Below are positions 1-64,000 of a DNA stretch of 64,000 nt, in pieces. The notes beneath the pieces were generated by a model, which was not told where the DNA came from, did no database searches, and was given only the letters and a program-made list of their open reading frames with translations. The translations under genes and the position numbers were made by a program. The DNA comes from Cryobacterium sp. PH31-L1 (lineage in GTDB: Bacteria > Actinomycetota > Actinomycetes > Actinomycetales > Microbacteriaceae): positions 1 through 64,000 of the forward strand of contig NZ_JASISM010000003.1 in assembly GCF_030063145.1 (NCBI RefSeq), read 5' to 3'. Numbering within the stretch: position 1 is the stretch's first letter; each line of letters opens with the position of its first letter.

Positions 1-30
1 ATCTGGCTACGATCTGGTCCCACATGAGGC

Positions 31-52
31 CGAAAAGCACTGCGGCTTTTCG
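31..52. other. Perfect 8-bp inverted repeat upstream of the LtrA-like gene
   Basis: The arms cgaaaagc (31-38) and gcttttcg (45-52) are perfectly complementary with a 6-nt loop. There is no long T tract on either side, so it could be a weak terminator of a gene to the left of the window or an operator for the LtrA-like gene. I cannot choose between these from the sequence. Confidence 0.3.
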
Positions 53-172
53 CACCTTTGGGGTACGTATAGATACATTACGGCCACCACACCCACCCGT
101 CAAAACGCACCCCACCCGGGCGTGTCGCACCGGTCCCGGGGGGACACTGGGGAGGTGAGTCGATCAGAGAAA

Positions 173-1405
173 ATGCAGCCGGAGCATCCGATAGAACACC
201 GCGCGTGGATTCTGCGCCTGGGGTGTCGCCGGAGTCTGCTGCGGGCGGACGATTCCGCCAGAGGCGACCGGGTCACCTACATCGAGCTGTTCTTCGACCT
301 GATATTCGTCTTCGCCCTCACCCAACTGTCGCGCTACCTGTACGCCAACCAGTCCTGGGTCGGTGCGCTGGAGTCGATCATTCTGGTACTCGCGCTGTGG
401 TGGCTCTGGGTGTACACCACCTGGGTGACGAACTGGCTCGACCCGGCCAGGCTGCCGGTGCGCGGCGTCGTGATCGGGCTCTCGCTCGTGGGTTTGGTGA
501 TCAGCACGTCGATCTACGATTCCTTCGGCGACCAGGGGCTGGTCTTCGCTGTCGCTTATGTTGTGCTGCAACTGGGCCGCACCGTGTTCATGGTGCTCGC
601 CCTTGCCCGGCACGATCCGGCCCTGCACGCGACCTTTCTGCGCATTCTGCTCTGGCTCTCGGTGGCGAGCGTGTTCTGGATCGTCGGTGGCCTCATGCCG
701 CTCTCGGTGCGGCTGCCGGCTTGGTTGATCGCCCTGGCCATTGAGTACGGTTCAGCGAGCCTCGGATTTCGCATCCCCGGACTGAAGGCACCGGGCGTCG
801 ATGATTGGGATGTCTCCGGGCCGCACATCGCCGAGCGCAGCGCCCTGTTCGTCATCATTGCCGTCGGGGAGTCTTTTCTGGTGACCGGGTTTGCTTTCGT
901 CGATCAGGAGGCATCCGCTCTGGGGATAACCGGGTTGTTTCTCGCCTTCGTCAACGGGGTCGCGATGTGGTGGCTGTACTTTGATCACGGCGAGCGGGCC
1001 GGCAGTAAGGCGATCTCGGCATCGAACGAGCCGGGCCGCATCGCCCGACTCGCGTATACGTACGTCCACGCGATCATCATTGCGGGAATCGTCGTCACCT
1101 CCGTTGCCGACAAGTCGGTGCTCGAGCATCCGGAAGATTCAATGACGCTTCCGGTGGCGGTGACCATCATCGGTGGGCCGTTGTTCTACCTCGTCGGGCT
1201 TCTGCTCTTTCGGTGGATCGTCACGCGCACGCTGCTCTTCTCCCACCTCGTGGGGCTGGTGTTGCTCGCGCTGGCCGGCACGGTTGCAACGTTCATGACC
1301 CCGCTCGGGCTCGGCGCCACGACCTCAGTCGTCCTGGTGGTCGTTGCGGCGTGGGAGACGGTTACGCGGGTCGTCGCCGGTACCACCGACGACGACGCCG
1401 GCTGA
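173..1405 (+). CDS. Low temperature requirement protein A (LtrA) family membrane protein
   Basis: The protein carries the LtrA family signature near its N-terminus (YIELFFDLIFVFALTQ, about residues 36-51 from this start), followed by roughly ten or more hydrophobic segments to the C-terminus. LtrA was named from Listeria growth at low temperature; its biochemical role is unknown, and family members are integral membrane proteins. I chose ATG 173 because the stretch before it (a GTG at 122 would add 17 residues) looks non-conserved and arginine/serine-rich. No strong ribosome binding site precedes either start; GGAGG at 151-155 lies too far upstream of 173, so the start is uncertain. It is monocistronic: the DUF7882 gene follows after 150 bp. 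Confidence 0.8.
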   Translation: MQPEHPIEHRAWILRLGCRRSLLRADDSARGDRVTYIELFFDLIFVFALTQLSRYLYANQSWVGALESIILVLALWWLWVYTTWVTNWLDPARLPVRGVVIGLSLVGLVISTSIYDSFGDQGLVFAVAYVVLQLGRTVFMVLALARHDPALHATFLRILLWLSVASVFWIVGGLMPLSVRLPAWLIALAIEYGSASLGFRIPGLKAPGVDDWDVSGPHIAERSALFVIIAVGESFLVTGFAFVDQEASALGITGLFLAFVNGVAMWWLYFDHGERAGSKAISASNEPGRIARLAYTYVHAIIIAGIVVTSVADKSVLEHPEDSMTLPVAVTIIGGPLFYLVGLLLFRWIVTRTLLFSHLVGLVLLALAGTVATFMTPLGLGATTSVVLVVVAAWETVTRVVAGTTDDDAG

Positions 1406-1556
1406 CCGGATGCCGCGCCCTCCGAACGGCCGCGTACCCGCCGGGGACTGCGGTCCCGAATAGGGGGGCGAATGGGGTCGTAGGACCCTACTGGGTCGGC
1501 GGCCGAGAAGAGATACTGAGATCGGTGACATCGTTCACTCGATCAGAAAGGCAATC

Positions 1557-1934
1557 ATGGGTTCTCTCACATATGACCGCGTCGTAGTGGAGATCGATGA
1601 TCGTACCCTCGCTCACCTGCAACTCGTGATCGCGCAGAAGCTGCGCCGGGGTGAGAGTTTTCTGCTGTCCTGGCAGGACTCCGCCGCTGTCGGTTCCGGT
1701 CGCAGCTCGATTTGGCTGAACCCGGCGATCCCGTTGTACTTCAAGTACGCCGGCGGGCAGGCCGTCACGCTCAACCGCCAGTGGATCGAGGACCTCAGCC
1801 GCTCAGCCAACAGCGCCCAGGGCCTTGTCATCGTCAGTGAGGCCGGCTCGCTGCCGGTGGCCACGCTCACTGCGCGGCCAAAGACGACGATTGATGCCCG
1901 AACGACCGCGCGCACCGACACTGTGCTCATCTAG
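1557..1934 (+). CDS. DUF7882 family small protein
   Basis: This 125-residue soluble protein matches the pattern of a small family common in Microbacteriaceae. Recognisable blocks are VEIDDRTLAHLQLVI near the N-terminus, then KLRRGESFLLSW, a GRSSIWLNP block and a LNRQWIEDLSRSANS block near residue 80-95. Older annotations call it ATP-dependent DNA ligase, but there is no nucleotidyltransferase KxDG motif, so I do not accept that function. The conserved part ends near residue 100 and a low-complexity Thr/Ala/Arg tail follows. The ATG at 1557 has a good ribosome binding site (gaaagg, 7-8 nt upstream). The function is unknown. Confidence 0.75.
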   Translation: MGSLTYDRVVVEIDDRTLAHLQLVIAQKLRRGESFLLSWQDSAAVGSGRSSIWLNPAIPLYFKYAGGQAVTLNRQWIEDLSRSANSAQGLVIVSEAGSLPVATLTARPKTTIDARTTARTDTVLI

Positions 1935-2045
1935 CCGTCTCACGAGTTCGCCTCACGCTCACGCGTTCAGCAGAATCTCCTGGAGCTGGGTGACCCCGAA
2001 CGTGCACAGGCGTCGTAAGCGTTCGGAATACGACGGGCGAACGCG

Positions 2046-2085
2046 AAAAACGAGAGGGGCCCGTGCAGTGCGCGGGCCCCTCTCG
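2046..2085 (-). terminator. Intrinsic terminator of the paa operon
   Basis: A perfect 13-bp stem (2051-2063 with 2073-2085, 9-nt loop) is followed on the minus strand by five T residues (the A run at 2046-2050). It lies 8 bp downstream of the paaZ stop codon. Confidence 0.85.
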
Positions 2086-2092
2086 TGTGAAC

Positions 2093-4150
2093 CTAGTGCT
2101 TCGCGACCAGCGTCAGCACGTCGTAGGAGGCCACGAGTTCGTCGTTCTGGTTGGTCAGAACGGCATCCCAGCGCACATCGCCGTAGTCGTCGGTCTCGCG
2201 CGGGGTGATCTGCTTCGCGGTGAGCGCGACGCGGATGCTGTCACCGGGCGAGACCGGCGTGACGAACTTGAGGTTCTCGAGACCCGAGTTGGCGAGCACC
2301 GGTCCAGGCGCCGGGTCGACGAACAGTCCGGCGGCCCAGGACACGAGCAGGTAGCCGTGCGCCACCCGGCCCGGGAAGAACGGGTTCGCGGCGGCAGCGT
2401 CTTCGTCCATGTGGGCGTAGAAGGTGTCCCCGGTGAACTGGGCGAAGGTTTCGATGTCTTCGAGGGTGACCGTGCGGTAGTCGGACACGATCTGGTCGCC
2501 GATCACGAGTTCGGCCAGGCTCTTCCGGAACGGATGCGTGTCGCCGGCTCGTGCAGACGCGCCCTGGTGCCAGATTCCGGTGATGGCCGTGAGCATTTCG
2601 GGCGAACCCTGAATGGCGGTGCGCTGCATGTGGTGCAGCACCGCACGGATGCCGCCGAGCTCTTCGCCGCCGCCGGCCCGGCCTGGACCACCGTGCACGA
2701 GCTGCGGCACCGGCGAACCGTGCCCAGTGGACGTGCGGGCGTCGTCGCGGTCGAGCACGAGCACGCGGCCGTTGAAGGCGGAGATGCCGGTCATCAGGGC
2801 GACGGCCACTGACGGGTCGTGGGTGGCGATACTGGTCACGAGCGACCCGCCGCCCCGGCGCACGAGGGCGATGGCTTCATCCAGTGTGTCGTACCCGAGC
2901 ACACTCGAGACCGGGCCGAAGGCCTCGACTTCGTGCACGGCGGAGGCGGAGGCGTCGTCGAAGCGCAGCAGCAGCGGCTCGACGAAAGCACCGCCGGGAG
3001 CGAGCGCGGTCGTGCCGTCTGCGTGGAGAACGAGCGGAGCATCCGTTTGGCCGACGACTAGCTTGCCGCCGGCCTCCTGCAGGCGGGCGACCTGCTTCAG
3101 CACTTCGAGGCGCTGTGCTGCGGAGGCGAGCGGGCCCATGGTGACGCCCTGGGCGCGCGGGTCACCGAGTACGATGCGTTCGGTGATGCGCGCCTGCACG
3201 GCAGTGACGACGTCATCCATGGCCGCGCGCGGCACGATGACGCGACGGATGGCGGTGCACTTCTGGCCGGCCTTGACGGTCATCTCGGTGACGACCTGCT
3301 TGACGAAGGCGTCGAATTCGGGGGTGCCGGCGGCGGCATCCAGACCGAGAACGGAGGCGTTGATCGAGTCGGTCTCGTTGGTGAAGCGCACTCCTCCGGT
3401 CTGCACGGAGTCGCTCGCGCGCAGCTTTTCGGCGGTCGAGGCCGATCCGGTGAAGGCCACGAGGTCGCCGAGGCGCACGTCGTCGAACAGAGTGGGCACG
3501 CTGCCGGACACGAGCTGCAGCGAGCCCTCGGGCAGCAGGCCGGAGTCGGCGAGAATGCGCACGAAGGCTTCGGCGAGGTAGCCGGACGGCGTCGCGGGCT
3601 TCACCAGGGTCGGCACGCCGGCCAGGAAGGCCGGCGCGAACTTCTCCAGCGCGCCCCAAACCGGAAAGTTGAAGGCGTTGATCTGCACGGCAACTCCGGG
3701 CAGGCGCGAGTAGATGTGGCGGGCGATGAAAGAACCGTCTTTGGAGAGCGGCTCGACCGGTCCGTCGACGTAGACGCGGGCGTTGGGCAGTTCGCGGCGC
3801 CCCTTGGAGGAGTAGCTGAACAGCACGCCAATGCCGCCGTCGATGTCGACCCAGGAGTCGACCTTGGTGGCGCCGGTTCGGCTCGACAGGGCGTAGAGCT
3901 CTTGCTTGCGTTCGGTCAGCAGCAACGCCATCTGCTTGAGCAACACGGCACGCTGGTGAAAGGTGAGCTCGCCGAGCGATTTCTGGCCGACGGTACGGGC
4001 GTAGTCGAGGGCGGCGGCGAGGTCGAGGCCCTGCGTGCTGACCCGGGTGACGACCTCACCGGTCGAGGCATCACAGACGTCGACCGCAGCGTCCTCGGAC
4101 GTCGGGGTCCACCAGGCGCCCTGGACGTAGCTGGGCAGAATGGTCGTCAT
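2093..4150 (-). CDS. paaZ: Bifunctional aldehyde dehydrogenase/enoyl-CoA hydratase PaaZ
   Basis: PaaZ opens the oxepin-CoA ring of the phenylacetate pathway with its hydratase domain, then oxidises the resulting semialdehyde with NADP+. Residues 1 to about 520 form an aldehyde dehydrogenase domain with the catalytic cysteine at about 298 in GQKCTAIRR and the substrate/cofactor segments NAFNFPVW and GSASTAEKL. Residues from about 545 to 685 form a MaoC-like hotdog hydratase with the motif FTGDTFYAHMDE and a conserved FFPGRVAHGYL segment. Length (685 aa) equals the usual 680-690. ATG 4150 is chosen because AAGGAGA lies 4-5 nt upstream; an in-frame upstream start would run through the gap to paaH. 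It is the last gene of paaJ-paaH-paaZ, 50 bp after paaH, followed by a strong terminator. Confidence 0.93.
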   Translation of the reverse strand: MTTILPSYVQGAWWTPTSEDAAVDVCDASTGEVVTRVSTQGLDLAAALDYARTVGQKSLGELTFHQRAVLLKQMALLLTERKQELYALSSRTGATKVDSWVDIDGGIGVLFSYSSKGRRELPNARVYVDGPVEPLSKDGSFIARHIYSRLPGVAVQINAFNFPVWGALEKFAPAFLAGVPTLVKPATPSGYLAEAFVRILADSGLLPEGSLQLVSGSVPTLFDDVRLGDLVAFTGSASTAEKLRASDSVQTGGVRFTNETDSINASVLGLDAAAGTPEFDAFVKQVVTEMTVKAGQKCTAIRRVIVPRAAMDDVVTAVQARITERIVLGDPRAQGVTMGPLASAAQRLEVLKQVARLQEAGGKLVVGQTDAPLVLHADGTTALAPGGAFVEPLLLRFDDASASAVHEVEAFGPVSSVLGYDTLDEAIALVRRGGGSLVTSIATHDPSVAVALMTGISAFNGRVLVLDRDDARTSTGHGSPVPQLVHGGPGRAGGGEELGGIRAVLHHMQRTAIQGSPEMLTAITGIWHQGASARAGDTHPFRKSLAELVIGDQIVSDYRTVTLEDIETFAQFTGDTFYAHMDEDAAAANPFFPGRVAHGYLLVSWAAGLFVDPAPGPVLANSGLENLKFVTPVSPGDSIRVALTAKQITPRETDDYGDVRWDAVLTNQNDELVASYDVLTLVAKH

Positions 4151-4200
4151 GGGGTCTCCTTCAATGCGCGTGCGGGGGGCGGTGTCGGTGCGGGCGGGCA

Positions 4201-5094
4201 TCAGGCTTCGTCCCACCGGTAGAAGCCCTGGCCGGACTTGCGGCCGAGCTTGCCTTCGGCGACGAGTTTGCGCAGCAGCGCGGGCGGTTCGAAACGGGCG
4301 CCGAGCTGCTTGTGCAGGTATTCGGCGATGCCGAGCCGCACGTCCAGTCCGACCAGATCGGTGAGTTTCAAGGGTCCGACCGGATGCTTGTAGCCCAGCA
4401 TCATCGCCGCATCAATATCCGAGGCGCTCGCGACACCCTCCTCGAGCATGCGGATCGCTTCGAGCCCGAGGGCCACGCCGAGGCGGGACGAGGCGAATCC
4501 GGGGGCGTCACTGACGGTGATCGGAGTCTTGCCGAGCGCCGAAACCCAGCTCTGGGCATCCGCGACCAATTCTGGCGAGGTGGCGCTGCCCGTGACGAGT
4601 TCGACCAGGTTCGAGGCCGGCACCGGGTTGAAGAAGTGCAGGCCGAGAAAACGGGCGGGGCGCTTCAACTCATCGGCGAGGTCGTCGATCGAGATCGACG
4701 AGGTGTTGCTGGCGAGGGCGGCGTCGGAGGGAAGGTGGGCCTCGACCTTCTGCAGGGCTTCCACCTTGAGCGCGCGCACCTCGGGAACGGCTTCGACGAC
4801 GAGTTCGCGGTCGCTGAACAGGCCGAAATCGGCGCCGACAGCGAGGCGAGCCTCGAGCTCCGGGCGGGTCTCCCCGGTGGCGCCGCGGGTGATGCTCGCG
4901 TCGACGGCGCGCAGCACGCGCTCGCGCGCGGCATCCGCTTCGCTGTCGTTGCGTTCGACCAGAGCCACGTGGGCTCCGGCGAGCAGGAAGGCGTGCGCGA
5001 TTCCGGCGCCCATGCGCCCGCCGCCGAGCACGCCGACGCGATCAGGAACGCCGGATTCGCCGCGGTCGCCGAGTTCGAGTTCAGACACAGACAT
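4201..5094 (-). CDS. paaH: 3-hydroxyacyl-CoA dehydrogenase (PaaH-like)
   Basis: This 297-residue enzyme oxidises a 3-hydroxyacyl-CoA with NAD+; in this operon the expected substrate is 3-hydroxyadipyl-CoA, late in phenylacetate breakdown. The Rossmann motif GVLGGGRMGAG is at residues 21-31, a short acidic tail precedes it, and the family blocks SNTSSISI, LHFFNPVP and GYKHPVGPLKLTDLVGLD are present, ending in GRKSGQGFYRWDE. The ATG at 5094 overlaps the paaJ stop codon as TGATG, so translation is probably coupled. A longer open frame extends upstream, but it lies inside paaJ and is Arg/Pro-rich, so I reject it. Assignment to PaaH rather than a general FadB-type enzyme rests on the operon. Confidence 0.88.
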   Translation of the reverse strand: MSVSELELGDRGESGVPDRVGVLGGGRMGAGIAHAFLLAGAHVALVERNDSEADAARERVLRAVDASITRGATGETRPELEARLAVGADFGLFSDRELVVEAVPEVRALKVEALQKVEAHLPSDAALASNTSSISIDDLADELKRPARFLGLHFFNPVPASNLVELVTGSATSPELVADAQSWVSALGKTPITVSDAPGFASSRLGVALGLEAIRMLEEGVASASDIDAAMMLGYKHPVGPLKLTDLVGLDVRLGIAEYLHKQLGARFEPPALLRKLVAEGKLGRKSGQGFYRWDEA

Positions 5095-6278
5095 CAGACA
5101 CGCTCCAAAATGAGGGCCGAGCCCTGGCCGACGCCGACACACATGGTGGCGAGGCCGTGCTGGGCGTTTTCCCGCTCCATGCGGGCGAGCAGCGTCACGA
5201 CCAGGCGTGCACCGCTGGACCCGAGCGGATGCCCGAGCGCGATAGCGCCGCCGTCGCGGTTGACAATTTCTTCGTCGAGGCCGAGGCGGCGGATGCACGC
5301 GATGGACTGGGTGGCGAAGGCTTCGTTGAGTTCGATGGCACCGAGGTCGGCGAGGCTCAGGCCGCTGCGCTCGAGCGCGCGCTGAGTGGCGGCGACCGGG
5401 CCGAGGCCCATGATCTCGGGGGCCAGGCCCACGCTGGCGCCGACCACAATGCGAGCGCGCGGCGTGAGGCCGTACTTTTTCACGGCCTCGCCGCTCGCCA
5501 CGAGAACCGCCGAGGCGCCGTCATTGAGCGAGCTCGCGTTGCCGGCCGTGACGACCGAACCGCCGGCAACGATGGGCCGCAGGGCGGCGAGGCCCTCGAG
5601 GGTGGTCTCGCGGCGTAGACCCTCGTCGACGAGCACCTCGCCCTTTTTAGTGGGCACGCCGACGATTTCATCGACGAAGTGGCCGGCGTCGATCGCGGCG
5701 GCTGCGCGCTGGTGGCTGCGGAGGGCGAAGGCATCCGCTTCTTCGCGGGTGATGCCGTCGAGGCGGGCGACCTCTTCGGCGGTCTCCGACATGGAGAAGG
5801 TGGCCTTGTCACGGGCGGCGAGTTTGGGGTTCACGAAGCGCCAGCCGATGGAGGTGTCGAACTGGGCGCCGGGCTTGGCCCAGGCGCGGTCGGGTTTGGC
5901 CTGCACCCAGGGGGCGCGGGTCATCGACTCGACGCCGCCGGCGATCATGAGATCGGCGTCTCCGGCGCGGATGGCCTGCGCGGCCATGGTGATCGCTGAC
6001 ATGCCGGAGGCGCACAGCCGGTTCACGGTGATTCCCGGAACGTGGTCGGGCAATCCGGCCAGCAGCCCGGCCATGCGGGCGACGTTGCGGTTGTCTTCGC
6101 CGGCCTGGGTTGCGGCTCCGAAGATGATCTCTTCGATCAGGCCCGGATCGATTCCGGCGCGGCGCACGGCCTCGCCGACGACGAGCGCGGCGAGGTCATC
6201 TGGACGAACTGTGGCCAGCGCTCCGCCGTACCGACCTACGGGGGTGCGTGCTCCTCCAACGAGGTAGGCCTCAGCCAT
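5094..6278 (-). CDS. paaJ: Thiolase, 3-oxoadipyl-CoA thiolase-like (PaaJ/PcaF)
   Basis: This 394-residue thiolase cleaves a 3-oxoacyl-CoA with CoA; in the phenylacetate pathway it releases acetyl-CoA twice. The acylated cysteine is Cys89 (NRLCASGMS), the catalytic histidine His350 (GHPLGSSGAR) and the second cysteine Cys380 (TMCVGVGQG). The NEAFA motif is present. The ATG at 6278 has AGGAGA about 5 nt upstream. It is the first gene of the minus-strand paaJ-paaH-paaZ operon, and the operator-like palindrome at 6328-6349 sits in its promoter region. A beta-ketoadipate role (PcaF) cannot be excluded, because both pathways use the same thiolase. Confidence 0.88.
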   Translation of the reverse strand: MAEAYLVGGARTPVGRYGGALATVRPDDLAALVVGEAVRRAGIDPGLIEEIIFGAATQAGEDNRNVARMAGLLAGLPDHVPGITVNRLCASGMSAITMAAQAIRAGDADLMIAGGVESMTRAPWVQAKPDRAWAKPGAQFDTSIGWRFVNPKLAARDKATFSMSETAEEVARLDGITREEADAFALRSHQRAAAAIDAGHFVDEIVGVPTKKGEVLVDEGLRRETTLEGLAALRPIVAGGSVVTAGNASSLNDGASAVLVASGEAVKKYGLTPRARIVVGASVGLAPEIMGLGPVAATQRALERSGLSLADLGAIELNEAFATQSIACIRRLGLDEEIVNRDGGAIALGHPLGSSGARLVVTLLARMERENAQHGLATMCVGVGQGSALILERV

Positions 6279-6327
6279 GTTTTCTCCTGACGACGATGTC
6301 TGCGGGTGCGTGTGGGAACGAGTCGTA

Positions 6328-6349
6328 ACTTACCGACCGTTCGGAAAGT
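6328..6349. promoter_or_regulatory. Candidate PaaR operator upstream of paaJ
   Basis: A 22-bp imperfect palindrome (18 of 22 positions symmetric) has outer half-sites ACTTACCG and CGGAAAGT. As I recall it, the PaaR (TetR family) operator described in Corynebacterium glutamicum is ACTNACCG-N2-CG-N2-CGGTNAGT; this site departs from it at one defined base. It lies 50 bp before the paaJ start. A PaaR gene is not in the window. Confidence 0.65.
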
Positions 6350-6399
6350 AATTCTGGCAGATGCGGGCGAGTTCGGCAAGCGCGGCGCAAACGGTACGC

Positions 6400-6440
6400 A
6401 AAAGGGGCACCCGCCGACTGGCAGGTGCCCCTCTTTTCTA
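6400..6440 (-). terminator. Intrinsic terminator of the DEAD-box helicase gene
   Basis: The 8-bp stem ggggcacc (6404-6411) / ggtgcccc (6424-6431) is flanked by A residues on the left and tcttttct on the right, so it can act in both directions. It lies 14 bp beyond the helicase stop codon on the minus strand. Confidence 0.8.
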
Positions 6441-6453
6441 AAACAAGCGGATG

Positions 6454-8655
6454 CTAGATGCTCGCCAGTTCGCGCACAGCCGCGCCACCGGGGGCGGCGG
6501 TGGTGTAGCTCGCGTCGATCTCGGCGCGCTCGAGCAGCTCGCCCATGCGGCGCTGACGCTGCTTGGGAATGAGCGTCACAACTGTTCCGGTCTTGCCGGC
6601 GCGGCCGGTACGACCGGCGCGGTGGAGGTACGTTTTGTACTCGTCGGGGGCGTCGGCCTGGATGACCAGGTCAATGTCGTCGACGTGGATTCCGCGAGCC
6701 GCGACATCCGTTGCGACGAGAACGTTGACCCGGCCGCTCGTGAGCATCTGCAGGTTGCGGGTACGGCGGGCCTGGTTGAGGTCACCGTGCAGGCTGGTGG
6801 CCTTGACTCCGGCGTCTTCGAGCTGGTCAGCGAGCTGCTCGGCGTAGGCACGGGTGCGGCTGAAGATGAGAGTCTTGCCCTCGCGGTTGACGAGCTCTTC
6901 GATGATGCGGCCCTTGTCGCGGTGCTCGATGACGAGCACGCGGTGGTCGATCGTGGAGGAGGCCTGGTCTTCACCGGCAACCTCGTGCACGGCCGGGTTG
7001 GTCAGGAATTCCTTGACCAGCGAGGCAACGCCCTTGTCGAGGGTGGCGGAGAAGAGCAGCTTCTGGCCGCCGGCCTTGGTCTGGCGCAGGATGCGCTGCA
7101 CCGGCTCCAGGAACCCGAGGTCGCACATGTAGTCGGCCTCGTCGAGCACGGTGACGACAACTTCGGAGAGGTCGAGACGACCCTGGTCGATGAGGTCTTC
7201 GATGCGGCCGGCGGTGCCGATGATGATGTCCACGCCGCGCTGGAGGGCGCTGACCTGGCGGTACTGCGGAACTCCGCCGTAGATCTGCGTGGTGAAGAGG
7301 CCAACGCTGCGGGCGATGGGCTGGACGGTGCGGTCGATCTGCAGCGCGAGCTCACGGGTGGGCGCGAGGATGAGCGCGCGGGGTTTGCGGGCCATCTTGC
7401 GGTCCTTGGCGCCGTTGTTCTCCATCAGCTTTTCCACGAGGGGAGCACCGAAGGCGATGGTCTTGCCGGATCCGGTCTTGCCACGGCCGAGCACGTCGCG
7501 CCCGGCAAGCACGTCGGGGATGGTCGCAGCCTGGATCGGGAACGGTGACGGAGCGCCAAGGGCGGCGAGCTCGCGCACGATGTTCTCGCCGAGGCCCAGG
7601 TCGCCGAAGGTCACACCGACGACATCGGATGCCGTCGTGGCGATGGCTTCGAGACGCTCGAGTACGACGTCGTCGCCGCCGGCGAAGCTCGGCTTGGCGC
7701 CGTTTTCGTTGCGCTTCGGGTAGAAGGTGCTGTCATTGTCTGAACGAGCCGGGCGATCGTTACCGAAGTCGCGACGTGGCGCACGCTCGGCGCGATCGCC
7801 GTAAGACGGACGCTCCGTGCGAGCGGGGCGGTCGTTGTTGTAGGTCGAGCGGTCGGTGCGCGGGGCACGGTCACCATAGGACGGACGCTCCGTGCGAGCC
7901 GGACGGTCGTTGTTGTAGGCCGAGCGGTCGGTGCGCGGGGCACGGTCACCATAGGACGGACGCTCCGTGCGCGGAGCACTGTTGCGGTCGCCATAGGAGG
8001 GGCGCTCGGTGCGGGCCGGACGGTCATTGTTGTACGACGGACGGTCAGTGCGCGGGGCACGGTCACCGTAAGAGGGGCGCTCAGTGCGCGGGGCACTGTT
8101 GCGGTCGCCGTAGGACGGACGGTCGTTGTTGTAGGCCGGGCGGTCGGTGCGCGGGGCACGGTCACCATACGAGGGACGCTCGGTGCGCGGAGCACTGTTG
8201 CGGTCTCCATAAGACGGACGGTCGTTGTTGTAGGCCGGACGGTCGGCGCGCGGGGCGCGGTCACCGTAAGAGGGGCGCTCGGTGCGGGCCGGACGGTCAC
8301 TGTTGCGGTCATTGTTGTACGACGGACGATCCGTGCGCGGACGGTCGTTGTTGTAGGCAGGGCGCTCGTTGCGCTCGCTGTTGGTGCGGCCACCGTTTTC
8401 GGGGCGAACGGAACGCGAGCCGTAGGCCGGGCGTTCGCTCGACGGACGCTCATTCGAACGAGCCGCGCGCTCGTCCGCGTTCCAGCGCTGCTTCTTGGGG
8501 GCACCCTCGTCCGCGCGGTAACCGCGGTGTCCGGGGCTCTTGCTGCCGGCGTTGTTGGAACCGCCGTGGCCCGATCCGGCCTTGGAGGCATACTTGGGAT
8601 CGAAGTTCTTACCGCCACGACCGACGGTGGAGTTGTGCGAATTGCCTTGAGGCAT
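6454..8655 (-). CDS. DEAD-box RNA helicase with long repetitive disordered N-terminus
   Basis: The C-terminal 400 residues are a complete ATP-dependent RNA helicase core: the Q-motif region FPIQAATIPDVLAGRD, motif I GKTGSGKT (about 392-399), PTRELA, DEAD (504-507), SAT, ARGIHVDD and HRAGRTGRAG. The first 330 residues are predicted disordered. Between about residues 95 and 300 they consist of near-identical blocks of the types RPSYGDR, RPAYNNDR and RNSAPRTE. Such Arg/Tyr/Asn/Asp-rich tails are known to bind RNA and promote condensation in other DEAD-box proteins; that role here is inference. Bacterial family members assist ribosome assembly, RNA decay and growth in the cold. The 260-bp upstream region is unusually long for this window and may give a long leader. 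The ribosome binding site is weak. Confidence 0.92.
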   Translation of the reverse strand: MPQGNSHNSTVGRGGKNFDPKYASKAGSGHGGSNNAGSKSPGHRGYRADEGAPKKQRWNADERAARSNERPSSERPAYGSRSVRPENGGRTNSERNERPAYNNDRPRTDRPSYNNDRNSDRPARTERPSYGDRAPRADRPAYNNDRPSYGDRNSAPRTERPSYGDRAPRTDRPAYNNDRPSYGDRNSAPRTERPSYGDRAPRTDRPSYNNDRPARTERPSYGDRNSAPRTERPSYGDRAPRTDRSAYNNDRPARTERPSYGDRAPRTDRSTYNNDRPARTERPSYGDRAERAPRRDFGNDRPARSDNDSTFYPKRNENGAKPSFAGGDDVVLERLEAIATTASDVVGVTFGDLGLGENIVRELAALGAPSPFPIQAATIPDVLAGRDVLGRGKTGSGKTIAFGAPLVEKLMENNGAKDRKMARKPRALILAPTRELALQIDRTVQPIARSVGLFTTQIYGGVPQYRQVSALQRGVDIIIGTAGRIEDLIDQGRLDLSEVVVTVLDEADYMCDLGFLEPVQRILRQTKAGGQKLLFSATLDKGVASLVKEFLTNPAVHEVAGEDQASSTIDHRVLVIEHRDKGRIIEELVNREGKTLIFSRTRAYAEQLADQLEDAGVKATSLHGDLNQARRTRNLQMLTSGRVNVLVATDVAARGIHVDDIDLVIQADAPDEYKTYLHRAGRTGRAGKTGTVVTLIPKQRQRRMGELLERAEIDASYTTAAPGGAAVRELASI
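7790..8385 (-). repeat. In-frame tandem repeats encoding the helicase tail
   Basis: About 600 bp of imperfect tandem repeats encode alternating RPSYGDR and RPAYNNDR blocks. Synonymous differences between copies keep the frame, which suggests selection for the protein and expansion by recombination or slippage. Confidence 0.85.
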
Positions 8656-8903
8656 AAAAATATCTCTGGGTTGTGTTCAGTACATGGCAGAACAACATCG
8701 CACATGCGACGTAACTGAGAACCCGAGCAATCTGTGGTCGGGGCCGTTCACATACAGTGATTTTTCACCAGCGGATTACTGGGAAACCGGCCCAACTTGA
8801 CTTACAAACCCATCCGCGCACAGCGCGGTGTCAAGAGCCGACTTGTCTACGCTACCGGATATACCCTGAAAAGTCACGCTCAAGTGCGCACATTGCCGCG
8901 CTC

Positions 8904-8909
8904 TATTCT
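8904..8909 (+). promoter_or_regulatory. -10 element of a leaderless promoter for the GNAT gene
   Basis: TATTCT ends 6 nt before ATG 8916, the distance expected when transcription begins at the start codon. No ribosome binding site is present. I see no good -35 hexamer. Confidence 0.45.
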
Positions 8910-8915
8910 GATGAC

Positions 8916-9377
8916 ATGACCATTTCGATCAGTATTGAGCAACCGCGCCAGGCCGACGTCGCGGCCTTACTGGCCGCCGGAACCGTCTTCGCATACTCGC
9001 TCTACCCGGTGGAGAACACGTTCCTGCTGAGTACCGACGAACTCGAGCGTCCCGGTGTCGCCGTGTATGTGGCCCGTGATGCGCACGGCGCTGCCTGCGG
9101 AATGGCGGCTCTGGTTCCGCTGGACTCGGCCGACACAGCCGAACTGAAGCGATTGTTCGTGCACGCCGAAGCCCGGGGCCGCGGTGTGGCCGGCCGCCTG
9201 CTCGACCGCATCGAAGCGGATGCCGCTGCCCGCGGCATCCGCTCTCTCGCGTTGGAGACCGGAACGCTGCAGGACGCGGCGATGGCGCTGTACCGTCGTC
9301 GCGGCTACGAGCAGATCGAGCTGTTCGGCCCGTATGTCGGCGAAGAGTTGAGCGTCTGCTTCGCCAAGAGCCTCTGA
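8916..9377 (+). CDS. GNAT family N-acetyltransferase
   Basis: This 153-residue protein has the GNAT fold signatures: a central strand ELKRLFVHAEARGRGVAGRLL, where RGRGVAGRLL is the acetyl-CoA pyrophosphate-binding loop (motif A), and a C-terminal LETGTLQDAAMALYRRRGY block (motif B). The acceptor substrate cannot be told from the sequence. An open frame reaches further upstream, but ATG 8916 starts where similarity to the fold begins and has a -10 hexamer 6 nt before it, consistent with a leaderless transcript. It ends 1 bp before the end of the convergent COG0523 gene. Confidence 0.85.
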   Translation: MTISISIEQPRQADVAALLAAGTVFAYSLYPVENTFLLSTDELERPGVAVYVARDAHGAACGMAALVPLDSADTAELKRLFVHAEARGRGVAGRLLDRIEADAAARGIRSLALETGTLQDAAMALYRRRGYEQIELFGPYVGEELSVCFAKSL

Positions 9378-9378
9378 C

Positions 9379-10455
9379 TCAAGCGGCACGTTCGAGCACC
9401 CAAGCCGGGAACGGGTCGGCGAGGGTGTTCCAGAACATGGGGCCGGCGAGAAACTCGGCGTCGGTGAGCAGGCAGTCGTCAAGGTTGGCGCTGAGCAGGC
9501 GCGCATCGAGGTCGCGGCCGAAGAATGCGATCTCCTGGCCGAGCAGTGACTCGGGGTCGTGGCTCGCCATGCCGGTGGGCTCGAAGGTGATGGTGGGACC
9601 GGCGCTGCTCCAGGATCCGACCGTGGCGGGCCGTGTGGCGAGACGAAACAGTCCGCGGGAGCGCAGGATCTCGCCAGCCTCCTCGGCGCGGTCCCGAAAA
9701 AAGTCGGCCAGGCGCGCCGGGTGGAACGGTCGCACGTCCCGGTAGACGACACAGTTAAGCCCCTGCGGACTGCGCGAGAGCAGGGCGTCGCCGTTGAGTT
9801 GGCGTACCCAACCGGAGCTGCGCTGCAGCCAGGCGAACATGTCGCGGCGCGGAACGGGCCAGCCGTCGGCACTGCCCTGGCCGTGTTCGGCGAAGACGAT
9901 GTGGCTGGCCGGATTTAGCAGGCGCACGAAATCGCGAATATCGGCGGAATCGCTCATGGGCACAAGGTCAGTCTTGTTGATCACGACGATGCTCGCCCAC
10001 TCGATCTGTTCGATCAACAGGTCACCGACGGTGCGCTCAGGGTCGTTGTGGGCGTGGTCATAGTTCACGTCGTGTTCGTCGGGAGTCGGCGCGAGGGTTT
10101 CACGGTGGAGGTCGTCCCAGAATCGCTCGGCATTCAGCACGGTGATGAGGTCGCCGAGACGCACGGCGTGGCCGTTTGCGAGTCGCTCGGGTGAATCACC
10201 GGTTGCGACGAGGGAACTGGCAATCTCGAGCGGCCCGACCGCGGTCGGTGCCTCGACGAATACGTCGAGAGCGGATGCCTCGCCCCCGCCCGTTGGGGCA
10301 CTGTCGGCCGCTTCGATCAGCACAGTGCGCAGGCCGCCGGCCGCCGATGTGGTCAGGGCGAACGGTTGGCGCCCGAGGTTGTGCGCCACCGATGTCTTGC
10401 CCGCGCCGGCCAGGCCGCTCACTACATTCACCCGAAGATACGTTTCTGTCTGCAT
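9379..10455 (-). CDS. COG0523 (G3E) family GTPase, likely zinc-starvation metallochaperone
   Basis: The protein is a P-loop GTPase of the G3E family with Walker A GLAGAGKTS at residues 14-22 and the guanine-specificity motif NKTD, and it has the COG0523 C-terminal domain (about residues 230-350). Members of this family deliver metals, and Zur-controlled ones act in zinc starvation. Oddly, the CxCC metal-binding motif that normally follows the Walker A region is absent, and the N-terminal domain is shortened; a His/Asp-rich stretch (DEHDVNYDHAHND) lies near residue 126. It is divergent from a cysteine-free L36 gene across a Zur-like box, which strongly supports a zinc role. ATG 10455 looks leaderless: TAGAGT ends 7 nt upstream on its strand. 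Confidence 0.85.
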   Translation of the reverse strand: MQTETYLRVNVVSGLAGAGKTSVAHNLGRQPFALTTSAAGGLRTVLIEAADSAPTGGGEASALDVFVEAPTAVGPLEIASSLVATGDSPERLANGHAVRLGDLITVLNAERFWDDLHRETLAPTPDEHDVNYDHAHNDPERTVGDLLIEQIEWASIVVINKTDLVPMSDSADIRDFVRLLNPASHIVFAEHGQGSADGWPVPRRDMFAWLQRSSGWVRQLNGDALLSRSPQGLNCVVYRDVRPFHPARLADFFRDRAEEAGEILRSRGLFRLATRPATVGSWSSAGPTITFEPTGMASHDPESLLGQEIAFFGRDLDARLLSANLDDCLLTDAEFLAGPMFWNTLADPFPAWVLERAA

Positions 10456-10462
10456 GTCTGTT

Positions 10463-10468
10463 ACTCTA
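10463..10468 (-). promoter_or_regulatory. -10 element (TAGAGT) of the COG0523 gene
   Basis: On the minus strand TAGAGT ends 7 nt before ATG 10455 and abuts the Zur-like box, so a bound repressor would block it. Confidence 0.45.
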
Positions 10469-10470
10469 GT

Positions 10471-10485
10471 TGATAGTCGTTCTCA
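10471..10485. promoter_or_regulatory. Candidate Zur box between COG0523 GTPase and rpmJ2
   Basis: TGATAGTCGTTCTCA is a 15-bp imperfect palindrome with half-sites TGATA and TCTCA, and flanking TT and AA extend the symmetry. It resembles actinobacterial Zur operators (TGA-A-rich centre-TCA). The two genes it separates, a COG0523 GTPase and a zinc-free L36, are classical Zur targets. Confidence 0.6.
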
Positions 10486-10504
10486 ATAAGAATTTGGAGA
10501 CAGC

Positions 10505-10627
10505 GTGAAGGTACGCAATTCGCTCAAGGCGCTCAAGAAGGTTCCGGGCTCGCAGATCGTGCGGCGCCGCGGCCGCACGTTCGTGATCAACAAGCTCAAT
10601 CCGCGCGCCAAAGCACGCCAGGGCTAG
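10505..10627 (+). CDS. rpmJ: Zinc-independent (C-minus) ribosomal protein L36
   Basis: This 40-residue protein reads as L36: it starts [12 protein letters not shown] and ends RAKARQG, with the basic core [15 protein letters not shown]. The four zinc-binding residues of ordinary L36 (CxxC and following C/H) are missing; there is no cysteine at all. Such C-minus paralogues replace zinc-binding L36 when zinc is scarce, freeing zinc from ribosomes. The start is GTG 10505 with GGAG 6 nt upstream. It is divergent from the COG0523 gene with the Zur-like box between them. The ordinary L36 is expected elsewhere, in the ribosomal protein cluster. Confidence 0.9.
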
Positions 10628-10703
10628 CCGCGCCACCGTCGCCGCAGTCTCGGCAGGGGCGATCGACCGCGATTCGCTGGCGGCAGCGGATGCGCCTAGT
10701 CTC

Positions 10704-10723
10704 GAATCGACCAGAATCGATTC
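10704..10723. promoter_or_regulatory. 7-bp inverted repeat before the esterase gene
   Basis: gaatcga (10704-10710) and tcgattc (10717-10723) are perfect inverted repeats with a 6-nt spacer, 12 bp before the GTG start of the esterase. It may be an operator; nothing identifies the regulator. Confidence 0.3.
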
Positions 10724-10735
10724 CGGGGGGCGTCA

Positions 10736-11944
10736 GTGACACCAGCTCGACGCCCGACCCCGCGCGGCCGCCGCCGACTCACCCGCGGCAGCATCGCGCT
10801 CATTGCAACGAGTGTGGCGATCGTGGCCACTGGCCTGCTGGCCGGCTTTCGGGTCGACCTGTATGACGTCGCCCCCGACGATCCGGCAGCGCGCGCCAGC
10901 GAGCTGACAACCAACGATGTCGTGGGTATCCGTACCTTTGCGCCCGGCGACGACGTGACCGTCACGACCGATGTCGTCTACGGCACGCAATCCGACGGTG
11001 CGCTGCTCACCCTCGATGTCTGTTCGCCGACTCCCCCGCGATCAACCAGCACTCCCGACCCGTCTGACACCGCGCTCGATGGCACAGCACGCGACGATAC
11101 AGCACGCGGCGGCACAGCACGCGGCGATACAGCGGATGGCGTGGCCGGCGGTTCCGCAGACGCCGTTCTGCCGGGCGCGGGCACCGACACGGGCACCGAA
11201 GCTGAGGCCGCGATGCCGTCCGACGCCGCGACATCCGCTCCTGAGCACTCGCTCCTGCCGGCCGTCATCTCGGTGCACGGCGGCAGTTGGGCCCGCGGTG
11301 ACAAGGGCAACAGCGACTGGCGCCTCGTCTGCGAATGGCTGGCGAGCGAGGGATTCGTGGCCTATTCGGTGAACTATCGGCTGGTGCCCGACGCCGTCTT
11401 TCCGGCCGCGATCGATGATCTGAAGCTCGCCGTGGAATGGGTGCGTGACCTGGACAACGCCGAGGAGTACGGCATCGACCCCAACCAGATCGGGGCGTTC
11501 GGCGGGTCGGCCGGCGGCAACCTCGTTGCCCTGCTCGGCACGAGCGGCCGCGGCGCGCTCACGACCGACGCACGTATCGCCGCGGTGGCCGAGCTGTCGG
11601 GGCCGGTCGACCTGCGGGCATCCGGTCTGGTCAACGCCGTCGACGGGCTTACGCGCATCACCCGCAACTACCTGGGCTGTACGAACATCAACCGGTGCGC
11701 TCAGTCCGTCGACGCCTCGGCCTCGAGCCGACTCGACCGCAGCGACCCGCCGGTGTTCATCGGCACCTCCTCTGACGAATTCATTCCACTGAGCCAGTCG
11801 ACCGAGTACGCCGCGCAACTGGAGAGCCTGGGCATCCGCACCGAGCTCGTGGTTGTGCCCGGAGACCTGCACTCGATCGGCATCCTCGACGAGGGCATGC
11901 GCACCCGGGTCGCGTCGTTTCTGCACGCCGAACTGGGCTGGTAG
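10736..11944 (+). CDS. Membrane-anchored alpha/beta hydrolase, esterase/BD-FAE type
   Basis: The 402-residue protein begins with a basic stretch and one transmembrane or signal segment (about residues 21-42), so the catalytic domain probably lies outside the cell. The hydrolase domain has the oxyanion motif HGGSW (about 180) and the nucleophile motif GGSAGGN with Ser258; Asp in a DEF block and a C-terminal DLHS histidine complete a plausible triad. This is the carboxylesterase/feruloyl esterase-like subgroup. Between about residues 100 and 175 a low-complexity insert carries repeats such as TARDDTARGG-TARGDTA, encoded by short direct DNA repeats near 11085-11140. GTG 10736 is the first start in the frame after the upstream inverted repeat. 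The substrate is unknown. Confidence 0.8.
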   Translation: MTPARRPTPRGRRRLTRGSIALIATSVAIVATGLLAGFRVDLYDVAPDDPAARASELTTNDVVGIRTFAPGDDVTVTTDVVYGTQSDGALLTLDVCSPTPPRSTSTPDPSDTALDGTARDDTARGGTARGDTADGVAGGSADAVLPGAGTDTGTEAEAAMPSDAATSAPEHSLLPAVISVHGGSWARGDKGNSDWRLVCEWLASEGFVAYSVNYRLVPDAVFPAAIDDLKLAVEWVRDLDNAEEYGIDPNQIGAFGGSAGGNLVALLGTSGRGALTTDARIAAVAELSGPVDLRASGLVNAVDGLTRITRNYLGCTNINRCAQSVDASASSRLDRSDPPVFIGTSSDEFIPLSQSTEYAAQLESLGIRTELVVVPGDLHSIGILDEGMRTRVASFLHAELGW

Positions 11945-11977
11945 CGGGCCGCGAATCGGCCTCAACTCCCTCGCGGT

Positions 11978-12022
11978 ACGTGTTTGAGAAGGTGGCACTG
12001 GTTTGAACACGTGCCAACTTCT
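11978..12022. terminator. Imperfect hairpin between convergent esterase and IclR genes
   Basis: agaaggtggcac (11987-11998) pairs with gtgccaacttct (12011-12022) with one mismatch. A second, competing stem (acgtgtt near 11979 with aacacgt near 12006) overlaps it. It lies between two convergent stop codons, where a bidirectional terminator is expected, but there is no T tract. Confidence 0.4.
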
Positions 12023-12055
12023 TGGAGGCGTGCCGCGACGCCCGGTGAGGGCGGC

Positions 12056-12823
12056 TCAGCGCGGCCGGCCGCCGATCCGACGGGACAGCTCCGCGGCCGT
12101 CGCCGCCACGGTTTCGGCGAGGGCCGGCCAATCCCCGGGTGAGAACCGGTCCTGCGCGAAGGTCACCGCAATGGCGGCGGCGGGCCAGCCGGCGTGGTCG
12201 TGCACGGCGAGCGCAACGGAGGCGATGCCGGGCGTGATCTCGCCGTTTTCGGTGGCGTAGGCATCCGTTTTGACCCGGTCGAGCACGGCTCGAAGCTCGA
12301 GCCTCGTGCGCGGGCCACGGCCGTCGCGTTGTTCCAGAGCCGCCTGGTTGGGATAGAGCGCACGCAACTGGGCGGCGGGCAGGGCCGCGAGCAGGGCGCG
12401 TCCGCTGGCCGTGAGCTGCGCGGGCAGCCGCACCCCCACGTCGGAGACGAGGGAGGGGCGATGGGCCGCACGCTCCTCGACCAGGTAGATCACGTCACGC
12501 CCGTGCAGCACCACGAGGTGCGCGCTCTCCCCCAGCCGGTCGACGAGCTGGGCGATCAACGGGCGGCCGAGCCGGGAGAGCGGTTCCTGCCGACTGAACC
12601 CCGAGCTCAGTTCGAAAGCGGCGATGCCGAGCCCGTAGCGGTGTTCCTCCGGCAGGTGCACCACGAACCCCTCCGCCACGAGCACGTCGAGCAGTTGGTA
12701 CACGGTCGAGCGCGGCAGGTCGAGGGCGGTCGCCAGCGCTGCCGCGGGGATCGGACCGCGCTGGGCGGCGAGATGCGTCAATACGCGCAGGGTGCTTTGC
12801 GCGGCCGGAACCTTTGACGCCAT
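12056..12823 (-). CDS. IclR family transcriptional regulator
   Basis: A 255-residue protein of typical IclR size: a winged helix-turn-helix at about residues 8-70 (QSTLRVLTHLAAQRGPI, then LDLPRSTVYQLLDVL) and a C-terminal effector-binding domain with LTASGRALLAALP and the conserved small-ligand loop GITPGIASVALAV-like segment. It is divergent from hutH, so histidine ammonia-lyase is the likely target, and a perfect palindrome lies between the two. ATG 12823 has AAAGGA about 7 nt upstream; the frame stays open further up but that part runs into the operator region. The ligand is not known; urocanate would be a natural guess. Confidence 0.88.
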   Translation of the reverse strand: MASKVPAAQSTLRVLTHLAAQRGPIPAAALATALDLPRSTVYQLLDVLVAEGFVVHLPEEHRYGLGIAAFELSSGFSRQEPLSRLGRPLIAQLVDRLGESAHLVVLHGRDVIYLVEERAAHRPSLVSDVGVRLPAQLTASGRALLAALPAAQLRALYPNQAALEQRDGRGPRTRLELRAVLDRVKTDAYATENGEITPGIASVALAVHDHAGWPAAAIAVTFAQDRFSPGDWPALAETVAATAAELSRRIGGRPR

Positions 12824-12851
12824 CACGAATCCTTTCAGAGCGGATGCTCGC

Positions 12852-12867
12852 GTCCGGTATCCCGGAC
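12852..12867. promoter_or_regulatory. Palindrome between iclR and hutH, candidate operator
   Basis: gtccgg (12852-12857) and ccggac (12862-12867) are perfect inverted repeats around tatc. The size and base composition match IclR-type sites, and it is placed so that one regulator could control both divergent genes. Confidence 0.55.
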
Positions 12868-12921
12868 ACCGTCCAGCGTATCGCCCTGTTGCCCGGGCCC
12901 GCGAGGGTGTGCAATCGAAAC

Positions 12922-14505
12922 ATGACCCTTGCAGCAACGCCCAGAACCGACCGGATCAACCCGAGCGGGGCGTCCGCTTCGAGCGTTGTCGTGGGAGCCG
13001 GAGCGCTCTCCTTTGCCGATGTGATCGCCGTCGCCCGCCACGATGCGCTGGTCACCCTCGACCCCACCAGCCTCGAACAGGTCGCGGCGACCCGCACGAT
13101 CATCGACGCCCTCGCGGCGGATACCGAGCCGCACTACGGCATCTCCACCGGCTTCGGGGCTCTCGCGACGACGTTCATCACCACCGACCGGCGCGCCCAG
13201 CTGCAGGCGAGCCTCGTGCGCTCGCACGCTGCTGGCAGCGGCCCCGAGGTGGAACGCGAGGTCGTGCGCGCCCTCATGCTGCTGCGGCTTTCCGCGTTGA
13301 TGACCGGTCGCACCGGTGCGCGCCCGGCCACCGCCGAGACCTACGCGGCCGTGCTGAACGCGCAGATCACACCGGTCGTTCACGAATACGGATCGCTCGG
13401 CTGCTCCGGCGACCTCGCCCCACTCGCCCACTGCGCCCTCGTCGTGATGGGCGAGGGCCAGGCGCGCGACGCGGCCGGCACCCTGATCAGCGGCGACGAA
13501 GCCCTCAAAGCCGCCGGCATCCCTCCGGTCGTTCTCGCCGAGAAAGAGGGCCTCGCCCTGATCAACGGCACCGACGGCATGCTCGGCATGCTCGTGCTGG
13601 CCCTCGACGACCTCGCCCGCCTGCTCGTGACAGCCGATATCGCAGCAGCGATGAGCGTGGAGGCTCTGCTCGGAACGGATGCCGTCTTCGCGGCCGATCT
13701 GCAGCAGCTGCGGCCCCAGCTCGGCCAGGCCGACAGCGCCGGAAATCTGCGCCGCCTGCTCCACGGCTCAGGCCTGTTGGCCAGCCACGCCGGCCCAGAA
13801 GACACGTCGGTGCAGGACGCCTACTCGCTGCGCTGCGCCCCGCAGGTGCACGGTGCCGCGCGCGACACCGCCGCGCATGCCGCCCTCGTGGCCGGCCGCG
13901 AACTGGCCAGCGCTATCGACAACCCGGTCGTTACCGTCGACGGGCGAGTAATGTCGAACGGTAACTTTCACGGCGCCCCGCTCGGCTACGTGCTCGACTT
14001 TCTCGCCATCGCCTCAGCGGACGTCGCGAGCATGAGCGAGCGCCGCACCGACCGTCACCTCGATGCGAGCCGCAGCAAGGGCCTGCCGCCGTTTCTCGCC
14101 CACGAAGTTGGCGTCGACTCCGGGCTCATGATCGCTCAGTACACCGCCGCCGGGATCGTGTCGGAGTTGAAGCGGCTGGCTGCACCGGCATCCGTTGACT
14201 CAATTCCGTCGTCGGCGATGCAGGAGGACCACGTATCGATGGGCTGGCACGCCGCCCGCAAGCTGCGCCGCTCGCTCGACGGGCTCGGTCGGGTGCTCGC
14301 GATCGAGATCATGACCGCCTCCCGATCGCTCGACCTCCGGGCGCCGCTCGTGCCGGCCGCGGCGACCGGAGCGGTGCGCGACCTCGTGCGCACCGTCGCT
14401 GCCGGCCCCGGGCACGACCGGTTTCTCTCCCCCGAAATTGAGGGGGTAATGGCGCTCGTGGCGTCGGGCGCGGTGCGCTTGGCTGCCAGCCCGGGGCTGG
14501 TGTAA
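12922..14505 (+). CDS. hutH: Histidine ammonia-lyase
   Basis: HutH removes ammonia from L-histidine to give urocanate. The MIO prosthetic group forms from an internal tripeptide, here Cys161-Ser162-Gly163 within GSLGCSGDLAPLAH; most bacteria have Ala-Ser-Gly, while Cys at the first position is, as I recall, found in actinobacterial HutH. Other family blocks are YGISTGFGAL, LINGTDGM, DAYSLRCAPQVHGA and the C-terminal SIPSSAMQEDHVSMG. The 527-residue length is normal. ATG 12922 is chosen because the 36 codons before it read through the IclR palindrome; no clear ribosome binding site is present. hutU, hutI and hutG are not nearby, so this gene stands alone with its regulator. Confidence 0.93.
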   Translation: MTLAATPRTDRINPSGASASSVVVGAGALSFADVIAVARHDALVTLDPTSLEQVAATRTIIDALAADTEPHYGISTGFGALATTFITTDRRAQLQASLVRSHAAGSGPEVEREVVRALMLLRLSALMTGRTGARPATAETYAAVLNAQITPVVHEYGSLGCSGDLAPLAHCALVVMGEGQARDAAGTLISGDEALKAAGIPPVVLAEKEGLALINGTDGMLGMLVLALDDLARLLVTADIAAAMSVEALLGTDAVFAADLQQLRPQLGQADSAGNLRRLLHGSGLLASHAGPEDTSVQDAYSLRCAPQVHGAARDTAAHAALVAGRELASAIDNPVVTVDGRVMSNGNFHGAPLGYVLDFLAIASADVASMSERRTDRHLDASRSKGLPPFLAHEVGVDSGLMIAQYTAAGIVSELKRLAAPASVDSIPSSAMQEDHVSMGWHAARKLRRSLDGLGRVLAIEIMTASRSLDLRAPLVPAAATGAVRDLVRTVAAGPGHDRFLSPEIEGVMALVASGAVRLAASPGLV

Positions 14506-14550
14506 CGCGCGGCCGACCTTGTAGCGACCTTGAACGGTGAATTTGCCCCG

Positions 14551-14579
14551 TTGTGAGCGCACCGGTGCCGTGCCATACT
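14551..14579 (+). promoter_or_regulatory. Predicted sigma-A promoter of the M23 peptidase gene
   Basis: TTGTGA (14551-14556) and CATACT (14574-14579) are separated by 17 bp. The predicted transcript has a leader of about 55 nt containing the hairpin at 14611-14630. Confidence 0.45.
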
Positions 14580-14610
14580 TGCGCCACGCTGGCCCGCCCG
14601 AGCCGCGTAA

Positions 14611-14630
14611 ATCCATTACCCGAAATGGAT
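14611..14630 (+). promoter_or_regulatory. Leader hairpin before the M23 peptidase start
   Basis: atccatt (14611-14617) and aatggat (14624-14630) pair perfectly with a 6-nt loop, 11 nt before the ATG. It could tune translation. I could not match it to the c-di-AMP riboswitch that precedes many actinobacterial cell-wall hydrolase genes. Confidence 0.35.
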
Positions 14631-14641
14631 CAGGTCCTGCA

Positions 14642-16309
14642 ATGTTGCCACCCGCGAAGCGCCGACGCACCGTGCGGTTCGGGCGAGCGAAACCGCGGCA
14701 TCCGGCCACAGCCAAGCGGATGCTGGTTCGTCGCGACGGCTGGCTCGCTGCGGTCGTTGTCACGGCCCTCGTGCTGTTCGGCGCTCCGATCGCGGCCAGC
14801 GCCGACGACCTGCCAGCGGGCTCGTCGGCCACGCCGCCGTCCGCTGTCAGCGCGAGCCCGGAGCCCGCGCCCACGCCCACGCCTGAACCAACCGCCCCGG
14901 ACGCCGTGTTGGCGCCCACTCCGACGCCGGAGCCCACGCCTGAACCGACGCCTGAACCGACCGTCGCGCCGACGCCTGAGCCAACCCTCGAGCCCACCCC
15001 TGAACCTGCCCCTGAACCTGCCCCTGAACCGACCGCAGAGCCAACGCCAACCCCGACCGAGGCACCCGCTCCTGAGCCGAGTGATGGTCCCATCCCACCG
15101 GTGACCGAGACGCCTGAGCCGACTCCAGACCCGACCGTCGCCCCGAACCCGGTTGCAGCGATTGACACCGGGGCTGCTGCGGCACAAGCCGCGACCACGG
15201 CATCCGCTCAGGCAACGGCGCGCGCGGCCGCCGCCCAGGCTCTCGCGGCGCAGCGGGCTGCCGCCGAACGGGTCGCTGCCGAGCGCTCGGCCGCACAGGA
15301 ACTGACCGTTCAGCGAGCAGCAGTATTGGCGACCGCGCTGACCCGCTCGCAGGCCGCACAGGTCGCGCTCGACACCGCGCGCAACGAACTGGAGGCAACG
15401 CGGGCGAGCCAGTCAATCGCCCTCGGTCGCGCCTCCCTCGTGCACCGCCTCGCGCTAGAGGCCGTACAGCAAGCCGCCGACTCCCGGCGCAGCTTCGCGG
15501 TACTCGCGCGCAAGCTCGCCCAGCAACAAGGCGGCGCCGGCGTTGCCGACGTCTTTCTCGGCGGGCACTCGCTGGGCAACGTGCTCGATCAGCTCAGCAC
15601 GCTCGACCATCTGGACCGCGTTACCGAGAACATCGCGACCATTCAGGCGCGCGCCGAGGCCGATTCAGGGCGCGCAGACCGGCTGAACCAGCAAGATGCC
15701 GAGACGCGCGCCGCAGCGAGCTCGGTGTCGGTTGGCGCCAGCCAGGAAACCCTCAACGCGGCCACGACCAACTTCGAGGCTGCGGGACTCGACCTGGTCG
15801 CCGCCGCAGCGCAGGCGGTGACAGCCGCCGCGAGCCTGGCCGCGCTCGGCGTGCGCCCGATTCTCAACACCGACGTCGGCCAACTGAGCAACCAGGGCTG
15901 GGTGAACCCGGCACGCGGTCCCGTAACGGATACCTACGGTCCGCGCCCGGTTCGCCCGCTCCCCGGAGCCGGCGCGTTCCACTACGGCACCGACATCGGG
16001 GCGAGCTGCAGAGCACCCGTCATAGCCGCCACCGCCGGAATCGTGCGCGCGGCTGGCTCCGTGGGGAGTTACGGCAATTGGATCCTGATCGACCACGGCG
16101 AGGGTGTGCAAACAGGCTACGCCCACCTCGCCACCGGTGAAACTCTCGTCACTGTCGGTGATCGCGTCGCCGCCGGCCAACGCATTGGGAGCATCGGCAG
16201 CACCGGTCTGTCCACCGGCTGCCACACCCACGTTGAGGTGCGGGTCGACGGTGTGCGCATCGACCCGCAACCCTTCTTCCTGCTTCGCGGCGTCGTGCTC
16301 GGAGGCTGA
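14642..16309 (+). CDS. Secreted M23 family metallopeptidase with Pro/Thr/Glu linker
   Basis: The protein starts with a basic segment and a hydrophobic signal sequence (about residues 34-52, ending ASA). About residues 75-165 are PTPEP-type repeats, likely spanning the cell wall. An Ala/Gln/Arg-rich coiled-coil region follows (170-400), as in EnvC/RipA-like regulators of division hydrolases. The C-terminal M23 domain (about 430-550) has FHYGTDIGASCRAPV with zinc ligands His and Asp, and the HTHVEV histidines, so it should be an active endopeptidase that cleaves peptidoglycan cross-bridges. ATG 14642 follows the leader hairpin; ATG 14720, directly before MLVRRDGW and the signal sequence, is an equally good alternative. 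Confidence 0.85.
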   Translation: MLPPAKRRRTVRFGRAKPRHPATAKRMLVRRDGWLAAVVVTALVLFGAPIAASADDLPAGSSATPPSAVSASPEPAPTPTPEPTAPDAVLAPTPTPEPTPEPTPEPTVAPTPEPTLEPTPEPAPEPAPEPTAEPTPTPTEAPAPEPSDGPIPPVTETPEPTPDPTVAPNPVAAIDTGAAAAQAATTASAQATARAAAAQALAAQRAAAERVAAERSAAQELTVQRAAVLATALTRSQAAQVALDTARNELEATRASQSIALGRASLVHRLALEAVQQAADSRRSFAVLARKLAQQQGGAGVADVFLGGHSLGNVLDQLSTLDHLDRVTENIATIQARAEADSGRADRLNQQDAETRAAASSVSVGASQETLNAATTNFEAAGLDLVAAAAQAVTAAASLAALGVRPILNTDVGQLSNQGWVNPARGPVTDTYGPRPVRPLPGAGAFHYGTDIGASCRAPVIAATAGIVRAAGSVGSYGNWILIDHGEGVQTGYAHLATGETLVTVGDRVAAGQRIGSIGSTGLSTGCHTHVEVRVDGVRIDPQPFFLLRGVVLGG

Positions 16310-16349
16310 CTGCACGCGGACGTAGTGCTGCCTGCGTCAGCGTCACCGT

Positions 16350-16389
16350 CAGCGGCAGCGGCAGCGGCAGCGGCAGCGGCAGCGGCAGC
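16350..16389. repeat. Hexanucleotide tandem repeat (AGCGGC)6
   Basis: Six perfect AGCGGC units plus a partial seventh begin at 16351. The tract is intergenic, between the M23 stop and the repeat element at 16441, and no coding frame is supported here. Confidence 0.85.
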
Positions 16390-16440
16390 CGATGCTCGGT
16401 GGTCGCTATCGGCCATTCGCTGTGGCAGGGCACTCACCAT

Positions 16441-16574
16441 GCACGAGATGCCATTTTCGGCCCCAGGAGCCTCGTCCACCACACGTGAGATGCCAGATTC
16501 AGCCCCTTGAACCCGGGCATGGGGCCGAAAGCGACGTCTCGCACGAATCAAGGGGCAGAAGTTGGCATCTCGCA
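16441..16574. repeat. Four-armed intergenic repeat element
   Basis: Four related arms of about 25 bp occur in this gap. Two face forward (16441-16465 and 16481-16510; both start GAGATGCCA and end GCCCC) and two are inverted (16520-16542 and 16548-16574). The first forward arm pairs with the first inverted arm (shared TTTCGGCCCCA), and the second with the second (shared GAGATGCCA and GCCCCTTGA). No protein is encoded. It lies between the M23 stop and the convergent RND gene's stop. Confidence 0.75.
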
Positions 16575-16580
16575 CCGAAT

Positions 16581-19500
16581 TCAGGCGGACCGACGCACCG
16601 CACGCCGCTCGCGCGTGCCCTCGACCAGCAGGTAGAGTACCGGCAGCACGATCAGGGTCAGCACCGTTGACGATACGAGCCCGCCGATGACGACGAGGGC
16701 GAGCGGCTGCGAGATGAATCCACCGTGGCCGGTGAGGCCGATCGCCATCGGCAGCAGCGCGAATATGGTGGCGAGCGCCGTCATCAGAATAGGCCGCAGC
16801 CGCCGGCTGGCACCGGCCACAAGGGCGTCGGGCACCGAGCGACCGCGTCGCCGATACTGGTTGACCAGGTCAACGAGCACGATCGCGTTGGTCACGACGA
16901 TTCCAATCAGCATGAGAACACCGATGAGCGACGGCACCCCCAGGGGAATGCCGGTCACCACCTGCAGCGCGATTGCCCCCGTCGCCGCGAATGGCACCGA
17001 TACGAGCAGCAACAACGGCTGCAGCAGCGACCGGAAGGTCGCCACCATCACGATATAAACGATGAGAATGGCCACGAGCATCGCCACGCCGAGCTGCTGA
17101 AAGGCTTCGGCCTGATCGGCACTCACTCCGCCGAGCGTCGCGGTCGCCCCGGTCGGCAGCGTCGTGTCGGCGAGCATCTGGTTCAGCTGCGCGTTCGCCG
17201 TGCCCAGGTCATCGCTTCCGGGGGTCGCCGACACGGTCGCGGTACGCAGCCCCTTCGCCGTGGTGAGCGTGCTCGGACCCTCGACCTGTTCCACGGTCGC
17301 AAGGGTATCCAGAGCCACCGCTCCGGTACGGGTGGGAATCCGCAGGGCCGCGAGATCGGCGGCAGTCGTCGGCGGCGACTGCGCCGACAGGTAGACGGTG
17401 AGATTGGTCTCGTCAATCACGATCGACCCGATCGCACTCGGCTGCATGGCCTGCGACACCAGGCTGCCGAGAGCGAATTCGCTCAGTCCGGCCGCGGCTG
17501 CCGCCTCCCGGTCGACCGTGACGGCCAGATAGGGCAGCGAGGCGGCGAGGGTGCTCGCGCTCTCCTTGATCGCCCCGAGTTTCTGTACCGCGCTGAGAAT
17601 GGAGGTAGTCGCGGTCTGCAGGTCGGCATCCGTTGCGGCCGTGATATCGACGGCGATGTCGGAGGATGCCCCGAAACCGCTCGCCGCGGCCACGGAGACC
17701 TGGCCGACATCGCCCAGTTCGGCCAGGGCCGTGCGCGCGTGGTTTTGCACAGTGTCGGCGTCGGCACCATCGGCGGTCGTGATCGAGTAGGTCACCGCGC
17801 TCGACGTGGGCGCCCCGCCGCGGAACGCGCTCGCGGCGCTGCCTCCACCGATCGAGAGCTGCACGATGTCGATACCGTCCAGGTCACGCAGGGCTTTTTC
17901 GACCGAAGCGGATGCCGCATCCTGCGCGGCCAGGCTGCTGCCGACCGGCAGGGTTTGGGTCACCCGAAAGGTGTTCTGCCCGGTGGATCCGAGAAAGTTC
18001 ACCTTCATGAACGGCACGAGCGCCGCCGTTCCGCCGAGAACGAGCACGGCGAGCATCAGGGTCGCGACGGCATGTTTGAGGGTGAATCGGATCACCGGAA
18101 GGTAGCCCCTCTGCAGCCGCCCCGGGTTCTCGCCGGCCTCGGCCGCCGCCGACAGCCCCGTTGGCCGGTCCGCTGCCAGACCGGACGAAGCGGATGCCGC
18201 GGCCGCGTGCCGCGAGTGCCCGGCGGTTGCCGGAATCGCCGGCTCTGGTTCGGCGGCGAGGGCGGTTTCGTCGGCAGTGATGGCCTGCGGCGCCCGCAGA
18301 AACCAGTACGCGAGCACGGGAACGATGGTCAGCGACACCAGCAGTGAGGCCAGTAGCGCGATCGTCACGGTGAGCGCGAACGGCCGAAACAGCTCGCCGG
18401 TCGACCCGCCGACGAAGGAGATGGGCAGGAACACGGTGACCGTCGTGACGGTGGACGCCGTGATGGCCCCGGCCACTTCGCGCACCGCAAAGACGATCGT
18501 GGCGGCGCGGTCGGCGCCGGCGACGAGGTGTCGTTTGATGTTCTCGATCACCACGATGGAGTCGTCGACGACCCGGCCGATGGCGATCGTGAGCGCGCCG
18601 AGGGTAAGGATATTGAGCGAATAACCCACGCTCTGCAGCCCGATGAAGGTGATCAGCACCGAGGTCGGAATGGAGATCGCCGTAACCAGGGTGGCGCGCA
18701 CCGAGAGCAGAAACAGCAGAATCACGATCACCGCGAAGCCGAGGCCGAGCAGGCCCTCCTGGGTGAGCGCGTCAATCGATTGCTGGATGAACGGCGCCTG
18801 GTCGAACACGACAGTGAAGGTCGCGGGCGCGACGGCCGCCTCGAGCTGCGGCAAAATGGCGCGCACCGCCTTCGACACGTCGACCGTGTTCGCGGCGGGA
18901 ACCTTGGTGACGGCAATGGTGAGCGCGGGTTCGCCGTTCACCCGGGAGATGGTCGTGATTGGGTTTTCGACGAGCGCGACCGTGGCGACGTCGCCGATGG
19001 TCGTGGGGGCGGCATCCGCTACGCCGGTGAGACCGGTGGAACCAGCGATCACGGGCAGCGCGGCAATGTCGTCGACCGAGCCGAGCTTGCCGCCGGCCTG
19101 CACCGACAGGGTCATGTCGCCCTCGGTGATGGCGCCGGCCGGAATCAGCGCCCCGTTCTGCTGCAGGGCGTCCCGCAGGTTTTGGGTGCTGAAGCCGCGG
19201 GCGGCGAGTTCCTCGGCGTTGGGCGTTATCGTGACGCGGCGGCCGATGTCTCCGATCAGGGCGGCATCCCGCACTCCGGCCACGTCGCGAATGTCGCCGA
19301 GTACGCTGCGCTTCAGCTGGTCGGCGAGCGCCACGGTATCGCTCGAGGTGACCGCGAGCGAGATCACCGGAAAATCGTCGATGCTGCCGCTGATCACCTG
19401 CGGGTCTACGTCGGCCGGCAGCACATTCTTGATGCGGTTGATGGCCTGGTCGATGCGGGATTCGGCCTTGACCAGGTCGGTGCCGTAGGTGAAGGTGGCG

Positions 19501-19778
19501 CTGACCAGCGAGGAGTTGGTGTTGCTCGTCGTCGACGTGGTTTCGAGGCCGACCAAGCCCTGAATGGCGGTCTCAATCGGGGTCGAGACGTCGTCGTTGA
19601 CCACCTGCGGCGACGCGCCCGGGTAGCTGGTGGACACGAGCAGCTGCGGCAGTTGCAGCGACGGAATCAGCTCTTGCTTGAGCCCGGTCAGGGCGAGGCT
19701 GCCGAACACGGCCGCCACAATGGTGATGAGGGCAATCAGCGCCCGATTTTTCATGCTCACTACCGCGAGAAAATGCAC
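16581..19778 (-). CDS. RND family exporter (HAE1/SwrC-like)
   Basis: This 1065-residue protein has the RND layout: one N-terminal membrane helix (residues 12-32), a large extracytoplasmic loop, five or six helices (about 335-510), a variable Ala/Pro-rich cytoplasmic linker (about 500-560), a second helix-loop and a second helix block to the C-terminus. The proton-relay motif is GRVVDDSIVVIENI (about 398-411), with the two adjacent aspartates typical of drug/lipid exporters. No membrane fusion protein gene is adjacent, which is usual for Gram-positive homologues. GTG 19778 is chosen because the protein then begins VHFLAVVSMKNRALIAL, like SwrC-type proteins. It starts 35 bp after the yczR stop codon and may be co-transcribed with it. 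Confidence 0.9.
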   Translation of the reverse strand: MHFLAVVSMKNRALIALITIVAAVFGSLALTGLKQELIPSLQLPQLLVSTSYPGASPQVVNDDVSTPIETAIQGLVGLETTSTTSNTNSSLVSATFTYGTDLVKAESRIDQAINRIKNVLPADVDPQVISGSIDDFPVISLAVTSSDTVALADQLKRSVLGDIRDVAGVRDAALIGDIGRRVTITPNAEELAARGFSTQNLRDALQQNGALIPAGAITEGDMTLSVQAGGKLGSVDDIAALPVIAGSTGLTGVADAAPTTIGDVATVALVENPITTISRVNGEPALTIAVTKVPAANTVDVSKAVRAILPQLEAAVAPATFTVVFDQAPFIQQSIDALTQEGLLGLGFAVIVILLFLLSVRATLVTAISIPTSVLITFIGLQSVGYSLNILTLGALTIAIGRVVDDSIVVIENIKRHLVAGADRAATIVFAVREVAGAITASTVTTVTVFLPISFVGGSTGELFRPFALTVTIALLASLLVSLTIVPVLAYWFLRAPQAITADETALAAEPEPAIPATAGHSRHAAAASASSGLAADRPTGLSAAAEAGENPGRLQRGYLPVIRFTLKHAVATLMLAVLVLGGTAALVPFMKVNFLGSTGQNTFRVTQTLPVGSSLAAQDAASASVEKALRDLDGIDIVQLSIGGGSAASAFRGGAPTSSAVTYSITTADGADADTVQNHARTALAELGDVGQVSVAAASGFGASSDIAVDITAATDADLQTATTSILSAVQKLGAIKESASTLAASLPYLAVTVDREAAAAAGLSEFALGSLVSQAMQPSAIGSIVIDETNLTVYLSAQSPPTTAADLAALRIPTRTGAVALDTLATVEQVEGPSTLTTAKGLRTATVSATPGSDDLGTANAQLNQMLADTTLPTGATATLGGVSADQAEAFQQLGVAMLVAILIVYIVMVATFRSLLQPLLLLVSVPFAATGAIALQVVTGIPLGVPSLIGVLMLIGIVVTNAIVLVDLVNQYRRRGRSVPDALVAGASRRLRPILMTALATIFALLPMAIGLTGHGGFISQPLALVVIGGLVSSTVLTLIVLPVLYLLVEGTRERRAVRRSA

Positions 19779-19813
19779 CCGCTCAGTATGCCAGTGCGCG
19801 CGGGCTGCGCGGG

Positions 19814-21274
19814 TCAGACCACTTCGGCCAGGTACCCGGTGTCGATAAACGGATGCCGCAGCAGCGATCCCCAGGCCGCCTCCAGCGCGTCGACGGCCCG
19901 GTCGGTCTCCGGGGCGGAGTGTGAGAACGGCACTCGCAGGAATCGCTCGAAGGCCCCGTCGAGGCCGAATCGCGGACCGGCCGGCACGAGCAGCCCGTGG
20001 CTGCGCGCGGCGAGTGCGAGCTGCGAGCTCACGGGGCTGCCGAGGTTGACCCAGACGGTGATGCCGCCGTCGACGTGGGGAACATGCCAATCGGGGAAGG
20101 TATCGGCCAGGCGGCGTTCCAGGTGGTCGCGGCCCACGCGCAGAAGCTCACGCCGGCCGGCGAGAATGTTGGGCATGTCGGCGAGCAGCCCGGTCACGAT
20201 GAGCTGTTCGAGGATGGGCGTGCCGAGGTCATTGGCGCTGCGGGCGGCGACGAGCTTCTGAATGAGCGCCGGTTCCGCCCGAATCCAGCCGAGGCGGATG
20301 CCACCCCACACCGTCTTACCCACCGACCCGACGCTGACCACACGTGGTGCGGACCGAGCGTCGGCGCAGGCCGCGAACGGCGGAAATTCGCCCTCCCGGT
20401 CAATCGTGAGCTCGGCGATGGTCTCGTCGATGATGAGCGTCGTGCAGGCGTCCGCAGCGGCGGAGGCCACCCGTTCGCGCTGCTCGGCCGGCATGCTCTG
20501 GCCGGTGGGATTGTGAAAGTCGGGCATGAGGTAGCCGACGACCGGGCCGCTCCGCTGCAGGGTCTGCAGGAGGGCGGCTTCGTCCCAGCCCCGGGTGGCC
20601 GGGTCGTCGTGCGGCCCGCCGGCCGACACGTTCACGGCGGCGAGGCGGGCGCCGGCCGCACGCAGGGCCTCGGCCGCGTGCGGGTACGTCGGTGATTCGA
20701 TCACGGCGCGGTCCCCCCGCCCCACGAGCACGCGGGCGAGCAGGGCGATCGCGTGCTGGGCACCGAGGGTCACCATGATCTGTTCCGGCGCGGTCGGCAG
20801 GCCGCGGTCTGCATAGCGGTCGGCGATGGCGGCCCGCAACTCGGGAATGCCCACGGGGTCGAAACCGGAGTCACCCAGGTGCCGAGGCAATTCGGCGACG
20901 GCGTGCGCTGCGGCATCCGCTAGCCCGGGCAGTGCCGGCATTGTGGCCTTGCTGAAGTCCAGGGTTCCCTCCGCTGCCGGAGTGGGACTGGGCGCGCCGT
21001 CCCCCGGCAACCGCACAACGCTGCCCGACCCGCGCACGCTGCGCAGGTACCCCGCGTCGCGCAGCTCACGATAGGCCGCCGTCACCGTGGTTCGACTGAC
21101 ACCGAGGCGCTCGCTCAAATCGCGTTCGGCGGGCAGGCGGCTGTCGGTGGGGATACGCCCGTCGAGGGTCAGCAAGCGGATGCGATCGCCCAAGGCTCGA
21201 TACGCGCTCGCCCCGCCGCGCCACTCGCCCAACAGAGCATCCAGGCCCCTCGCACTCAGGTGGTTCTCGCTCAT
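19814..21274 (-). CDS. yczR: MocR-type GntR/aminotransferase regulator, YczR-like
   Basis: The 486-residue protein joins a GntR winged helix (about 20-90, with RLPAERDLSERLGVSRTTVTAAYREL) to a fold-type I aminotransferase domain. The PLP lysine is Lys320 in SVGKTVWGG, and PDFHNPTGQ is the usual substrate-side motif. MocR proteins sense PLP or a PLP-ligand adduct and control a neighbouring gene. It is divergent from a YczE membrane protein gene, the standard YczR/YczE pairing. TAGAGT ends 6 nt before ATG 21274, so the message is probably leaderless. The following RND gene may be a second target. Confidence 0.88.
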   Translation of the reverse strand: MSENHLSARGLDALLGEWRGGASAYRALGDRIRLLTLDGRIPTDSRLPAERDLSERLGVSRTTVTAAYRELRDAGYLRSVRGSGSVVRLPGDGAPSPTPAAEGTLDFSKATMPALPGLADAAAHAVAELPRHLGDSGFDPVGIPELRAAIADRYADRGLPTAPEQIMVTLGAQHAIALLARVLVGRGDRAVIESPTYPHAAEALRAAGARLAAVNVSAGGPHDDPATRGWDEAALLQTLQRSGPVVGYLMPDFHNPTGQSMPAEQRERVASAAADACTTLIIDETIAELTIDREGEFPPFAACADARSAPRVVSVGSVGKTVWGGIRLGWIRAEPALIQKLVAARSANDLGTPILEQLIVTGLLADMPNILAGRRELLRVGRDHLERRLADTFPDWHVPHVDGGITVWVNLGSPVSSQLALAARSHGLLVPAGPRFGLDGAFERFLRVPFSHSAPETDRAVDALEAAWGSLLRHPFIDTGYLAEVV

Positions 21275-21280
21275 GAGGCC

Positions 21281-21286
21281 ACTCTA
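21281..21286 (-). promoter_or_regulatory. -10 element (TAGAGT) of yczR
   Basis: Read on the minus strand, TAGAGT ends 6 nt before ATG 21274, a leaderless arrangement. Confidence 0.45.
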
Positions 21287-21291
21287 GCCAG

Positions 21292-21329
21292 ATTGGCATC
21301 TTGATTACAGGCCAGTTATGCAATTGGAT
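21292..21329. promoter_or_regulatory. Direct ATTGG repeats between yczR and yczE
   Basis: ATTGGCA (21292-21298) and ATTGGAT (21323-21329) lie in the same orientation with starts 31 bp apart, three helical turns. MocR regulators typically bind direct repeats, so this is a candidate YczR site. An inverted partner of the second copy (ccagtt, 21312-21317) is also present. Confidence 0.45.
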
Positions 21330-21337
21330 TGCTAACT

Positions 21338-21943
21338 ATGACCCGTCGAATCACGCAGCTGCTTATTGGCCTCTTCCTCTACGGAATCGGCATTGCTCTG
21401 ATCGTGCGTGGCGGCATCGGGGTGGCGCCGTGGGACGTGCTCACCCAGGGCATCGACAACCACACCCACCTGGGCTTTGGGCTGATCACGATTCTGACCA
21501 GCGCCGTCGTGCTCCTGCTGTGGATTCCGATTCGGCAGAAGCCTGGCTCCGGAACGCTGCTGAACGCCGTGCTCGTAGGCCCGGCCGCCGACGTCGGCCT
21601 GTGGCTCATTCCGGCCGACCTCGACCTGTGGCTGCGGGTGCTCTTGTTCGCCGCAGGCCTATTGATGATTGCCGTCGCAACCGGCCTCTACATCGGGGCA
21701 CACTACGGCCCCGGCCCCCGCGACGGCCTGATGACCGGTCTGCACAAGCGCACCGGCTGGAAGATCTGGATCGTGCGCACCGGCATCGAGGTGACCGTGC
21801 TCGGCGTTGGCTGGGCGCTCGGCGGCAACGTGGGAATCGGCACCGCGCTGTTCGCCGTACTGATCGGCCCCCTCTGCCAGCGCACTCTCCCTCTCTTCGC
21901 GATCAAGCGCTCAGCGCCCACCGCCCTGGTTCCGACTCCCTAA
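21338..21943 (+). CDS. yczE: YczE-like integral membrane protein
   Basis: A 201-residue protein with about five hydrophobic segments. Family blocks are the start LIGLFLYGIGIALIVRGGIGVAPWDVL and AHYGPGPRDGLMTGLHKRTG in the middle. YczE proteins are regulated by the neighbouring MocR protein YczR; their substrate is not established. ATG 21338 is preferred to an in-frame TTG three codons upstream. It stands alone, since the next 550 bp hold only remnants. Confidence 0.88.
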   Translation: MTRRITQLLIGLFLYGIGIALIVRGGIGVAPWDVLTQGIDNHTHLGFGLITILTSAVVLLLWIPIRQKPGSGTLLNAVLVGPAADVGLWLIPADLDLWLRVLLFAAGLLMIAVATGLYIGAHYGPGPRDGLMTGLHKRTGWKIWIVRTGIEVTVLGVGWALGGNVGIGTALFAVLIGPLCQRTLPLFAIKRSAPTALVPTP

Positions 21944-22088
21944 AAGCGGTCGAACCCGGAGCTTGTACAATCTTGCGAAGCAAGGAGCACGGCGGTTGGG
22001 TCTCCTGCGGGGTTGCGAGTTTTGCGGTGTTTGAGCGAGGAGCAGGTGTCCCATCCGACGCGCGGGCCGCCTACGAAACAGAACTGAA

Positions 22089-22391
22089 CTACAGGTTCCG
22101 CTCTGCACAGATCACCATGGCATCCCGCACAAACGACGCCCCCGCCATAGTTCGCCGCAAACCGCTCGTCCGCCACGTACATCTCCGCGAGTCCCATGAA
22201 GTACTTTCGACCGACCGGATCTGTCGGGCCAGTCGTTCGTGCTCCGGCCGGAGCCAGCGGAGGTGATGCAGCAGCGCCTCGCTCTCGCCCAGCTGCTGTG
22301 CGAGGACCTCGCCGATGGCCGGCAGGCCGAGTCCGAGCGCGCGCAGCATCAGAAGAGCCCAACCCGGCCGATCCGCCGGGGTCTTCGGGTT
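22089..22391 (-). pseudogene. MerR family (TipAS-like) regulator remnant
   Basis: Fragments of one regulator are readable in two minus-strand frames. Frame one gives MLRALGLGLPAIGEVLAQQ and LRPEHERLARQIRSVES, typical of the MerR dimerisation helix. Frame two then gives GLAEMYVADERFAANYGG, and frame one resumes with ASFVRDAMVICAERNL and a stop at 22089; these are the TipAS ligand-binding blocks. The DNA-binding N-terminus and about 100 middle residues are missing, so this is a decayed gene with an internal deletion and frameshifts. The rest of the 21944-22490 gap holds no other convincing gene; an open plus-strand frame ending at 22504 has a protein-like last 40 residues that I cannot assign. 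Confidence 0.7.
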
Positions 22392-22490
22392 TCGAGCTGC
22401 GGGTGCACGAGGTCGTGCTCACCTCCATCGATCCCGACAACACGCAGCTGATCATCGAGTCCTGGAACGAGGGCAGGGGGTTGCAGCGAA

Positions 22491-23657
22491 TCAGCCAGCT
22501 GTAGGCCCGCAGAACTCGGTGATCGTGCCCGTCAGAATGTCAGCGAGCGCGCGCACCGACTGGGCGTCGGCCCACTCCGTGTCGGCGTGCAGGCCGTCGC
22601 CGTCAGCGCCGACCACGACGCAGGGAATTCCGGCTTCGAGAATGAGCCCGGCATCGGTCCAGAACGGTTCGCCGCGCGTGACCGCCGGGCGTCCGAGAAC
22701 CCGCTCGGCGTTCGACGTCAACGCGCGAACGATGGGCCAGTGCGGCTCGGCCTCGAAGGCCGCCCGCGCCACCAGCCGCGTCAGCGTGAACTCAAACTTC
22801 GGCTCCTCCACTGCCACAGCAGTGAACAGCGCGCGCAGCTCGGACTCGACCTGCTCCGGGGACTGGCCCGGTAGCATCCGTCGTTCCAGGGTCAGCACAC
22901 AGTGGGCCGCGACCGTGGCCGCATCGTCGCCGCCGGCGATCTTCGACACCCGCACGGCGCCGTGGCCGAGCGTGGGGTGGGCCGGTTCCGCGTGAAGTCG
23001 CTGCCGCAGCCCGTCAAGGGCGCCGAGCGCGAGGCCCGCGTGCCAGATGGCGTCGACGCCCAGCTCGGGCTGCGAGCCGTGTGCGGCCCGGCCGGTCAGT
23101 TCGAGTTCGAACCAGGCGAAGCCGCGGTGGGCGGTAGTGAGTTCAAGGCTGCTCGGCTCGATCACCAGGGCGGCGTCGGCGCTCACTGTTCGCAACACCT
23201 CCTCGGTGCCGATGCTGCCGAATTCCTCATCGGCGACCAGCGTCACGATCACATCGCCGGCCAACTCGCCGGCGGATGCCCGCACCGACGCCGCGAGAAT
23301 CGCCGCGAGCCCGCTCTTGGTGTCGACGGCCCCGCGCCCGAACACCCGGCCATCACGAAGATCACCACTGAACGGGTCGCCAGCATAGGTCGCGACGCCG
23401 ACCGTGTCGAGGTGGGCGTTGAGCATGATCGAGCGGCCGGTGCCGGTGCCGTGCTTGACGCCGACGACCGACGGACGCCCGGGAGTCTGCTCCAAAACCG
23501 TGACCTCGAAACCCTGCTGGCGCAGCCACTGGCCGCACCAGGCCGCAATCTCGGCTTCCCCGGCGGCTCCCGGCACGAGGTCGGGGTTGACCGAATCGAT
23601 GCGCACGAGCTGCTGCAAAATTGCGACGGGGTCGCTCTCCGGGAGTAGACGAGTCAT
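22491..23657 (-). CDS. M20 family metallopeptidase (ArgE/DapE-like)
   Basis: This 388-residue enzyme belongs to the dizinc M20 amidohydrolases that cleave N-acyl amino acids or small peptides. Metal and catalytic residues are visible in LNAHLDTVG, GRGAVDTKSG, ADEEFGSIG (general base Glu) and the C-terminal GDGLHADTEW. A lid/dimerisation domain occupies about residues 180-290, starting ELTGRAAHGSQPE. The substrate cannot be set from the sequence. TAGATT ends 6 nt before ATG 23657, indicating a leaderless message. It is divergent from the CPBP-like gene, and the hairpin at 23679-23738 lies between the two promoters. Confidence 0.87.
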   Translation of the reverse strand: MTRLLPESDPVAILQQLVRIDSVNPDLVPGAAGEAEIAAWCGQWLRQQGFEVTVLEQTPGRPSVVGVKHGTGTGRSIMLNAHLDTVGVATYAGDPFSGDLRDGRVFGRGAVDTKSGLAAILAASVRASAGELAGDVIVTLVADEEFGSIGTEEVLRTVSADAALVIEPSSLELTTAHRGFAWFELELTGRAAHGSQPELGVDAIWHAGLALGALDGLRQRLHAEPAHPTLGHGAVRVSKIAGGDDAATVAAHCVLTLERRMLPGQSPEQVESELRALFTAVAVEEPKFEFTLTRLVARAAFEAEPHWPIVRALTSNAERVLGRPAVTRGEPFWTDAGLILEAGIPCVVVGADGDGLHADTEWADAQSVRALADILTGTITEFCGPTAG

Positions 23658-23663
23658 CCCTAA

Positions 23664-23669
23664 AATCTA
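23664..23669 (-). promoter_or_regulatory. -10 element (TAGATT) of the M20 peptidase gene
   Basis: On the minus strand TAGATT ends 6 nt before ATG 23657; leaderless arrangement. Confidence 0.45.
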
Positions 23670-23678
23670 GGCCCTCTC

Positions 23679-23738
23679 GCGAGAGCGGGAAAACCGCTGC
23701 TTCCGGGGGCTGCTGCAACACTTTTTCCGCTCTCGCGG
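23679..23738. repeat. Intergenic hairpin repeat, family with arms GCGAGAGCG (copy 1)
   Basis: The left arm gcgagagcgg-gaaaa (23679-23693) and right arm ttttt-ccgctctcgc (23722-23736) form a 10-bp perfect stem plus an A/T section. The same arms recur at 39148-39210, also in an intergenic gap. Confidence 0.7.
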
Positions 23739-23757
23739 AACTGGGAACTGCGCTGGG

Positions 23758-23763
23758 TAGGGT
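23758..23763 (+). promoter_or_regulatory. -10 element (TAGGGT) of the CPBP-like gene
   Basis: TAGGGT ends 5 nt before ATG 23769; leaderless arrangement. No -35 is obvious. Confidence 0.4.
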
Positions 23764-23768
23764 GCAGC

Positions 23769-24563
23769 ATGGGCACAACATCACGGTGGGGGCTGATTCC
23801 GGCGGCGCTGGTGAGCGCATCCGCTGTGCTGTTGTTTGCCGTGAGGATGCCGCTGGCCGGCTACTTCGTGCTCGCCATGGCACTCGTGGTCGCCTTTGTG
23901 ATCAGCCGGGCCTTGTTTCGCGACCTTCTGCTCATTGCCGTCGGCCTCGGCATTATCAGTACGATCTCGGTCGAGGCGAACATCAGCTACCCCAATATCG
24001 CACTCATGGGTACCGTGCTGAGCCTCTCGGTGCTCGTGCCCTACCTGCTCTCGCGGTACTACTTCAAGGACCACACGATTCGGTTTCCGATCCGCACCGG
24101 GAAGCGCTGGACCACCCTTGAGAAGGCGTACCTGCCGATCGTGGTGCTGCTCGGGTATCTGATTCTGCCGAGCTACTTCATCGGAAGCGGCGCGTACCAG
24201 AACTGGCCCACGGTGACCGCTCCCGACGAGATCGCCCGGCTGTTCGTGGGCGTGGGTTTCGTAGGCATCTGGGATGAACTGTTCTTCATCTGCATCGCCT
24301 TCGCCCTGCTTCGACGGCATTTTCCCGATTGGCAGGCCAATATTCTGCAGGCGGTGATCTTCTCCTCTTTTCTCTGGGAGCTCGGATATCAGAGTTGGGG
24401 GCCGCTACTCACCGTGCCGTTCGCGCTGCTGCAGGGCTATACGTTCGCCCGCACCCGGTCACTGACCTACGTGGTCTGCGTGCACCTTCTATTCGACGTC
24501 GTGGTGTTCCTCGTGCTCGTGCACGCCCACAATCGCGACTGGTTGAACTTTTTTCTGTACTGA
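23769..24563 (+). CDS. CPBP (CAAX/Abi) family intramembrane protease-like protein
   Basis: A 264-residue polytopic membrane protein with about seven hydrophobic segments. Its C-terminal half follows the CPBP/Abi pattern: a first motif at WDELFFICIAFALLRRHFPDW, a second at FSSFLWELGYQSW and a third at VHLLFD. In active glutamic-type proteases the first motif is EExxxR and the second FxxxH; here the first Glu is Asp, and the second motif lacks its histidine. The protein may therefore be catalytically altered or inactive. It lies upstream of the DUF4097-padR operon but has a separate promoter. Confidence 0.68.
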   Translation: MGTTSRWGLIPAALVSASAVLLFAVRMPLAGYFVLAMALVVAFVISRALFRDLLLIAVGLGIISTISVEANISYPNIALMGTVLSLSVLVPYLLSRYYFKDHTIRFPIRTGKRWTTLEKAYLPIVVLLGYLILPSYFIGSGAYQNWPTVTAPDEIARLFVGVGFVGIWDELFFICIAFALLRRHFPDWQANILQAVIFSSFLWELGYQSWGPLLTVPFALLQGYTFARTRSLTYVVCVHLLFDVVVFLVLVHAHNRDWLNFFLY

Positions 24564-24584
24564 CCCTCTTGCGCCTCTCAGGAA

Positions 24585-24624
24585 CGCGCTATATCGTGTC
24601 TTTTAGAACACGCGATATAGCGCG
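24585..24624. promoter_or_regulatory. Large palindrome before DUF4097-padR, candidate PadR operator
   Basis: cgcgctatatcg (24585-24596) and cgatatagcgcg (24613-24624) are perfect 12-bp inverted repeats. The inner half-sites CTATATCG and CGATATAG have the ATAT-containing form known for PadR sites. It covers the predicted promoter (TTGCGC at 24569, TATATC at 24590) of the operon that encodes a PadR protein, implying autoregulation. Confidence 0.65.
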
Positions 24625-24651
24625 AGTTTACCCTTCTGAAAGGACAACCCA

Positions 24652-25539
24652 GTGTCACTGGAAAAATGGCTGGTCGCCCCCGGGCAGACCAAAATCATCG
24701 ACGTCGAACTGGTGCGCAAGCTTAAGGTCGGCCTCATCGCCGGCACGGTCGACATCATCGGCCATGACGAACCCGGGGCCCGCATAGAAGTGCACGGCGT
24801 TACCGGCAAAGACCTGAAAATCTCGATGGACGGCGACCGCTTGGAAATCGACCACCCGCAACTGCGTTGGGACAACTTCATCGAGGTCTTCGCCTCGTTC
24901 CGCGGCACCGCGCGAGCCGAAGTGAGCATCTCGGTGCCCCGCGATGTCGCCCTGCGCTTCGGCGTCGTCTCGGCCGACGCTCTCATCTCGGGCCTCCGCA
25001 ATGATGCCAAGCTCAGTACCGTCTCCGGCGACCTTGTCGTCGACAACGTACAAGGCGACCTTGAGCTCAACGCCGTGAACGGTGAGATCTCGGTGCGCAA
25101 CCACGTAGGAGCCCTGGTCGTGCACACCGTGTCTGGTGATATGACGGCGAGCGGAAGCATCCGTCAACTCACGCTCGACGGGGTCTCGAGCAATGTGTTT
25201 CTCGACCTCACCGGCACGCCAGACCAGATTGTGACGAACTCGGTCAGCGGCAACCTCACCGTGCGGCTCGAGCCCGGCGTGTCCGCGCGCTACCACCTCA
25301 ACACCCTCTCCGGCACGCTTCAGCTCGACGACCAGACCGTGCGCACCGCCTTCGGCAAGGGCTACGAAGGCTCCACCGGCGCGCTCGACGGCAGCTGGGT
25401 CGACGTGCGCTCCAACTCGGTGTCCGGTGACATCTCGGTCGTGCGCAGTGACCCCGCGAGCCCCAGTCCAGCGGATGCGACTGCTCCCGGCACGGCCGAC
25501 GCGCACGCCCCGGCCCACTCCCCCGAGGACCCGGCATGA
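24652..25539 (+). CDS. DUF4097 family beta-strand repeat protein
   Basis: A 295-residue soluble protein made of short repeated strands. The recurring motif is (T/S)VSGD/N followed by an alternating hydrophobic strand: TVSGDLVV, AVNGEISV, TVSGDMTA, SVSGNLTV, TLSGTLQL and SVSGDISV, each 20-40 residues apart. This is the DUF4097 (putative adhesin) fold, a right-handed beta solenoid. There is no signal peptide, so despite the family name it is probably cytoplasmic. The last 30 residues are Pro/Ala-rich. GTG 24652 has AAAGGA 9 nt upstream. Its stop overlaps the padR start (ATGA). Family members commonly pair with PadR regulators; the function is unknown. Confidence 0.82.
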   Translation: MSLEKWLVAPGQTKIIDVELVRKLKVGLIAGTVDIIGHDEPGARIEVHGVTGKDLKISMDGDRLEIDHPQLRWDNFIEVFASFRGTARAEVSISVPRDVALRFGVVSADALISGLRNDAKLSTVSGDLVVDNVQGDLELNAVNGEISVRNHVGALVVHTVSGDMTASGSIRQLTLDGVSSNVFLDLTGTPDQIVTNSVSGNLTVRLEPGVSARYHLNTLSGTLQLDDQTVRTAFGKGYEGSTGALDGSWVDVRSNSVSGDISVVRSDPASPSPADATAPGTADAHAPAHSPEDPA

Positions 25540-26276
25540 GTGCCATGTTCGCCCACGGCAGCCTGCGCCTGTACCTACTGAGCCTGCTCAACGAGCGGCC
25601 CCGGCACGGCTACGAGCTGATCCAGGCGCTGAGCGACCGGTTCGGCGGTACCTACAGCCCGAGCGCCGGCACGATCTACCCGAGGCTGGCCAAGCTCGAG
25701 GAGGAAGGCCTCGTGACGAAGCAAGCGGATGGCCGCAAGACCGTCTACGAGATCACCGACGCCGGCCGGGCCGAACTGCTCGCCCGTGAGGGAGAACTCG
25801 GTGCGATCGAAGACGAGGTGACCGACTCTGTTCGCCGCCTGGCCGACCAGGTGCGCACCGGCGTCAACTCTGCCATGAAGACCCTGCGCGCCGACCTCGC
25901 CTCCGCCGCCCGGCAGGCCCGCGACGCGTCAGCGCCGCCAGCTTGGCGCGGCTACGACGGCACGCCGGAATCCTGGGACCCGGCGGGCTCGTCAACCTGG
26001 CAGAGCCCCACGCCCACGTCTACCGGCCCGACGTCGCCCGACGGACCTCCCGCACCACCGACTCCGACCGCCCCGAACGAGGACACGTCTGCTCGGCTGG
26101 ACTCCCGCCGCGCCCTGAACGAAGCCGACATGGTGCTCAACGAGTTTCGGCAGCAGCTGCGCACCGACCTCCGCACGCAGGCCGCCCGTTCCACCGTTCC
26201 AAGCGACACCGTGCCGTCCCTGCGCCGACAGCTCGCCGACGTGCGCGCGAACATCCTCGCCACCCTCCACCCGTAG
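25536..26276 (+). CDS. PadR family transcriptional regulator
   Basis: The first 95 residues are a PadR winged helix (LYLLSLLNERPRHGYELIQAL, then SPSAGTIYPRLAKLEEEGLV and YEITDAGRAEL). The C-terminal region is unusual: a helical stretch, a Pro/Thr/Ser-rich linker (about 135-185) and a final helix pair, giving 246 residues where a simple PadR has 110-180. The gene overlaps the DUF4097 gene by 4 bp and so is translationally coupled, and the palindrome upstream of the operon is its likely operator. The start could also be the ATG three codons later (MFAHG). Confidence 0.87.
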   Translation: MSAMFAHGSLRLYLLSLLNERPRHGYELIQALSDRFGGTYSPSAGTIYPRLAKLEEEGLVTKQADGRKTVYEITDAGRAELLAREGELGAIEDEVTDSVRRLADQVRTGVNSAMKTLRADLASAARQARDASAPPAWRGYDGTPESWDPAGSSTWQSPTPTSTGPTSPDGPPAPPTPTAPNEDTSARLDSRRALNEADMVLNEFRQQLRTDLRTQAARSTVPSDTVPSLRRQLADVRANILATLHP

Positions 26277-26284
26277 GTTCTGCC

Positions 26285-26315
26285 GAGACCGCCAGCGCCA
26301 GTCGATGGCGGTCTC
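26285..26315 (+). terminator. Hairpin terminator after padR
   Basis: A perfect 10-bp stem, gagaccgcca (26285-26294) with tggcggtctc (26306-26315), lies 8 bp after the padR stop codon. There is no T tract, so it may be a weak or factor-assisted terminator. Confidence 0.55.
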
Positions 26316-26430
26316 AACAGGCTCGACCAGCGGGATGGGAGGGTTTGGCAGACCCAGTTCGCACCGTCGCCGGGGCCCACACGCATCCGCTTGAGAACAT
26401 CGCCGGAATCGCCCAAGTACACACTTTGAT

Positions 26431-26458
26431 TTGACAGTGGCCGCCGTAGGTGTAGTGT
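26431..26458 (+). promoter_or_regulatory. Promoter of the KimA-like gene
   Basis: TTGACA (26431-26436), a 16-bp spacer and TAGTGT (26453-26458) form the clearest promoter in the window. The -10 ends 8 nt before GTG 26467, so the transcript should be leaderless or nearly so. Confidence 0.65.
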
Positions 26459-26466
26459 CGTCCCTC

Positions 26467-28596
26467 GTGACACCCGAGGCGAACGCCCCAGTACCGGAAA
26501 GCCGTTCACCCAAGCGGTGGATCATCGGCGATCCGCTCCCAACCGAGCATTTGGACGGCCAGCTGCTGCCCAAACACCTCGCCCTTCCCATCTTCGCGAG
26601 CGACCCATTGTCGAGCGTGGCCTACGCGCCGCAAGAACTCCTCATGATCCTGACCCTCGGCGGACTTGCCTTTCTGAGCTTCGCCCCCTGGGTTGCCGCG
26701 GTCGTCGTCGTGCTGCTCGTCGTGGTGGTTGCCTCCTATCGCCAGCTGATCAAGGCCTACCCCTCGGGCGGCGGCGACTACGAAGTCGCGCACAAGAACC
26801 TGGGCGAGAAGGCCGGCCTGGTCGTCGCATCCGCTCTGCTGGTGGACTACGTGATGACCGTGGTCGTGTCGGTTGCCAGTGGTGTGGACAACATCATCTC
26901 GGCCCTGCCTTTTCTGGCGCCGCTGCGGGTGGAATTCGCCGTCTTCTTCATCATTCTGCTCGCCGCCGTTAACCTGCGCGGGGTGCGCGAGTCGAGCAAA
27001 GCCTTCGCCATCCCCACCTACCTGTTTGTGGCCAGCGTGCTGCTCATGATCGTGGTCGGCCTCGTGCGGGTCGCACTCGGCGATGCGCCCACCGCCGAAT
27101 CCGCCGGATTCGATGTGGAGTCGCACAACCTGGCCCAGTCAGCATTCATTCTGCTGCTGCTGCGCTCCTTCGCAAGCGGATGCTCCGCCCTCACCGGCGT
27201 TGAGGCCATCGCCAACGGGGTGCCAGCATTCAAACACCCCAAGGTTAAAAACGCCCAGCGCACACTCACCCTCATGGGCGCGATCGCGATCGTGCTGTTC
27301 ATCGGGCTCACGATCCTGGCCCTCGTCTCCAAAGTGCACTACTCGGAGAATCCGTGTGACCTGATCGGCTGGGCCGAGTGCGCCACGGCACCGCAGCGCA
27401 GCCTGATCGCGCAGGTCGCGGCCGCGACCTTCGGCAACTACTCGATCATGTTCTTCGTGCTGCAGGCGGCCACCGCGGCCGTGCTACTGCTCGCCGCGAA
27501 CACCGCGTTCAACGGGTTCCCGTTGCTCGGCTCGGTGCTCGCGCAAGACAAATACGCACCCAAGTCGCTCAGCACCCGCGGCGACCGCCTAATCTACTCG
27601 AACGGCGTCGTGCTGTTGGCCCTCGCCGCGTGCGTGATCATGGTGGTGTACCGGGCCAACCTCACGGTGCTGATTCAGCTCTACATCATCGGTGTGTTCG
27701 TGTCGTTCACTCTCGGCCAGACCGGCATGGTGCGGCACTGGATCAAACTGCTCAAAAAGAACCCGCCGAACCGAGGCTCGATCATTTTGAGCCTGTCGAT
27801 CAACGGTTTTGGTGCCGCTCTGACCGGTGTGGTGCTCATCGTCGTCACCATCACCAAGTTCACCCACGGGGCCTGGCTGGTATTCGTGATGATGCCGGTG
27901 CTGTTCTTCCTCATGATGGGCGTCAACCGGTATTACCGCGACGTCGCCAAGGAGATTGAAGTCGACCCGATCACGACGTTCGGGTCGCAAGGCGACCACG
28001 CGATCGTGCTCGTCGGCAAGATGCAGAAGCCCGTGCTGAAGGCACTCGACTACGCCATCGCGGCACGGCACGTCAGTCTCGAGGCCGTGCACGTCTCCAT
28101 CGACACCGCCGAAACCAAGGAGCTCAAACGCGCCTGGGTGAAGCAGAACATCCAGGTGCCGCTGCGCATCGTCTCCTCGCCGTACCGCGACATCAGCTGG
28201 CCGCTGATCAACTACATTCGCGGCCGCCGTGATGATCACGGCGCCGAGGTGATCACCGTCTACACGCCCATCTACATCGTCGGCCACTGGTGGGAAGGCC
28301 TGCTGCACAACCACAAGGCTCGCCGCCTGCGCCAGAAGCTGATGCTCGTGCACGGCGTGACGATCGCCCTGGTGCCGTGGCTGCTCGACTCCTCGGAGCT
28401 CATCTACGGCCGCCGTTCCCGGCCGATCCCCGGCCAGGACCGTCGTGGCGAACCGGTGCGTTCGCGCCCGGTTTCGCGTCGTCCGCTCGCACCACCGACC
28501 GGTGCGATCGACACAGCAACCAGGTCGACCACGACCGTCGGAACCGTTCCGCCGCAGTCGCGACCCTCGGCATCACGCAGGCGCAAGCGCAAGTAG
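26467..28596 (+). CDS. APC superfamily permease, KimA-like potassium importer
   Basis: The protein has about twelve membrane helices (about residues 45-480) followed by a cytoplasmic domain (about 505-640) and a basic, disordered tail. Sequence blocks match KimA (formerly YdaO) of Bacillus subtilis along the whole length: SDPLSSVAYAPQELL, SYRQLIKAYPSGGGDY, NLGEKAGLVVASALLVDY, SGCSALTGVEAIANGVPAFK and AANTAFNGFPLLG. KimA imports K+ with protons and is inhibited by c-di-AMP. The start GTG 26467 is set by the promoter, since any longer frame would begin inside it. I see no c-di-AMP riboswitch upstream, unlike in Bacillus. An amino-acid permease role remains possible but is less likely. Confidence 0.83.
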   Translation: MTPEANAPVPESRSPKRWIIGDPLPTEHLDGQLLPKHLALPIFASDPLSSVAYAPQELLMILTLGGLAFLSFAPWVAAVVVVLLVVVVASYRQLIKAYPSGGGDYEVAHKNLGEKAGLVVASALLVDYVMTVVVSVASGVDNIISALPFLAPLRVEFAVFFIILLAAVNLRGVRESSKAFAIPTYLFVASVLLMIVVGLVRVALGDAPTAESAGFDVESHNLAQSAFILLLLRSFASGCSALTGVEAIANGVPAFKHPKVKNAQRTLTLMGAIAIVLFIGLTILALVSKVHYSENPCDLIGWAECATAPQRSLIAQVAAATFGNYSIMFFVLQAATAAVLLLAANTAFNGFPLLGSVLAQDKYAPKSLSTRGDRLIYSNGVVLLALAACVIMVVYRANLTVLIQLYIIGVFVSFTLGQTGMVRHWIKLLKKNPPNRGSIILSLSINGFGAALTGVVLIVVTITKFTHGAWLVFVMMPVLFFLMMGVNRYYRDVAKEIEVDPITTFGSQGDHAIVLVGKMQKPVLKALDYAIAARHVSLEAVHVSIDTAETKELKRAWVKQNIQVPLRIVSSPYRDISWPLINYIRGRRDDHGAEVITVYTPIYIVGHWWEGLLHNHKARRLRQKLMLVHGVTIALVPWLLDSSELIYGRRSRPIPGQDRRGEPVRSRPVSRRPLAPPTGAIDTATRSTTTVGTVPPQSRPSASRRRKRK

Positions 28597-28617
28597 CGGC
28601 GGGCATCCGCTTATGGG

Positions 28618-29703
28618 CTAGAGCTTGGCCATGATCTGTCGAGCGATGATACGTCCGGCCCGATTGGCGCCCACTGTGCTGGCTTGCGGACCGTATCCGG
28701 CGAAGAAGATGCGCGGGTCGGTCCAGGACGCACCGGAACTGACTGAGACTCCGCCGGCCTTCTCGCGCAGTTTGAGCGGGGCCAGGTGCCGCAGCTCCGG
28801 CCGAAAACCGGATGCCCAGACGATCGCGTCGGCCTCGCTGAAGGTTCCGTCACTCCAGCGCACCCCGGTCGGTTCGATGCTCGCAAACATGGGCCGGGCC
28901 ACGAGCAGCCCGCGGTCGATGCCGGCCGCAATGCGGCGGGTGACCGGCACCCCCGTGCCGCTGACGATGCTCGGGAGGGCCTTACCGGCACGGGCCGCGC
29001 GATCCTGTTGCATCACGGCCGCGACGGCGGTCACCTCGGCGAGCTCGTCGGTGTGACTGAAGTCGATCGGGCGACGTGACGCCCAGGTGAGGTCGCTGGC
29101 CACCCCCTCGAGCTCGAGCAGAAAGCCGATCGCCGACGTGCCGCCGCCCACCACGATCACGCGCTGGCCGGTGAACGCCTCACTCGAGACGTAGTTCGCC
29201 GTGTGCACCTGCGTTCCTTGGAACGTGTTCGCCCCCGGGTAATGCGGCACGAACGGCGCTCCCCAGGTGCCGGTCGCGTTGACGATCATGCGCGCATTGG
29301 TTTTCTGGTCGCCGAAGATTGGTGAACTCGTGGCCACGACCAGGTCGGACTGCAGCGGTGCCACGCTGGTCACGGTCACCGGGCGCACCACGTTCAGCTC
29401 GTAGTGCTGCTCATAGTCACGGTAATAGTCGCTGACGACGTCGCGGGCCGGCAGGTTTCGGTCGGCCGTGTCAAAGCTCAGGCCGAGGTCTTTCATGCCG
29501 GGAAGATCGTTGACTCGGTGCGCCGACCCGAGTTGCAGGGCCTGCCAGCGATGCTGCCAGGCACCGCCGGTGCCCGGTCCGCGGTCAAAGATTATGAAGT
29601 CCCGGCCGGCCACGAGCTCGAATCGGCGCAGGTAGAATCCCACGGACAGCCCGGCCTGGCCGGCGCCGATGATGACGATGGGCATGCTGACAGTGCCCGC
29701 CAT
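28618..29703 (-). CDS. FAD-dependent NAD(P)-binding oxidoreductase (flavin monooxygenase-like)
   Basis: This 361-residue enzyme has two Rossmann motifs: the FAD site IVIIGAGQAGLSVGFYL near the N-terminus and the NAD(P) site VIVVGGGTSAIGFLLEL near residue 175. Between them lie the FMO-like segments GTGGAWQHRWQALQLGS and NATGTWGAPFVPHYPG; near the end are WASGFRPEL and FFAGYGPQAS. It resembles CzcO-type flavoproteins, whose substrate is rarely known. The start is ATG 29703 with GGGG upstream; ATG 29685 (MPIVIIGAG) is nearly as good. It is convergent with the KimA-like gene. Confidence 0.83.
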   Translation of the reverse strand: MAGTVSMPIVIIGAGQAGLSVGFYLRRFELVAGRDFIIFDRGPGTGGAWQHRWQALQLGSAHRVNDLPGMKDLGLSFDTADRNLPARDVVSDYYRDYEQHYELNVVRPVTVTSVAPLQSDLVVATSSPIFGDQKTNARMIVNATGTWGAPFVPHYPGANTFQGTQVHTANYVSSEAFTGQRVIVVGGGTSAIGFLLELEGVASDLTWASRRPIDFSHTDELAEVTAVAAVMQQDRAARAGKALPSIVSGTGVPVTRRIAAGIDRGLLVARPMFASIEPTGVRWSDGTFSEADAIVWASGFRPELRHLAPLKLREKAGGVSVSSGASWTDPRIFFAGYGPQASTVGANRAGRIIARQIMAKL

Positions 29704-29855
29704 GTCACCCCATTCCTACGGATTAGCCTTGCGAACGGCGTCCGCGGGGCGCAAGGCCCATCATGCTAAACTAAACTCTAGTTTTTACACATTCCGTTCG
29801 GCAAATCCCGAGGGTCTCGCGACTCGCTCGGCCTGGCATCGTAAGGGGGTCACGC

Positions 29856-30143
29856 ATGGGGCGCGGCCGTCAAAAAGCAAAGCACACCAAGGTAGCTCGG
29901 GAGCTGAAGTATTTCAGCCCGGATACCAACTACAACGCGCTCGAACGCGAGCTCACCGGGCATCCGTCCGACCCGCGTCTCGACGAGGATCTGGCCAAGT
30001 GGCCGGAGTACGAAGCGGACAAGGCCAAGAAGGCCGCTGACGCCGGTGCCACGGACTCCGCCGACGATGACGACGATCCGGACGGCGACGATGACCGTTA
30101 CGTCGACCACTACGCCACCGAAGACGAGAAGAAGCGCGCCTAA
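29856..30143 (+). CDS. DUF3073 family protein
   Basis: A 95-residue hydrophilic protein beginning MGRGRQKAKHTKVARELKY, the DUF3073 signature, and continuing with FSPDTNYNALERELTG. The last 35 residues are Asp/Glu/Lys-rich. In many actinobacteria this gene sits next to purM, as it does here, although it is convergent with purM in this window. The function is unknown. A ribosome binding site (aaggggg) is 8 nt upstream of the ATG. The 150-bp upstream gap holds a small palindrome (aaact at 29773-29777 with agttt at 29780-29784) within an AT-rich patch that may be the promoter. Confidence 0.88.
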   Translation: MGRGRQKAKHTKVARELKYFSPDTNYNALERELTGHPSDPRLDEDLAKWPEYEADKAKKAADAGATDSADDDDDPDGDDDRYVDHYATEDEKKRA

Positions 30144-30388
30144 CGCCGCCACAGTCTTTCGCGGCTCGCGGCATCCGCTCGAGCTGCAGCAATTCGTAGT
30201 CGCCACGATTCGTCGATCACGGGTTGCGCAGCCGTCTCCTGCTCACGCGCCTGGCCCGCGACGCGCGCCAGGCGGGCGAGGCGGCGCGTGCGCCAACCGG
30301 CCGCGCGAGGCTGGCGGTCGGGGCTGTGCCTGAGCCCTGACTCGTGCGCTCCCACCACCGGCGGCGCTGAGAGCCGATCGGGTCGGGC

Positions 30389-31492
30389 TCAGCTCGCGTA
30401 GGACCCGACCAGACGCACAGCGCCACCGTTGACGCCCTTGGCGCCCTGCTCAAATTTGGTCAGGTCGTGAGCGGCGCGCGAAACCCGGCCGGTGACCCAG
30501 GCGGGAATGCCGCTCGTGGCCAGCCGGGCGATGACCGACGAAGCGGATGCCGCATCCACGACCGCAAACATGCCCACTCCAAGGTTCCAGGTTCCCTCCG
30601 CGCTTTCCAGCGTGGAGCCGGCCATGTCACCGAGCACCCGGAACACCGGGGCCGGGGACCAGGTGGAGCGGTCGACCTCGACCCAGGAGCCGACGGGCAG
30701 CACGCGGGCGAGGTTCGCCGCGATACCGCCGCCGGTGACGTGACTGAGCGAGTGGATAGCGCCGGCCAGCTCTGGATCGTTGATCACGTCGAGCAGCGGC
30801 CCGGTGTACAGGCGGGTCGGCTCGAGCAGAACCTCACCGACCACACCGCCGAGTTCGGCTGACGTGTCGGTATAGCCGATGCCGCGCTGCGCCAGAATAT
30901 GGCGCACGAGCGAATAGCCGTTGGAGTGCAGGCCGCTCGACGCCAGCGCGATGACGACGTCGCCGGACACGACCTTGTCGGCGCCGAGCACCTGGTCGGC
31001 TTCGACCACGCCGGTGGCCGCGCCGGCCACGTCGTAGTCGTCCTGGCCGAGCAGGCCGGGGTGTTCGGCGGTTTCGCCGCCGACGAGGGCGGTTCCGGTC
31101 TCGGAACAGGCGCGGGCGATGCCGGCCACGATCGAGGCGATGCGCTCGGGGACGACCTTGCCGCAGGCGATGTAGTCGGTCATGAACAGCGGGCGTGCTC
31201 CGACAACGATGATGTCGTCGACGACCATGCCGACGAGGTCTTGACCGATGGTGTCGTGCTTGTCGATGGCCTGGGCGATGGCGACCTTGGTGCCGACGCC
31301 GTCCGTTGACGTGGCCAGCAGGGGCTGCCGAAACTTGGTGAGGAACGACACGTCGAACAGCCCGGCGAAACCGCCGACACCGCCCCAGACCTCGGGGCCG
31401 TGCGTCTTAGAGACGGCCGACTTCATGAGCTCGACCGCGAGGTCACCGGCCCTGGTGTCGACTCCGGCTGCTGCATATGAGGAGTTGCTCAT
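30389..31492 (-). CDS. purM: Phosphoribosylformylglycinamidine cyclo-ligase
   Basis: PurM closes the imidazole ring of AIR with ATP, the fifth step of purine synthesis. The 367 residues contain the family blocks YAAAGVDTRAGD (N-terminal ATP loop), TDGVGTKVAIA, VDDIIVVGARPLFMTDYIACG, ALVGGETAEHPG, ASSGLHSNGYSL and HVTGGGIAANL. Length and order are normal. The ATG at 31492 overlaps the purF stop codon (ATGA), so the two are coupled. The 245 bp beyond the stop up to the DUF3073 gene hold only a weak open frame that I do not accept. Confidence 0.95.
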   Translation of the reverse strand: MSNSSYAAAGVDTRAGDLAVELMKSAVSKTHGPEVWGGVGGFAGLFDVSFLTKFRQPLLATSTDGVGTKVAIAQAIDKHDTIGQDLVGMVVDDIIVVGARPLFMTDYIACGKVVPERIASIVAGIARACSETGTALVGGETAEHPGLLGQDDYDVAGAATGVVEADQVLGADKVVSGDVVIALASSGLHSNGYSLVRHILAQRGIGYTDTSAELGGVVGEVLLEPTRLYTGPLLDVINDPELAGAIHSLSHVTGGGIAANLARVLPVGSWVEVDRSTWSPAPVFRVLGDMAGSTLESAEGTWNLGVGMFAVVDAASASSVIARLATSGIPAWVTGRVSRAAHDLTKFEQGAKGVNGGAVRLVGSYAS

Positions 31493-33078
31493 TCTGGTCT
31501 TCCTGGGTCACCGAACGGCACCTGGCCCAGGCGGGCGAGGGCTTCTTCTTTGCGTGCGGCGGGTGCCAGCACGGCTTCCAGGTCGGAATCCGGACCGGGG
31601 TCGCATCCGTTTGCCGCTGCCGGTCGCTCCAACAGGTTCTTGCCGAGGTGCTGCGCTTCGGGCAGCGCGATCGGGTAGACGCCGGTGAAACAGGCGGTGC
31701 AGAGGCGTTCGCGCGGCTGCTCGGTAGCTGCGATCATGCCGTCCTCGGAGAGGTAGCCGAGGCTGTCGGCGCCGATCGACTGGCGCACCTCGTCGATCTC
31801 GAGGCCGGTCGCAATGAGTTCGGCACGGCTGGCGAAGTCGATTCCGTAGAAACACGGCCAGGTGATCGGCGGGCTCGAGATGCGCACGTGCACCTCGGCG
31901 GCGCCGGCCTCCCGCAGCATGCTGACGAGGGCGCGCTGCGTGTTTCCGCGCACGATCGAGTCGTCGACGACGATGAGACGCTTGCCCTTGATCACGTTCT
32001 TGAGCGGGTTCAGTTTCAAGCGGATGCCGCGCTGCCGGATGGTCTGCGACGGCGCGATGAAGGTACGCCCGACGTAGGAGTTCTTGACGAGGCCCTGGCC
32101 GAACGGAATGCCCGATGCCTGCGCGTAGCCGATGGCTGCCGGGGTGCCGGATTCCGGGGTGGGGATGACGAGGTCGGCCTCGACCGGGTACTCGGCGGCG
32201 AGCTTGCGGCCCATCTCGACCCGCGCCTCGTGCACACCGCGACCGGCGATGGTGGTGTCGGGGCGGGCGAGATAGACGTATTCGAAGACGCAGCCCTTGG
32301 GGTCGGCCTGCGCAAAGCGCTGCGTGCGCAGCCCGTTCTCGTCGATGGTGATGAGCTCACCCGGTTCAACCTCGCGCACGAAGCTCGCACCGACGATGTC
32401 GAGGGCTGCGGTCTCGGAGGCGACGACCCAGCCGCGTTCCAGGCGGCCCAGCACCAGCGGCCTGACACCCTGGGGGTCGCGAGCCGCATAGAGGGTGGTT
32501 TCGTCCATGAAGACGAGGCAGTAGGCGCCTCGGAGCCGCGGCAGCACCTCGAGCGCTGTGGCTTCGAGGGTGTGGTCGAGGTCGCCGGTGAGCAGCGCGG
32601 TGACCACGGCAGTGTCGGTGGTGTTGCCGCGAGCGAGTTCACCGTCAACCTGCGGGTAGCGTTCGTGCACGAGCTGCAGCAGCTCGGCAGTGTTGGTGAG
32701 GTTGCCGTTGTGGCCGAGGGCCACCGTTCCGCTCGCGGTACGGCCGAGCGTGGGCTGGGCGTTCTGCCAACTCGACGATCCGGTCGTGGAATAGCGGGTG
32801 TGCCCGACGGCGATGTGCCCCAGCAGGGTGCTCAGCGAAGCCTCATTGAAGACCTGCGAGACGAGTCCCATGTCTTTGTAGATGAGGATCTTGGTGCCGT
32901 CGCTCGTGGCGATTCCGGCTGATTCCTGGCCGCGGTGTTGCAGCGCATAGAGACCGAAGTAGCTGAGTTTCGCTACCTCTTCGCCGGGAGCCCACACTCC
33001 GAAGACACCACAAGCATCTTGTGGGCCCTTCTCATTGGGAAGAAGATCGTGATTTAACAGTCCGTCGCCACCGGGCAA
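31489..33078 (-). CDS. purF: Amidophosphoribosyltransferase
   Basis: PurF makes phosphoribosylamine from PRPP and glutamine, the committed step of purine synthesis. The glutaminase nucleophile is Cys23 (DACGVFG), exposed after removal of a 22-residue propeptide. The PRPP loop is VVDDSIVRGNTQ. Cysteines in WPCFYGIDF and LCTACFTG indicate the [4Fe-4S]-containing, Bacillus-type enzyme, which is oxygen-sensitive. The start is TTG 33078 with GAGG 6 nt upstream; no ATG or GTG in the frame would keep the propeptide. It is 12 bp downstream of the small membrane protein gene and overlaps purM, so the three form an operon. Confidence 0.95.
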   Translation of the reverse strand: MPGGDGLLNHDLLPNEKGPQDACGVFGVWAPGEEVAKLSYFGLYALQHRGQESAGIATSDGTKILIYKDMGLVSQVFNEASLSTLLGHIAVGHTRYSTTGSSSWQNAQPTLGRTASGTVALGHNGNLTNTAELLQLVHERYPQVDGELARGNTTDTAVVTALLTGDLDHTLEATALEVLPRLRGAYCLVFMDETTLYAARDPQGVRPLVLGRLERGWVVASETAALDIVGASFVREVEPGELITIDENGLRTQRFAQADPKGCVFEYVYLARPDTTIAGRGVHEARVEMGRKLAAEYPVEADLVIPTPESGTPAAIGYAQASGIPFGQGLVKNSYVGRTFIAPSQTIRQRGIRLKLNPLKNVIKGKRLIVVDDSIVRGNTQRALVSMLREAGAAEVHVRISSPPITWPCFYGIDFASRAELIATGLEIDEVRQSIGADSLGYLSEDGMIAATEQPRERLCTACFTGVYPIALPEAQHLGKNLLERPAAANGCDPGPDSDLEAVLAPAARKEEALARLGQVPFGDPGRPE

Positions 33079-33090
33079 GCCGCAGCCTCT

Positions 33091-33510
33091 TTACTTCTCG
33101 TTGAACGCTTGGAAATCATCGTTGGGGGTGCCGGAGCCAGGCTCAGCGGCACGATCGTTGGTGCTGTGTTCGTTCGCGCCCAGTCTATCGGCGACCACCG
33201 TCATGCGCGATCGACCCACAACACGGTCGATTATTAGCGCCACAGCGGCACCGAGGGTTGTACCGATGGCCAGGCCGCCGAGCAGCAGAAAGCCGAAAAT
33301 CTGTACCCGGTCGTACTCATCATTCTCCGGAAAGGAGACCGTGAGAATGAGGGCGAGCAGCACGCCGACGACCGCTCCGAGGAGCATGAAGTTGCGGTAG
33401 CGCGGGGCCCGGTGCACCGTCACGGTCGCCTCAGCCAGCACGGTCTCGCCGTTATTCTCGGTCGACGGGTCTTGGGGTTGTTCAGCGCTGGGCTGCTCAG
33501 AAGCACTCAC
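33091..33510 (-). CDS. Conserved small membrane protein upstream of purF
   Basis: A 139-residue protein with two transmembrane segments (about residues 41-60 and 71-93), between a Glu/Gln-rich N-terminus and a hydrophilic C-terminal tail of about 45 residues. It ends 12 bp before purF and shares its direction, so it is probably the first gene of the purF-purM transcript. I do not recognise a characterised family. The start is GTG 33510; no strong ribosome binding site is present. It is divergent from rbsK, with a 38-bp gap that must hold both promoters. Confidence 0.7.
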   Translation of the reverse strand: MSASEQPSAEQPQDPSTENNGETVLAEATVTVHRAPRYRNFMLLGAVVGVLLALILTVSFPENDEYDRVQIFGFLLLGGLAIGTTLGAAVALIIDRVVGRSRMTVVADRLGANEHSTNDRAAEPGSGTPNDDFQAFNEK

Positions 33511-33548
33511 CCACTCATTGTCCCATGGGCAGATGCAAGACTGGCTCT

Positions 33549-34466
33549 ATGAACACGATTGCAGTACTAGGAAGCGCCAACATGGATCTCGTCGTGCGCC
33601 AGGCGCGCCTCCCCCAGCCCGGCGAGACGATGTTCGGGGCCGGTTTCACGACGGTTCCGGGCGGTAAGGGGCTCAACCAGGCGGTCGCCGCCGCCCGCTT
33701 GGGAGCGGATGTGACTTTTCTGGGAGCGGTGGGAGCGGATACCTACGGAACGCAGCTGCGCGCGCTGCTGGTGAGCGAGGGCATCCGTTCTACCGAACTC
33801 GCCTCAGCGGATGCCCCCACCGGCACCGCCCACATCTCCGTCGTGGACAGTGGTGAGAATTCGATCGTCGTGGTGTCGGGCGCCAATGCCACGGTCATGA
33901 CCCTGAGCGTGGAACAGCGCGCGATCGTGGCCGACTCGGCATTTCTCGTCCTGCAGTGCGAGCTGCCGGTGCCTGTGCTCGTCGAGGGGATCCGGGTTGC
34001 CCGCGCGGCCGGGGTGTTCACCGTGCTGACCCCCGCGCCGGTGGTACCGCTGCCCGCCGGATTTCTCGCCTCGGTCGACCTGGTCGTGCCGAACCAGGGC
34101 GAAGCCGCGGAGCTCACCGGCGAGAGCGACCCGGTGCGTGCCGCCGAGGTGCTGAGCGCCGGGCAGACCTGGGCGATCGTGACTCTGGGCTCGGAAGGGT
34201 CGGTCGTGGCCTACGACGGCGACGCACTCGGGCTCGCGCCGGCCCGGCCGGTGACGGCCGTCGATACGACGGCGGCCGGCGACACCTTCGTCGGCGCCCT
34301 CGTGGCACGCCTGGCCGCCGGGTACGTGCGCGGCACCGCCGTGACCCCGGACGACATGATCGAGGCCGTGCGGTACGCGACGGTGGCGTCGTCGATCGCG
34401 GTGACCCGCGCCGGAGCCACCACCTCGATGCCCACGAGCGCCGAGGTGGAGGCGATTCTGAGTTAG
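33549..34466 (+). CDS. rbsK: Ribokinase (PfkB family)
   Basis: A 305-residue PfkB-family sugar kinase. The N-terminal signature VPGGKGLNQAVAAARLGADV and the C-terminal anion-hole motif DTTAAGDTFVGAL, with catalytic Asp at its centre (AAGD), are both intact. The starting block IAVLGSANMDLVV is that of ribokinases, which phosphorylate ribose to ribose-5-phosphate; that product feeds PRPP and the purine genes around it. ATG 33549 is preferred over an upstream in-frame ATG at 33525, which lies nearly on top of the divergent gene's promoter region. A related sugar substrate is possible. Confidence 0.88.
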   Translation: MNTIAVLGSANMDLVVRQARLPQPGETMFGAGFTTVPGGKGLNQAVAAARLGADVTFLGAVGADTYGTQLRALLVSEGIRSTELASADAPTGTAHISVVDSGENSIVVVSGANATVMTLSVEQRAIVADSAFLVLQCELPVPVLVEGIRVARAAGVFTVLTPAPVVPLPAGFLASVDLVVPNQGEAAELTGESDPVRAAEVLSAGQTWAIVTLGSEGSVVAYDGDALGLAPARPVTAVDTTAAGDTFVGALVARLAAGYVRGTAVTPDDMIEAVRYATVASSIAVTRAGATTSMPTSAEVEAILS

Positions 34467-34483
34467 CTCGCTCTGGCTGCCGG

Positions 34484-37400
34484 TCAGTGTCGGGCGCGGA
34501 ACGCGCGCAGGGTTACCAGGGCGATTGCTGCCGCAGCTACTGCGCCGAGCAGGATCAGCGCCAGGGTCAAGATGTTGAACGGGACGACGTCGTCAACGGC
34601 GGTCACCTCACCGACGGCACCGACATCGTCCGTCGAGCTCTCGCTCGGGGTGTCGGCGCCGCGGCCGGCCTGCGGGACGGCGGCAGCGGCATCCGTTGCG
34701 GCGGCGGCTATCTCTGCCGTGAGTGCCGCGCTCGCGTTGTCAGCGAGGGACTGCGAAGCGCTCGACAGCACGAACGGAGTCACAACCGGAGCTTCGGGAG
34801 ACTCGTGGGCCGAAGGAACGGGTGCCGCGGGTGGTGCCGCTGTCTCGGGCACCACAACCGGCGCGGCAACGGTCAGGCGGCGAACCTCGGAGTAGGCGGT
34901 GGCTCCATAGGGGTCTTCGGAGTAGGCGTACCAGCCGTGGGTACCGATTCCGGGGTTCCAGCTCGCGGTGACCGCAGTGCCGCTTGCCACGGCCTCAAAC
35001 GTGGCAATGGCGGAATTCGTCAGGATGTCGACGGCGAAGGCATCCGTTGCCAGGGTCTTCTGTTGGGATTTCATGCCGAATGCCGCGTAAGGAACGGTGA
35101 ATTCCTGATGTTCCAGGTCCAGGGTGGGGTCCTCGGAGTTATAGGTGTCGAGATAGGGCGAGTAGGTGCGCACGCTGATCTGCTCGGTGGCATTGTCGAA
35201 GTGCAGCAGTCGCAGGAAGGACTGACCGCCCTCGGGCAGCCCCTGATAGTCGAACAACATCTGGTAGACCGAGCGATCGGGAGTGCCGTCCTTGTCGTCA
35301 TCGAACTGATCGATGCGGGTGAACGCGTCGTGATAGTGGCCGGAGAAGACCATTGCCACGTTGGGATTGGTCGCCACGACTTCGTCGTGGATGCGCTGGG
35401 GCACCGCGCCGAGACCACCCGTGGTGAGCATGTATTCGTGCAGGTTGAGGATGGCCGTGCGCTCGGGATACTGGGCGAGCACCTCGTTGAGCCAGGCGAT
35501 ACCCTCATCGCTCGGGGCCCAGCCGAGGTAGAGCATTATGAAGTCGACGCCGCCGGCCGTGACCAGGTCGTAGTGACCCCGGTTGTCCTGAAAACTCGCG
35601 CCGTACCAAGGGTTTGCACTGTACCGGTCCGCCCCGAAATTGGCGCTGAAAGCGGTGTAGTCGGCGTCTTTATGCCCCACGTCGTGGTTGCCGGCCAGCA
35701 CACCGTAGGGCAGCTGGGCGTCGTCGAGCATGCTGTAGGCCTGATTAGCGTTGGTCCACTGGTGTTCATCGGCCGAGTTGTCGACGATATCGCCGGTGTG
35801 GAACACGTACTGCAGGTTCACGGCCGACCGCTGCGTGAGCAGGTAATCGTGGATATCGAGCTGACGCTGGAAATACGTGTCGTTGTAGTACTGGGTGTCG
35901 GTTTCAACGGCGAGCGTGAAGTCGTAGTCGGATCGAGGGGTGTCGTTGGCGTTGTTGACGGGCAGGGTGCTTGACCGGTCCGATAGGTCTGCGCCAGCAA
36001 AGCCTTCCGAGTGCTGGATCAGCACGGTGATCACCTGGTCCTGCACGTGATCAGTGGCCGGCACCATGGCATCGAGGGTGAAATCAGTCGCACCCTCCCC
36101 CATGGTGATCTGCCGGTCGAACTCTTCCCAGACGCCCGTCGTCACGTTCTGCACGTAGAGCAACACCTTGGCATCGGCATTCGCGCTCCCGTCCCAGCGG
36201 ACCCGGGCGGTGAAGTCTGTCCCGGAATCCTCCGGAACGTCGACCTCGAACAACTGGTACGGAAACTGGGTGTCTGAGGCGACGGGCTCGGCCGCGCCGT
36301 CGAGGCGGGCCATGGCCGTGACCTGGTCCCCGGTGAGCAGCGTCTTGATGGTGCGATCGGTACCGTTCGCGATGGCCGTCGTGCCCGAGTAGCCGCGCAC
36401 GGTGCTGTCGGCAGCGGATGCCACGAATCCCCGCCGAAAAGTGACGTCCAGCTGGTCCCCGGTCGGGTCGGTCGCCCGAGCGGTGAGGTCGAGGGCTCCG
36501 TCGTCGAGTACGGCACCGTCGAGCGGTGTGATCAGCTCATTACCGGGCTCTTCCACCGGGGTGGAGAACACCGTGCTGAGTTCGCCAACGTTCCCCACCT
36601 GGTCGCGAGCCGAGAGCAGGAGCGTGTGCTCACCGTCGGTGAGCTTGATCGACGAGGTTGCGTAGGGCAGCTCGATGGGGCGCCCGTCGAGGGTTGCGAC
36701 GAGGGTGTCGAAGCCGGCGCCGGCATCCGTTGCCGCCCCGTCGAGCATGAACTCACCCTGGTAGAGCTGGCCAGCGACCGCAGAGGTCGTGACCGTGGGA
36801 GCGGTGTTGTCAACCGTGACCGTTCGGGTGACCGAGTCGACGCCATTGCTCGCACCGACGGTGTGCGCGCCATCGGCGACCGCTGTGGTATCCCAGGCAT
36901 GGGCGGCGGCCATGTAGGCGTCATCGGGGATGGTGAAGCTTGCATCGTGGAAATCCAGTTTGCCCGCGCTGTCACCCATGCTGAGCACGAGGGAGGGATC
37001 ACTGTATCCGGTCGGCTGCAGGCTGCGTCCGTCGGGCAGAACCAGGCGGAGGTTGCGAATTTGAAAGTCATCGTTGTTCTCGTTCGGGTTGATCTCCGGG
37101 GCAACTTTCGACCCGGCCCAGACGCTGACCACGATGTCTTCACCCTGCGTCACGTAACTCAGCGGCACGGGAGTGGCAATGGTGTCCCAGCCTTCCGGGA
37201 TGCCGTCATCGAAGATTCGCAGGATGTCGGTTCCCACGAGGACGCCGTTCTGGAAGAAGGTGTTAACCGCGGTGACCTCGAACACGAACTGCGGTGCGAA
37301 CTCCAGCTCCGGGTTGGTGGCGACGACCTGATCGTCGATGCTCAGCGTTGTTCCGTCGGTACTGCTATCCCCGGCAGCCGAAAGGATGGTGCTGCCGGCC

Positions 37401-39061
37401 ACGAACTGACCGTCGGTGACGTTGAGGCGCACCGGCGAGTTATCCACACCCGTGAGGTCGACCCGAACGATCGCGGTACTCGACTCGTTGCTGGCGTCGC
37501 GGGCAGTGAAGTAGTACTCGTACCAGCGCTTCCCGGTGAGGTCGACCCGTTGCAGGTCGTACTGGTAACCGTCGGCGCCGTCCGTGGACAGGTTTGTGGT
37601 CAGGTATTCAGCGTCGATATTGCTTTTGAGGTGCAGCAAGACGGTGCGGGCCTGCACGTCGTCGGTTACGGTGGCCGATACGGTGAAGTTTTGCGCCGGG
37701 TCAATGGCCCCGAGGGTGTGATCCACGATCACCGGAACGGTCGAGTCAGCGACGATGGTTTTGAGATCGCTGGCCACCTGAGCGGAGTAGATAGACCCGG
37801 GCGTGGCCGCTACCCGACCGAGGTTGAGCTGCCGACCCGGCATCGTGGCGTCGTTGCCGTACTGGATGCCCATGTTCGGGTCGACGTCGTCGACGCTGGC
37901 GAGGTTGTAATAGGCCGTATTGACGCTGAAACCGGTATTAGTCAGAATCTCCAGGCCGCGCGCAGAGCCGTTGGCCATTCCACCGGCAAACACCTCGATC
38001 AGGTCGGTGCCGAGCGTGAGGGTCGATCCAAAATTGGCGTTGAATTCGGTGGAACCGAGGGTGTCGTTCTGGCCGTTCTTTATCCAGAAGACCACGGTAC
38101 TGCCCGGGTCGATCACAACGTCCGTCGGCGTGCTCGGCCAGCGCACCGTAGAACTATTCGTGAGGTCGGCTAGCGGGTAAAGATAGTTGAGGGTGTAATC
38201 GCCGAAGTTGATCGGATTAGCGGTGGAGTTGTACACCTCGATGAATTCGTAGCCATCAGCCGAGCCCACGTTGGTGGTGTCGGGGGTGATCTCGGTGATC
38301 TGCAGGGGGGCGGTGTCGGCGCTGGCGGGCGCAGACGGCGTCGCGGTCGGTGTCGGTGTGGCCGTCGGTGTCGGGGATGCTGTGGGGGTCGGCGTCGCTG
38401 CCGGTGCCGGGTCACCCGGGGTGGGGACTCCGAGCGATTGAACCAGTTCCTGCGACGGCGACTCGGTCGTTGCCGGTGCGCCGAAGTGGGCGCTCTGGTC
38501 GACGGCAACGGAGCCGGCGGGGTAGACCGCCCAGCTGATCGACGCGTTGGCGCCGTCGACGATGCGGATTCCGCGACCGCCGCCGTTGGCCATGCCGGCC
38601 TGCCCGGTCACCCGCACCACCGGATAGGCATCGGTGGAGCTGGTTGCGGTGGCGAAGTGCGCGCGGAAGTCGGCTTCGGTGAAGACCGACGTATCGACGT
38701 TTCCGCTGGTGTAGTCCAGCCAGAACACCGTGCTTGCGCCGGCCGGGATGGCCGTACCAGCTGGTATCACGAAGGGCACATCCTTGCTGCGGTCGTCCGA
38801 GTCCGCATAGATGTAGCTCAGTCCGATGCCGGCTTCACTGAAGTCAATGTCGACCGCGGTCGTGTTGGTCACCTCGAAGAACTCGAAGTTGTCGTAGCCG
38901 ACGTTGTCCGGGGTAATTTCAGTGACGAGAAGCGGTGGAACTGGCGCGTCGGCCGCTGCAGCTGACAGTCCCGGCGTGAGCGCTCCAGGGCCACCGCCGA
39001 TCAGCAGCACCAGGCCGACGGCAATCAGCGACGGACGAAATGGACGAGTCGATCTGGGCAC
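34484..39061 (-). CDS. Giant surface protein: lamin-tail domains plus metallophosphoesterase
   Basis: This 1525-residue protein has a signal sequence (about residues 11-37) and ends with a transmembrane helix and a short basic tail (AFRARH), so it is probably anchored in the membrane with its bulk outside. Two lamin-tail domains (about 42-200 and 255-420; PLLVTEITPDN and PLQITEITPDT starts) are separated by a PTPTA-type linker. Several Ig-like/beta-sandwich modules follow (about 430-1050). A calcineurin-like phosphoesterase domain (about 1060-1340) has the metal motifs GDIVDNS, GNHDVGH and GHYHD. There is no LPXTG sorting motif. Lamin-tail and phosphoesterase combinations occur in secreted nucleases and phosphatases; a role in extracellular DNA or phosphate use is inferred. 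GTG 39061 has AAAGG 8 nt upstream. Confidence 0.85.
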   Translation of the reverse strand: MPRSTRPFRPSLIAVGLVLLIGGGPGALTPGLSAAAADAPVPPLLVTEITPDNVGYDNFEFFEVTNTTAVDIDFSEAGIGLSYIYADSDDRSKDVPFVIPAGTAIPAGASTVFWLDYTSGNVDTSVFTEADFRAHFATATSSTDAYPVVRVTGQAGMANGGGRGIRIVDGANASISWAVYPAGSVAVDQSAHFGAPATTESPSQELVQSLGVPTPGDPAPAATPTPTASPTPTATPTPTATPSAPASADTAPLQITEITPDTTNVGSADGYEFIEVYNSTANPINFGDYTLNYLYPLADLTNSSTVRWPSTPTDVVIDPGSTVVFWIKNGQNDTLGSTEFNANFGSTLTLGTDLIEVFAGGMANGSARGLEILTNTGFSVNTAYYNLASVDDVDPNMGIQYGNDATMPGRQLNLGRVAATPGSIYSAQVASDLKTIVADSTVPVIVDHTLGAIDPAQNFTVSATVTDDVQARTVLLHLKSNIDAEYLTTNLSTDGADGYQYDLQRVDLTGKRWYEYYFTARDASNESSTAIVRVDLTGVDNSPVRLNVTDGQFVAGSTILSAAGDSSTDGTTLSIDDQVVATNPELEFAPQFVFEVTAVNTFFQNGVLVGTDILRIFDDGIPEGWDTIATPVPLSYVTQGEDIVVSVWAGSKVAPEINPNENNDDFQIRNLRLVLPDGRSLQPTGYSDPSLVLSMGDSAGKLDFHDASFTIPDDAYMAAAHAWDTTAVADGAHTVGASNGVDSVTRTVTVDNTAPTVTTSAVAGQLYQGEFMLDGAATDAGAGFDTLVATLDGRPIELPYATSSIKLTDGEHTLLLSARDQVGNVGELSTVFSTPVEEPGNELITPLDGAVLDDGALDLTARATDPTGDQLDVTFRRGFVASAADSTVRGYSGTTAIANGTDRTIKTLLTGDQVTAMARLDGAAEPVASDTQFPYQLFEVDVPEDSGTDFTARVRWDGSANADAKVLLYVQNVTTGVWEEFDRQITMGEGATDFTLDAMVPATDHVQDQVITVLIQHSEGFAGADLSDRSSTLPVNNANDTPRSDYDFTLAVETDTQYYNDTYFQRQLDIHDYLLTQRSAVNLQYVFHTGDIVDNSADEHQWTNANQAYSMLDDAQLPYGVLAGNHDVGHKDADYTAFSANFGADRYSANPWYGASFQDNRGHYDLVTAGGVDFIMLYLGWAPSDEGIAWLNEVLAQYPERTAILNLHEYMLTTGGLGAVPQRIHDEVVATNPNVAMVFSGHYHDAFTRIDQFDDDKDGTPDRSVYQMLFDYQGLPEGGQSFLRLLHFDNATEQISVRTYSPYLDTYNSEDPTLDLEHQEFTVPYAAFGMKSQQKTLATDAFAVDILTNSAIATFEAVASGTAVTASWNPGIGTHGWYAYSEDPYGATAYSEVRRLTVAAPVVVPETAAPPAAPVPSAHESPEAPVVTPFVLSSASQSLADNASAALTAEIAAAATDAAAAVPQAGRGADTPSESSTDDVGAVGEVTAVDDVVPFNILTLALILLGAVAAAAIALVTLRAFRARH

Positions 39062-39147
39062 GGAGCAGCCTTTGTTTCATGGGGGCGGTCCCCTGAAGCT
39101 AGGGGCGGCACCCATCCCGCGGATGTCTTCCACATGAACAGACGGGG

Positions 39148-39210
39148 CCGCGAGAGCGCAATAATTGCCCGATTGGATGCCTTAAACGGGCACTTTTTGC
39201 GCTCTCGCGG
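39148..39210. repeat. Intergenic hairpin repeat, family with arms GCGAGAGCG (copy 2)
   Basis: The arms 39148-39171 and 39187-39210 are inverted repeats matching at 22 of 24 positions with a 15-nt loop. Both arms contain GCGAGAGCG followed by an A-rich stretch. The element lies beyond the stop codon of the sterol-carrier gene (39216) and upstream of the surface-protein gene, so it may end one transcript before the other begins. Confidence 0.75.
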
Positions 39211-39215
39211 GCTGG

Positions 39216-39575
39216 TTAGAGCAGCGGGAGGTGACCGTGAAGGGTGGCTCGGGCCCCGGAAGCGTGGATGGCGCCTGTTGCGACGCCATCGGCCCAGGAG
39301 ATAGCGCCGGTAGCGAGCGCCAGCCAGGTGGCGGCATCCGTTTCGATGACGTTGGGCGGAGTTCCGCGAGTGTGGCGGGGGCCGGCGACGCACTGCACGG
39401 CGCCGAACGGCGGCACCCGCACCTCGAGGGTGTTGCCCTCGGCCTGTTCGGCCAGCAGCTGCAGGGTGTACCGCACGGCCTGGGCACGGATATCCCGGCT
39501 CGCGTTCGAGCCCTCGGCGAGCGCGGCCCGCACGGCCGCCCGGCCTGTCCCGTCGTCGATGCGTGCTCGTGCCAT
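39216..39575 (-). CDS. Sterol carrier family protein
   Basis: A 119-residue protein with an N-terminal helix pair (RAAVRAALAEGS) and a small alpha/beta domain with VRVPPFGAVQCVAG and NVIETDAATWLALATG, typical of the short actinobacterial sterol-carrier (SCP2-like) family found beside purD. The molecular role is unknown, and lipid binding is only implied by the fold. ATG 39575 is where family similarity begins; longer frames run into the purD gene. It is divergent from purD across 49 bp. Confidence 0.82.
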   Translation of the reverse strand: MARARIDDGTGRAAVRAALAEGSNASRDIRAQAVRYTLQLLAEQAEGNTLEVRVPPFGAVQCVAGPRHTRGTPPNVIETDAATWLALATGAISWADGVATGAIHASGARATLHGHLPLL

Positions 39576-39615
39576 GGCTCCAGTCTGCCGGATCAGGCGG
39601 GCCCGAGGCATCGGG

Positions 39616-39621
39616 TAGCCT
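39616..39621 (+). promoter_or_regulatory. -10 element (TAGCCT) of purD
   Basis: TAGCCT lies 3 nt before ATG 39625 and 6 nt before GTG 39628, so the transcript probably starts at or within the first codons (leaderless). Confidence 0.45.
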
Positions 39622-39624
39622 GAA

Positions 39625-40893
39625 ATGGTGAAAATTCTGGTCCTTGGTTCCGGTGCCCGCGAGCACGCCATCATCACCGCGCTGATTCGTGAGCAGCCGC
39701 GGCCGACCGTTGAGTGCGCCCCCGGCAACGCCGGGATCGCCGCTGAGGTACCGTCCGTCAACCTTGACCCGAACGACCCGGTTGCCGTGACCGACTATGC
39801 AGTACTGCACAGCATCGAGCTCGTCGTGATCGGGCCGGAAGCCCCACTCGTGGCTGGTGTCGCCGACGCCTTGCGCGCACGCGGCATCGCCGTATTCGGG
39901 CCCGACCAAGCCGCCGCTGCCCTCGAGGGCAGCAAGACCTTCGCCAAGCGCATCATGGACGAGGCGGGCGTTCCCACCGGCCGTGCAGTGCGCGCCGGCA
40001 CCCTCGCCGAGGCCGAATCCGCCCTCGACGAGTTCGGCGCCCCCTACGTCGTGAAGGCCGACGGCCTCGCCGCCGGCAAGGGCGTGCTCGTCACGTCTGA
40101 CCGCCCAGCCGCCATCGCGCACGCGACCTACTGGCTCGAACACGGCGGTGTGCTCATCGAAGAGTTTCTCGACGGTCAGGAGATCTCATTGTTCCTGCTC
40201 AGCGACGGCCAGAACGTGCTGGCGCTCTCCCCCGCCCAGGACTACAAGCGAGCACTCGACGCAGACGCCGGCCCCAACACGGGCGGCATGGGCGCCTACT
40301 CGCCACTGCCCTGGCTCGACGCCGAGTTCGGCAGTGAAAACGCGTTCGTCGACGAGATCATCGACACCGTCGCGCTGCCAACCGTGCGCCAGCTCGCGAC
40401 CGAGGGAACCCCGTTCGTCGGGCTGCTCTACTGCGGGCTCATTCTGACGGATGCCGGCATTCGTGTGATCGAATTCAACGCACGGTTCGGGGACCCCGAG
40501 ACGCAGGTCGTTCTGCCGCGCCTGGTGACGCCGCTGTCGAGCCTGCTGCTGGCCGCCGCGACCGGCGCGCTCGGCGGGCACCCCCGGCCTGAATTCTCGT
40601 CCGACGTCGCCGTCACCGTCGTACTGGCGAGCGAGAACTACCCGCAGGAACCGCTGGTCGGGCGCGAGATCACCGGCCTCGATGCCGCCCTGGCCGTGGA
40701 GGGCGTCACGATCGCCCACGCGGCGACCCGGCTCGACGGCGACACACTGGTCTCCACCGGCGGACGGGTGCTCAGCGTCGTCGCCGTCGGCGCCACCTTC
40801 GCCGAGGCCCGCGCCCGCGCCTACGAGGCTCTCGGCCACGTATCGCTCGCCGGCGCCCACTTTCGCACCGACATCGCCGCCCGTGTGGCGTGA
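39625..40893 (+). CDS. purD: Phosphoribosylamine-glycine ligase
   Basis: PurD joins glycine to phosphoribosylamine with ATP, the second step of purine synthesis. The 422 residues show the ATP-grasp order: [14 protein letters not shown] at the N-terminus, [53 protein letters not shown] and [12 protein letters not shown]. The start is either ATG 39625 or the next codon, GTG 39628; the -10 hexamer so close upstream suggests a leaderless GTG, giving the usual KILVLG start. Its stop codon is 17 bp from the purC start. Confidence 0.95.
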
Positions 40894-40910
40894 TGCGGGA
40901 GAATGAACGG

Positions 40911-41864
40911 GTGAGCCAATCTGAGCACGTGTCCCCCGCATCCGCTGTCGCCGCGCTTGAGGGGTGGACCAGTGTCTACTCGGGCAAGGTGCGCGACCTA
41001 TACATTGAAACAAGTCTGACAGCGGATGCCGCCCCCTCCCTCGCCACCGCGGCCCGCGTGCTCGTGGTGGCCAGCGACCGGGTGAGCGCGTTCGACCACG
41101 TGCTCGAGCCCGGAATTCCGGGCAAGGGAGAGCTGCTCACGACACTGAGCCTGTGGTGGTTCGACCGGTTGACCGGAGTGCCGAACCATCTCGTCGCCGA
41201 CCACGAACAGGTCGGCAACGCCGTGCGCGAGCTCATCCCGGCGAGCGTCGCCGGCCGGGCGATGCTCTGCCGAACCCTCGACATGTACCCGATCGAGTGT
41301 GTCGTACGCGGCTACCTCACCGGCAGTGGCTGGAAGGAATACCTCGAAACCCAGTCGGTGTGCGGCATATCGCTGCCGGCTGGACTGCAGAACGGCGACC
41401 GCCTGCCCGAACCCATCTATACCCCGGCCTGGAAGGCCCCGATGGGCCAGCACGACGAGAACATCTCGTTCGAGCGCACCGTCGAACTCGTCGGGCCCAC
41501 CATTGCGGCCGAACTGCGCGACCTCTCGCTGGCCCTGTTTCGGGCCGCCGGAACGATCGCCGAGAAGGCCGGCGTCATTCTCGCCGACACCAAGTTCGAG
41601 TTCGGTGCCGACCGACACTCCGGCGTGACCGTACTCGCCGATGAGGTGCTCACGAGCGATTCGAGCCGCTATTGGGATGCCGCAGCCTGGCGAACCGGCA
41701 CCACCCCGGAGACCCGGATGGCGAGCTTCGACAAGCAGATCGTGCGCAACTGGCTCTCCGCGAACTGGGACGGCGCCGGCATGCCGCCCGAGCTGCCGGC
41801 CGAGATCGTGGAGCAGACCGCGGCCCGCTATCGCGAACTGCTTGAACGCCTAACCGGCGCTTGA
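40911..41864 (+). CDS. purC: SAICAR synthase
   Basis: PurC adds aspartate to CAIR with ATP, the eighth step of purine synthesis. Motifs in order: SGKVRDLY at the phosphate loop, VVASDRVSAFD, GELLTTLSLWWF, IECVVRGYLTGSGWKEY, PIYTPAWKAP, GVILADTKFEFG and ADEVLTSDSSRYW. The length of 317 residues is normal for the larger, eukaryote-like SAICAR synthases common in actinobacteria. GTG 40911 has GGGAG about 9 nt upstream; a GTG/ATG at 40890/40893 overlapping the purD stop is an alternative. It is co-transcribed with purD. Confidence 0.94.
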   Translation: MSQSEHVSPASAVAALEGWTSVYSGKVRDLYIETSLTADAAPSLATAARVLVVASDRVSAFDHVLEPGIPGKGELLTTLSLWWFDRLTGVPNHLVADHEQVGNAVRELIPASVAGRAMLCRTLDMYPIECVVRGYLTGSGWKEYLETQSVCGISLPAGLQNGDRLPEPIYTPAWKAPMGQHDENISFERTVELVGPTIAAELRDLSLALFRAAGTIAEKAGVILADTKFEFGADRHSGVTVLADEVLTSDSSRYWDAAAWRTGTTPETRMASFDKQIVRNWLSANWDGAGMPPELPAEIVEQTAARYRELLERLTGA

Positions 41865-41990
41865 GCACACAGCGACACAACAACACCGCGACGCAACAAC
41901 CGCGGCAGGCCTTCCCACGACGGGCAAACGGGGGTGACGCAACCCGGCGGATCGCGGAATAGCCGGGGCGGCGCATCTGTTGTGCCTGCT

Positions 41991-42863
41991 GTGACCCTAA
42001 CCGCGAAAGATCTGCTGGCCGCCGACACCGGAATGGGGGCGGTGACCCTGCGCGTGGGCAACCTCGACGCCATGATCGCATATTACCGCGACATCGTGAC
42101 GCTGGAGCGGCAAAGCCATGACGGCCCGGTAGCGGTACTCGGGCGCGGCCAGACCCCGCTCGTGCTTCTGCAGCACGCCCCCGAGCTCAAGGCCGCTGAA
42201 GCACGCTCGGCCGGTCTCTATCACACGGCGATTCTGTTCGACACGCAGGCTGACCTCGCCGCCGCCGTGTACTCGATCGGCACAAAAGCCCCCGGAACGT
42301 TCACCGGCAGTGCCGATCACCTGGTCAGCCAGGCTTTCTACTTCACCGACCCCGAGGGGAACGGCATCGAGCTGTACTGGGACCGCGACCGCACCCTGTG
42401 GAGTTGGGCCCCCGGCCAGGTCGAAATGGCCTCGCTCTACCTCGACCCGAACGCATTCATTTCCGAGCACATGTCCGCTGAACCGAGCGAGGGACACGCC
42501 ATCGTCGGCCATATTCACCTCTCGGTGGGCGACGTCGCCAGCGCCCGCGAGTTCTACGTGAATCGGCTCGGCTTTGCGGCGACCGCGAACTTCGGGCCGT
42601 CAGCGCTGTTCGTCTCGGCCGGTGGCTACCACCACCACATGGCCATGAACACCTGGGAGAGCTCGGGCAGCGGCAAGCGCCGCCTGGCCCTCGGCCTCGG
42701 CGAAGTCAGCATCATCGTGCCCAGCACCGACGACGTGAGCGCTCTGGGCGAGCGGATGGCCCACTACAGGGTCGACACCACTCACGACGGCCAGACCCTC
42801 GCCTTCGAGGACCCGTGGGCCAACCGCATCCGAGTGAGCGCAGCCGACGCACCGACCGTCTAA
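41991..42863 (+). CDS. VOC family protein, catechol 2,3-dioxygenase/glyoxalase-like
   Basis: The protein has two tandem VOC half-domains: the first begins MGAVTLRVGNLDAMIAYYRDIV and includes LYHTAILF and FTDPEGNGIELYWD; the second includes VGHIHLSVGDVASAREFYVNRLGF and ends with a FEDPWANRIRV strand. Paired VOC modules bind one divalent metal and act as ring-cleaving dioxygenases, glyoxalases or resistance proteins. The family here is often annotated as catechol-2,3-dioxygenase (CatE-like), but the substrate is open. The start is uncertain: GTG 41934, 41982 and 41991 are all in frame, and none has a clear ribosome binding site. It lies between purC and the convergent TetR gene; the 65 bp after purC contain short CAACA-type direct repeats. 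Confidence 0.8.
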   Translation: MTLTAKDLLAADTGMGAVTLRVGNLDAMIAYYRDIVTLERQSHDGPVAVLGRGQTPLVLLQHAPELKAAEARSAGLYHTAILFDTQADLAAAVYSIGTKAPGTFTGSADHLVSQAFYFTDPEGNGIELYWDRDRTLWSWAPGQVEMASLYLDPNAFISEHMSAEPSEGHAIVGHIHLSVGDVASAREFYVNRLGFAATANFGPSALFVSAGGYHHHMAMNTWESSGSGKRRLALGLGEVSIIVPSTDDVSALGERMAHYRVDTTHDGQTLAFEDPWANRIRVSAADAPTV

Positions 42864-42866
42864 CCC

Positions 42867-43586
42867 TCACCGGGCGGCGCGGGCCGCCCGGCGAGTCAGG
42901 CCGTGCACGGTGGCCTGGTAGTCCTTCACGTTGAGCGGGCGGCCGGGCAGCTTGGCCCGCGGCGCGTCGGGGGCGCGTAGGCCGTCGAGCACGATCGAGA
43001 GCTGACGGCGCCACTGGCCGGCGTAACCGTCGCCGAGGCCGCCGAGCGACCCGACCATGGTGACGAGTACGGCGAGGTCGACCGCGTCGACGTCCCGGCG
43101 CAGGGTGCCGTCCTTCTTGGCGCGGGCCACCAGGCTCGCGATGAAGCCGTCGAACTCGGCAGCGGGCCTAGCTGACGGGTCGAGCTGCGCCATGCGGCGC
43201 AGGATCGGCGGCAGCGACGGGTCAGCGACGAGCCATTCGGCGACCCGTTCGGTGTACACGACGAGCGCTTCCCACGGGGTGGGGGCAGCCTCAATCTCAC
43301 CGCGCACCGCGTGCAGTTCCGCCAAAGCCAGATCGTACAGCGCCCGAACCAGGTCATCCCGCGTCGAAAAATTGCGGTACAGGGTCGCCGCGCCCACCTC
43401 GGCCTGACGCGCGATCTCCTCGAGCGAGGCGTCGATCCCGTACTGGGCAAATTGAGCGCGAGCCGACACAACGAGGCGGTCCCGATTCAGCCGGGCATCG
43501 CGGCGGCGGGGCGCAAGCGCTGCGGTTCGCTCGGGTACAGACGGGGCTGGCACGCCATCCTGGGGCTTTCGGGTCGGCGGGGTCAT
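42867..43586 (-). CDS. TetR family transcriptional regulator
   Basis: The 239-residue protein has a TetR helix-turn-helix (about residues 35-80; RLVVSARAQFAQYGIDASLEEIARQAEVGAAT followed by LYRNFSTRDDLV, where LYRNF is the recognition-helix end). The C-terminal domain is of the solvent/AcrR-like type. It is divergent from kynA across 96 bp and convergent with the VOC gene, so it could control the kyn operon, itself, or both. TAGACT ends 7 nt before ATG 43586; the frame upstream of that ATG crosses the promoter and is rejected. The ligand is unknown. Confidence 0.85.
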   Translation of the reverse strand: MTPPTRKPQDGVPAPSVPERTAALAPRRRDARLNRDRLVVSARAQFAQYGIDASLEEIARQAEVGAATLYRNFSTRDDLVRALYDLALAELHAVRGEIEAAPTPWEALVVYTERVAEWLVADPSLPPILRRMAQLDPSARPAAEFDGFIASLVARAKKDGTLRRDVDAVDLAVLVTMVGSLGGLGDGYAGQWRRQLSIVLDGLRAPDAPRAKLPGRPLNVKDYQATVHGLTRRAARAAR

Positions 43587-43593
43587 GCGCTCC

Positions 43594-43599
43594 AGTCTA
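43594..43599 (-). promoter_or_regulatory. -10 element (TAGACT) of the TetR gene
   Basis: On the minus strand TAGACT ends 7 nt before ATG 43586; leaderless arrangement. Confidence 0.4.
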
Positions 43600-43628
43600 G
43601 AACTTTGACCTGCACGGTTCGCTGTGGT

Positions 43629-43648
43629 GTTGCGCCGACAGCCGCAAC
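43629..43648. promoter_or_regulatory. Inverted repeat between tetR and kynA
   Basis: gttgcg (43629-43634) and cgcaac (43643-43648) are perfect inverted repeats, 35 bp before kynA. It is a weak candidate operator for the divergent TetR protein. Confidence 0.3.
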
Positions 43649-43682
43649 CTGCGCACAATTTGAACAAGCCGAACGGAACCCG

Positions 43683-44537
43683 ATGACTCTCAAGAACAAC
43701 ACCCGTGACTTCGACCCCGAGATCGTCACCGATTTTCGAGAGAAGATGAGCTACGGGGCGTACCTCAACCTACCGACCCTGTTCGACTCCCAGAAGCCGG
43801 TCAGCGTACCGGAACACCACGATGAGCTGCTCTTCATCATTCAGCACCAGACCACCGAGCTCTGGCTCAAGCTCGTGCTGCACGAACTGCAGGCTGCCAT
43901 CGAGGCGCTCCGGCAGGACCAGCTCGCACCGGCTCTCAAGGGCATCGCCCGGGTCAAGCACATTCAGCGCACCCTGACGGAGCAGTGGTCGGTACTCGCG
44001 ACCCTCACGCCCACCGAATACGCCCAGTTTCGGCATTTTCTCGGAAACTCCAGCGGCTTTCAGTCATACCAGTATCGCGCGGTCGAGTTCGCGCTCGGTA
44101 ACAAGAACCGTCGCATGCTGTCCGTCTTCGAAGCGGATGCCCCGGCCCACGCCCTGCTCACCACCACGTTCGAAGCGCCCAGCCTCTACGACGAGTTTCT
44201 GCACTACCTTCTCCGGGCCGGCTACGACATTCCCGCCGCTGTGCTCGAGCGCGACGTCACCGAGGCGTGGACCTACCACCCCGAACTCGTGCATACCTTT
44301 AGAGGAATATACGAGAACGCCTCTGAGCACTGGGCTGCCTACGAGGCCTGCGAAGAACTCGTCGACCTCGAGGACAACTTTCAGCTCTGGCGCTTTCGCC
44401 ACCTCAAGACGGTGCAACGCATCATCGGAATGAAGCACGGCACCGGCGGATCCAGTGGAGCGGCCTTTCTGCAGAAGGCCCTCGAACTCACCTTCTTTCC
44501 CGAGTTGTTCGCGGTGCGCACGGAGATCGGCGCGTGA
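43683..44537 (+). CDS. kynA: Tryptophan 2,3-dioxygenase
   Basis: KynA opens the indole ring of L-tryptophan with O2 to give N-formylkynurenine, using heme. The 284-residue protein has the family blocks MSYGAYLNLPTL, FIIQHQTTELWLKLVLHEL, SSGFQSYQYRAVEF, NFQLWRFRHLKTVQRIIG (containing the proximal heme histidine) and KHGTGGSSGAAFL. Length and order are those of bacterial TDOs. It is the first gene of kynA-amidohydrolase-kynU; its stop codon overlaps the next start (GTGA). The ATG is preceded by only a weak ribosome binding site. Confidence 0.95.
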   Translation: MTLKNNTRDFDPEIVTDFREKMSYGAYLNLPTLFDSQKPVSVPEHHDELLFIIQHQTTELWLKLVLHELQAAIEALRQDQLAPALKGIARVKHIQRTLTEQWSVLATLTPTEYAQFRHFLGNSSGFQSYQYRAVEFALGNKNRRMLSVFEADAPAHALLTTTFEAPSLYDEFLHYLLRAGYDIPAAVLERDVTEAWTYHPELVHTFRGIYENASEHWAAYEACEELVDLEDNFQLWRFRHLKTVQRIIGMKHGTGGSSGAAFLQKALELTFFPELFAVRTEIGA

Positions 44538-45433
44538 CCACTCACTTTCTGGTCGGCCGAGGCACGGTACTGCCGGGCTTCCTCGACGCGCACCTGCACC
44601 TCGCCATTATCGACGGGACAGTTCTGCCGAGCGGCGGAATCGCCCGGGCCATCGACCTCGGCGGCTGGCTGCCCGACGGCCTCCGCACGTCTATGCCCGA
44701 TCTGGCATACGCACACCAGTTCATCACGGCTCCCGGCGGCTACCCCAGCCGGGCCAGCTGGGCCGAGCCCGCCTGGAGCTGCGCGGTCGCCTCCACCGCG
44801 GATGCCGCCACCGCCGTCGACCTGCAGGCCGCGGCTGGGGCATCCGTTTTGAAAATCACCCTCAACTCGGTCGCCGGCCCGGTCTTCGGCGTCGAGGTCT
44901 TGGCCGCGCTCGTCGGGCGGGCACACGAACGTTCGCTGCCGGTCGTGGCGCACGCGGAGGGTGCCGGGCAGGCCGATCGCGCGTTTACGGCTGGAGTGGA
45001 CGCGTTCGCGCACACCCCGTTTTCGGAGCGACTCGCCGATGATCTCGTGACCGCGATGGCCGCCCGCATGACCTGGATCAGCACCCTGGACGTTCACGGC
45101 TGGGGTCGCCCCACTGCCGCGTTCGAGATTGCCAGCGACAATCTGCGTCGGTTCCACGCGGCCGGCGGGCGGGTGTTGTACGGCACCGATCTAGGCAACG
45201 GGCCGCTGCCGCTCGGGTTGAACGCGGGTGAGATCGCGGCACTGCTCGAGGCTGGGCTGACTCCCGGCGAGGTCCTGACCGCCCTCTGCTCGCCGGCACC
45301 GCTCGGCCTGACCCTCTCCGATAGCCGGGTGACCTTCATTCCGGGCGAACGGCCGCGCGATCCCCTGGACTTCACCGACTGGCTCTGCACCGCCCGCGCC
45401 CTCACCCGCCCCGAACTCGAGGTTCTCGCATGA
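44534..45433 (+). CDS. Amidohydrolase family protein in the kynurenine operon
   Basis: This 299-residue protein has a metal-dependent amidohydrolase core: His20-x-His22 (GFLDAHLHLA) at the first strand, later VVAHAEG and FAHTPF histidines, and a catalytic-type Asp in YGTDLG. The chain begins almost at the first metal motif, so the N-terminal part of the usual beta-sandwich domain is missing. It overlaps kynA at its start (GTGA) and kynU at its end (ATGA). The step between those two enzymes is hydrolysis of N-formylkynurenine, normally done by the unrelated KynB, which is absent here. I infer that this protein is the formamidase; direct evidence for this activity is lacking. Confidence 0.8.
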   Translation: MTTHFLVGRGTVLPGFLDAHLHLAIIDGTVLPSGGIARAIDLGGWLPDGLRTSMPDLAYAHQFITAPGGYPSRASWAEPAWSCAVASTADAATAVDLQAAAGASVLKITLNSVAGPVFGVEVLAALVGRAHERSLPVVAHAEGAGQADRAFTAGVDAFAHTPFSERLADDLVTAMAARMTWISTLDVHGWGRPTAAFEIASDNLRRFHAAGGRVLYGTDLGNGPLPLGLNAGEIAALLEAGLTPGEVLTALCSPAPLGLTLSDSRVTFIPGERPRDPLDFTDWLCTARALTRPELEVLA

Positions 45434-46722
45434 CTCCCAGCTTCACCAGCTCAACCGGCCGGGGCGCCCACCTCGCCTTCGCGCGCCGGATGGACCGCAT
45501 CGATGGCCTCGCGCACTACCGCGCCCGGTTTCTCGGCACCGACGCTGACCCCGCGACGGCCAACCCGCGCGCCTACCTCGACGGCAATTCGCTCGGCCGC
45601 CCACTGCGGGCCAGCGCCGAACGCATCGCCGACTTTCTCGTCAAGGACTGGGGCACCCGGCTCATTCGCGGCTGGGACGAGCAGTGGATGGAGCTGCCCC
45701 TGCAGATTGGCGACGACCTCGGCCGCACCTGCCTCGGTGCCGCGGCCGGCCAGGTCTTCGTCGGCGACTCCACCACCGTGCTGCTCTACAAACTGGCCCG
45801 CGCCGCCGTGGATTCGCGGCCGCGCCGCACCGAGATTGTGGTCGACAGCGACAACTTTCCCACCGATCGGTACATTCTGGAGGGCATTGCGCGCGAGCGC
45901 GGCCTGACCCTGCGCTGGATCGAATCCGATACCGAGGGCGGAGTGACCGCCGATCAGGTGCGCAGCGTGGTCGGCCCGCAAACCTCGCTCGTGCTCCTCA
46001 GCCACGTGGCCTACCGTTCCGGCTACCTCGCCGACATGCAGGCCATCACCGCCGTCGCCCACGAACACGACGCCCTCGTGCTCTGGGACCTCAGCCACTC
46101 CGTCGGGTCGGTTCCGGTCGAGCTGGATGCCTGCGATGTCGACCTCGCGGTCGGCTGCTCCTACAAATACCTGAGCGGCGGGCCGGGCGCGCCGGCGTTC
46201 GGCTATGTGAAGAGTGATCTGCAGGACGTGCTGACCCAGCCGATCCAGGGCTGGATGGGTGCGCAGGCCATCTTCGAGATGGGGCCAGGATATGTGCCGG
46301 CCACCGGCATCCGTCGGTTTATGAGCGGCACTCCCGCAGTCGTGGGCATGCTCGCCATGCAGAACACGATCGCCATGCTCGATGAGGCCACGATCGGGTC
46401 GGTGCGCGCCAAATCGGTCGCGCTGACCGAGTTCGCCATCACCCTCGTCGATGAGTGGCTGGCCCCGATGGGCGTCACCGTGGCCTCGCCACGCGAGCAG
46501 ACGCATCGCGGCGGTCACGTGACCATCAACCATCCGCTCATGCGCCAGGTCACAAAAATTCTGTGGGACAACGATGTCATTCCCGATTTTCGCAGCCCCA
46601 ACGGCCTGCGACTCGGCCTCGCGCCGCTCAGCACCAGCTTCGTCGAAACCTACGACGGAGTGGCCGCCGTGCGCGACGTGCTGCGCGGCATCCTGCTCGG
46701 CCAGAAGGGCATCTCGGAGTGA
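45430..46722 (+). CDS. kynU: Kynureninase
   Basis: KynU splits kynurenine into anthranilate and alanine with PLP. The 430-residue fold-type I enzyme shows FLGTDADPATANPRAYLDGNSLGR near the N-terminus (read as the blocks YLDGNSLG), DSDNFPTDRYI, VLLSHVAYRSG, ALVLWDLSHSVGS with the PLP aspartate, and Lys246 in GCSYKYLSGGPG. It overlaps the amidohydrolase gene (ATGA). Anthranilate could feed tryptophan re-synthesis or be degraded; no NAD-pathway genes are next to it. The promoter of purS lies 31 bp beyond its stop codon. Confidence 0.95.
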   Translation: MTPSFTSSTGRGAHLAFARRMDRIDGLAHYRARFLGTDADPATANPRAYLDGNSLGRPLRASAERIADFLVKDWGTRLIRGWDEQWMELPLQIGDDLGRTCLGAAAGQVFVGDSTTVLLYKLARAAVDSRPRRTEIVVDSDNFPTDRYILEGIARERGLTLRWIESDTEGGVTADQVRSVVGPQTSLVLLSHVAYRSGYLADMQAITAVAHEHDALVLWDLSHSVGSVPVELDACDVDLAVGCSYKYLSGGPGAPAFGYVKSDLQDVLTQPIQGWMGAQAIFEMGPGYVPATGIRRFMSGTPAVVGMLAMQNTIAMLDEATIGSVRAKSVALTEFAITLVDEWLAPMGVTVASPREQTHRGGHVTINHPLMRQVTKILWDNDVIPDFRSPNGLRLGLAPLSTSFVETYDGVAAVRDVLRGILLGQKGISE

Positions 46723-46752
46723 CACGCGCCGAGCCGCCCGAGTCGCGGCCTG

Positions 46753-46758
46753 TAGAAT
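46753..46758 (+). promoter_or_regulatory. -10 element (TAGAAT) for purS-purQ
   Basis: TAGAAT lies in the gap after kynU and would start a transcript with a leader of about 45 nt before GTG 46809. The matching -35 region is poor. Confidence 0.35.
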
Positions 46759-46808
46759 TACAGAGATTTGCCACGACTATTAGCCCCAGACTGTATGCGG
46801 AGTGCCCA

Positions 46809-47093
46809 GTGCCAACGATCGTCGTCGAAGTAATGCCCAAGGCTGAGTTGCTTGACCCCCAGGGCAAGGCCGTCGCCGGCGCCCTCGGTCGCCTCGGTCA
46901 GACCCAGTCAGCGCTGGCCAATGTCACCGGCGTGCGCGTCGGCAAGCGCTTCGAGATTTCCATTGACGGCGAAGCGGATGCCGCTACCCTCGCGGCTGTG
47001 CGCGAGCTTGCCGACACCGTGCTGTCGAACTCTGTGATCGAGGATGTCGTCGGCATCCACGTGCAGAACGCGCCCTCGGCAGCGGTCGTCTGA
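46809..47093 (+). CDS. purS: Phosphoribosylformylglycinamidine synthase subunit PurS
   Basis: PurS is the small structural subunit that links PurQ and PurL in the PurSQL complex. The 94 residues follow the family pattern: [21 protein letters not shown], then [12 protein letters not shown] and [17 protein letters not shown] 46809 has GGAG 7 nt upstream. The stop overlaps the purQ start (TGATG), so the two are coupled. The partner purL is about 15 kb away in this window. Confidence 0.93.
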
Positions 47094-47791
47094 TGCGCAT
47101 CGGCGTCGTCACCTTTCCCGGCTCGCTCGATGATCGTGACGCTGCGCGCGCGATCCGCCTGGCCGGCGCCGACGCGGTAGCCCTCTGGCACGGCGACCAC
47201 GACCTGCACGGGGTCGACGCCCTGGTGCTGCCGGGCGGTTTCAGCTACGGCGATTACCTACGCGCCGGCGCCATCGCAAGCCTCTCGCCGATCATGACCG
47301 AGGTCATCGACGCGGCGAACAAGGGCATGCCCGTGCTCGGCATCTGCAACGGATTCCAGATGCTCACCGAGGCCCACCTGCTCGACGGTGGACTCATTCG
47401 CAACGACAAGGGCCGCTTCATCTGCCGCGACCAGGGGCTGCGCATCGAGAACAACGCGAGCGACTGGACAGCCGGATTTTCGGCCAACGCCGAGATCGTC
47501 ATCCCGCTGAAGAACGGCGAAGGTTCGTTCATGGCCAGCGCCGAGACCCTCACTGCCCTTGAGGGTGAGGGCCGCATCGTGGCCCGTTATATCGGCGGCA
47601 ACCCGAACGGCTCGCTGAACGACATCGCCGGCGTCACCAACGCCCGCGGCAACGTCGTCGGACTCATGCCGCACCCCGAGCACGCCGTCGAGGCCGGTTT
47701 CGGCCCCGACACCGACACCGCCATGGCGAGCGGCGTCGACGGGCTCGTTTTCTTCACCTCGGTCATCACCCAGGCGCTCATCGCCCGGTAA
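47093..47791 (+). CDS. purQ: Phosphoribosylformylglycinamidine synthase subunit PurQ
   Basis: PurQ is the glutaminase that supplies ammonia to PurL for FGAM formation. The class I amidotransferase triad is visible: the nucleophilic Cys in GICNGFQM and the His/Glu pair in MPHPEHAVE. Other blocks are [16 protein letters not shown] and [15 protein letters not shown]. The 232-residue length is normal. It overlaps purS by one base, and its last 14 bp overlap the end of the convergent sigma factor gene. Confidence 0.95.
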
Positions 47792-49046
47792 CCGTTTCCC
47801 CGTAGCGGCGTGCCAGCAGCCGCCGCTGCGCTTCACTCTTGGTCAGGGTGCACGCTCGCTTCGCGGCAGCGGATGCGTCGCCCGACCGTCCCAGGCGCCG
47901 CAACAGTTCCGCGCGGCTCGCGTGCCACCAGAAGTACTCCTCGAGGCCTTCGAGCGCCTCGACCTCGGCGAGGGCAACTGCCGGCTCCCCGCTCTCCGCG
48001 ACTGCCGCGGCCCGGTTGAGCAGTACCACCGGGCTCGGGTCCAGCAGCACGAGCACGTCGTACCAGGCGACGACGGCGCGCCAGTCGGTGGCGGCGGCAT
48101 CCGCTGCGATGGCGTGGCAGGCCGCGATAGCGGCGACCACCGCGAACCGCTCCGGCACGACGCTGCTGAGGCGAATCGCCTCGGCAGCCCGCGATACGCC
48201 CTCGGCGGCGAGCGCTCGGTCCCAGCGCGAGCGATCCTGGTCGCCGAGCAGCACGATGTCACCGGCATCGTCGAAGCGGGCCTCGCGGCGAGAATGCTGC
48301 AGCAGCATCGCGGCCAGCAACCCCTCGAGCACGGCCTCGCCCGGCAGTAGCGCCACGAGCAGGCGGCCCAGCCGAATGGCCTCCTCACAGGGCTGGCGCC
48401 GCTCGTGCAGCCCATTCGAGCGCGAGGCGTACCCCTCGGTGAACAGGAGGAAAACCGTCGTGGCGACCGCGCGCATCCGCTCGGGCAGGTCGGCCGTGTC
48501 GGGCACCCGGTAGCGGATGCCGGCAGCCGCGATCTTGCCGCGGGCCCGGGTGAGACGTTTGGCCATGGTCGGCTCGGGAATGAGCAGCAGCCCGGCGACC
48601 TCGGCGACGGTGAGGCCACAGAGCACGCGCAGGCTCAGCGCAACCTGCGCCTCCGCGGCGAGAGCGGGGTGGCAGCAGGTGAAGATGAGGCGCAATTGGT
48701 CGTCGCGCAGCACGCCGATCGGAAAGTCGTCGGGGGCTCGTTGCAGTGCCAGCGTGATCGCCTCCCTCTCCTTGCCGGGCCGGATAGCCTCCCGTCGCAG
48801 CTCGTCGATGGCCCGCCGTTTCGCGGCAACGATCAGCCAGGCGCGCGGGTTAGGCGGCAGGCCGGTACGCGGCCAGGTGCGCAGGGCGATGATCGATGCC
48901 TCCTGCACGGCGTCTTCGGCGAGATCCAGGTTGCCGGTGAGCCGGGTGAGCGAAGCGAGCACCTGACGCCGCTCACGCCGCAGCACCTCGGCGAGCACTG
49001 TCGGCTCACCGAGGTGTAGGACGGGTGCGTTCCCGACGTCGCTCAC
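47778..49046 (-). CDS. ECF sigma factor, ECF42 type
   Basis: The 422-residue protein has sigma region 2 (about 20-90; [18 protein letters not shown], then [16 protein letters not shown]), region 4 (about 120-180; [34 protein letters not shown]), and a long C-terminal extension of about 230 residues with TPR-like helices. That layout is the ECF42 group, which has no anti-sigma factor and pairs with a DGPF (YCII) protein; the C-terminal extension is the regulatory part. The gene follows its DGPF partner by 1 nt. GTG 49046 is used. Its end overlaps purQ convergently by 14 bp. The target genes are not evident here. Confidence 0.88.
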
Positions 49047-49047
49047 G

Positions 49048-49458
49048 TCAGGTGGTGACCGACGATGCTCGGGCCTCCGCCCGGCGTGCTTCGACGCTGT
49101 CGGGGGTCGGCGCTTCCATCAGCAGTACCGGACGAACCTCGACGGCTCCGTTCCACGCGGCCGGAATCATGGAGGCGACCTTGATCGCCTCGTCGAGGTC
49201 GGCGCACTCGAGCAGGTAGAAGCCGGTGAGGGCCTCCTTGGTCTCGGCGTAGGGGCCGTCGCTGAGTACGACATCACCGCCCTTACCGCCGGTGACCCGT
49301 ACCGTCGTGGCGGTGTTCGTCTGGTACAGAACAGCGCCACCGCGGATGACGTTCACGGCAGCCTGGCCGAATTCACCGTAGGCGGCCATTTCGTCGGAGT
49401 ATTCGGGACGGCTCCAGTCGACGTCGGGCGAATAGATGAGTGCGACATAGTTGGGCAT
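49048..49458 (-). CDS. DGPF/YCII-related protein, ECF42 partner
   Basis: A 136-residue protein of the YCII/DGPF family: it starts MPNYVALIYSPDVDW, carries the name-giving motif DGPYAETKE, followed by GFYLLECADLDEAIKVASMIP, and ends VEVRPVLLM. DGPF proteins are co-encoded with ECF42 sigma factors and are thought to be their targets or modulators. ATG 49458 has AAGGAGC 7 nt upstream; a longer frame to 49506 has no such support. It lies directly before the sigma gene and is transcribed with it. Confidence 0.88.
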   Translation of the reverse strand: MPNYVALIYSPDVDWSRPEYSDEMAAYGEFGQAAVNVIRGGAVLYQTNTATTVRVTGGKGGDVVLSDGPYAETKEALTGFYLLECADLDEAIKVASMIPAAWNGAVEVRPVLLMEAPTPDSVEARRAEARASSVTT

Positions 49459-49577
49459 GATTGCTCCTTCACGGGTGTTCGTGTGGATCCCATCGGATGA
49501 TGACATCTACCTTAGAAACGAACAGCCCCCGTTGGATAGGACAGCGCGACCTGAATTTTCTTCTCCAATGCAAGAAA

Positions 49578-49624
49578 TGGCCCCGCTGGTCATGGGCGGC
49601 AGACACCCGTGACCCGCGGGGCCA
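49578..49624 (-). terminator. Terminator after the MFS exporter gene
   Basis: tggccccgc (49578-49586) pairs with gcggggcca (49616-49624), and the inner segments ggtca and tgacc extend the stem, with mismatches between them. It lies 9 bp beyond the MFS stop codon, with a T-rich segment (atttctt) after it on the minus strand. Confidence 0.75.
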
Positions 49625-49633
49625 CTGTTTAGA

Positions 49634-51280
49634 TCAGTTCATCGTTGGTCGAGCGGATGCCACCGCTTCAGTTTCGTCGTCGACGCCGGCCGAGCTTTCC
49701 AGACGAACGTAGGTGGCACCATCCGTTTCGAGGGTTTCGGGCAGGATGTCACGCTCGATCGTGGTGGCGAGCGGCTTCTCGGTCACGAAGCAGAGCAGGA
49801 TGACGGCCACGACGACCAGCGGCACCATGTAGAGGAACACCGGGGTGAGCGCGTCGTTGTAGCCGCTGATAATGATCTGGCGGGCAGCATCGGGAAGGTC
49901 GCGCACCATGGCCGGGGTGAAGGAGTTGGCCGCACCGGCGCCGCCGGCGGGAAGGCGCTCGGTGAGTAGTTCGGTCAGGCGGGCGGCGAACAGGCTGCCG
50001 ACCACTGCTGACCCGATGGAGGCACCGATCTGGCGGAAGTAGTTGTTCGAGGCGGTCGCCGTTCCGACCTGGGAGTTCGGGAAGGAGTTCTGCACGATCA
50101 GGATGAGGATCTGCATGCTCAGGCCGAGCCCGAGGCCCATGACGGCGAGGTAGCTGCACAGGATCCAGATCGGCAGCGTCGGGGTCATGGTCGAGAGCAG
50201 CACCAGGGCGACTCCGACGATGACCGTGCCCAGGATCGGCATCCACTTGTAGCGGCCGAATTTGCTGACCAACCAACCGGAGCCGATCGAGCTGATCAGC
50301 AGCGCGGCCATCATCGGAATCATCAGGAACCCGGCCTCGGTGGCGTTCGCGCCGGTCACCATCTGCAGGTAGGTGGGCAGGTAGGCGAGTGCGCCGAACA
50401 TCGCGATGCCGGTGATCAGGCCGGCGACGGTGGTGAGGTTGAAGTTGCGGTCCTTGAACAGGTGCAGCGGCATGATCGGCTCGGCGGCGCGGCGCTCGAC
50501 CATGACGAAGGCCACGGCGGCGACGACGGTCGCTGCGATGAGCGAGAGGATCAGCAGGGAATCCCAATCGTAGGTCGTGCCTCCCCAGGTGGTGGTGAGC
50601 ACGAGCCCGGTCGAGGCCAGGGCGAGCAGGCCCATCCCGGCGACGTCAAGCTTCGGCTTGGCGTGGTCTTTTGTCGGCAACCGCAGGAAGAAGATGGCGG
50701 TCACGATAGCGAGGGCTCCGAGGGGAATGTTCATCCAGAACGCCCAGCGCCAGCCGATGCCCTCGGTGAACCAGCCCCCGAGCAGCGGGCCGGCTACGGA
50801 GGACAGCGCGAACACGCCGCCCATGACGCCCATGTACTTGCCGCGCTCGCGGGCCGGCACGACGTCGGCGATGATCGCCTGGGAGAGGATCATCAGCCCG
50901 CCGCCACCGAGGCCCTGCACGGCACGCCCGATGATGAGCCAGGTCATGTCGGGGGCCAGCCCACCCACGATTGAGCCGAGAATGAAGATGCTGATGGCGC
51001 CGATGAACAGGCCCTTACGGCCGATCAGGTCGCCGAGCTTGCCGTAGACCGGCAGCATGATGGTCGACGCGAGAATGTACGCGGTCGTCACCCAGAGCAT
51101 GTGGTCGACGCCGTTGAGCTCGCCGACGATGGTCGGCAGCGCGGTGCTGAAGATGGTCTGGTCGAGCGAGGCGAGCAGCATGGTGACCATGAGCCCGGCG
51201 AAGACCAGCAGAATGTGACGCTTGCCGGGGTTGGCGGCGGCCTCGGCCGCCTCCGGCTGCGGGGTGAGTGTGGTGGTCAT
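49634..51280 (-). CDS. MFS transporter, DHA2 (EmrB/QacA) family
   Basis: A 548-residue protein with about 14 membrane helices, the number typical of DHA2 drug:proton antiporters. The family motifs LDQTIFSTALPTIVGEL in helix 1, GKLGDLIGRKGLF (motif A) after helix 2, and SVAGPLLGGWFTEGIGWRW (motif C region) in helix 5 are present. The last 45 residues are a charged cytoplasmic tail. Its ATG overlaps the stop of the TetR gene (ATGA), so regulator and exporter form one transcript. The substrates are unknown but likely hydrophobic toxins. Confidence 0.9.
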   Translation of the reverse strand: MTTTLTPQPEAAEAAANPGKRHILLVFAGLMVTMLLASLDQTIFSTALPTIVGELNGVDHMLWVTTAYILASTIMLPVYGKLGDLIGRKGLFIGAISIFILGSIVGGLAPDMTWLIIGRAVQGLGGGGLMILSQAIIADVVPARERGKYMGVMGGVFALSSVAGPLLGGWFTEGIGWRWAFWMNIPLGALAIVTAIFFLRLPTKDHAKPKLDVAGMGLLALASTGLVLTTTWGGTTYDWDSLLILSLIAATVVAAVAFVMVERRAAEPIMPLHLFKDRNFNLTTVAGLITGIAMFGALAYLPTYLQMVTGANATEAGFLMIPMMAALLISSIGSGWLVSKFGRYKWMPILGTVIVGVALVLLSTMTPTLPIWILCSYLAVMGLGLGLSMQILILIVQNSFPNSQVGTATASNNYFRQIGASIGSAVVGSLFAARLTELLTERLPAGGAGAANSFTPAMVRDLPDAARQIIISGYNDALTPVFLYMVPLVVVAVILLCFVTEKPLATTIERDILPETLETDGATYVRLESSAGVDDETEAVASARPTMN

Positions 51281-51921
51281 GAAAGTTTTACGGATACCTC
51301 TCTGGCGAGTGAAATTGCTCGTGATTCAAGTTGTTCGGCCGCACCCTCAGCGTTGGTCGGGCGCATTTCGGCCCATTCCTTGACGGCCACGCGCACCGCG
51401 CCGCCGCACAGGGCCAGCACCAGGTCAGCGGATGCCGCCTGTTCGGCCGGCGAGTCGCCCGCGAACCGCGCGTCCCGTGCCACGAGGGCCGTGACCGCGC
51501 TGGCGACTTCGGTGGTCAGTTGGGTGAATTGGGCAAGCTGGGTCGTGAGTAGCTGCGGGTGCCGACGCAAAATCTCGAGCCGGTCTTCCCTCATCGTCGG
51601 TCGGGTCGACGGCGGGCCGATGACGGTCAGCAGCAGGTGAATCACGGTATCGAGCAGACCCTGTTCGGCCACGCGGTCACAATGCTCGACCAGCTCGTTC
51701 TCGGCGATTTCGACCTGGCGCAGACCGAGGATGGCGGCATCCTTGCTCTCGAAGTAGTTGAAGAAAGTGCGCGGCGACACATTGGCGAGCTCACTGATCG
51801 CGTCGACCGTAGTGTGCTCCAGGCCATCGCGCAGCACGAGGGTGACCGCGGCGTCTTCGAGCCGCAGGCGCGTATCGAGACGCTTGCGGTCACGAAGGCC
51901 GAGGTTCGGTTCAGTTATCAC
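51277..51921 (-). CDS. TetR family regulator of the MFS exporter
   Basis: The 214-residue protein has a TetR helix-turn-helix near its start (LRLEDAAVTLVLRDGLEHT, DAISELANVSPRTFFNYFESKDAA) and a C-terminal ligand domain of the MftR-like type. It overlaps the MFS gene by 4 bp, so it should repress its own operon. GTG 51921 (VITEPNLGLRDRKR) is chosen because the helix-turn-helix begins soon after and the inverted repeat at 51933-51957 lies just upstream; the frame further up runs through it. The inducer is unknown. Confidence 0.87.
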   Translation of the reverse strand: MITEPNLGLRDRKRLDTRLRLEDAAVTLVLRDGLEHTTVDAISELANVSPRTFFNYFESKDAAILGLRQVEIAENELVEHCDRVAEQGLLDTVIHLLLTVIGPPSTRPTMREDRLEILRRHPQLLTTQLAQFTQLTTEVASAVTALVARDARFAGDSPAEQAASADLVLALCGGAVRVAVKEWAEMRPTNAEGAAEQLESRAISLAREVSVKLS

Positions 51922-51932
51922 GGGGACAATTC

Positions 51933-51957
51933 TTGCGCACAGTGCGTTTTTGCGCAA
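51933..51957. promoter_or_regulatory. Inverted repeat before tetR-MFS, candidate operator
   Basis: TTGCGCA (51933-51939) and TGCGCAA (51951-51957) are perfect 7-bp inverted repeats. On the minus strand they span a TTGCGC -35-like hexamer and an AAGAAT -10-like hexamer about 17 bp apart, directly before GTG 51921; a bound TetR dimer would block transcription. Confidence 0.55.
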
Positions 51958-52090
51958 CTGCAAGTTTACAGTGATGCATGTTTCGCGGTGAATGCTCAGG
52001 TGCTTGTTCAGGTGCGGCTGCAACGCCCTTGCCCCGCCATCACTGGAAAGTATCATCGGCCCGCCCGGCGGCACGATCTAGCCGTCGCAC

Positions 52091-52163
52091 TCGGTCACCG
52101 CCCCAGTTGCCGGAGAGCGCGCCACCTATGGCTGGCGCGGTGCCCGACAACTGGCGCGGCGAC
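52091..52163. repeat. 73-bp intergenic repeat, copy 1
   Basis: This stretch aligns without gaps to 61679-61751, matching at 58 of 73 positions by my count. The ends (TCGGTCACCG and GGCGCGGCGAC) are identical, and the centre holds an inverted repeat (cgcgcca with tggcgcg). It lies in the 273-bp gap beyond the alcohol dehydrogenase stop codon and upstream of the TetR-MFS promoter. I see no gene in this gap. Confidence 0.75.
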
Positions 52164-52194
52164 GCGGCACTCGCGGCTCAGGCGACTAGTTGGG

Positions 52195-53397
52195 TCAGCC
52201 GAGGGTCGCGGGCGGCTGCGGGGCGAGGCCCACGCGCGGGTGGCGGGCCGTCGCGGCCAGGGCGAGGGCGGCATCCGCTTGGGCGAGCGGAAAAGTCGTT
52301 CCGACCAGTGCCGAGAACGGATGCCGGTGCCAGGCTCTCCCGAGATAGGTCACCGCCTGCGACAGGTCACCCGGCGTGTAGTTGTGCACGCCGCGCACGG
52401 TGACCAGGCGGCGCACGATCGACTCCGGGTCGAGCAGAACCGGGTCACCGGGCGAGACGCTGCCGACGAGCACGACCACTCCGCCGACGCCGATCAGGTC
52501 CAGCGCAGTTTGCACGGCCGGTCGGGCGCCGCTCAGCTCCACGGCGATCGTCGGTTCGGCGGCGCCGGCATCCGCGAGCGCGGCGAGCAAACTCGCCACC
52601 CCGGTCGGCGACTCCCGCGGCGCGCCCGGGTCGGCGACTGCGGCGGCCCCGAAGGCGAGCGCGAGCTGACGCCGGGCGGGGTCCGGGTCGCTGACCACCA
52701 CGAGGGCGCCGGCATCCGTCGCCATCGCGCAGGCCGTCACTCCGAGCATCCCGGCACCGGTGACCAGCACGGTCGCCCCGGCCAGCGGCACGAGAGCGGA
52801 TGCCGCCCCCAGCGCCGCTACCACCGTCGCGGTCGCGCAGGACGCCGGCGCCAGAACCGTGGCCGGAACCTGTTCGTCGACGACCACTACCGCAGTTCCG
52901 GCTCGCACCTGCACGTGGGTGGCGAAGCCGCCGCTGAGTTCCCAGCCGCGTTGCATCCGTTCGTGGCCGTATTTCACCAGCTCGAGGCACTTCTGGGGCA
53001 GGCCGCGGCGGCAGCGCGGGCAGGTTCCGCAGCTCACGGTTACCGACCAGACCACTCGCTGCCCGACCCGCAGCGGCATTCCATTTGCGGCATATGACTG
53101 CTCCGTGACCGCGACAATGCGACCGACCTGCTCGTGCCCGAGCACGAGCGGCTTCGCAGCGAGGCGGTGGCCGAGCGCCGTGTGCACGTCGGAGCCGCAG
53201 ATCGTGGCCAATTCCAGCTCCACCAGCACGTCACCGGGCCTAAGCAGCACGCCGGGCACCGCTACGCGGTCCAACGGCAGGCCGACGCCCGACCAGACCA
53301 TGGCCTCGGCGGCGCGCGGCAACACGACCTCCCGGCCGACTCCGAGGGTGAGGGCCGGCAGCGTCACCGGTGCAGCGATTGGATCGTGTTCGGGCAT
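52195..53397 (-). CDS. Zinc-binding alcohol dehydrogenase of phosphonate clusters (HpnZ-like)
   Basis: A 400-residue medium-chain dehydrogenase. Catalytic zinc residues are in CGSDVHTALGH and LGHEQVGR; the structural zinc site is the four-cysteine block CGTCPRCRRGLPQKC; the NAD(P) site is VTGAGMLGVTA. As the last gene of the phosphonate operon it matches the phosphonate-associated alcohol dehydrogenase group (TIGR03366, HpnZ). A likely role is to reduce or oxidise the aldehyde or alcohol produced by the phosphonatase step; the exact substrate is not known. It starts 2 bp after the hydrolase stop codon. The repeat at 52091 lies beyond it. Confidence 0.85.
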   Translation of the reverse strand: MPEHDPIAAPVTLPALTLGVGREVVLPRAAEAMVWSGVGLPLDRVAVPGVLLRPGDVLVELELATICGSDVHTALGHRLAAKPLVLGHEQVGRIVAVTEQSYAANGMPLRVGQRVVWSVTVSCGTCPRCRRGLPQKCLELVKYGHERMQRGWELSGGFATHVQVRAGTAVVVVDEQVPATVLAPASCATATVVAALGAASALVPLAGATVLVTGAGMLGVTACAMATDAGALVVVSDPDPARRQLALAFGAAAVADPGAPRESPTGVASLLAALADAGAAEPTIAVELSGARPAVQTALDLIGVGGVVVLVGSVSPGDPVLLDPESIVRRLVTVRGVHNYTPGDLSQAVTYLGRAWHRHPFSALVGTTFPLAQADAALALAATARHPRVGLAPQPPATLG

Positions 53398-53399
53398 AG

Positions 53400-54146
53400 C
53401 TACTCGATCGTTTCCTCACGCAGGCCGAGCAGTTCGGCCAGGTCAGCGACGCTCGTGACGACGACATCAGCCCCGGCGTCCTCGAGGGTGTCGGTGTCGT
53501 GCGTGCCGGTCAGCACGCCCACGACCAGTCCGGCGCCAGCGCTCAGACCGGAGAGCATGTCGCTGGCCGTGTCGCCGACGACGACCATGGCCGCGACGCT
53601 CGATGCGCCGGTGCGGAGCAGCGCCGTGAGCGGCAGGTCGGGGTAGGGGCGGCCACGGCCGGCTTCGGCCGGGCAGAGGCTCACGTCGATGAGGTCGCTC
53701 CAACCGAGCGCATCGATGAGTGTGTCCTGCGTCGTACGGGAGAAGCCGGTGACGAGGGCCACCTTCACGCCGGCCTCCCGCAGTTCCTGGAACAGGTCGG
53801 CCGCGCCAGGGATCGCGGTCACTCCGACCTGTTCAACGAGTTCGCCGTAGGCGGTTTCGAAGGCGGCCGTCGCCGCGACCGCCGCTTCTTCGGAGTCGGT
53901 CAGCTCGCGAAAGACGTCGAGCTTGGACTGCCCCATGGTTTCTCGCACGAAAGCGACGGCTTCCTCGAGGTCGTCGGCGTTGTCGACCAGGCCGCTGCGC
54001 TCGGCGGCGAGAACGAACGCCCGCTCGACCAGTCCGTCGTCGCTCACGGTGGTCCCGGCCATGTCGAAGACGACGAGCTCAACGTCCACGTCGTCGGTAT
54101 CGAAATCATCAAGGTCAAGGTCAAGATCAACGGGTGCGGTGCTCAT
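53400..54146 (-). CDS. Phosphonatase-like HAD hydrolase
   Basis: A 248-residue HAD hydrolase with the nucleophile Asp28 in FDMAGTTV. Lys75 in MGQSKLDVFR aligns with the Schiff-base lysine of phosphonoacetaldehyde hydrolase (PhnX), and GDTASDM provides the metal-binding end of the site. The block VTGFSRTTQDTLI is also PhnX-like. This supports carbon-phosphorus bond cleavage of phosphonoacetaldehyde or a close analogue; it matches the phosphonatase-like group (TIGR03351). The first 22 residues are an odd acidic repeat (DLDLDLDDF) not found in PhnX. ATG 54146 overlaps the stop of the FAD oxidoreductase gene and has AAAGG upstream. Confidence 0.87.
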   Translation of the reverse strand: MSTAPVDLDLDLDDFDTDDVDVELVVFDMAGTTVSDDGLVERAFVLAAERSGLVDNADDLEEAVAFVRETMGQSKLDVFRELTDSEEAAVAATAAFETAYGELVEQVGVTAIPGAADLFQELREAGVKVALVTGFSRTTQDTLIDALGWSDLIDVSLCPAEAGRGRPYPDLPLTALLRTGASSVAAMVVVGDTASDMLSGLSAGAGLVVGVLTGTHDTDTLEDAGADVVVTSVADLAELLGLREETIE

Positions 54147-55312
54147 GGGGTGCCTTTCAGGGTGAGTGAGGGAATGGCGAAATTGCAGGCGGTCGAGATG
54201 ACGTGTTCGGCGAGACCGAGCCCGGTGGTCATGCCGATTCCGGTGGTGGCCGCTACGAGGTACACACCGGCTTCGGGCTGGTCGATGAGAAAGTCGGCAC
54301 GCCCGGAGGCATAGATGCCCTGCCACCGTTCGAGCACCCGCGGGCGCGGCACGCCGAACAATTCGGAGGTGAGCTGCAGCAGCTGTGCGAACGCATTCTC
54401 ATTCTGGAATGCGGAGACGCATGCGCCGCGGTAGTGGGTGTCCCCCACGATCAGCGAGCCGTCCTGCAGCTGGGTGTACATCTGGTTGAGGTCCAGTTCG
54501 GCCAGCAGCGGATACTCCCGCCGTAGCCGTTCGCCCAGAGTGGCTGCCGCCGGAAGGTTGGAAAATGCTCCGTAGCGCAGCAGCGACCAGCCGGTCAGCA
54601 CCGGCGCGGGCAGCGGCACGCGCAGGCCAGCGTCGACGCGGAGCATGTCCAGGCCGCAGCGCACAATGCCGTCGCGCTCGGCGATCTCCGGGTAGAGCTG
54701 GTCGATGTCCTGGTTGACCGCCACGATGACCGTTCCGGAGTCTATCGGCCCGCGAGTGGTCGTGACCCGGCCTGGCCGTACGGCCGTGACCGCGGTGCGG
54801 TCGCGAAAGTCGACACCCCGGCTGGCCAGGTATGCGGCCAGACCGGCGGCGGCCTGGCGCGGATTGACTTGCAGGTCCCAGGGCAGGTGCGCGCCGCCCA
54901 CCGCGGTGCCGTCGGCGAGCGGCAGACGCTCCGACACCTCGGCGGCGCCCAGCAGCACGACGTCGGGCGCGCCGACGCCGAAGACTGACTCGGCTCCGCG
55001 CTGCGCCGCCAGCTCCCGCAGCACTTCCAATTCGTCCTCGTGCCGGGCGATCACCACCGTGCCCGACTCGCGCAGCCAGACACCGGCATCCGCCTGCAGC
55101 CGCAGCCAGAGCGGGCGGGACCGCAGGGCGAATTCCCGGGCCGGACCGCTTTGCGGGGTGAAACACAGGTGGCCGAAATTGCGAACGGATGCCCCGCCGA
55201 TGGCCGCCGCGCGGTCCACGACGGCGACGGAGAGGCCCCGGTCGCTGGCGGCGAGCGCGTGCCCGAGGCCCACGATGCCGCTGCCGACGACGACCACGTC
55301 GAAGCGGGTCAT
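54143..55312 (-). CDS. FAD-dependent amine oxidoreductase of phosphonate clusters (HpnW-like)
   Basis: This 389-residue flavoprotein of the DAO/glycine oxidase family has the FAD motif VVVVGSGIVGLGHALAASDRG near residues 5-25 and a C-terminal ATTGIGMTTGLGLAEHV block. Members of this group (TIGR03364) sit with phosphonatase-type genes. Related enzymes were recently reported to act on N-methylated 2-aminoethylphosphonate and yield phosphonoacetaldehyde; I apply that by analogy only. ATG 55312 (MTRFDVVVVG) overlaps the phnE stop codon as ATGA. The product would feed the downstream hydrolase. Confidence 0.86.
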   Translation of the reverse strand: MTRFDVVVVGSGIVGLGHALAASDRGLSVAVVDRAAAIGGASVRNFGHLCFTPQSGPAREFALRSRPLWLRLQADAGVWLRESGTVVIARHEDELEVLRELAAQRGAESVFGVGAPDVVLLGAAEVSERLPLADGTAVGGAHLPWDLQVNPRQAAAGLAAYLASRGVDFRDRTAVTAVRPGRVTTTRGPIDSGTVIVAVNQDIDQLYPEIAERDGIVRCGLDMLRVDAGLRVPLPAPVLTGWSLLRYGAFSNLPAAATLGERLRREYPLLAELDLNQMYTQLQDGSLIVGDTHYRGACVSAFQNENAFAQLLQLTSELFGVPRPRVLERWQGIYASGRADFLIDQPEAGVYLVAATTGIGMTTGLGLAEHVISTACNFAIPSLTLKGTP

Positions 55313-57009
55313 CGGAACACCCGCCGCATCCACATTGCCAGGCCTTCGACCGCAACCACCGTCACGAGAATCATGAGCACGATCGTGGTGACCAAGTCAT
55401 AGCGCGACCCCTGGCCGGCGTTCAGCAGGTAGTAGCCGACCCCGCCGCCGCCGACCAGGCCGAGAATGGTGGCCGCCCGAATATTGGTGTCGAGCATGTA
55501 GAAACTGTGTCCGATCAACGCTTTCATTCCTTGGGGAGCCGTGGCGCCGGCGTAGACCTGCAGCCTCGTTGCGCCGGCCGCCCGGAGGGCCTGTTCCGGC
55601 CCGCGCTTGACCTCTTCGAGTGAGTCGGCGAGCAGCTTTCCGAGCAGGCCGATGCCACCGATAGAGAGGGCGATGGTGCCGGCCTGGGTGCCCAGACCAG
55701 TGACGACGATGAGCACGATGGCCAGGATGATCTCCGGAATGCCGCGGATCGTCACGAGCACCAGCCGAAAGCCGGCCCGTACGCGCGGCGACGGGGCGAC
55801 GTTGCGGGCGGCGAGCGATCCGATCACGATCGACGCGACGATCGTGAGAATCGTTGCGGCCAGGGCAATCGCGATGGTTTCGCCCATCGCCGCGAGCATG
55901 ACCGGGGCGTCATAGTTTCCGAAGCTCGGCGGCCAGAATTTGGCGGCGGTCTCGGGCAGGTACGACCAGACGGTGAGAAAGTCGCCCCACTTTATGTCGC
56001 AGATCCAGACGCTGCCGATCACGATCAACGCAGCGAGCACGCCCCAGACCGCGTTGCGCAAGCGGGCGTAGGTCCAGGGGCGGCGCGAGGCATCCGCTGT
56101 CTGGCCGGTCATACCGAGGCGTCGCAGCAGCCGGTCTCCGATCCCCTGACGGGTGGGCGCGAGGCCGAGCATGACGGTGCGCACGGCGCTCGACACGATT
56201 TCCATCACCACGCAGAGCGCGAAAATGACCAGCGCGATGCCGAGCCCGAGCGAGTAGTTGAGCGATTTGAAGGCGTAGGACATCTCGAGACCGAGTCCGG
56301 CGACCCCGACGTAGCCGAGGATGACCGAACCGCGCAGGTTGATATCGTTGCGGTGCAGCACGGTCGCCACCCACGACGGCAGCACCTGCGGCAGCACGCC
56401 GGAGAAGAATTCCTGCACCCGCGTGCCTCCGGCGGCCCGAATCGCCAGCCGGGGGCCCTCGTCGATCTGCTCGATCGCGTCGGCGAACATCTTGCTGATC
56501 ATTCCGATCGAGTGGATGCCGATGGCCAGGATTCCGGGCAGCGTACCGAGCGAGAACATCAACACGAACACCATCGCGAGCACGACATCGGGCACCGCCC
56601 GGGTCAGCACGCCGAGAAAGCGAGCGACGGCCATCCACCCGCGACCGGGTGAGGTATTCGCGGCGGCGAGCCACGCCAGCGGCACCGAGAAGAACGCGGC
56701 GAACAGGGTACCGAGCAGCACGAGCCCCACCGTGAGGGCGGTCAGGTAGAGCAGCTCGCCCGGCGCTGGGAAGCTGATGACTCCCACGCGATCGAAGAAT
56801 CGAGTGGCGTTCGACCAGCTCGCCACCATCTGCGGCAGCGAGATATCCACGCTGATCAGTGACAGAACGGATGCCGCCACCAGCGCAACCAGCGTGAGCC
56901 CGGCCGCGATCTTCTCCGGTTGAACGCGGCGTTGCGGTGCTGGGATGACGGCATCCGCTTGGTCGGCGTGGGGGCGTTCGAGCGTGAGCGTCACCGGCGG
57001 TTGTCCCAT
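55309..57009 (-). CDS. phnE: Phosphonate ABC transporter permease, fused PhnE1-PhnE2
   Basis: A 566-residue protein made of two PhnE permease units in one chain (about 30-290 and 310-566). Each half has its own set of about six helices and its own EAA-type loop: EQIDEGPRLAIRAAGGTRVQEFF in the first and EEVKRGPEQALRAAGATRLQVYAG in the second. Most phosphonate transporters use two copies of a 260-residue PhnE or two separate genes. Its start overlaps the end of phnC by 19 bp, so all parts are translationally linked. Confidence 0.92.
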   Translation of the reverse strand: MGQPPVTLTLERPHADQADAVIPAPQRRVQPEKIAAGLTLVALVAASVLSLISVDISLPQMVASWSNATRFFDRVGVISFPAPGELLYLTALTVGLVLLGTLFAAFFSVPLAWLAAANTSPGRGWMAVARFLGVLTRAVPDVVLAMVFVLMFSLGTLPGILAIGIHSIGMISKMFADAIEQIDEGPRLAIRAAGGTRVQEFFSGVLPQVLPSWVATVLHRNDINLRGSVILGYVGVAGLGLEMSYAFKSLNYSLGLGIALVIFALCVVMEIVSSAVRTVMLGLAPTRQGIGDRLLRRLGMTGQTADASRRPWTYARLRNAVWGVLAALIVIGSVWICDIKWGDFLTVWSYLPETAAKFWPPSFGNYDAPVMLAAMGETIAIALAATILTIVASIVIGSLAARNVAPSPRVRAGFRLVLVTIRGIPEIILAIVLIVVTGLGTQAGTIALSIGGIGLLGKLLADSLEEVKRGPEQALRAAGATRLQVYAGATAPQGMKALIGHSFYMLDTNIRAATILGLVGGGGVGYYLLNAGQGSRYDLVTTIVLMILVTVVAVEGLAMWMRRVFR

Positions 57010-57920
57010 GCCGAGCTGGAGGTCGCCAGATCGAGCTCGCTCTGTTCGTCGGGCTCGCCCGCTTCACCGGTGCCCAGCTCGGTGCCCAGCTCGGTCTCGA
57101 TCGCGTCGAGCTCACCGGTCGAGGTGGTGACGCGGCCGTAGATCTCCATCACATTCTGCTTCGAGAGCCCCTGCGTGGCGGTGTCGAGCACCACCTGGCC
57201 GTGGCGCAGGCCGACAATGCGATCGCCCCAGGACAGGGCCAGATCAACCTGGTGCAGACTGCACACCACGGTGAGACCACTGTCAATGGCGATCTCCCGG
57301 ATCAGTGCCATGACCTGCGCGCTCGACTCCGGGTCGAGCGAGGCGACCGGTTCGTCGGCGAGCAGAATGCGTGGGTTTTGCATGAGCGCTCTTGCGATGC
57401 CGACCCGCTGCTGCTGGCCGCCCGAGAGAGTGTCGGCGCGCTGGTAGGCCTGGGCGAGCAGTCCCACCCGGTCGAGGTGGCCGAGCGCGGCCAGCTTGAG
57501 CTCGCGGCGGTACCCCCACAGGCCCAGTCTCGGCCCGCGCACCCGGAACAGGGCACCGGTCAGCACATTTTCGAGCACGGTGAGCGATCCGACCAGTTCG
57601 AACTGCTGAAAGACGAAACCGACCTGACCGCGCAGCGCGCGTAGCGGCCGTCCCTTCAGGCCCGATAGCGGAGCGCCGAGCACGGTCACAGTGCCGGAGT
57701 CGGGCCGGTCGAGGCCGTCGAGGTGTCGCAGCAGGGTGGATTTGCCCGAACCGGACAACCCGAGTAATACGACAATTTCGCCGCGGGCCACCGTCAGCGA
57801 CAGGTCGCTGAGGGCCGTCGTCTCGCCGAAGGTTTTGGTGATTCCGCGCACGTCGATCACCGGTTCCGCTGCGGAGCCGGAACCGGTGGTAACGCTGGAG
57901 TTACTGGTTAGCCCTGGCAC
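56991..57920 (-). CDS. phnC: Phosphonate ABC transporter ATP-binding protein
   Basis: A 309-residue ABC ATPase. Walker A is GLSGSGKST (54-62), the Q loop FVFQQFELVGSLTVLENV, the signature LSGGQQQRVGIARAL, and Walker B ILLADEPVASLDPESS with the H loop VVCSLHQVDLA. The blocks TVLENVLTGAL and HLDRVGL are PhnC-type. The last 45 residues are an acidic, disordered extension. GTG 57920 overlaps the phnD end by 13 bp; no strong ribosome binding site is present. Confidence 0.92.
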   Translation of the reverse strand: MPGLTSNSSVTTGSGSAAEPVIDVRGITKTFGETTALSDLSLTVARGEIVVLLGLSGSGKSTLLRHLDGLDRPDSGTVTVLGAPLSGLKGRPLRALRGQVGFVFQQFELVGSLTVLENVLTGALFRVRGPRLGLWGYRRELKLAALGHLDRVGLLAQAYQRADTLSGGQQQRVGIARALMQNPRILLADEPVASLDPESSAQVMALIREIAIDSGLTVVCSLHQVDLALSWGDRIVGLRHGQVVLDTATQGLSKQNVMEIYGRVTTSTGELDAIETELGTELGTGEAGEPDEQSELDLATSSSAWDNRR

Positions 57921-58861
57921 TGCGATGCCGACGTCTTCACGCAGATGTCGCGAATTGTGTCGTAGTACTTGTCATCGACCGGCTCGGTCGCGTAGAAGGT
58001 GTCGCGAAAGGCCTGGGTGTCGGCGCTCGTCACGCCGGAGGCGATGATGTCGTCGATGGTGACCTGGCCGAGCACCTCGGTGAGCTGGGTCTTCAGTTCG
58101 GCCGGCAGAGTGTCGGAGACGACGATCGGTGCCCCGGGAACCATGGTCTCGGCGATGACCTTGACCTTGTCGCTCTTGGCGACCTCACTGTCCTCGGCGA
58201 AACCGACCTCACACTCCTTGCCCTCGCCGACCTTCTGCACGCTCACGTCGTGCTTGCCGGCGAACACCGGGGTGACGTCGGAGACCGGGTCGACGCCGGC
58301 TTCGAGCAGGTTGTAGGAGGGGAACAGGTATCCGCTCGTCGATGACGGGTCGACGAAGCAGACCTTCTTGCCCACGAACTCGTCCAGCGAGGTGATGGCG
58401 CTGTCTGCCGGAACGATCGCTTGCGAGTAGTACCCGGGCACCTCGCCCTCGGTCGTGACGATCGAGGAGATCGGGGTGATAGCCGCACCGCTGTTGGTCG
58501 CGGTGATGTAGGTGAAGCCGGAAAACGAGGCCACGTCGATCTTGCCGGCGATTGCCGCTTCGATCAGGGCGGCGTAATCGGTCGACTCGTGGTATTCCAC
58601 GGTCTTGCCGGTCTCCTGCTCGATGTAGTCCATCAGCGGCTGGTAGTTGGTCTGGGTGTCGACCGAGTCGGGAACCACACCGAACACGAGGGTGTTCTCA
58701 TCGGCGGCGTAGCTGACGCCGTCGGTGCCGGTACCGGCCGCGTCGGCGGTGTCCGCCGAGCACGAGGCCAGGCTCAGGGTGAGCAGAACGGCGGCGCCGG
58801 CGGCGAAGGCCGTCTTGGCGCCGAGAGAAGTGGTCCGTGAAAAAGCGCTGTGGATTGCCAC
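57908..58861 (-). CDS. phnD: Phosphonate ABC transporter substrate-binding lipoprotein
   Basis: A 317-residue secreted binding protein with a lipobox (LASC, lipidated Cys34). The mature part has the PhnD-type blocks LVFGVVPDSVDTQTNYQPLMDYI, DVASFSGFTYI, KKVCFVDPSSTSGYLFPSYNLLEAG and KVIAETMVPGAPIVVSD; two of the family binding-site segments (SSTSG, and the Tyr/Asp-rich first strand) are visible. The family takes up phosphonates, phosphite or similar compounds. GTG 58861 is chosen because AGGAAGG lies 6 nt upstream. It is the first gene of the six-gene operon. Confidence 0.92.
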   Translation of the reverse strand: MAIHSAFSRTTSLGAKTAFAAGAAVLLTLSLASCSADTADAAGTGTDGVSYAADENTLVFGVVPDSVDTQTNYQPLMDYIEQETGKTVEYHESTDYAALIEAAIAGKIDVASFSGFTYITATNSGAAITPISSIVTTEGEVPGYYSQAIVPADSAITSLDEFVGKKVCFVDPSSTSGYLFPSYNLLEAGVDPVSDVTPVFAGKHDVSVQKVGEGKECEVGFAEDSEVAKSDKVKVIAETMVPGAPIVVSDTLPAELKTQLTEVLGQVTIDDIIASGVTSADTQAFRDTFYATEPVDDKYYDTIRDICVKTSASQCQG

Positions 58862-58934
58862 GTGAAACCTTCCTGAGTCGAGGGCATTACGTGGAGCCAC
58901 GCTAGGCAGGCCACGCCAACAGCACGGGAGCCCC

Positions 58935-58953
58935 GGGTAACCGGCAGGTGAAC
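58935..58953 (-). promoter_or_regulatory. Possible PHO-box-like repeat upstream of phnD
   Basis: On the minus strand GTTCACC is followed, 12 nt from its start, by GTTACCC. PhoP sites in Streptomyces are direct GTTCACC-type repeats 11 bp apart, so this is only a partial match. It would make the operon responsive to phosphate starvation. Confidence 0.3.
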
Positions 58954-59058
58954 GCGCCGTGGCAAATGCGGGCGCGGGCCACTCGGGTCACATGCACAGT
59001 TTCGCGTCAGCCCCGAGCGGTACCGTGTGCATGCCACACCGATCAAAGGAGATCCCCC

Positions 59059-60651
59059 GTGTTCACGAGCCCCTACGCTCCCGTTGAGATTCCCTCGCAG
59101 AGTATTTTCGACTATCTGTTCGGTGACCTGAGCGAGGCCGAGCTGGATCGCACCGCCGTCATCGACGGTGCCAGCGGGGCCGCTCTCAGCTACCGCACCC
59201 TGGTCGATCAGATCACCCGGGTGGCCGGCGCTCTCGCCGCCGACGGCGTCGGGCCCGGCACTGTCGTGGGTCTGCTCTGCCCGAACACGCCGGAATTCAC
59301 GGCCATCTTCCACGGCATTCTGCGCTCGGGAGCCACGGTCACGACCATCAATTCGCTCTACACTCCCGACGACATCCAGCGCCAGCTCCACGATTCCGGT
59401 GCGACCTGGCTGGTGACCGTCACCCCGCTGCTGGCCGGCGCCAAGGCGGCAGCCCACGCGGCAGGCATCTCCGACGAGCAGATCGTCGTGATCGACGGAG
59501 AGCCCGGACATCCGTCACTGGCCGATTTATTGAAAGCGGATGCCGCCCCGCCCGTCATCAGCATCGATCCCGCCACGCACGTGGCCGTGCTCCCCTACTC
59601 TTCGGGCACGACGGCGGCGCCGAAGGGCGTCATGCTCAGCCACCGCAACCTCGTGGCGAACGTGCAGCAGGCCCGCGATCTGATCGGGGTTGTTCCGGAC
59701 GACAAGGTGCTCGCGCTGCTGCCGTTCTACCACATCTACGGAATGACGGTGCTGCTGAACCTCGCCTTCAAACAGCGGGCTTCCCTCGTCACCATGGCCA
59801 AGTTCGACTTCGTCGAGTTTCTTCGCATGATCCAGGATCACCGCTGCAGCTACGTCTTCATCGCGCCGCCGATTGCGGTGGCCGTGGCGAAGCATCCGCT
59901 GGTAGAGAAGTACGACCTGTCGAGCGTGCACACGATTCTGTCGGGGGCCGCGCCGCTCGACGGCGCTCTCGCCGCGGCCGTCGCCACCCGGCTGGACTGC
60001 CGCATTCTGCAGGGCTACGGGATGACCGAGGTCAGCCCGGTCAGCCACCTCATTCCGATCGATGCCCCGCACCTCGCGCGCGCCTCGGTCGGGGTGACCG
60101 TGCCGAACATGGACTGCAAGCTCGTGTCGACCGAAACCGGCGAAGAGATCGAGATCCCCGAAGACGGTGTCAGCGAGCCCGGCGAGCTGCTGGTGCGCGG
60201 CCCGAACGTGATGCTCGGCTACCTGAACAACGAGAAAGCCACCCGCGAGACCATCGACGCCGACGGATTTCTGCACACCGGCGACATCGCCACGGTGAGC
60301 GCGCTCGGCGAGGTGACCATCGTCGACCGCAGCAAGGAGCTGATCAAGTACAAGGGCTACCAGATCGCGCCGGCCGAGCTGGAGGCGCTGCTGCTGACGC
60401 ACCCGCAGATCGCAGACGCGGCGGTGATCGGTGCAGCGGATGCCGACGGCCAGGAGATCCCGAAAGCCTTCGTCGTCGCCGTGGCTGAGTCGGCGGTCAC
60501 CGCCGAGGAGGTCATGGCGTACGTCGCCGAGCGGGTCGCCCCGCACAAGAAGGTGCGCGCAGTGGAGTTCATCGACGCGATCCCGAAGTCGGCGTCCGGC
60601 AAGATCTTGCGGAAGGACCTGCGCGCCAGGGAGAAGGCTGCCGCGGTGTAG
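59059..60651 (+). CDS. Acyl-CoA synthetase, 4-coumarate-CoA ligase-like
   Basis: A 530-residue AMP-forming ligase. Motifs in order: the P-loop-like SSGTTAAPKGVMLSHRN, the ACS block GYGMTEVSPVSH, HTGDIATVS, the hinge region VDRSKELIKYKGYQIAP and the C-terminal catalytic Lys in PKSASGKILRKD. The overall pattern follows plant-type 4-coumarate-CoA ligases rather than acetyl-CoA synthetase, so the acid may be an aromatic or medium-chain fatty acid; it cannot be fixed here. GTG 59059 has AAAGGAG 8 nt upstream. It is divergent from phnD across 197 bp and is monocistronic. Confidence 0.88.
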   Translation: MFTSPYAPVEIPSQSIFDYLFGDLSEAELDRTAVIDGASGAALSYRTLVDQITRVAGALAADGVGPGTVVGLLCPNTPEFTAIFHGILRSGATVTTINSLYTPDDIQRQLHDSGATWLVTVTPLLAGAKAAAHAAGISDEQIVVIDGEPGHPSLADLLKADAAPPVISIDPATHVAVLPYSSGTTAAPKGVMLSHRNLVANVQQARDLIGVVPDDKVLALLPFYHIYGMTVLLNLAFKQRASLVTMAKFDFVEFLRMIQDHRCSYVFIAPPIAVAVAKHPLVEKYDLSSVHTILSGAAPLDGALAAAVATRLDCRILQGYGMTEVSPVSHLIPIDAPHLARASVGVTVPNMDCKLVSTETGEEIEIPEDGVSEPGELLVRGPNVMLGYLNNEKATRETIDADGFLHTGDIATVSALGEVTIVDRSKELIKYKGYQIAPAELEALLLTHPQIADAAVIGAADADGQEIPKAFVVAVAESAVTAEEVMAYVAERVAPHKKVRAVEFIDAIPKSASGKILRKDLRAREKAAAV

Positions 60652-60795
60652 CGGTTCGGGCGAGTCAGTCACCCGCTCCCGGGCATCCGGTCCCATGTCG
60701 AACATGCGCGCGGCGAGGTTCCTCACTTCGACCTGACTTGCCCTCTCAGTGAGGGCTACAGTGAAGGCGCAGTGAAGACGAGTCAGGGGTCACTG

Positions 60796-61641
60796 TCACT
60801 TCTCATCTTTCGGAGGCAATGCCTTGAGATTCACGACGGCCTGCATCGGGGCGTGGTCCGAGGGCCAGCCGCCCTCATAGCGCTTCACGTTTATGGCGGC
60901 TTTCAGCACGGGGACGCCGGGCGTGACGAGGAGCCAGTCGATGCGTTTGAGATTGCGCTGCGGCGGGCGATAGTTCAAAAACGTTCCCCACTCTTCGGTG
61001 ACGCGTTCGTCTGCTGTGTTCCAGGAATCCAGAAGCAGGCCCAGGCCGGTGAGGCGGTCATAGGGGGCGGTATTCGCATCCGTGTTGAAGTCGCCCGTCA
61101 CGATCGTGGACAGCGGCGACGCTGACACGATGCGTCGAAGCACGTCGGCGGATCGCAGCCGCGAGGTACGGGAGCGGTGGTCGAAGTGGGTGTTCACGGC
61201 CTGAAAGTCGATGCCGGTGGCGATGTCGTGAAAGGACACGTCAACGACGACGCGCGGAACGCGGTTGCCCCACGCGGTCGAGCCGGGCCGCGACGGTGTG
61301 TCGGAGAGGGCCGTCTGCTTCCATTCGAGCACGCGCAGCCGACGGGAATCGTAGAAGATCGGGCAGCCTTCCCCACCCCTGTTCGTTTCCCGGCCATAGC
61401 CGATCGAACGGTATCGATCTCCGAGCGCGTGACGCACGAAGTTCGCCTGGTCGAACAGTGCTTCCTGCACGCCGATCAGTGCGGGCTGCTCGGCAGCAAG
61501 CAGACGTTTCAGTAGCGGCCGGCGATGCACCCACCGATCGGGGCTGCGCGGGTTGAGGTGTGGCATGCGTCGACGGATGTTGAAACTCATGACGTGCAGA
61601 TCCGGCGCGGCGACGGGGCCGATGAGTGCGCTGTCAGTCAT
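60796..61641 (-). CDS. Endonuclease/exonuclease/phosphatase (EEP) family protein
   Basis: The 281-residue protein has the EEP fold residues: SFNIRR at the first strand, VQEALFDQ with the metal-binding Glu, NTHFDHRS, VTGDFNTD with the catalytic Asp and Asn, and SDHAPMQA with the final Asp-His. It lacks a signal peptide. Such proteins hydrolyse phosphodiesters or phosphomonoesters of nucleic acids, lipids or inositol; the substrate is open. TAGGCT ends 6 nt before ATG 61641, so it is probably leaderless. The repeat at 61679-61751 lies just upstream. Confidence 0.85.
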   Translation of the reverse strand: MTDSALIGPVAAPDLHVMSFNIRRRMPHLNPRSPDRWVHRRPLLKRLLAAEQPALIGVQEALFDQANFVRHALGDRYRSIGYGRETNRGGEGCPIFYDSRRLRVLEWKQTALSDTPSRPGSTAWGNRVPRVVVDVSFHDIATGIDFQAVNTHFDHRSRTSRLRSADVLRRIVSASPLSTIVTGDFNTDANTAPYDRLTGLGLLLDSWNTADERVTEEWGTFLNYRPPQRNLKRIDWLLVTPGVPVLKAAINVKRYEGGWPSDHAPMQAVVNLKALPPKDEK

Positions 61642-61647
61642 GGGACC

Positions 61648-61653
61648 AGCCTA
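61648..61653 (-). promoter_or_regulatory. -10 element (TAGGCT) of the EEP-family gene
   Basis: On the minus strand TAGGCT ends 6 nt before ATG 61641; leaderless arrangement. Confidence 0.45.
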
Positions 61654-61678
61654 TTGCGATGGTGCGACGACGTCATTC

Positions 61679-61751
61679 TCGGTCACCGCACCACGTACCG
61701 GTGACCGCGCCAGCTCTACCTGGCGCGGTCACCCGCAACGGGCGCGGCGAC
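61679..61751. repeat. 73-bp intergenic repeat, copy 2, with a perfect hairpin
   Basis: It matches the copy at 52091-52163 at 58 of 73 positions without gaps. A perfect 13-bp stem (61701-61713 with 61720-61732, 6-nt loop) holds the stop codon of the small membrane protein gene in its loop. That position suggests transcription termination between the small gene and the EEP-family gene. Confidence 0.75.
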
Positions 61752-61958
61752 TAGCGACACTCTCGCCAGCCGCTTCGGCCGGTTCTTCACCGCGATGGCG
61801 ACGACCGCCACAGCTGCACCGATCGAGGTGGACACGAAGATGGTCGATGCTACGGCGATCCAGAACCAGAACCAGATCAGCGCGACCCCGTTGCGGCGGG
61901 GCGCACTCACATCGGCCTGTGCCGGTTCAGTCGGCTGAGCGGCGTTGAGACTACTCAT
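61716..61958 (-). CDS. Small predicted membrane protein
   Basis: An 80-residue protein with one long hydrophobic stretch (about residues 25-55, [18 protein letters not shown] start) and a basic C-terminus. A ribosome binding site (GGGGGAG) lies directly before ATG 61958, which supports translation. I do not recognise a family. The last codons and the stop lie inside the 73-bp repeat, so its C-terminus may have been formed when the repeat was acquired. Confidence 0.55.
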
Positions 61959-62037
61959 GACTCCCCCGGTCCGGCCGGTGATGGGCCGCGTCGCTCCAGC
62001 AAGACTAGAGTTCTGCGGGCCGGGGCCGGGCGACCGG

Positions 62038-62043
62038 TAGACT
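62038..62043 (+). promoter_or_regulatory. -10 element (TAGACT) of purL
   Basis: TAGACT lies 41 bp before GTG 62085 and would give a leader of about 35 nt containing the ribosome binding site. The -35 region is not clear. Confidence 0.4.
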
Positions 62044-62084
62044 TGCCGGGTCAAGCATCCGCTATCTCGGGGAGAATTCCACAC

Positions 62085-64000
62085 GTGACCGCTGTTTCCA
62101 ACACCTCTTCCCGCGGCGTCGCCGACACCGTTTCGAACGCTATTGCCACGCCGGAGAAGGATCAGCCCTACGGCGCGCTCGGGCTCAAGGCCGATGAGTA
62201 TGCGAAGATCCGCGAGATTCTGGGCCGCCGCCCCACGAGTGGCGAGCTCGCCATGTACTCGGTGATGTGGAGCGAGCACTGCTCCTATAAGAGCTCGAAG
62301 ATGTACCTGCGCCAGTTCGGCGACAAGGTCACCCCCGCCATGAAGAAGAACCTCATGGTCGGTATGGGCGAGAACGCCGGCGTGCTCGACGTCGGCGAGG
62401 GCTGGGCCGTCACCTTCAAGATCGAATCCCACAACCACCCCTCCTACATTGAGCCCTTCCAGGGCGCCGCCACCGGCGTCGGCGGCATCGTGCGCGACAT
62501 CATCTCGATGGGCGCCCGCCCGGTGGCCGTGATGGACGCCCTGCGCTTCGGCGATATCAACGATCCCGATACTGCCCGCGTCGTGCACGGCGTGGTGAGC
62601 GGCATCAGCTTCTACGGCAACTGCCTCGGCCTGCCGAACATCGGCGGCGAAACCGTGTTCGACCGGGTGTACCAGGGCAACCCGCTGGTCAATGCGCTCT
62701 CGGTCGGCGTGCTGCGTCACGAGGACCTGCACCTGGCCAATGCCCGCGGCGTTGGCAACCAGGTCGTTTTGTTCGGTGCCCGCACCGGCGGCGACGGCAT
62801 CGGCGGGGCATCCATTCTCGCCTCGGATACCTTCAGCGCCAATGGCCCGACCAAGCGTCCAGCAGTGCAGGTCGGCGACCCGTTCGCCGAGAAGGTGCTC
62901 ATTGAGTGCTGCCTCGAATTGTTCGCGGGCAAGCTCGTCGAGGGAATCCAGGACCTCGGCGCGGCCGGCATCAGCTGCGCGACCAGTGAGCTGGCCTCGA
63001 ACGGCGACGGCGGCATGTTCATTGAGCTCGAGAAGGTGCTGCTGCGCGACCCAACGCTCACCGCCGAAGAGATTCTGATGAGCGAGAGCCAGGAACGCAT
63101 GATGGCGATCGTCACGCCAGAGAAGCTCGAGGGCTTCCTCGCCGTGACGAAGAAGTGGGATGTCGAGACCAGCGTGCTCGGCGAGGTCACCGACACCGGC
63201 CGACTAGTTATCAACTGGCACGGCGAAGAAATCGTCAACGTGCTGCCGCGCACCGTGGCCGTAGATGGCCCGGTCTACGAGCGTCCGCTCGCCTACCCGA
63301 CCTGGATCGACGCCCTGCAGGCCGACACCGCCTCCGGACTGCCGCGTGCCCTCGACGGCGAGACCCTGCGCGAGCAGTTCCTCGACCTGCTCGGCTCACC
63401 GAACCTGGCCGATCCGAGCTGGATCACCGACCAGTACGACCACTACGTGCAGGGCAACACGGCACTGTCTTTTCCCGACGACGGCGGCATGATTCGGGTC
63501 GACGAAGAGTCTGGCCTCGGCTTCGCGATCGCGACCGACGCGAACGGCCGCTACTGCCAGCTCGACCCGTACCGCGGCGCCCAGCTGGCCCTGGCCGAGG
63601 CGTACCGCAACGTGGCCGCGACCGGCGCGGTCCCGGCCGGCGTCAGCGACTGCCTCAACTTCGGCTCGCCGGAGAACCCCGAGGTGATGTGGCAGTTCCG
63701 GGAGGCCGTCACGGCCCTCGCCGACGGATGCCTCGAACTCGAGATTCCCGTCACCGGCGGGAATGTCTCGTTCTACAACCAGACCGGCGATCAGCCGATT
63801 CACCCCACCCCGGTCGTGGCCGTGCTCGGCGTGATCGACGACGTCGCCCGCCGCATCCCGAGCGGCTGGCAGGACGACGGCCACAACATCTACCTGCTCG
63901 GCGAGACCCGCCTCGAGCTCGACGGTTCGGCCTGGGCCGGAGTCGTGCACGACCACCTCGGCGGTCGCCCGCCGATCGTCGATCTCGGTAAGGAGAAGGC
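62085..64000 (+). CDS. purL: Phosphoribosylformylglycinamidine synthase subunit PurL (cut by window end)
   Basis: PurL is the ATP-dependent synthase that turns FGAR into FGAM with ammonia from PurQ. The visible 638 residues show [77 protein letters not shown] and the second-half block [16 protein letters not shown]. The short form that needs PurS and PurQ is indicated by length and by the presence of purS-purQ. GTG 62085 has GGGGAG about 9 nt upstream. The gene runs off the right edge, so the C-terminal 130 or so residues are not seen. It has its own promoter, about 14 kb from purQ. Confidence 0.94.

Follow-up and report, generated by a model that had tools for sequence, protein, structure and literature searches.

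An amidohydrolase-superfamily gene between kynA and kynU as a likely kynurenine formamidase in Cryobacterium sp. PH31-L1 and other Actinomycetota

In Cryobacterium sp. PH31-L1, a gene of the amidohydrolase superfamily (here referred to as AH) lies between kynA and kynU. The explanation that best fits our data, and one that we consider likely, is that AH acts as a kynurenine formamidase and shares no homology with either KynB or the alpha/beta-hydrolase enzyme of animals. With slightly less confidence, we also consider it probable that AH represents a third, independently evolved N-formylkynurenine deformylase in many Actinomycetota, which was also recruited into at least one specialized-metabolite-like cluster (genome G530). 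In many tryptophan-degrading actinobacteria, the second pathway step seems to be carried out by an unrelated metal-dependent enzyme to which none of the databases consulted assigns this role, and the gene order speaks strongly for this. The initial annotation had put AH forward as a candidate nonhomologous formamidase. The recurring gene order, the rarity of KynB, and the presence of an alpha/beta hydrolase in the kyn group of four genomes lacking AH all support that reading.

The stretch of DNA analyzed (the window) comprises 64,000 nucleotides of a genome with an estimated completeness of 99.99%. The features relevant to this study are the following.

42867..43667 (ORF limits as listed, start uncertain), minus strand: TetR-family regulator, divergent from kynA (PF00440, 42.8 bits)
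43683..44537, plus strand: kynA, tryptophan 2,3-dioxygenase, 284 aa (TIGR03036, 395.0 bits against a cutoff of 390.7; PF03301)
44534..45433, plus strand: AH, amidohydrolase superfamily, 299 aa, GTG start, proposed N-formylkynurenine deformylase (PF01979, ortholog family, AlphaFold model)
44591..44599, plus strand: HxH metal-site motif, His20 and His22 of AH
44852..44854, plus strand: Lys107 of AH
44951..44953, plus strand: His140 of AH, metal site
45011..45013, plus strand: His160 of AH, metal site
45188..45190, plus strand: Asp219 of AH, within YGTDLGNG
45430..46722, plus strand: kynU, kynureninase, 430 aa (PF22580 and PF00266, both over cutoff)

The kynU product scored 229.3 bits against TIGR01814, below the cutoff of 246.4. 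The three genes had been described as overlapping by 4 bp each, and both the coordinates and the junction sequences agree with this: the GTG of AH overlaps the kynA stop codon (GTGA), and the ATG of kynU overlaps the stop codon of AH (ATGA). According to our model, KynA would open tryptophan to N-formylkynurenine. The metal site of AH (His20-x-His22, Lys107, His140, His160, and Asp219) would then activate a water molecule, and its attack on the formyl carbonyl would yield formate and kynurenine, which KynU would split into anthranilate and alanine. The overlapping genes may be translationally coupled, so that KynA, AH, and KynU would be made together.

A Pfam profile search assigned AH to PF01979 (32.4 bits against a cutoff of 25). 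This was the only Pfam match, with no alpha/beta-hydrolase domain detected, and among the Pfam and NCBIfam models searched only this general amidohydrolase model fitted the protein. An identity as Xaa-Pro dipeptidase was rejected, as the score against the equivalog model NF051886 (49.6 bits) was far under the cutoff of 500. The metal site of the amidohydrolase superfamily follows the pattern HxH, Lys, His, His, Asp, and AH carries all of these residues (H20, H22, K107, H140, H160, and D219). By analogy with the superfamily, Lys107 is presumably the carboxylated metal bridge, and we take Asp219 to be the general base. Each of the six residues was invariant in two alignments. The first contained 30 of the 42 orthologs described below (30/30 rows), after omission of broken sequences, unclear starts, over-long starts or ends, and near-copies; the second contained the AH of the window plus 48 of 80 named loci, from six named families (49/49 rows). 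Since the rows were selected, these counts hold for the chosen intact sequences.

The AlphaFold model of AH had a mean pLDDT of 94.5, and the best Foldseek hit had an E value of 5.7e-17. Superposition on 3be7 (Z 28.4, rmsd 2.8 over 283 residues) revealed a TIM-barrel metallohydrolase fold. The group of arginine carboxypeptidases, prolidases, and ochratoxin hydrolases to which 3be7, 3mtw, 2qs8, and 8ihq belong matched AH with Z scores of 26 to 28 over 281 to 288 residues and has the superfamily metal-site pattern in common with it. However, sequence identity to these structures was 17 to 24%, and, judging by their titles, they act on peptides or ochratoxin, whereas the genomic partners of AH are kynA and kynU. 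With carboxypeptidases, prolidases, and ochratoxin hydrolases as the closest relatives of solved structure, the substrate cannot be read from the fold. In phylogenetic trees AH formed one clade, with support of 100/99 by the careful method with the row L207 dropped, and of 92 by a quick method while this badly cut row was included.

Unlike the carboxypeptidase/prolidase/ochratoxin-hydrolase group, AH may in its short forms lack the N-terminal strands of the accessory beta domain. It had been noted that AH starts at its HxH motif; this was nearly correct, but the motif occupies residues 20 to 22, and 19 residues precede it. Among the orthologs this number ranged from 5 to over 60, many having 50 to 60. 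The description of AH as short applies to the window and to 31 of the 37 Cryobacterium loci with a called start (10 to 24 residues before HxH) but not to these longer orthologs. Short N termini recur outside Cryobacterium too, and at least seven switches between short and long forms were counted on the tree, a figure that depends on predicted starts. Extra N-terminal strands were predicted for the single long form that was modeled. A miscalled start was considered and rejected, as the sole reachable start codon in the window sits at the kynA stop. Given this sole start codon and the short form at 31 of 37 Cryobacterium loci, the short N terminus looks real.

The absence of KynB noted in the initial annotation was borne out in the genome of Cryobacterium sp. 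PH31-L1, in which we found no match to PF04199 or TIGR03035. On the basis of these two blank searches, a KynB hidden at another site in the genome was rejected. AH itself matched neither PF04199 (E ≤ 0.001) nor TIGR03035 (E ≤ 0.01). Within a sample of 150 genomes of Microbacteriaceae, KynB scored over its cutoff in a single genome, which had neither an AH ortholog nor a kynA match. Some PF04199 protein was present in 25 of the 42 genomes with AH, none of them above the KynB cutoff. KynB would resemble AH in its proposed reaction and pathway position, in metal-dependent hydrolysis, and probably in a two-metal site; in contrast, it has a cyclase-family sequence. PMC4243253 describes the KynB fold as a new amidase fold distinct from the amidohydrolase superfamily, a name that PMC5341072 uses more loosely, with PF04199 included.

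The second known enzyme, the animal-type kynurenine formamidase, would also share its reaction with AH. It is, however, a serine hydrolase with an alpha/beta-hydrolase domain, an HGGxW motif, and a serine nucleophile, whereas AH is modeled as a TIM-barrel metallohydrolase. With PF01979 as its sole match and a metallohydrolase barrel as its model, AH was rejected as an enzyme of this type. In four genomes of other genera that have kynA and no AH (G026, G093, G116, and G066), the kyn genes are accompanied by an alpha/beta hydrolase of formamidase-like type. It matched the solved kynurenine formamidase 4e11, an animal enzyme, with an E value of 2.1e-4. This hydrolase was found in 1 of 37 genomes with both kynA and AH versus 6 of 15 with kynA but without AH (P = 0.0014, uncorrected for shared ancestry). 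Both PF04199 and the formamidase-like hydrolase were absent from 11 of the 37, including the genome of the window.

These distributions bear on the strongest alternative, namely, that AH has a different task in the pathway, for example the hydrolysis of some other amide or peptide derived from kynurenine or anthranilate, and that the formamidase is an alpha/beta hydrolase encoded elsewhere in the genome. AH had been called the only candidate for the formamidase step, which is correct within the operon but not genome-wide: the genome has seven PF20434 alpha/beta-hydrolase matches, and the one in the window carries an HGGSW motif. The nearest solved relatives of AH, being peptidases and amide hydrolases, are also in keeping with such a role. 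Moreover, six genomes with kynA and kynU had neither AH, PF04199, nor the formamidase-like hydrolase, and therefore the formamidase step need not have a partner gene recognizable by the searches used. On the other hand, the HGGSW protein of the window (402 aa) has a hydrophobic N terminus, as read by eye, and is for that reason probably not cytoplasmic. The hydrolase type that adjoins kyn genes is absent from the Cryobacterium sp. PH31-L1 genome at an E value of ≤1e-8 and, as noted above, rare where AH is present. We consider this alternative unlikely.

The formamidase reading of AH draws on the recurrence of the gene order. AH orthologs were present in 42 of the 150 family genomes; this number derives from 44 matches by removing two weak ones (G007 and G019, E > 1e-23) and includes the broken copy in G141. 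Among the 42, kynA was directly upstream of AH in 37, kynU was directly downstream in 36, and both neighbors were in place in 33. The co-occurrence of AH and kynA gave a Fisher P value of about 1e-17, uncorrected for relatedness. Paralogs and lower-scoring matches in other classes were rejected as members of the system, as none of 12 such loci (two of them short contigs) had a kynA or kynU match nearby. The association of AH with kyn genes exceeds chance (33/42 orthologs versus 0/12 paralog loci).

Beyond the family sample, 438 relatives of AH were confirmed out of 483 pattern matches (tblastn, E ≤ 1e-3; paralogs may be included). The best 80 of these 438 make up the named loci, of which 38 are from Cryobacterium and 3 have no assigned family. 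The order kynA-AH-kynU was found at 67 of these 80, partly counted by eye: a strict script rule gave 59 loci with both neighbors, and L136, L146, L147, L153, L155, L164, L175, and L179 were added by inspection. One or both partners occurred in other arrangements at 11 further loci. kynA was the sole partner at L173, at a contig end; kynU was the sole partner at L160 (at a contig end), L165, L172, L181, L188, L193, and L194. The order was kynA-kynU-AH, an arrangement seen in two Actinoplanes, at L182 and L190 and kynU-AH at L185. Altogether, one or both kyn genes were beside AH at 78 of these best 80 loci, including all 14 from assigned families other than Microbacteriaceae; neither was found at L158, which begins near a contig end, or L176. 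The gene order recurred in both samples, and the KynB searches covered the family sample; on this basis, the proposed check, that the order recurs in genomes lacking kynB, came out positive.

Several genomes weigh against the formamidase reading. In G141 (Cryobacterium), kynA and kynU are intact, but only 144 aa of AH persist, and the first metal histidine is missing from this remnant; in G139 and G433, the AH reading frame is interrupted by a stop. AH lacked an adjacent kynA in 5 of the 42 family genomes, and no kynA match was obtained anywhere in these five. Indoleamine dioxygenase was considered as the supplier of substrate in AH genomes without kynA, but a PF01231 search of nine genomes was blank, as was its control, and so carries no weight.

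The neighborhoods also bear on a second alternative, in which AH acts after KynU: kynureninase would cleave N-formylkynurenine directly, and AH would deformylate N-formylanthranilate to anthranilate. kynU adjoins AH about as often as kynA does, and AH-kynU pairs without adjacent kynA exist in G004, G035, and G110, as they do at six of the named loci above (all the kynU-only loci except L160). Against this, kynA-AH occurs without adjacent kynU in G041, G051, G121, and G064. Furthermore, in the actinomycete G530 AH lies beside a divergent dioxygenase, with no kynU match within 45 kb. We regard this order of reactions as very unlikely. That AH is a passenger, retained in the operon through descent and unconnected with tryptophan breakdown, is scarcely credible: most examined loci come from one family, often from one chromosomal site near pur genes, and a remnant persists in G141, but all six metal ligands are invariant in the 49 chosen rows from six named families, the same partners occur in differing gene orders, AH is associated with a divergent dioxygenase in G530, and none of the 12 paralog loci lies near kyn genes.

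If AH is the formamidase, it closes a gap in a textbook pathway for a large bacterial group, and kynurenine formamidase comprises at least three unrelated enzymes for one job. A testable function is predicted for dozens of examined genes and perhaps many more among the 438 relatives, paralogs possibly included, and AH would be a marker for dioxygenase-fed biosynthetic clusters. In the portions of the open-licence PMC literature that we consulted, we found no assignment of the AH family to N-formylkynurenine. An amidohydrolase for this step has already been proposed, in PMC5867642, for mycemycin biosynthesis: the 513-aa MymD/MyeD would act on N-formylkynurenine in the step that links a dioxygenase to a kynureninase, and deletion of myeD abolished mycemycins A and B. 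The likeness to the 299-aa AH is one of proposed role, and the MymD/MyeD step belongs to antibiotic clusters. Finally, the TetR-family gene divergent from kynA is a possible regulator of the operon, and a homolog of it was present at 39 of 102 loci with an AH match.

The kyn genes of the window, with the amidohydrolase gene AH between kynA and kynU, are arranged as follows:

43683-44537, plus strand: kynA, passing the TIGR03036 equivalog model (395.0 bits; cut-off, 390.7)
44534-45433, plus strand: AH, 299 residues (PF01979, 32.4 bits; cut-off, 25)
45430-46722, plus strand: kynU (TIGR01814, 229.3 bits, below the cut-off of 246.4; PF22580, above its own cut-off)

PF22580 represents the C-terminal domain of kynureninase. 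The initial annotation had the three genes overlapping by 4 bp each, and both junctions, read from the sequence as GTGA (kynA/AH) and ATGA (AH/kynU), bear this out. AH is 96% identical to the C. flavum protein, on which basis we treat the host as a Cryobacterium. The sole Pfam match of AH is the general amidohydrolase model PF01979, and its single NCBIfam match is an Xaa-Pro dipeptidase model (49.6 bits; cut-off, 500). We predict that AH is most likely an amidohydrolase-type kynurenine formamidase.

We compared 150 genomes of the family Microbacteriaceae, defining AH orthologs at E ≤ 1e-44 (next match, 2.8e-22). An ortholog was present in 42 genomes and kynA in 52, with both in 37; this co-occurrence has a Fisher p of ~1e-17, uncorrected for relatedness. 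kynA lies immediately upstream of AH in 37 of the 42 AH genomes, kynU immediately downstream in 36, and both neighbors are present in 33. The known bacterial formamidase, KynB, exceeded the TIGR03035 cut-off in only 1 of the 150 genomes (G019, L097), where it adjoins kynU and where neither an AH ortholog nor a TIGR03036 kynA match was found. In the genomic check proposed at the outset, the kynA-AH-kynU order thus recurs in genomes without KynB. In G073, a TIGR03035 match in two pieces, below the cut-off, adjoins kynU, and neither AH nor kynA was found.

A wider scan of genome contigs gave 438 confirmed relatives from 483 pattern matches, and the best 80 of the 438, including 38 from Cryobacterium, were analyzed. 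AH is flanked by an upstream kynA and a downstream kynU in 67 of these 80 (counted partly by eye); in 11 more it has one partner, or both in a different arrangement, and in the last 2 it adjoins neither. Fourteen of the best 80 loci come from Cellulosimicrobium, Oerskovia, Isoptericola, Rhodococcus, Nocardia, Saccharopolyspora, and Actinoplanes; kynA and/or kynU adjoins AH in all 14. The order is kynA-kynU-AH in two Actinoplanes loci (L182 and L190), which ties AH to the pathway and not to a single gene order. Across the class, kynA was found in 242 of 393 sampled genomes, versus a strong AH match (E ≤ 1e-90) in 21, plus the broken copy of G141; AH is therefore one solution among several.

Fifteen of the family genomes carry kynA without AH. 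Four of these have an alpha/beta hydrolase within the kyn gene group, in the order kynA-kynU-hydrolase (G026 and G093), kynA-hydrolase (G116), or hydrolase-kynA (G066); in G045 and G132, which are without kynA, this formamidase-like hydrolase adjoins kynU. All three copies scanned match PF20434, and the motifs HGGYW and HGGFW occur in G026 and G093. The G026 protein matches the solved kynurenine formamidase 4e11 (E = 2.1e-4), although 23 other chains, for the most part esterases and lipases, rank higher. At E ≤ 1e-8, the hydrolase was detected in 1 of 37 genomes with both kynA and AH (G075, 4.8e-9), compared to 6 of the 15 with kynA alone (p = 0.0014). It lies beside kynA or the kynA operon in none of the former and four of the latter (p = 0.005). 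This is the pattern of one enzyme swapped for another at the same step.

No KynB had been noted for the formamidase step, and in the whole genome that contains the window (3.66 Mb, 33 contigs, 99.99% complete) profile searches with PF04199 and TIGR03035 indeed returned no match. The formamidase-like hydrolase of other genera likewise had no match at E ≤ 1e-8. The broad esterase family PF20434 has seven matches, so the earlier claim that AH is the only formamidase candidate holds within the operon and not strictly for the genome. The best other candidate seen in the window is:

10736-11944: PF20434 alpha/beta hydrolase with an HGGSW motif and a hydrophobic N-terminus

This motif resembles HGGxW, the motif of animal kynurenine formamidase. 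The protein looks like an exported esterase, because of its N-terminus and its histidine ammonia-lyase-like neighbor (hutH-like, 12814-14505), as read by eye.

If AH worked solely after KynU, on N-formylanthranilate, it would be expected to follow kynU. Against this, four genomes (G041, G051, G121, and G064) retain kynA-AH without an adjacent kynU. Moreover, in G530, from another family, AH is overlapped by a divergent dioxygenase (TIGR03036, 217.1 bits), with no kynU match in the 45 kb read. The reverse pairs also exist: AH-kynU occurs without kynA in G004, G035, G110, and four Frigoribacterium loci. Such genomes may live on external N-formylkynurenine or kynurenine, which is a guess. In G034 and G109, neither gene adjoins AH. 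The G530 locus (L198:1869-7891) continues after the divergent tryptophan dioxygenase and AH with a P450, a GNAT-type acetyltransferase, and a berberine-bridge-type oxidase, a specialized-metabolite-like group. A SAM-methyltransferase-like gene, named by eye, accompanies three of the kynA-less AH-kynU pairs, lying upstream in L063 and L065 and downstream of kynU in L061.

As for the protein itself, His20, His22, Lys107, His140, His160, and Asp219 are invariant in the chosen intact rows of two alignments (30/30 and 49/49), alongside the stretches GYP..W and YGTD.GNG. The AlphaFold model (mean pLDDT, 94.5; pTM, 0.92) has as its closest solved folds arginine carboxypeptidases, prolidases, and amidohydrolases that hydrolyse ochratoxin (Z, 26 to 28; 281 to 288 residues superposed at 2.8 to 3.3 Å; 17-24% identity). 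These are amide hydrolases, in keeping with, though no proof of, formamide cleavage by the modeled protein. AH forms a single clade (support, 100/99) in a tree that combined 54 AH rows with 10 from paralogs, and none of the 12 paralog loci has a kynA or kynU match. A short N-terminus is common in Cryobacterium: of the 37 loci whose start was called, 31 have 10 to 24 residues ahead of HxH. Many orthologs have 50 to 67, and in the one long form modeled, from Rhodococcus, this stretch is predicted to add extra strands. The shortest N-terminus, that of G041, has five residues ahead of HxH.

Several observations count against the predicted role. G141 belongs to the same genus as the window, yet its AH is reduced to a 144-residue remnant (L079:6677-7111) without the first metal histidine, and its kynA and kynU are full length. 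AH contains a stop codon in G139 and G433, and both kynA and kynU are split in two pieces in G106. Six small kynU-kynA genomes (G010, G013, G067, G104, G144, and G081; loci L073, L074, L075, L076, L078, and L091) have no AH, PF04199, or formamidase-like hydrolase match, and no PF20434 protein was matched in G010, G013, or G067. G081 and G144 are 78% and 84% complete, and the G081 kynA contains stops. A missing known formamidase is therefore by itself no proof that a neighbor performs the step. PF04199 proteins occur in 25 of the 42 AH genomes, all below the KynB cut-off. In L074, a patatin-like gene, read by eye, lies between kynA and kynU.

KynB bears no relation to the serine enzyme of eukaryotes and has a metal-dependent amidase fold of its own (PMC4243253). 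An amidohydrolase at the deformylation step is already in print, since MymD/MyeD of the mycemycin clusters has been proposed to deformylate N-formylkynurenine (PMC5867642). Deletion of myeD abolished the product. MymD has 513 residues, compared to 299 in AH (PMC5867642). Among open-licence papers, we found none on the 299-residue family, its spread, or its place in ordinary tryptophan breakdown. AH probably represents a new pairing of a known fold with a known reaction.

Together with a divergently oriented TetR gene and a gene of glyoxalase type, the kyn operon is flanked by purD-purC-like and purS/purQ-like genes (39625-47791); the pur assignments were made by eye. Of 102 loci with an AH match, 51 have a purQ homolog close to AH. 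Although formate is released by deformylation and one-carbon units are consumed in purine synthesis, common inheritance of the locus would explain this neighborhood more simply.
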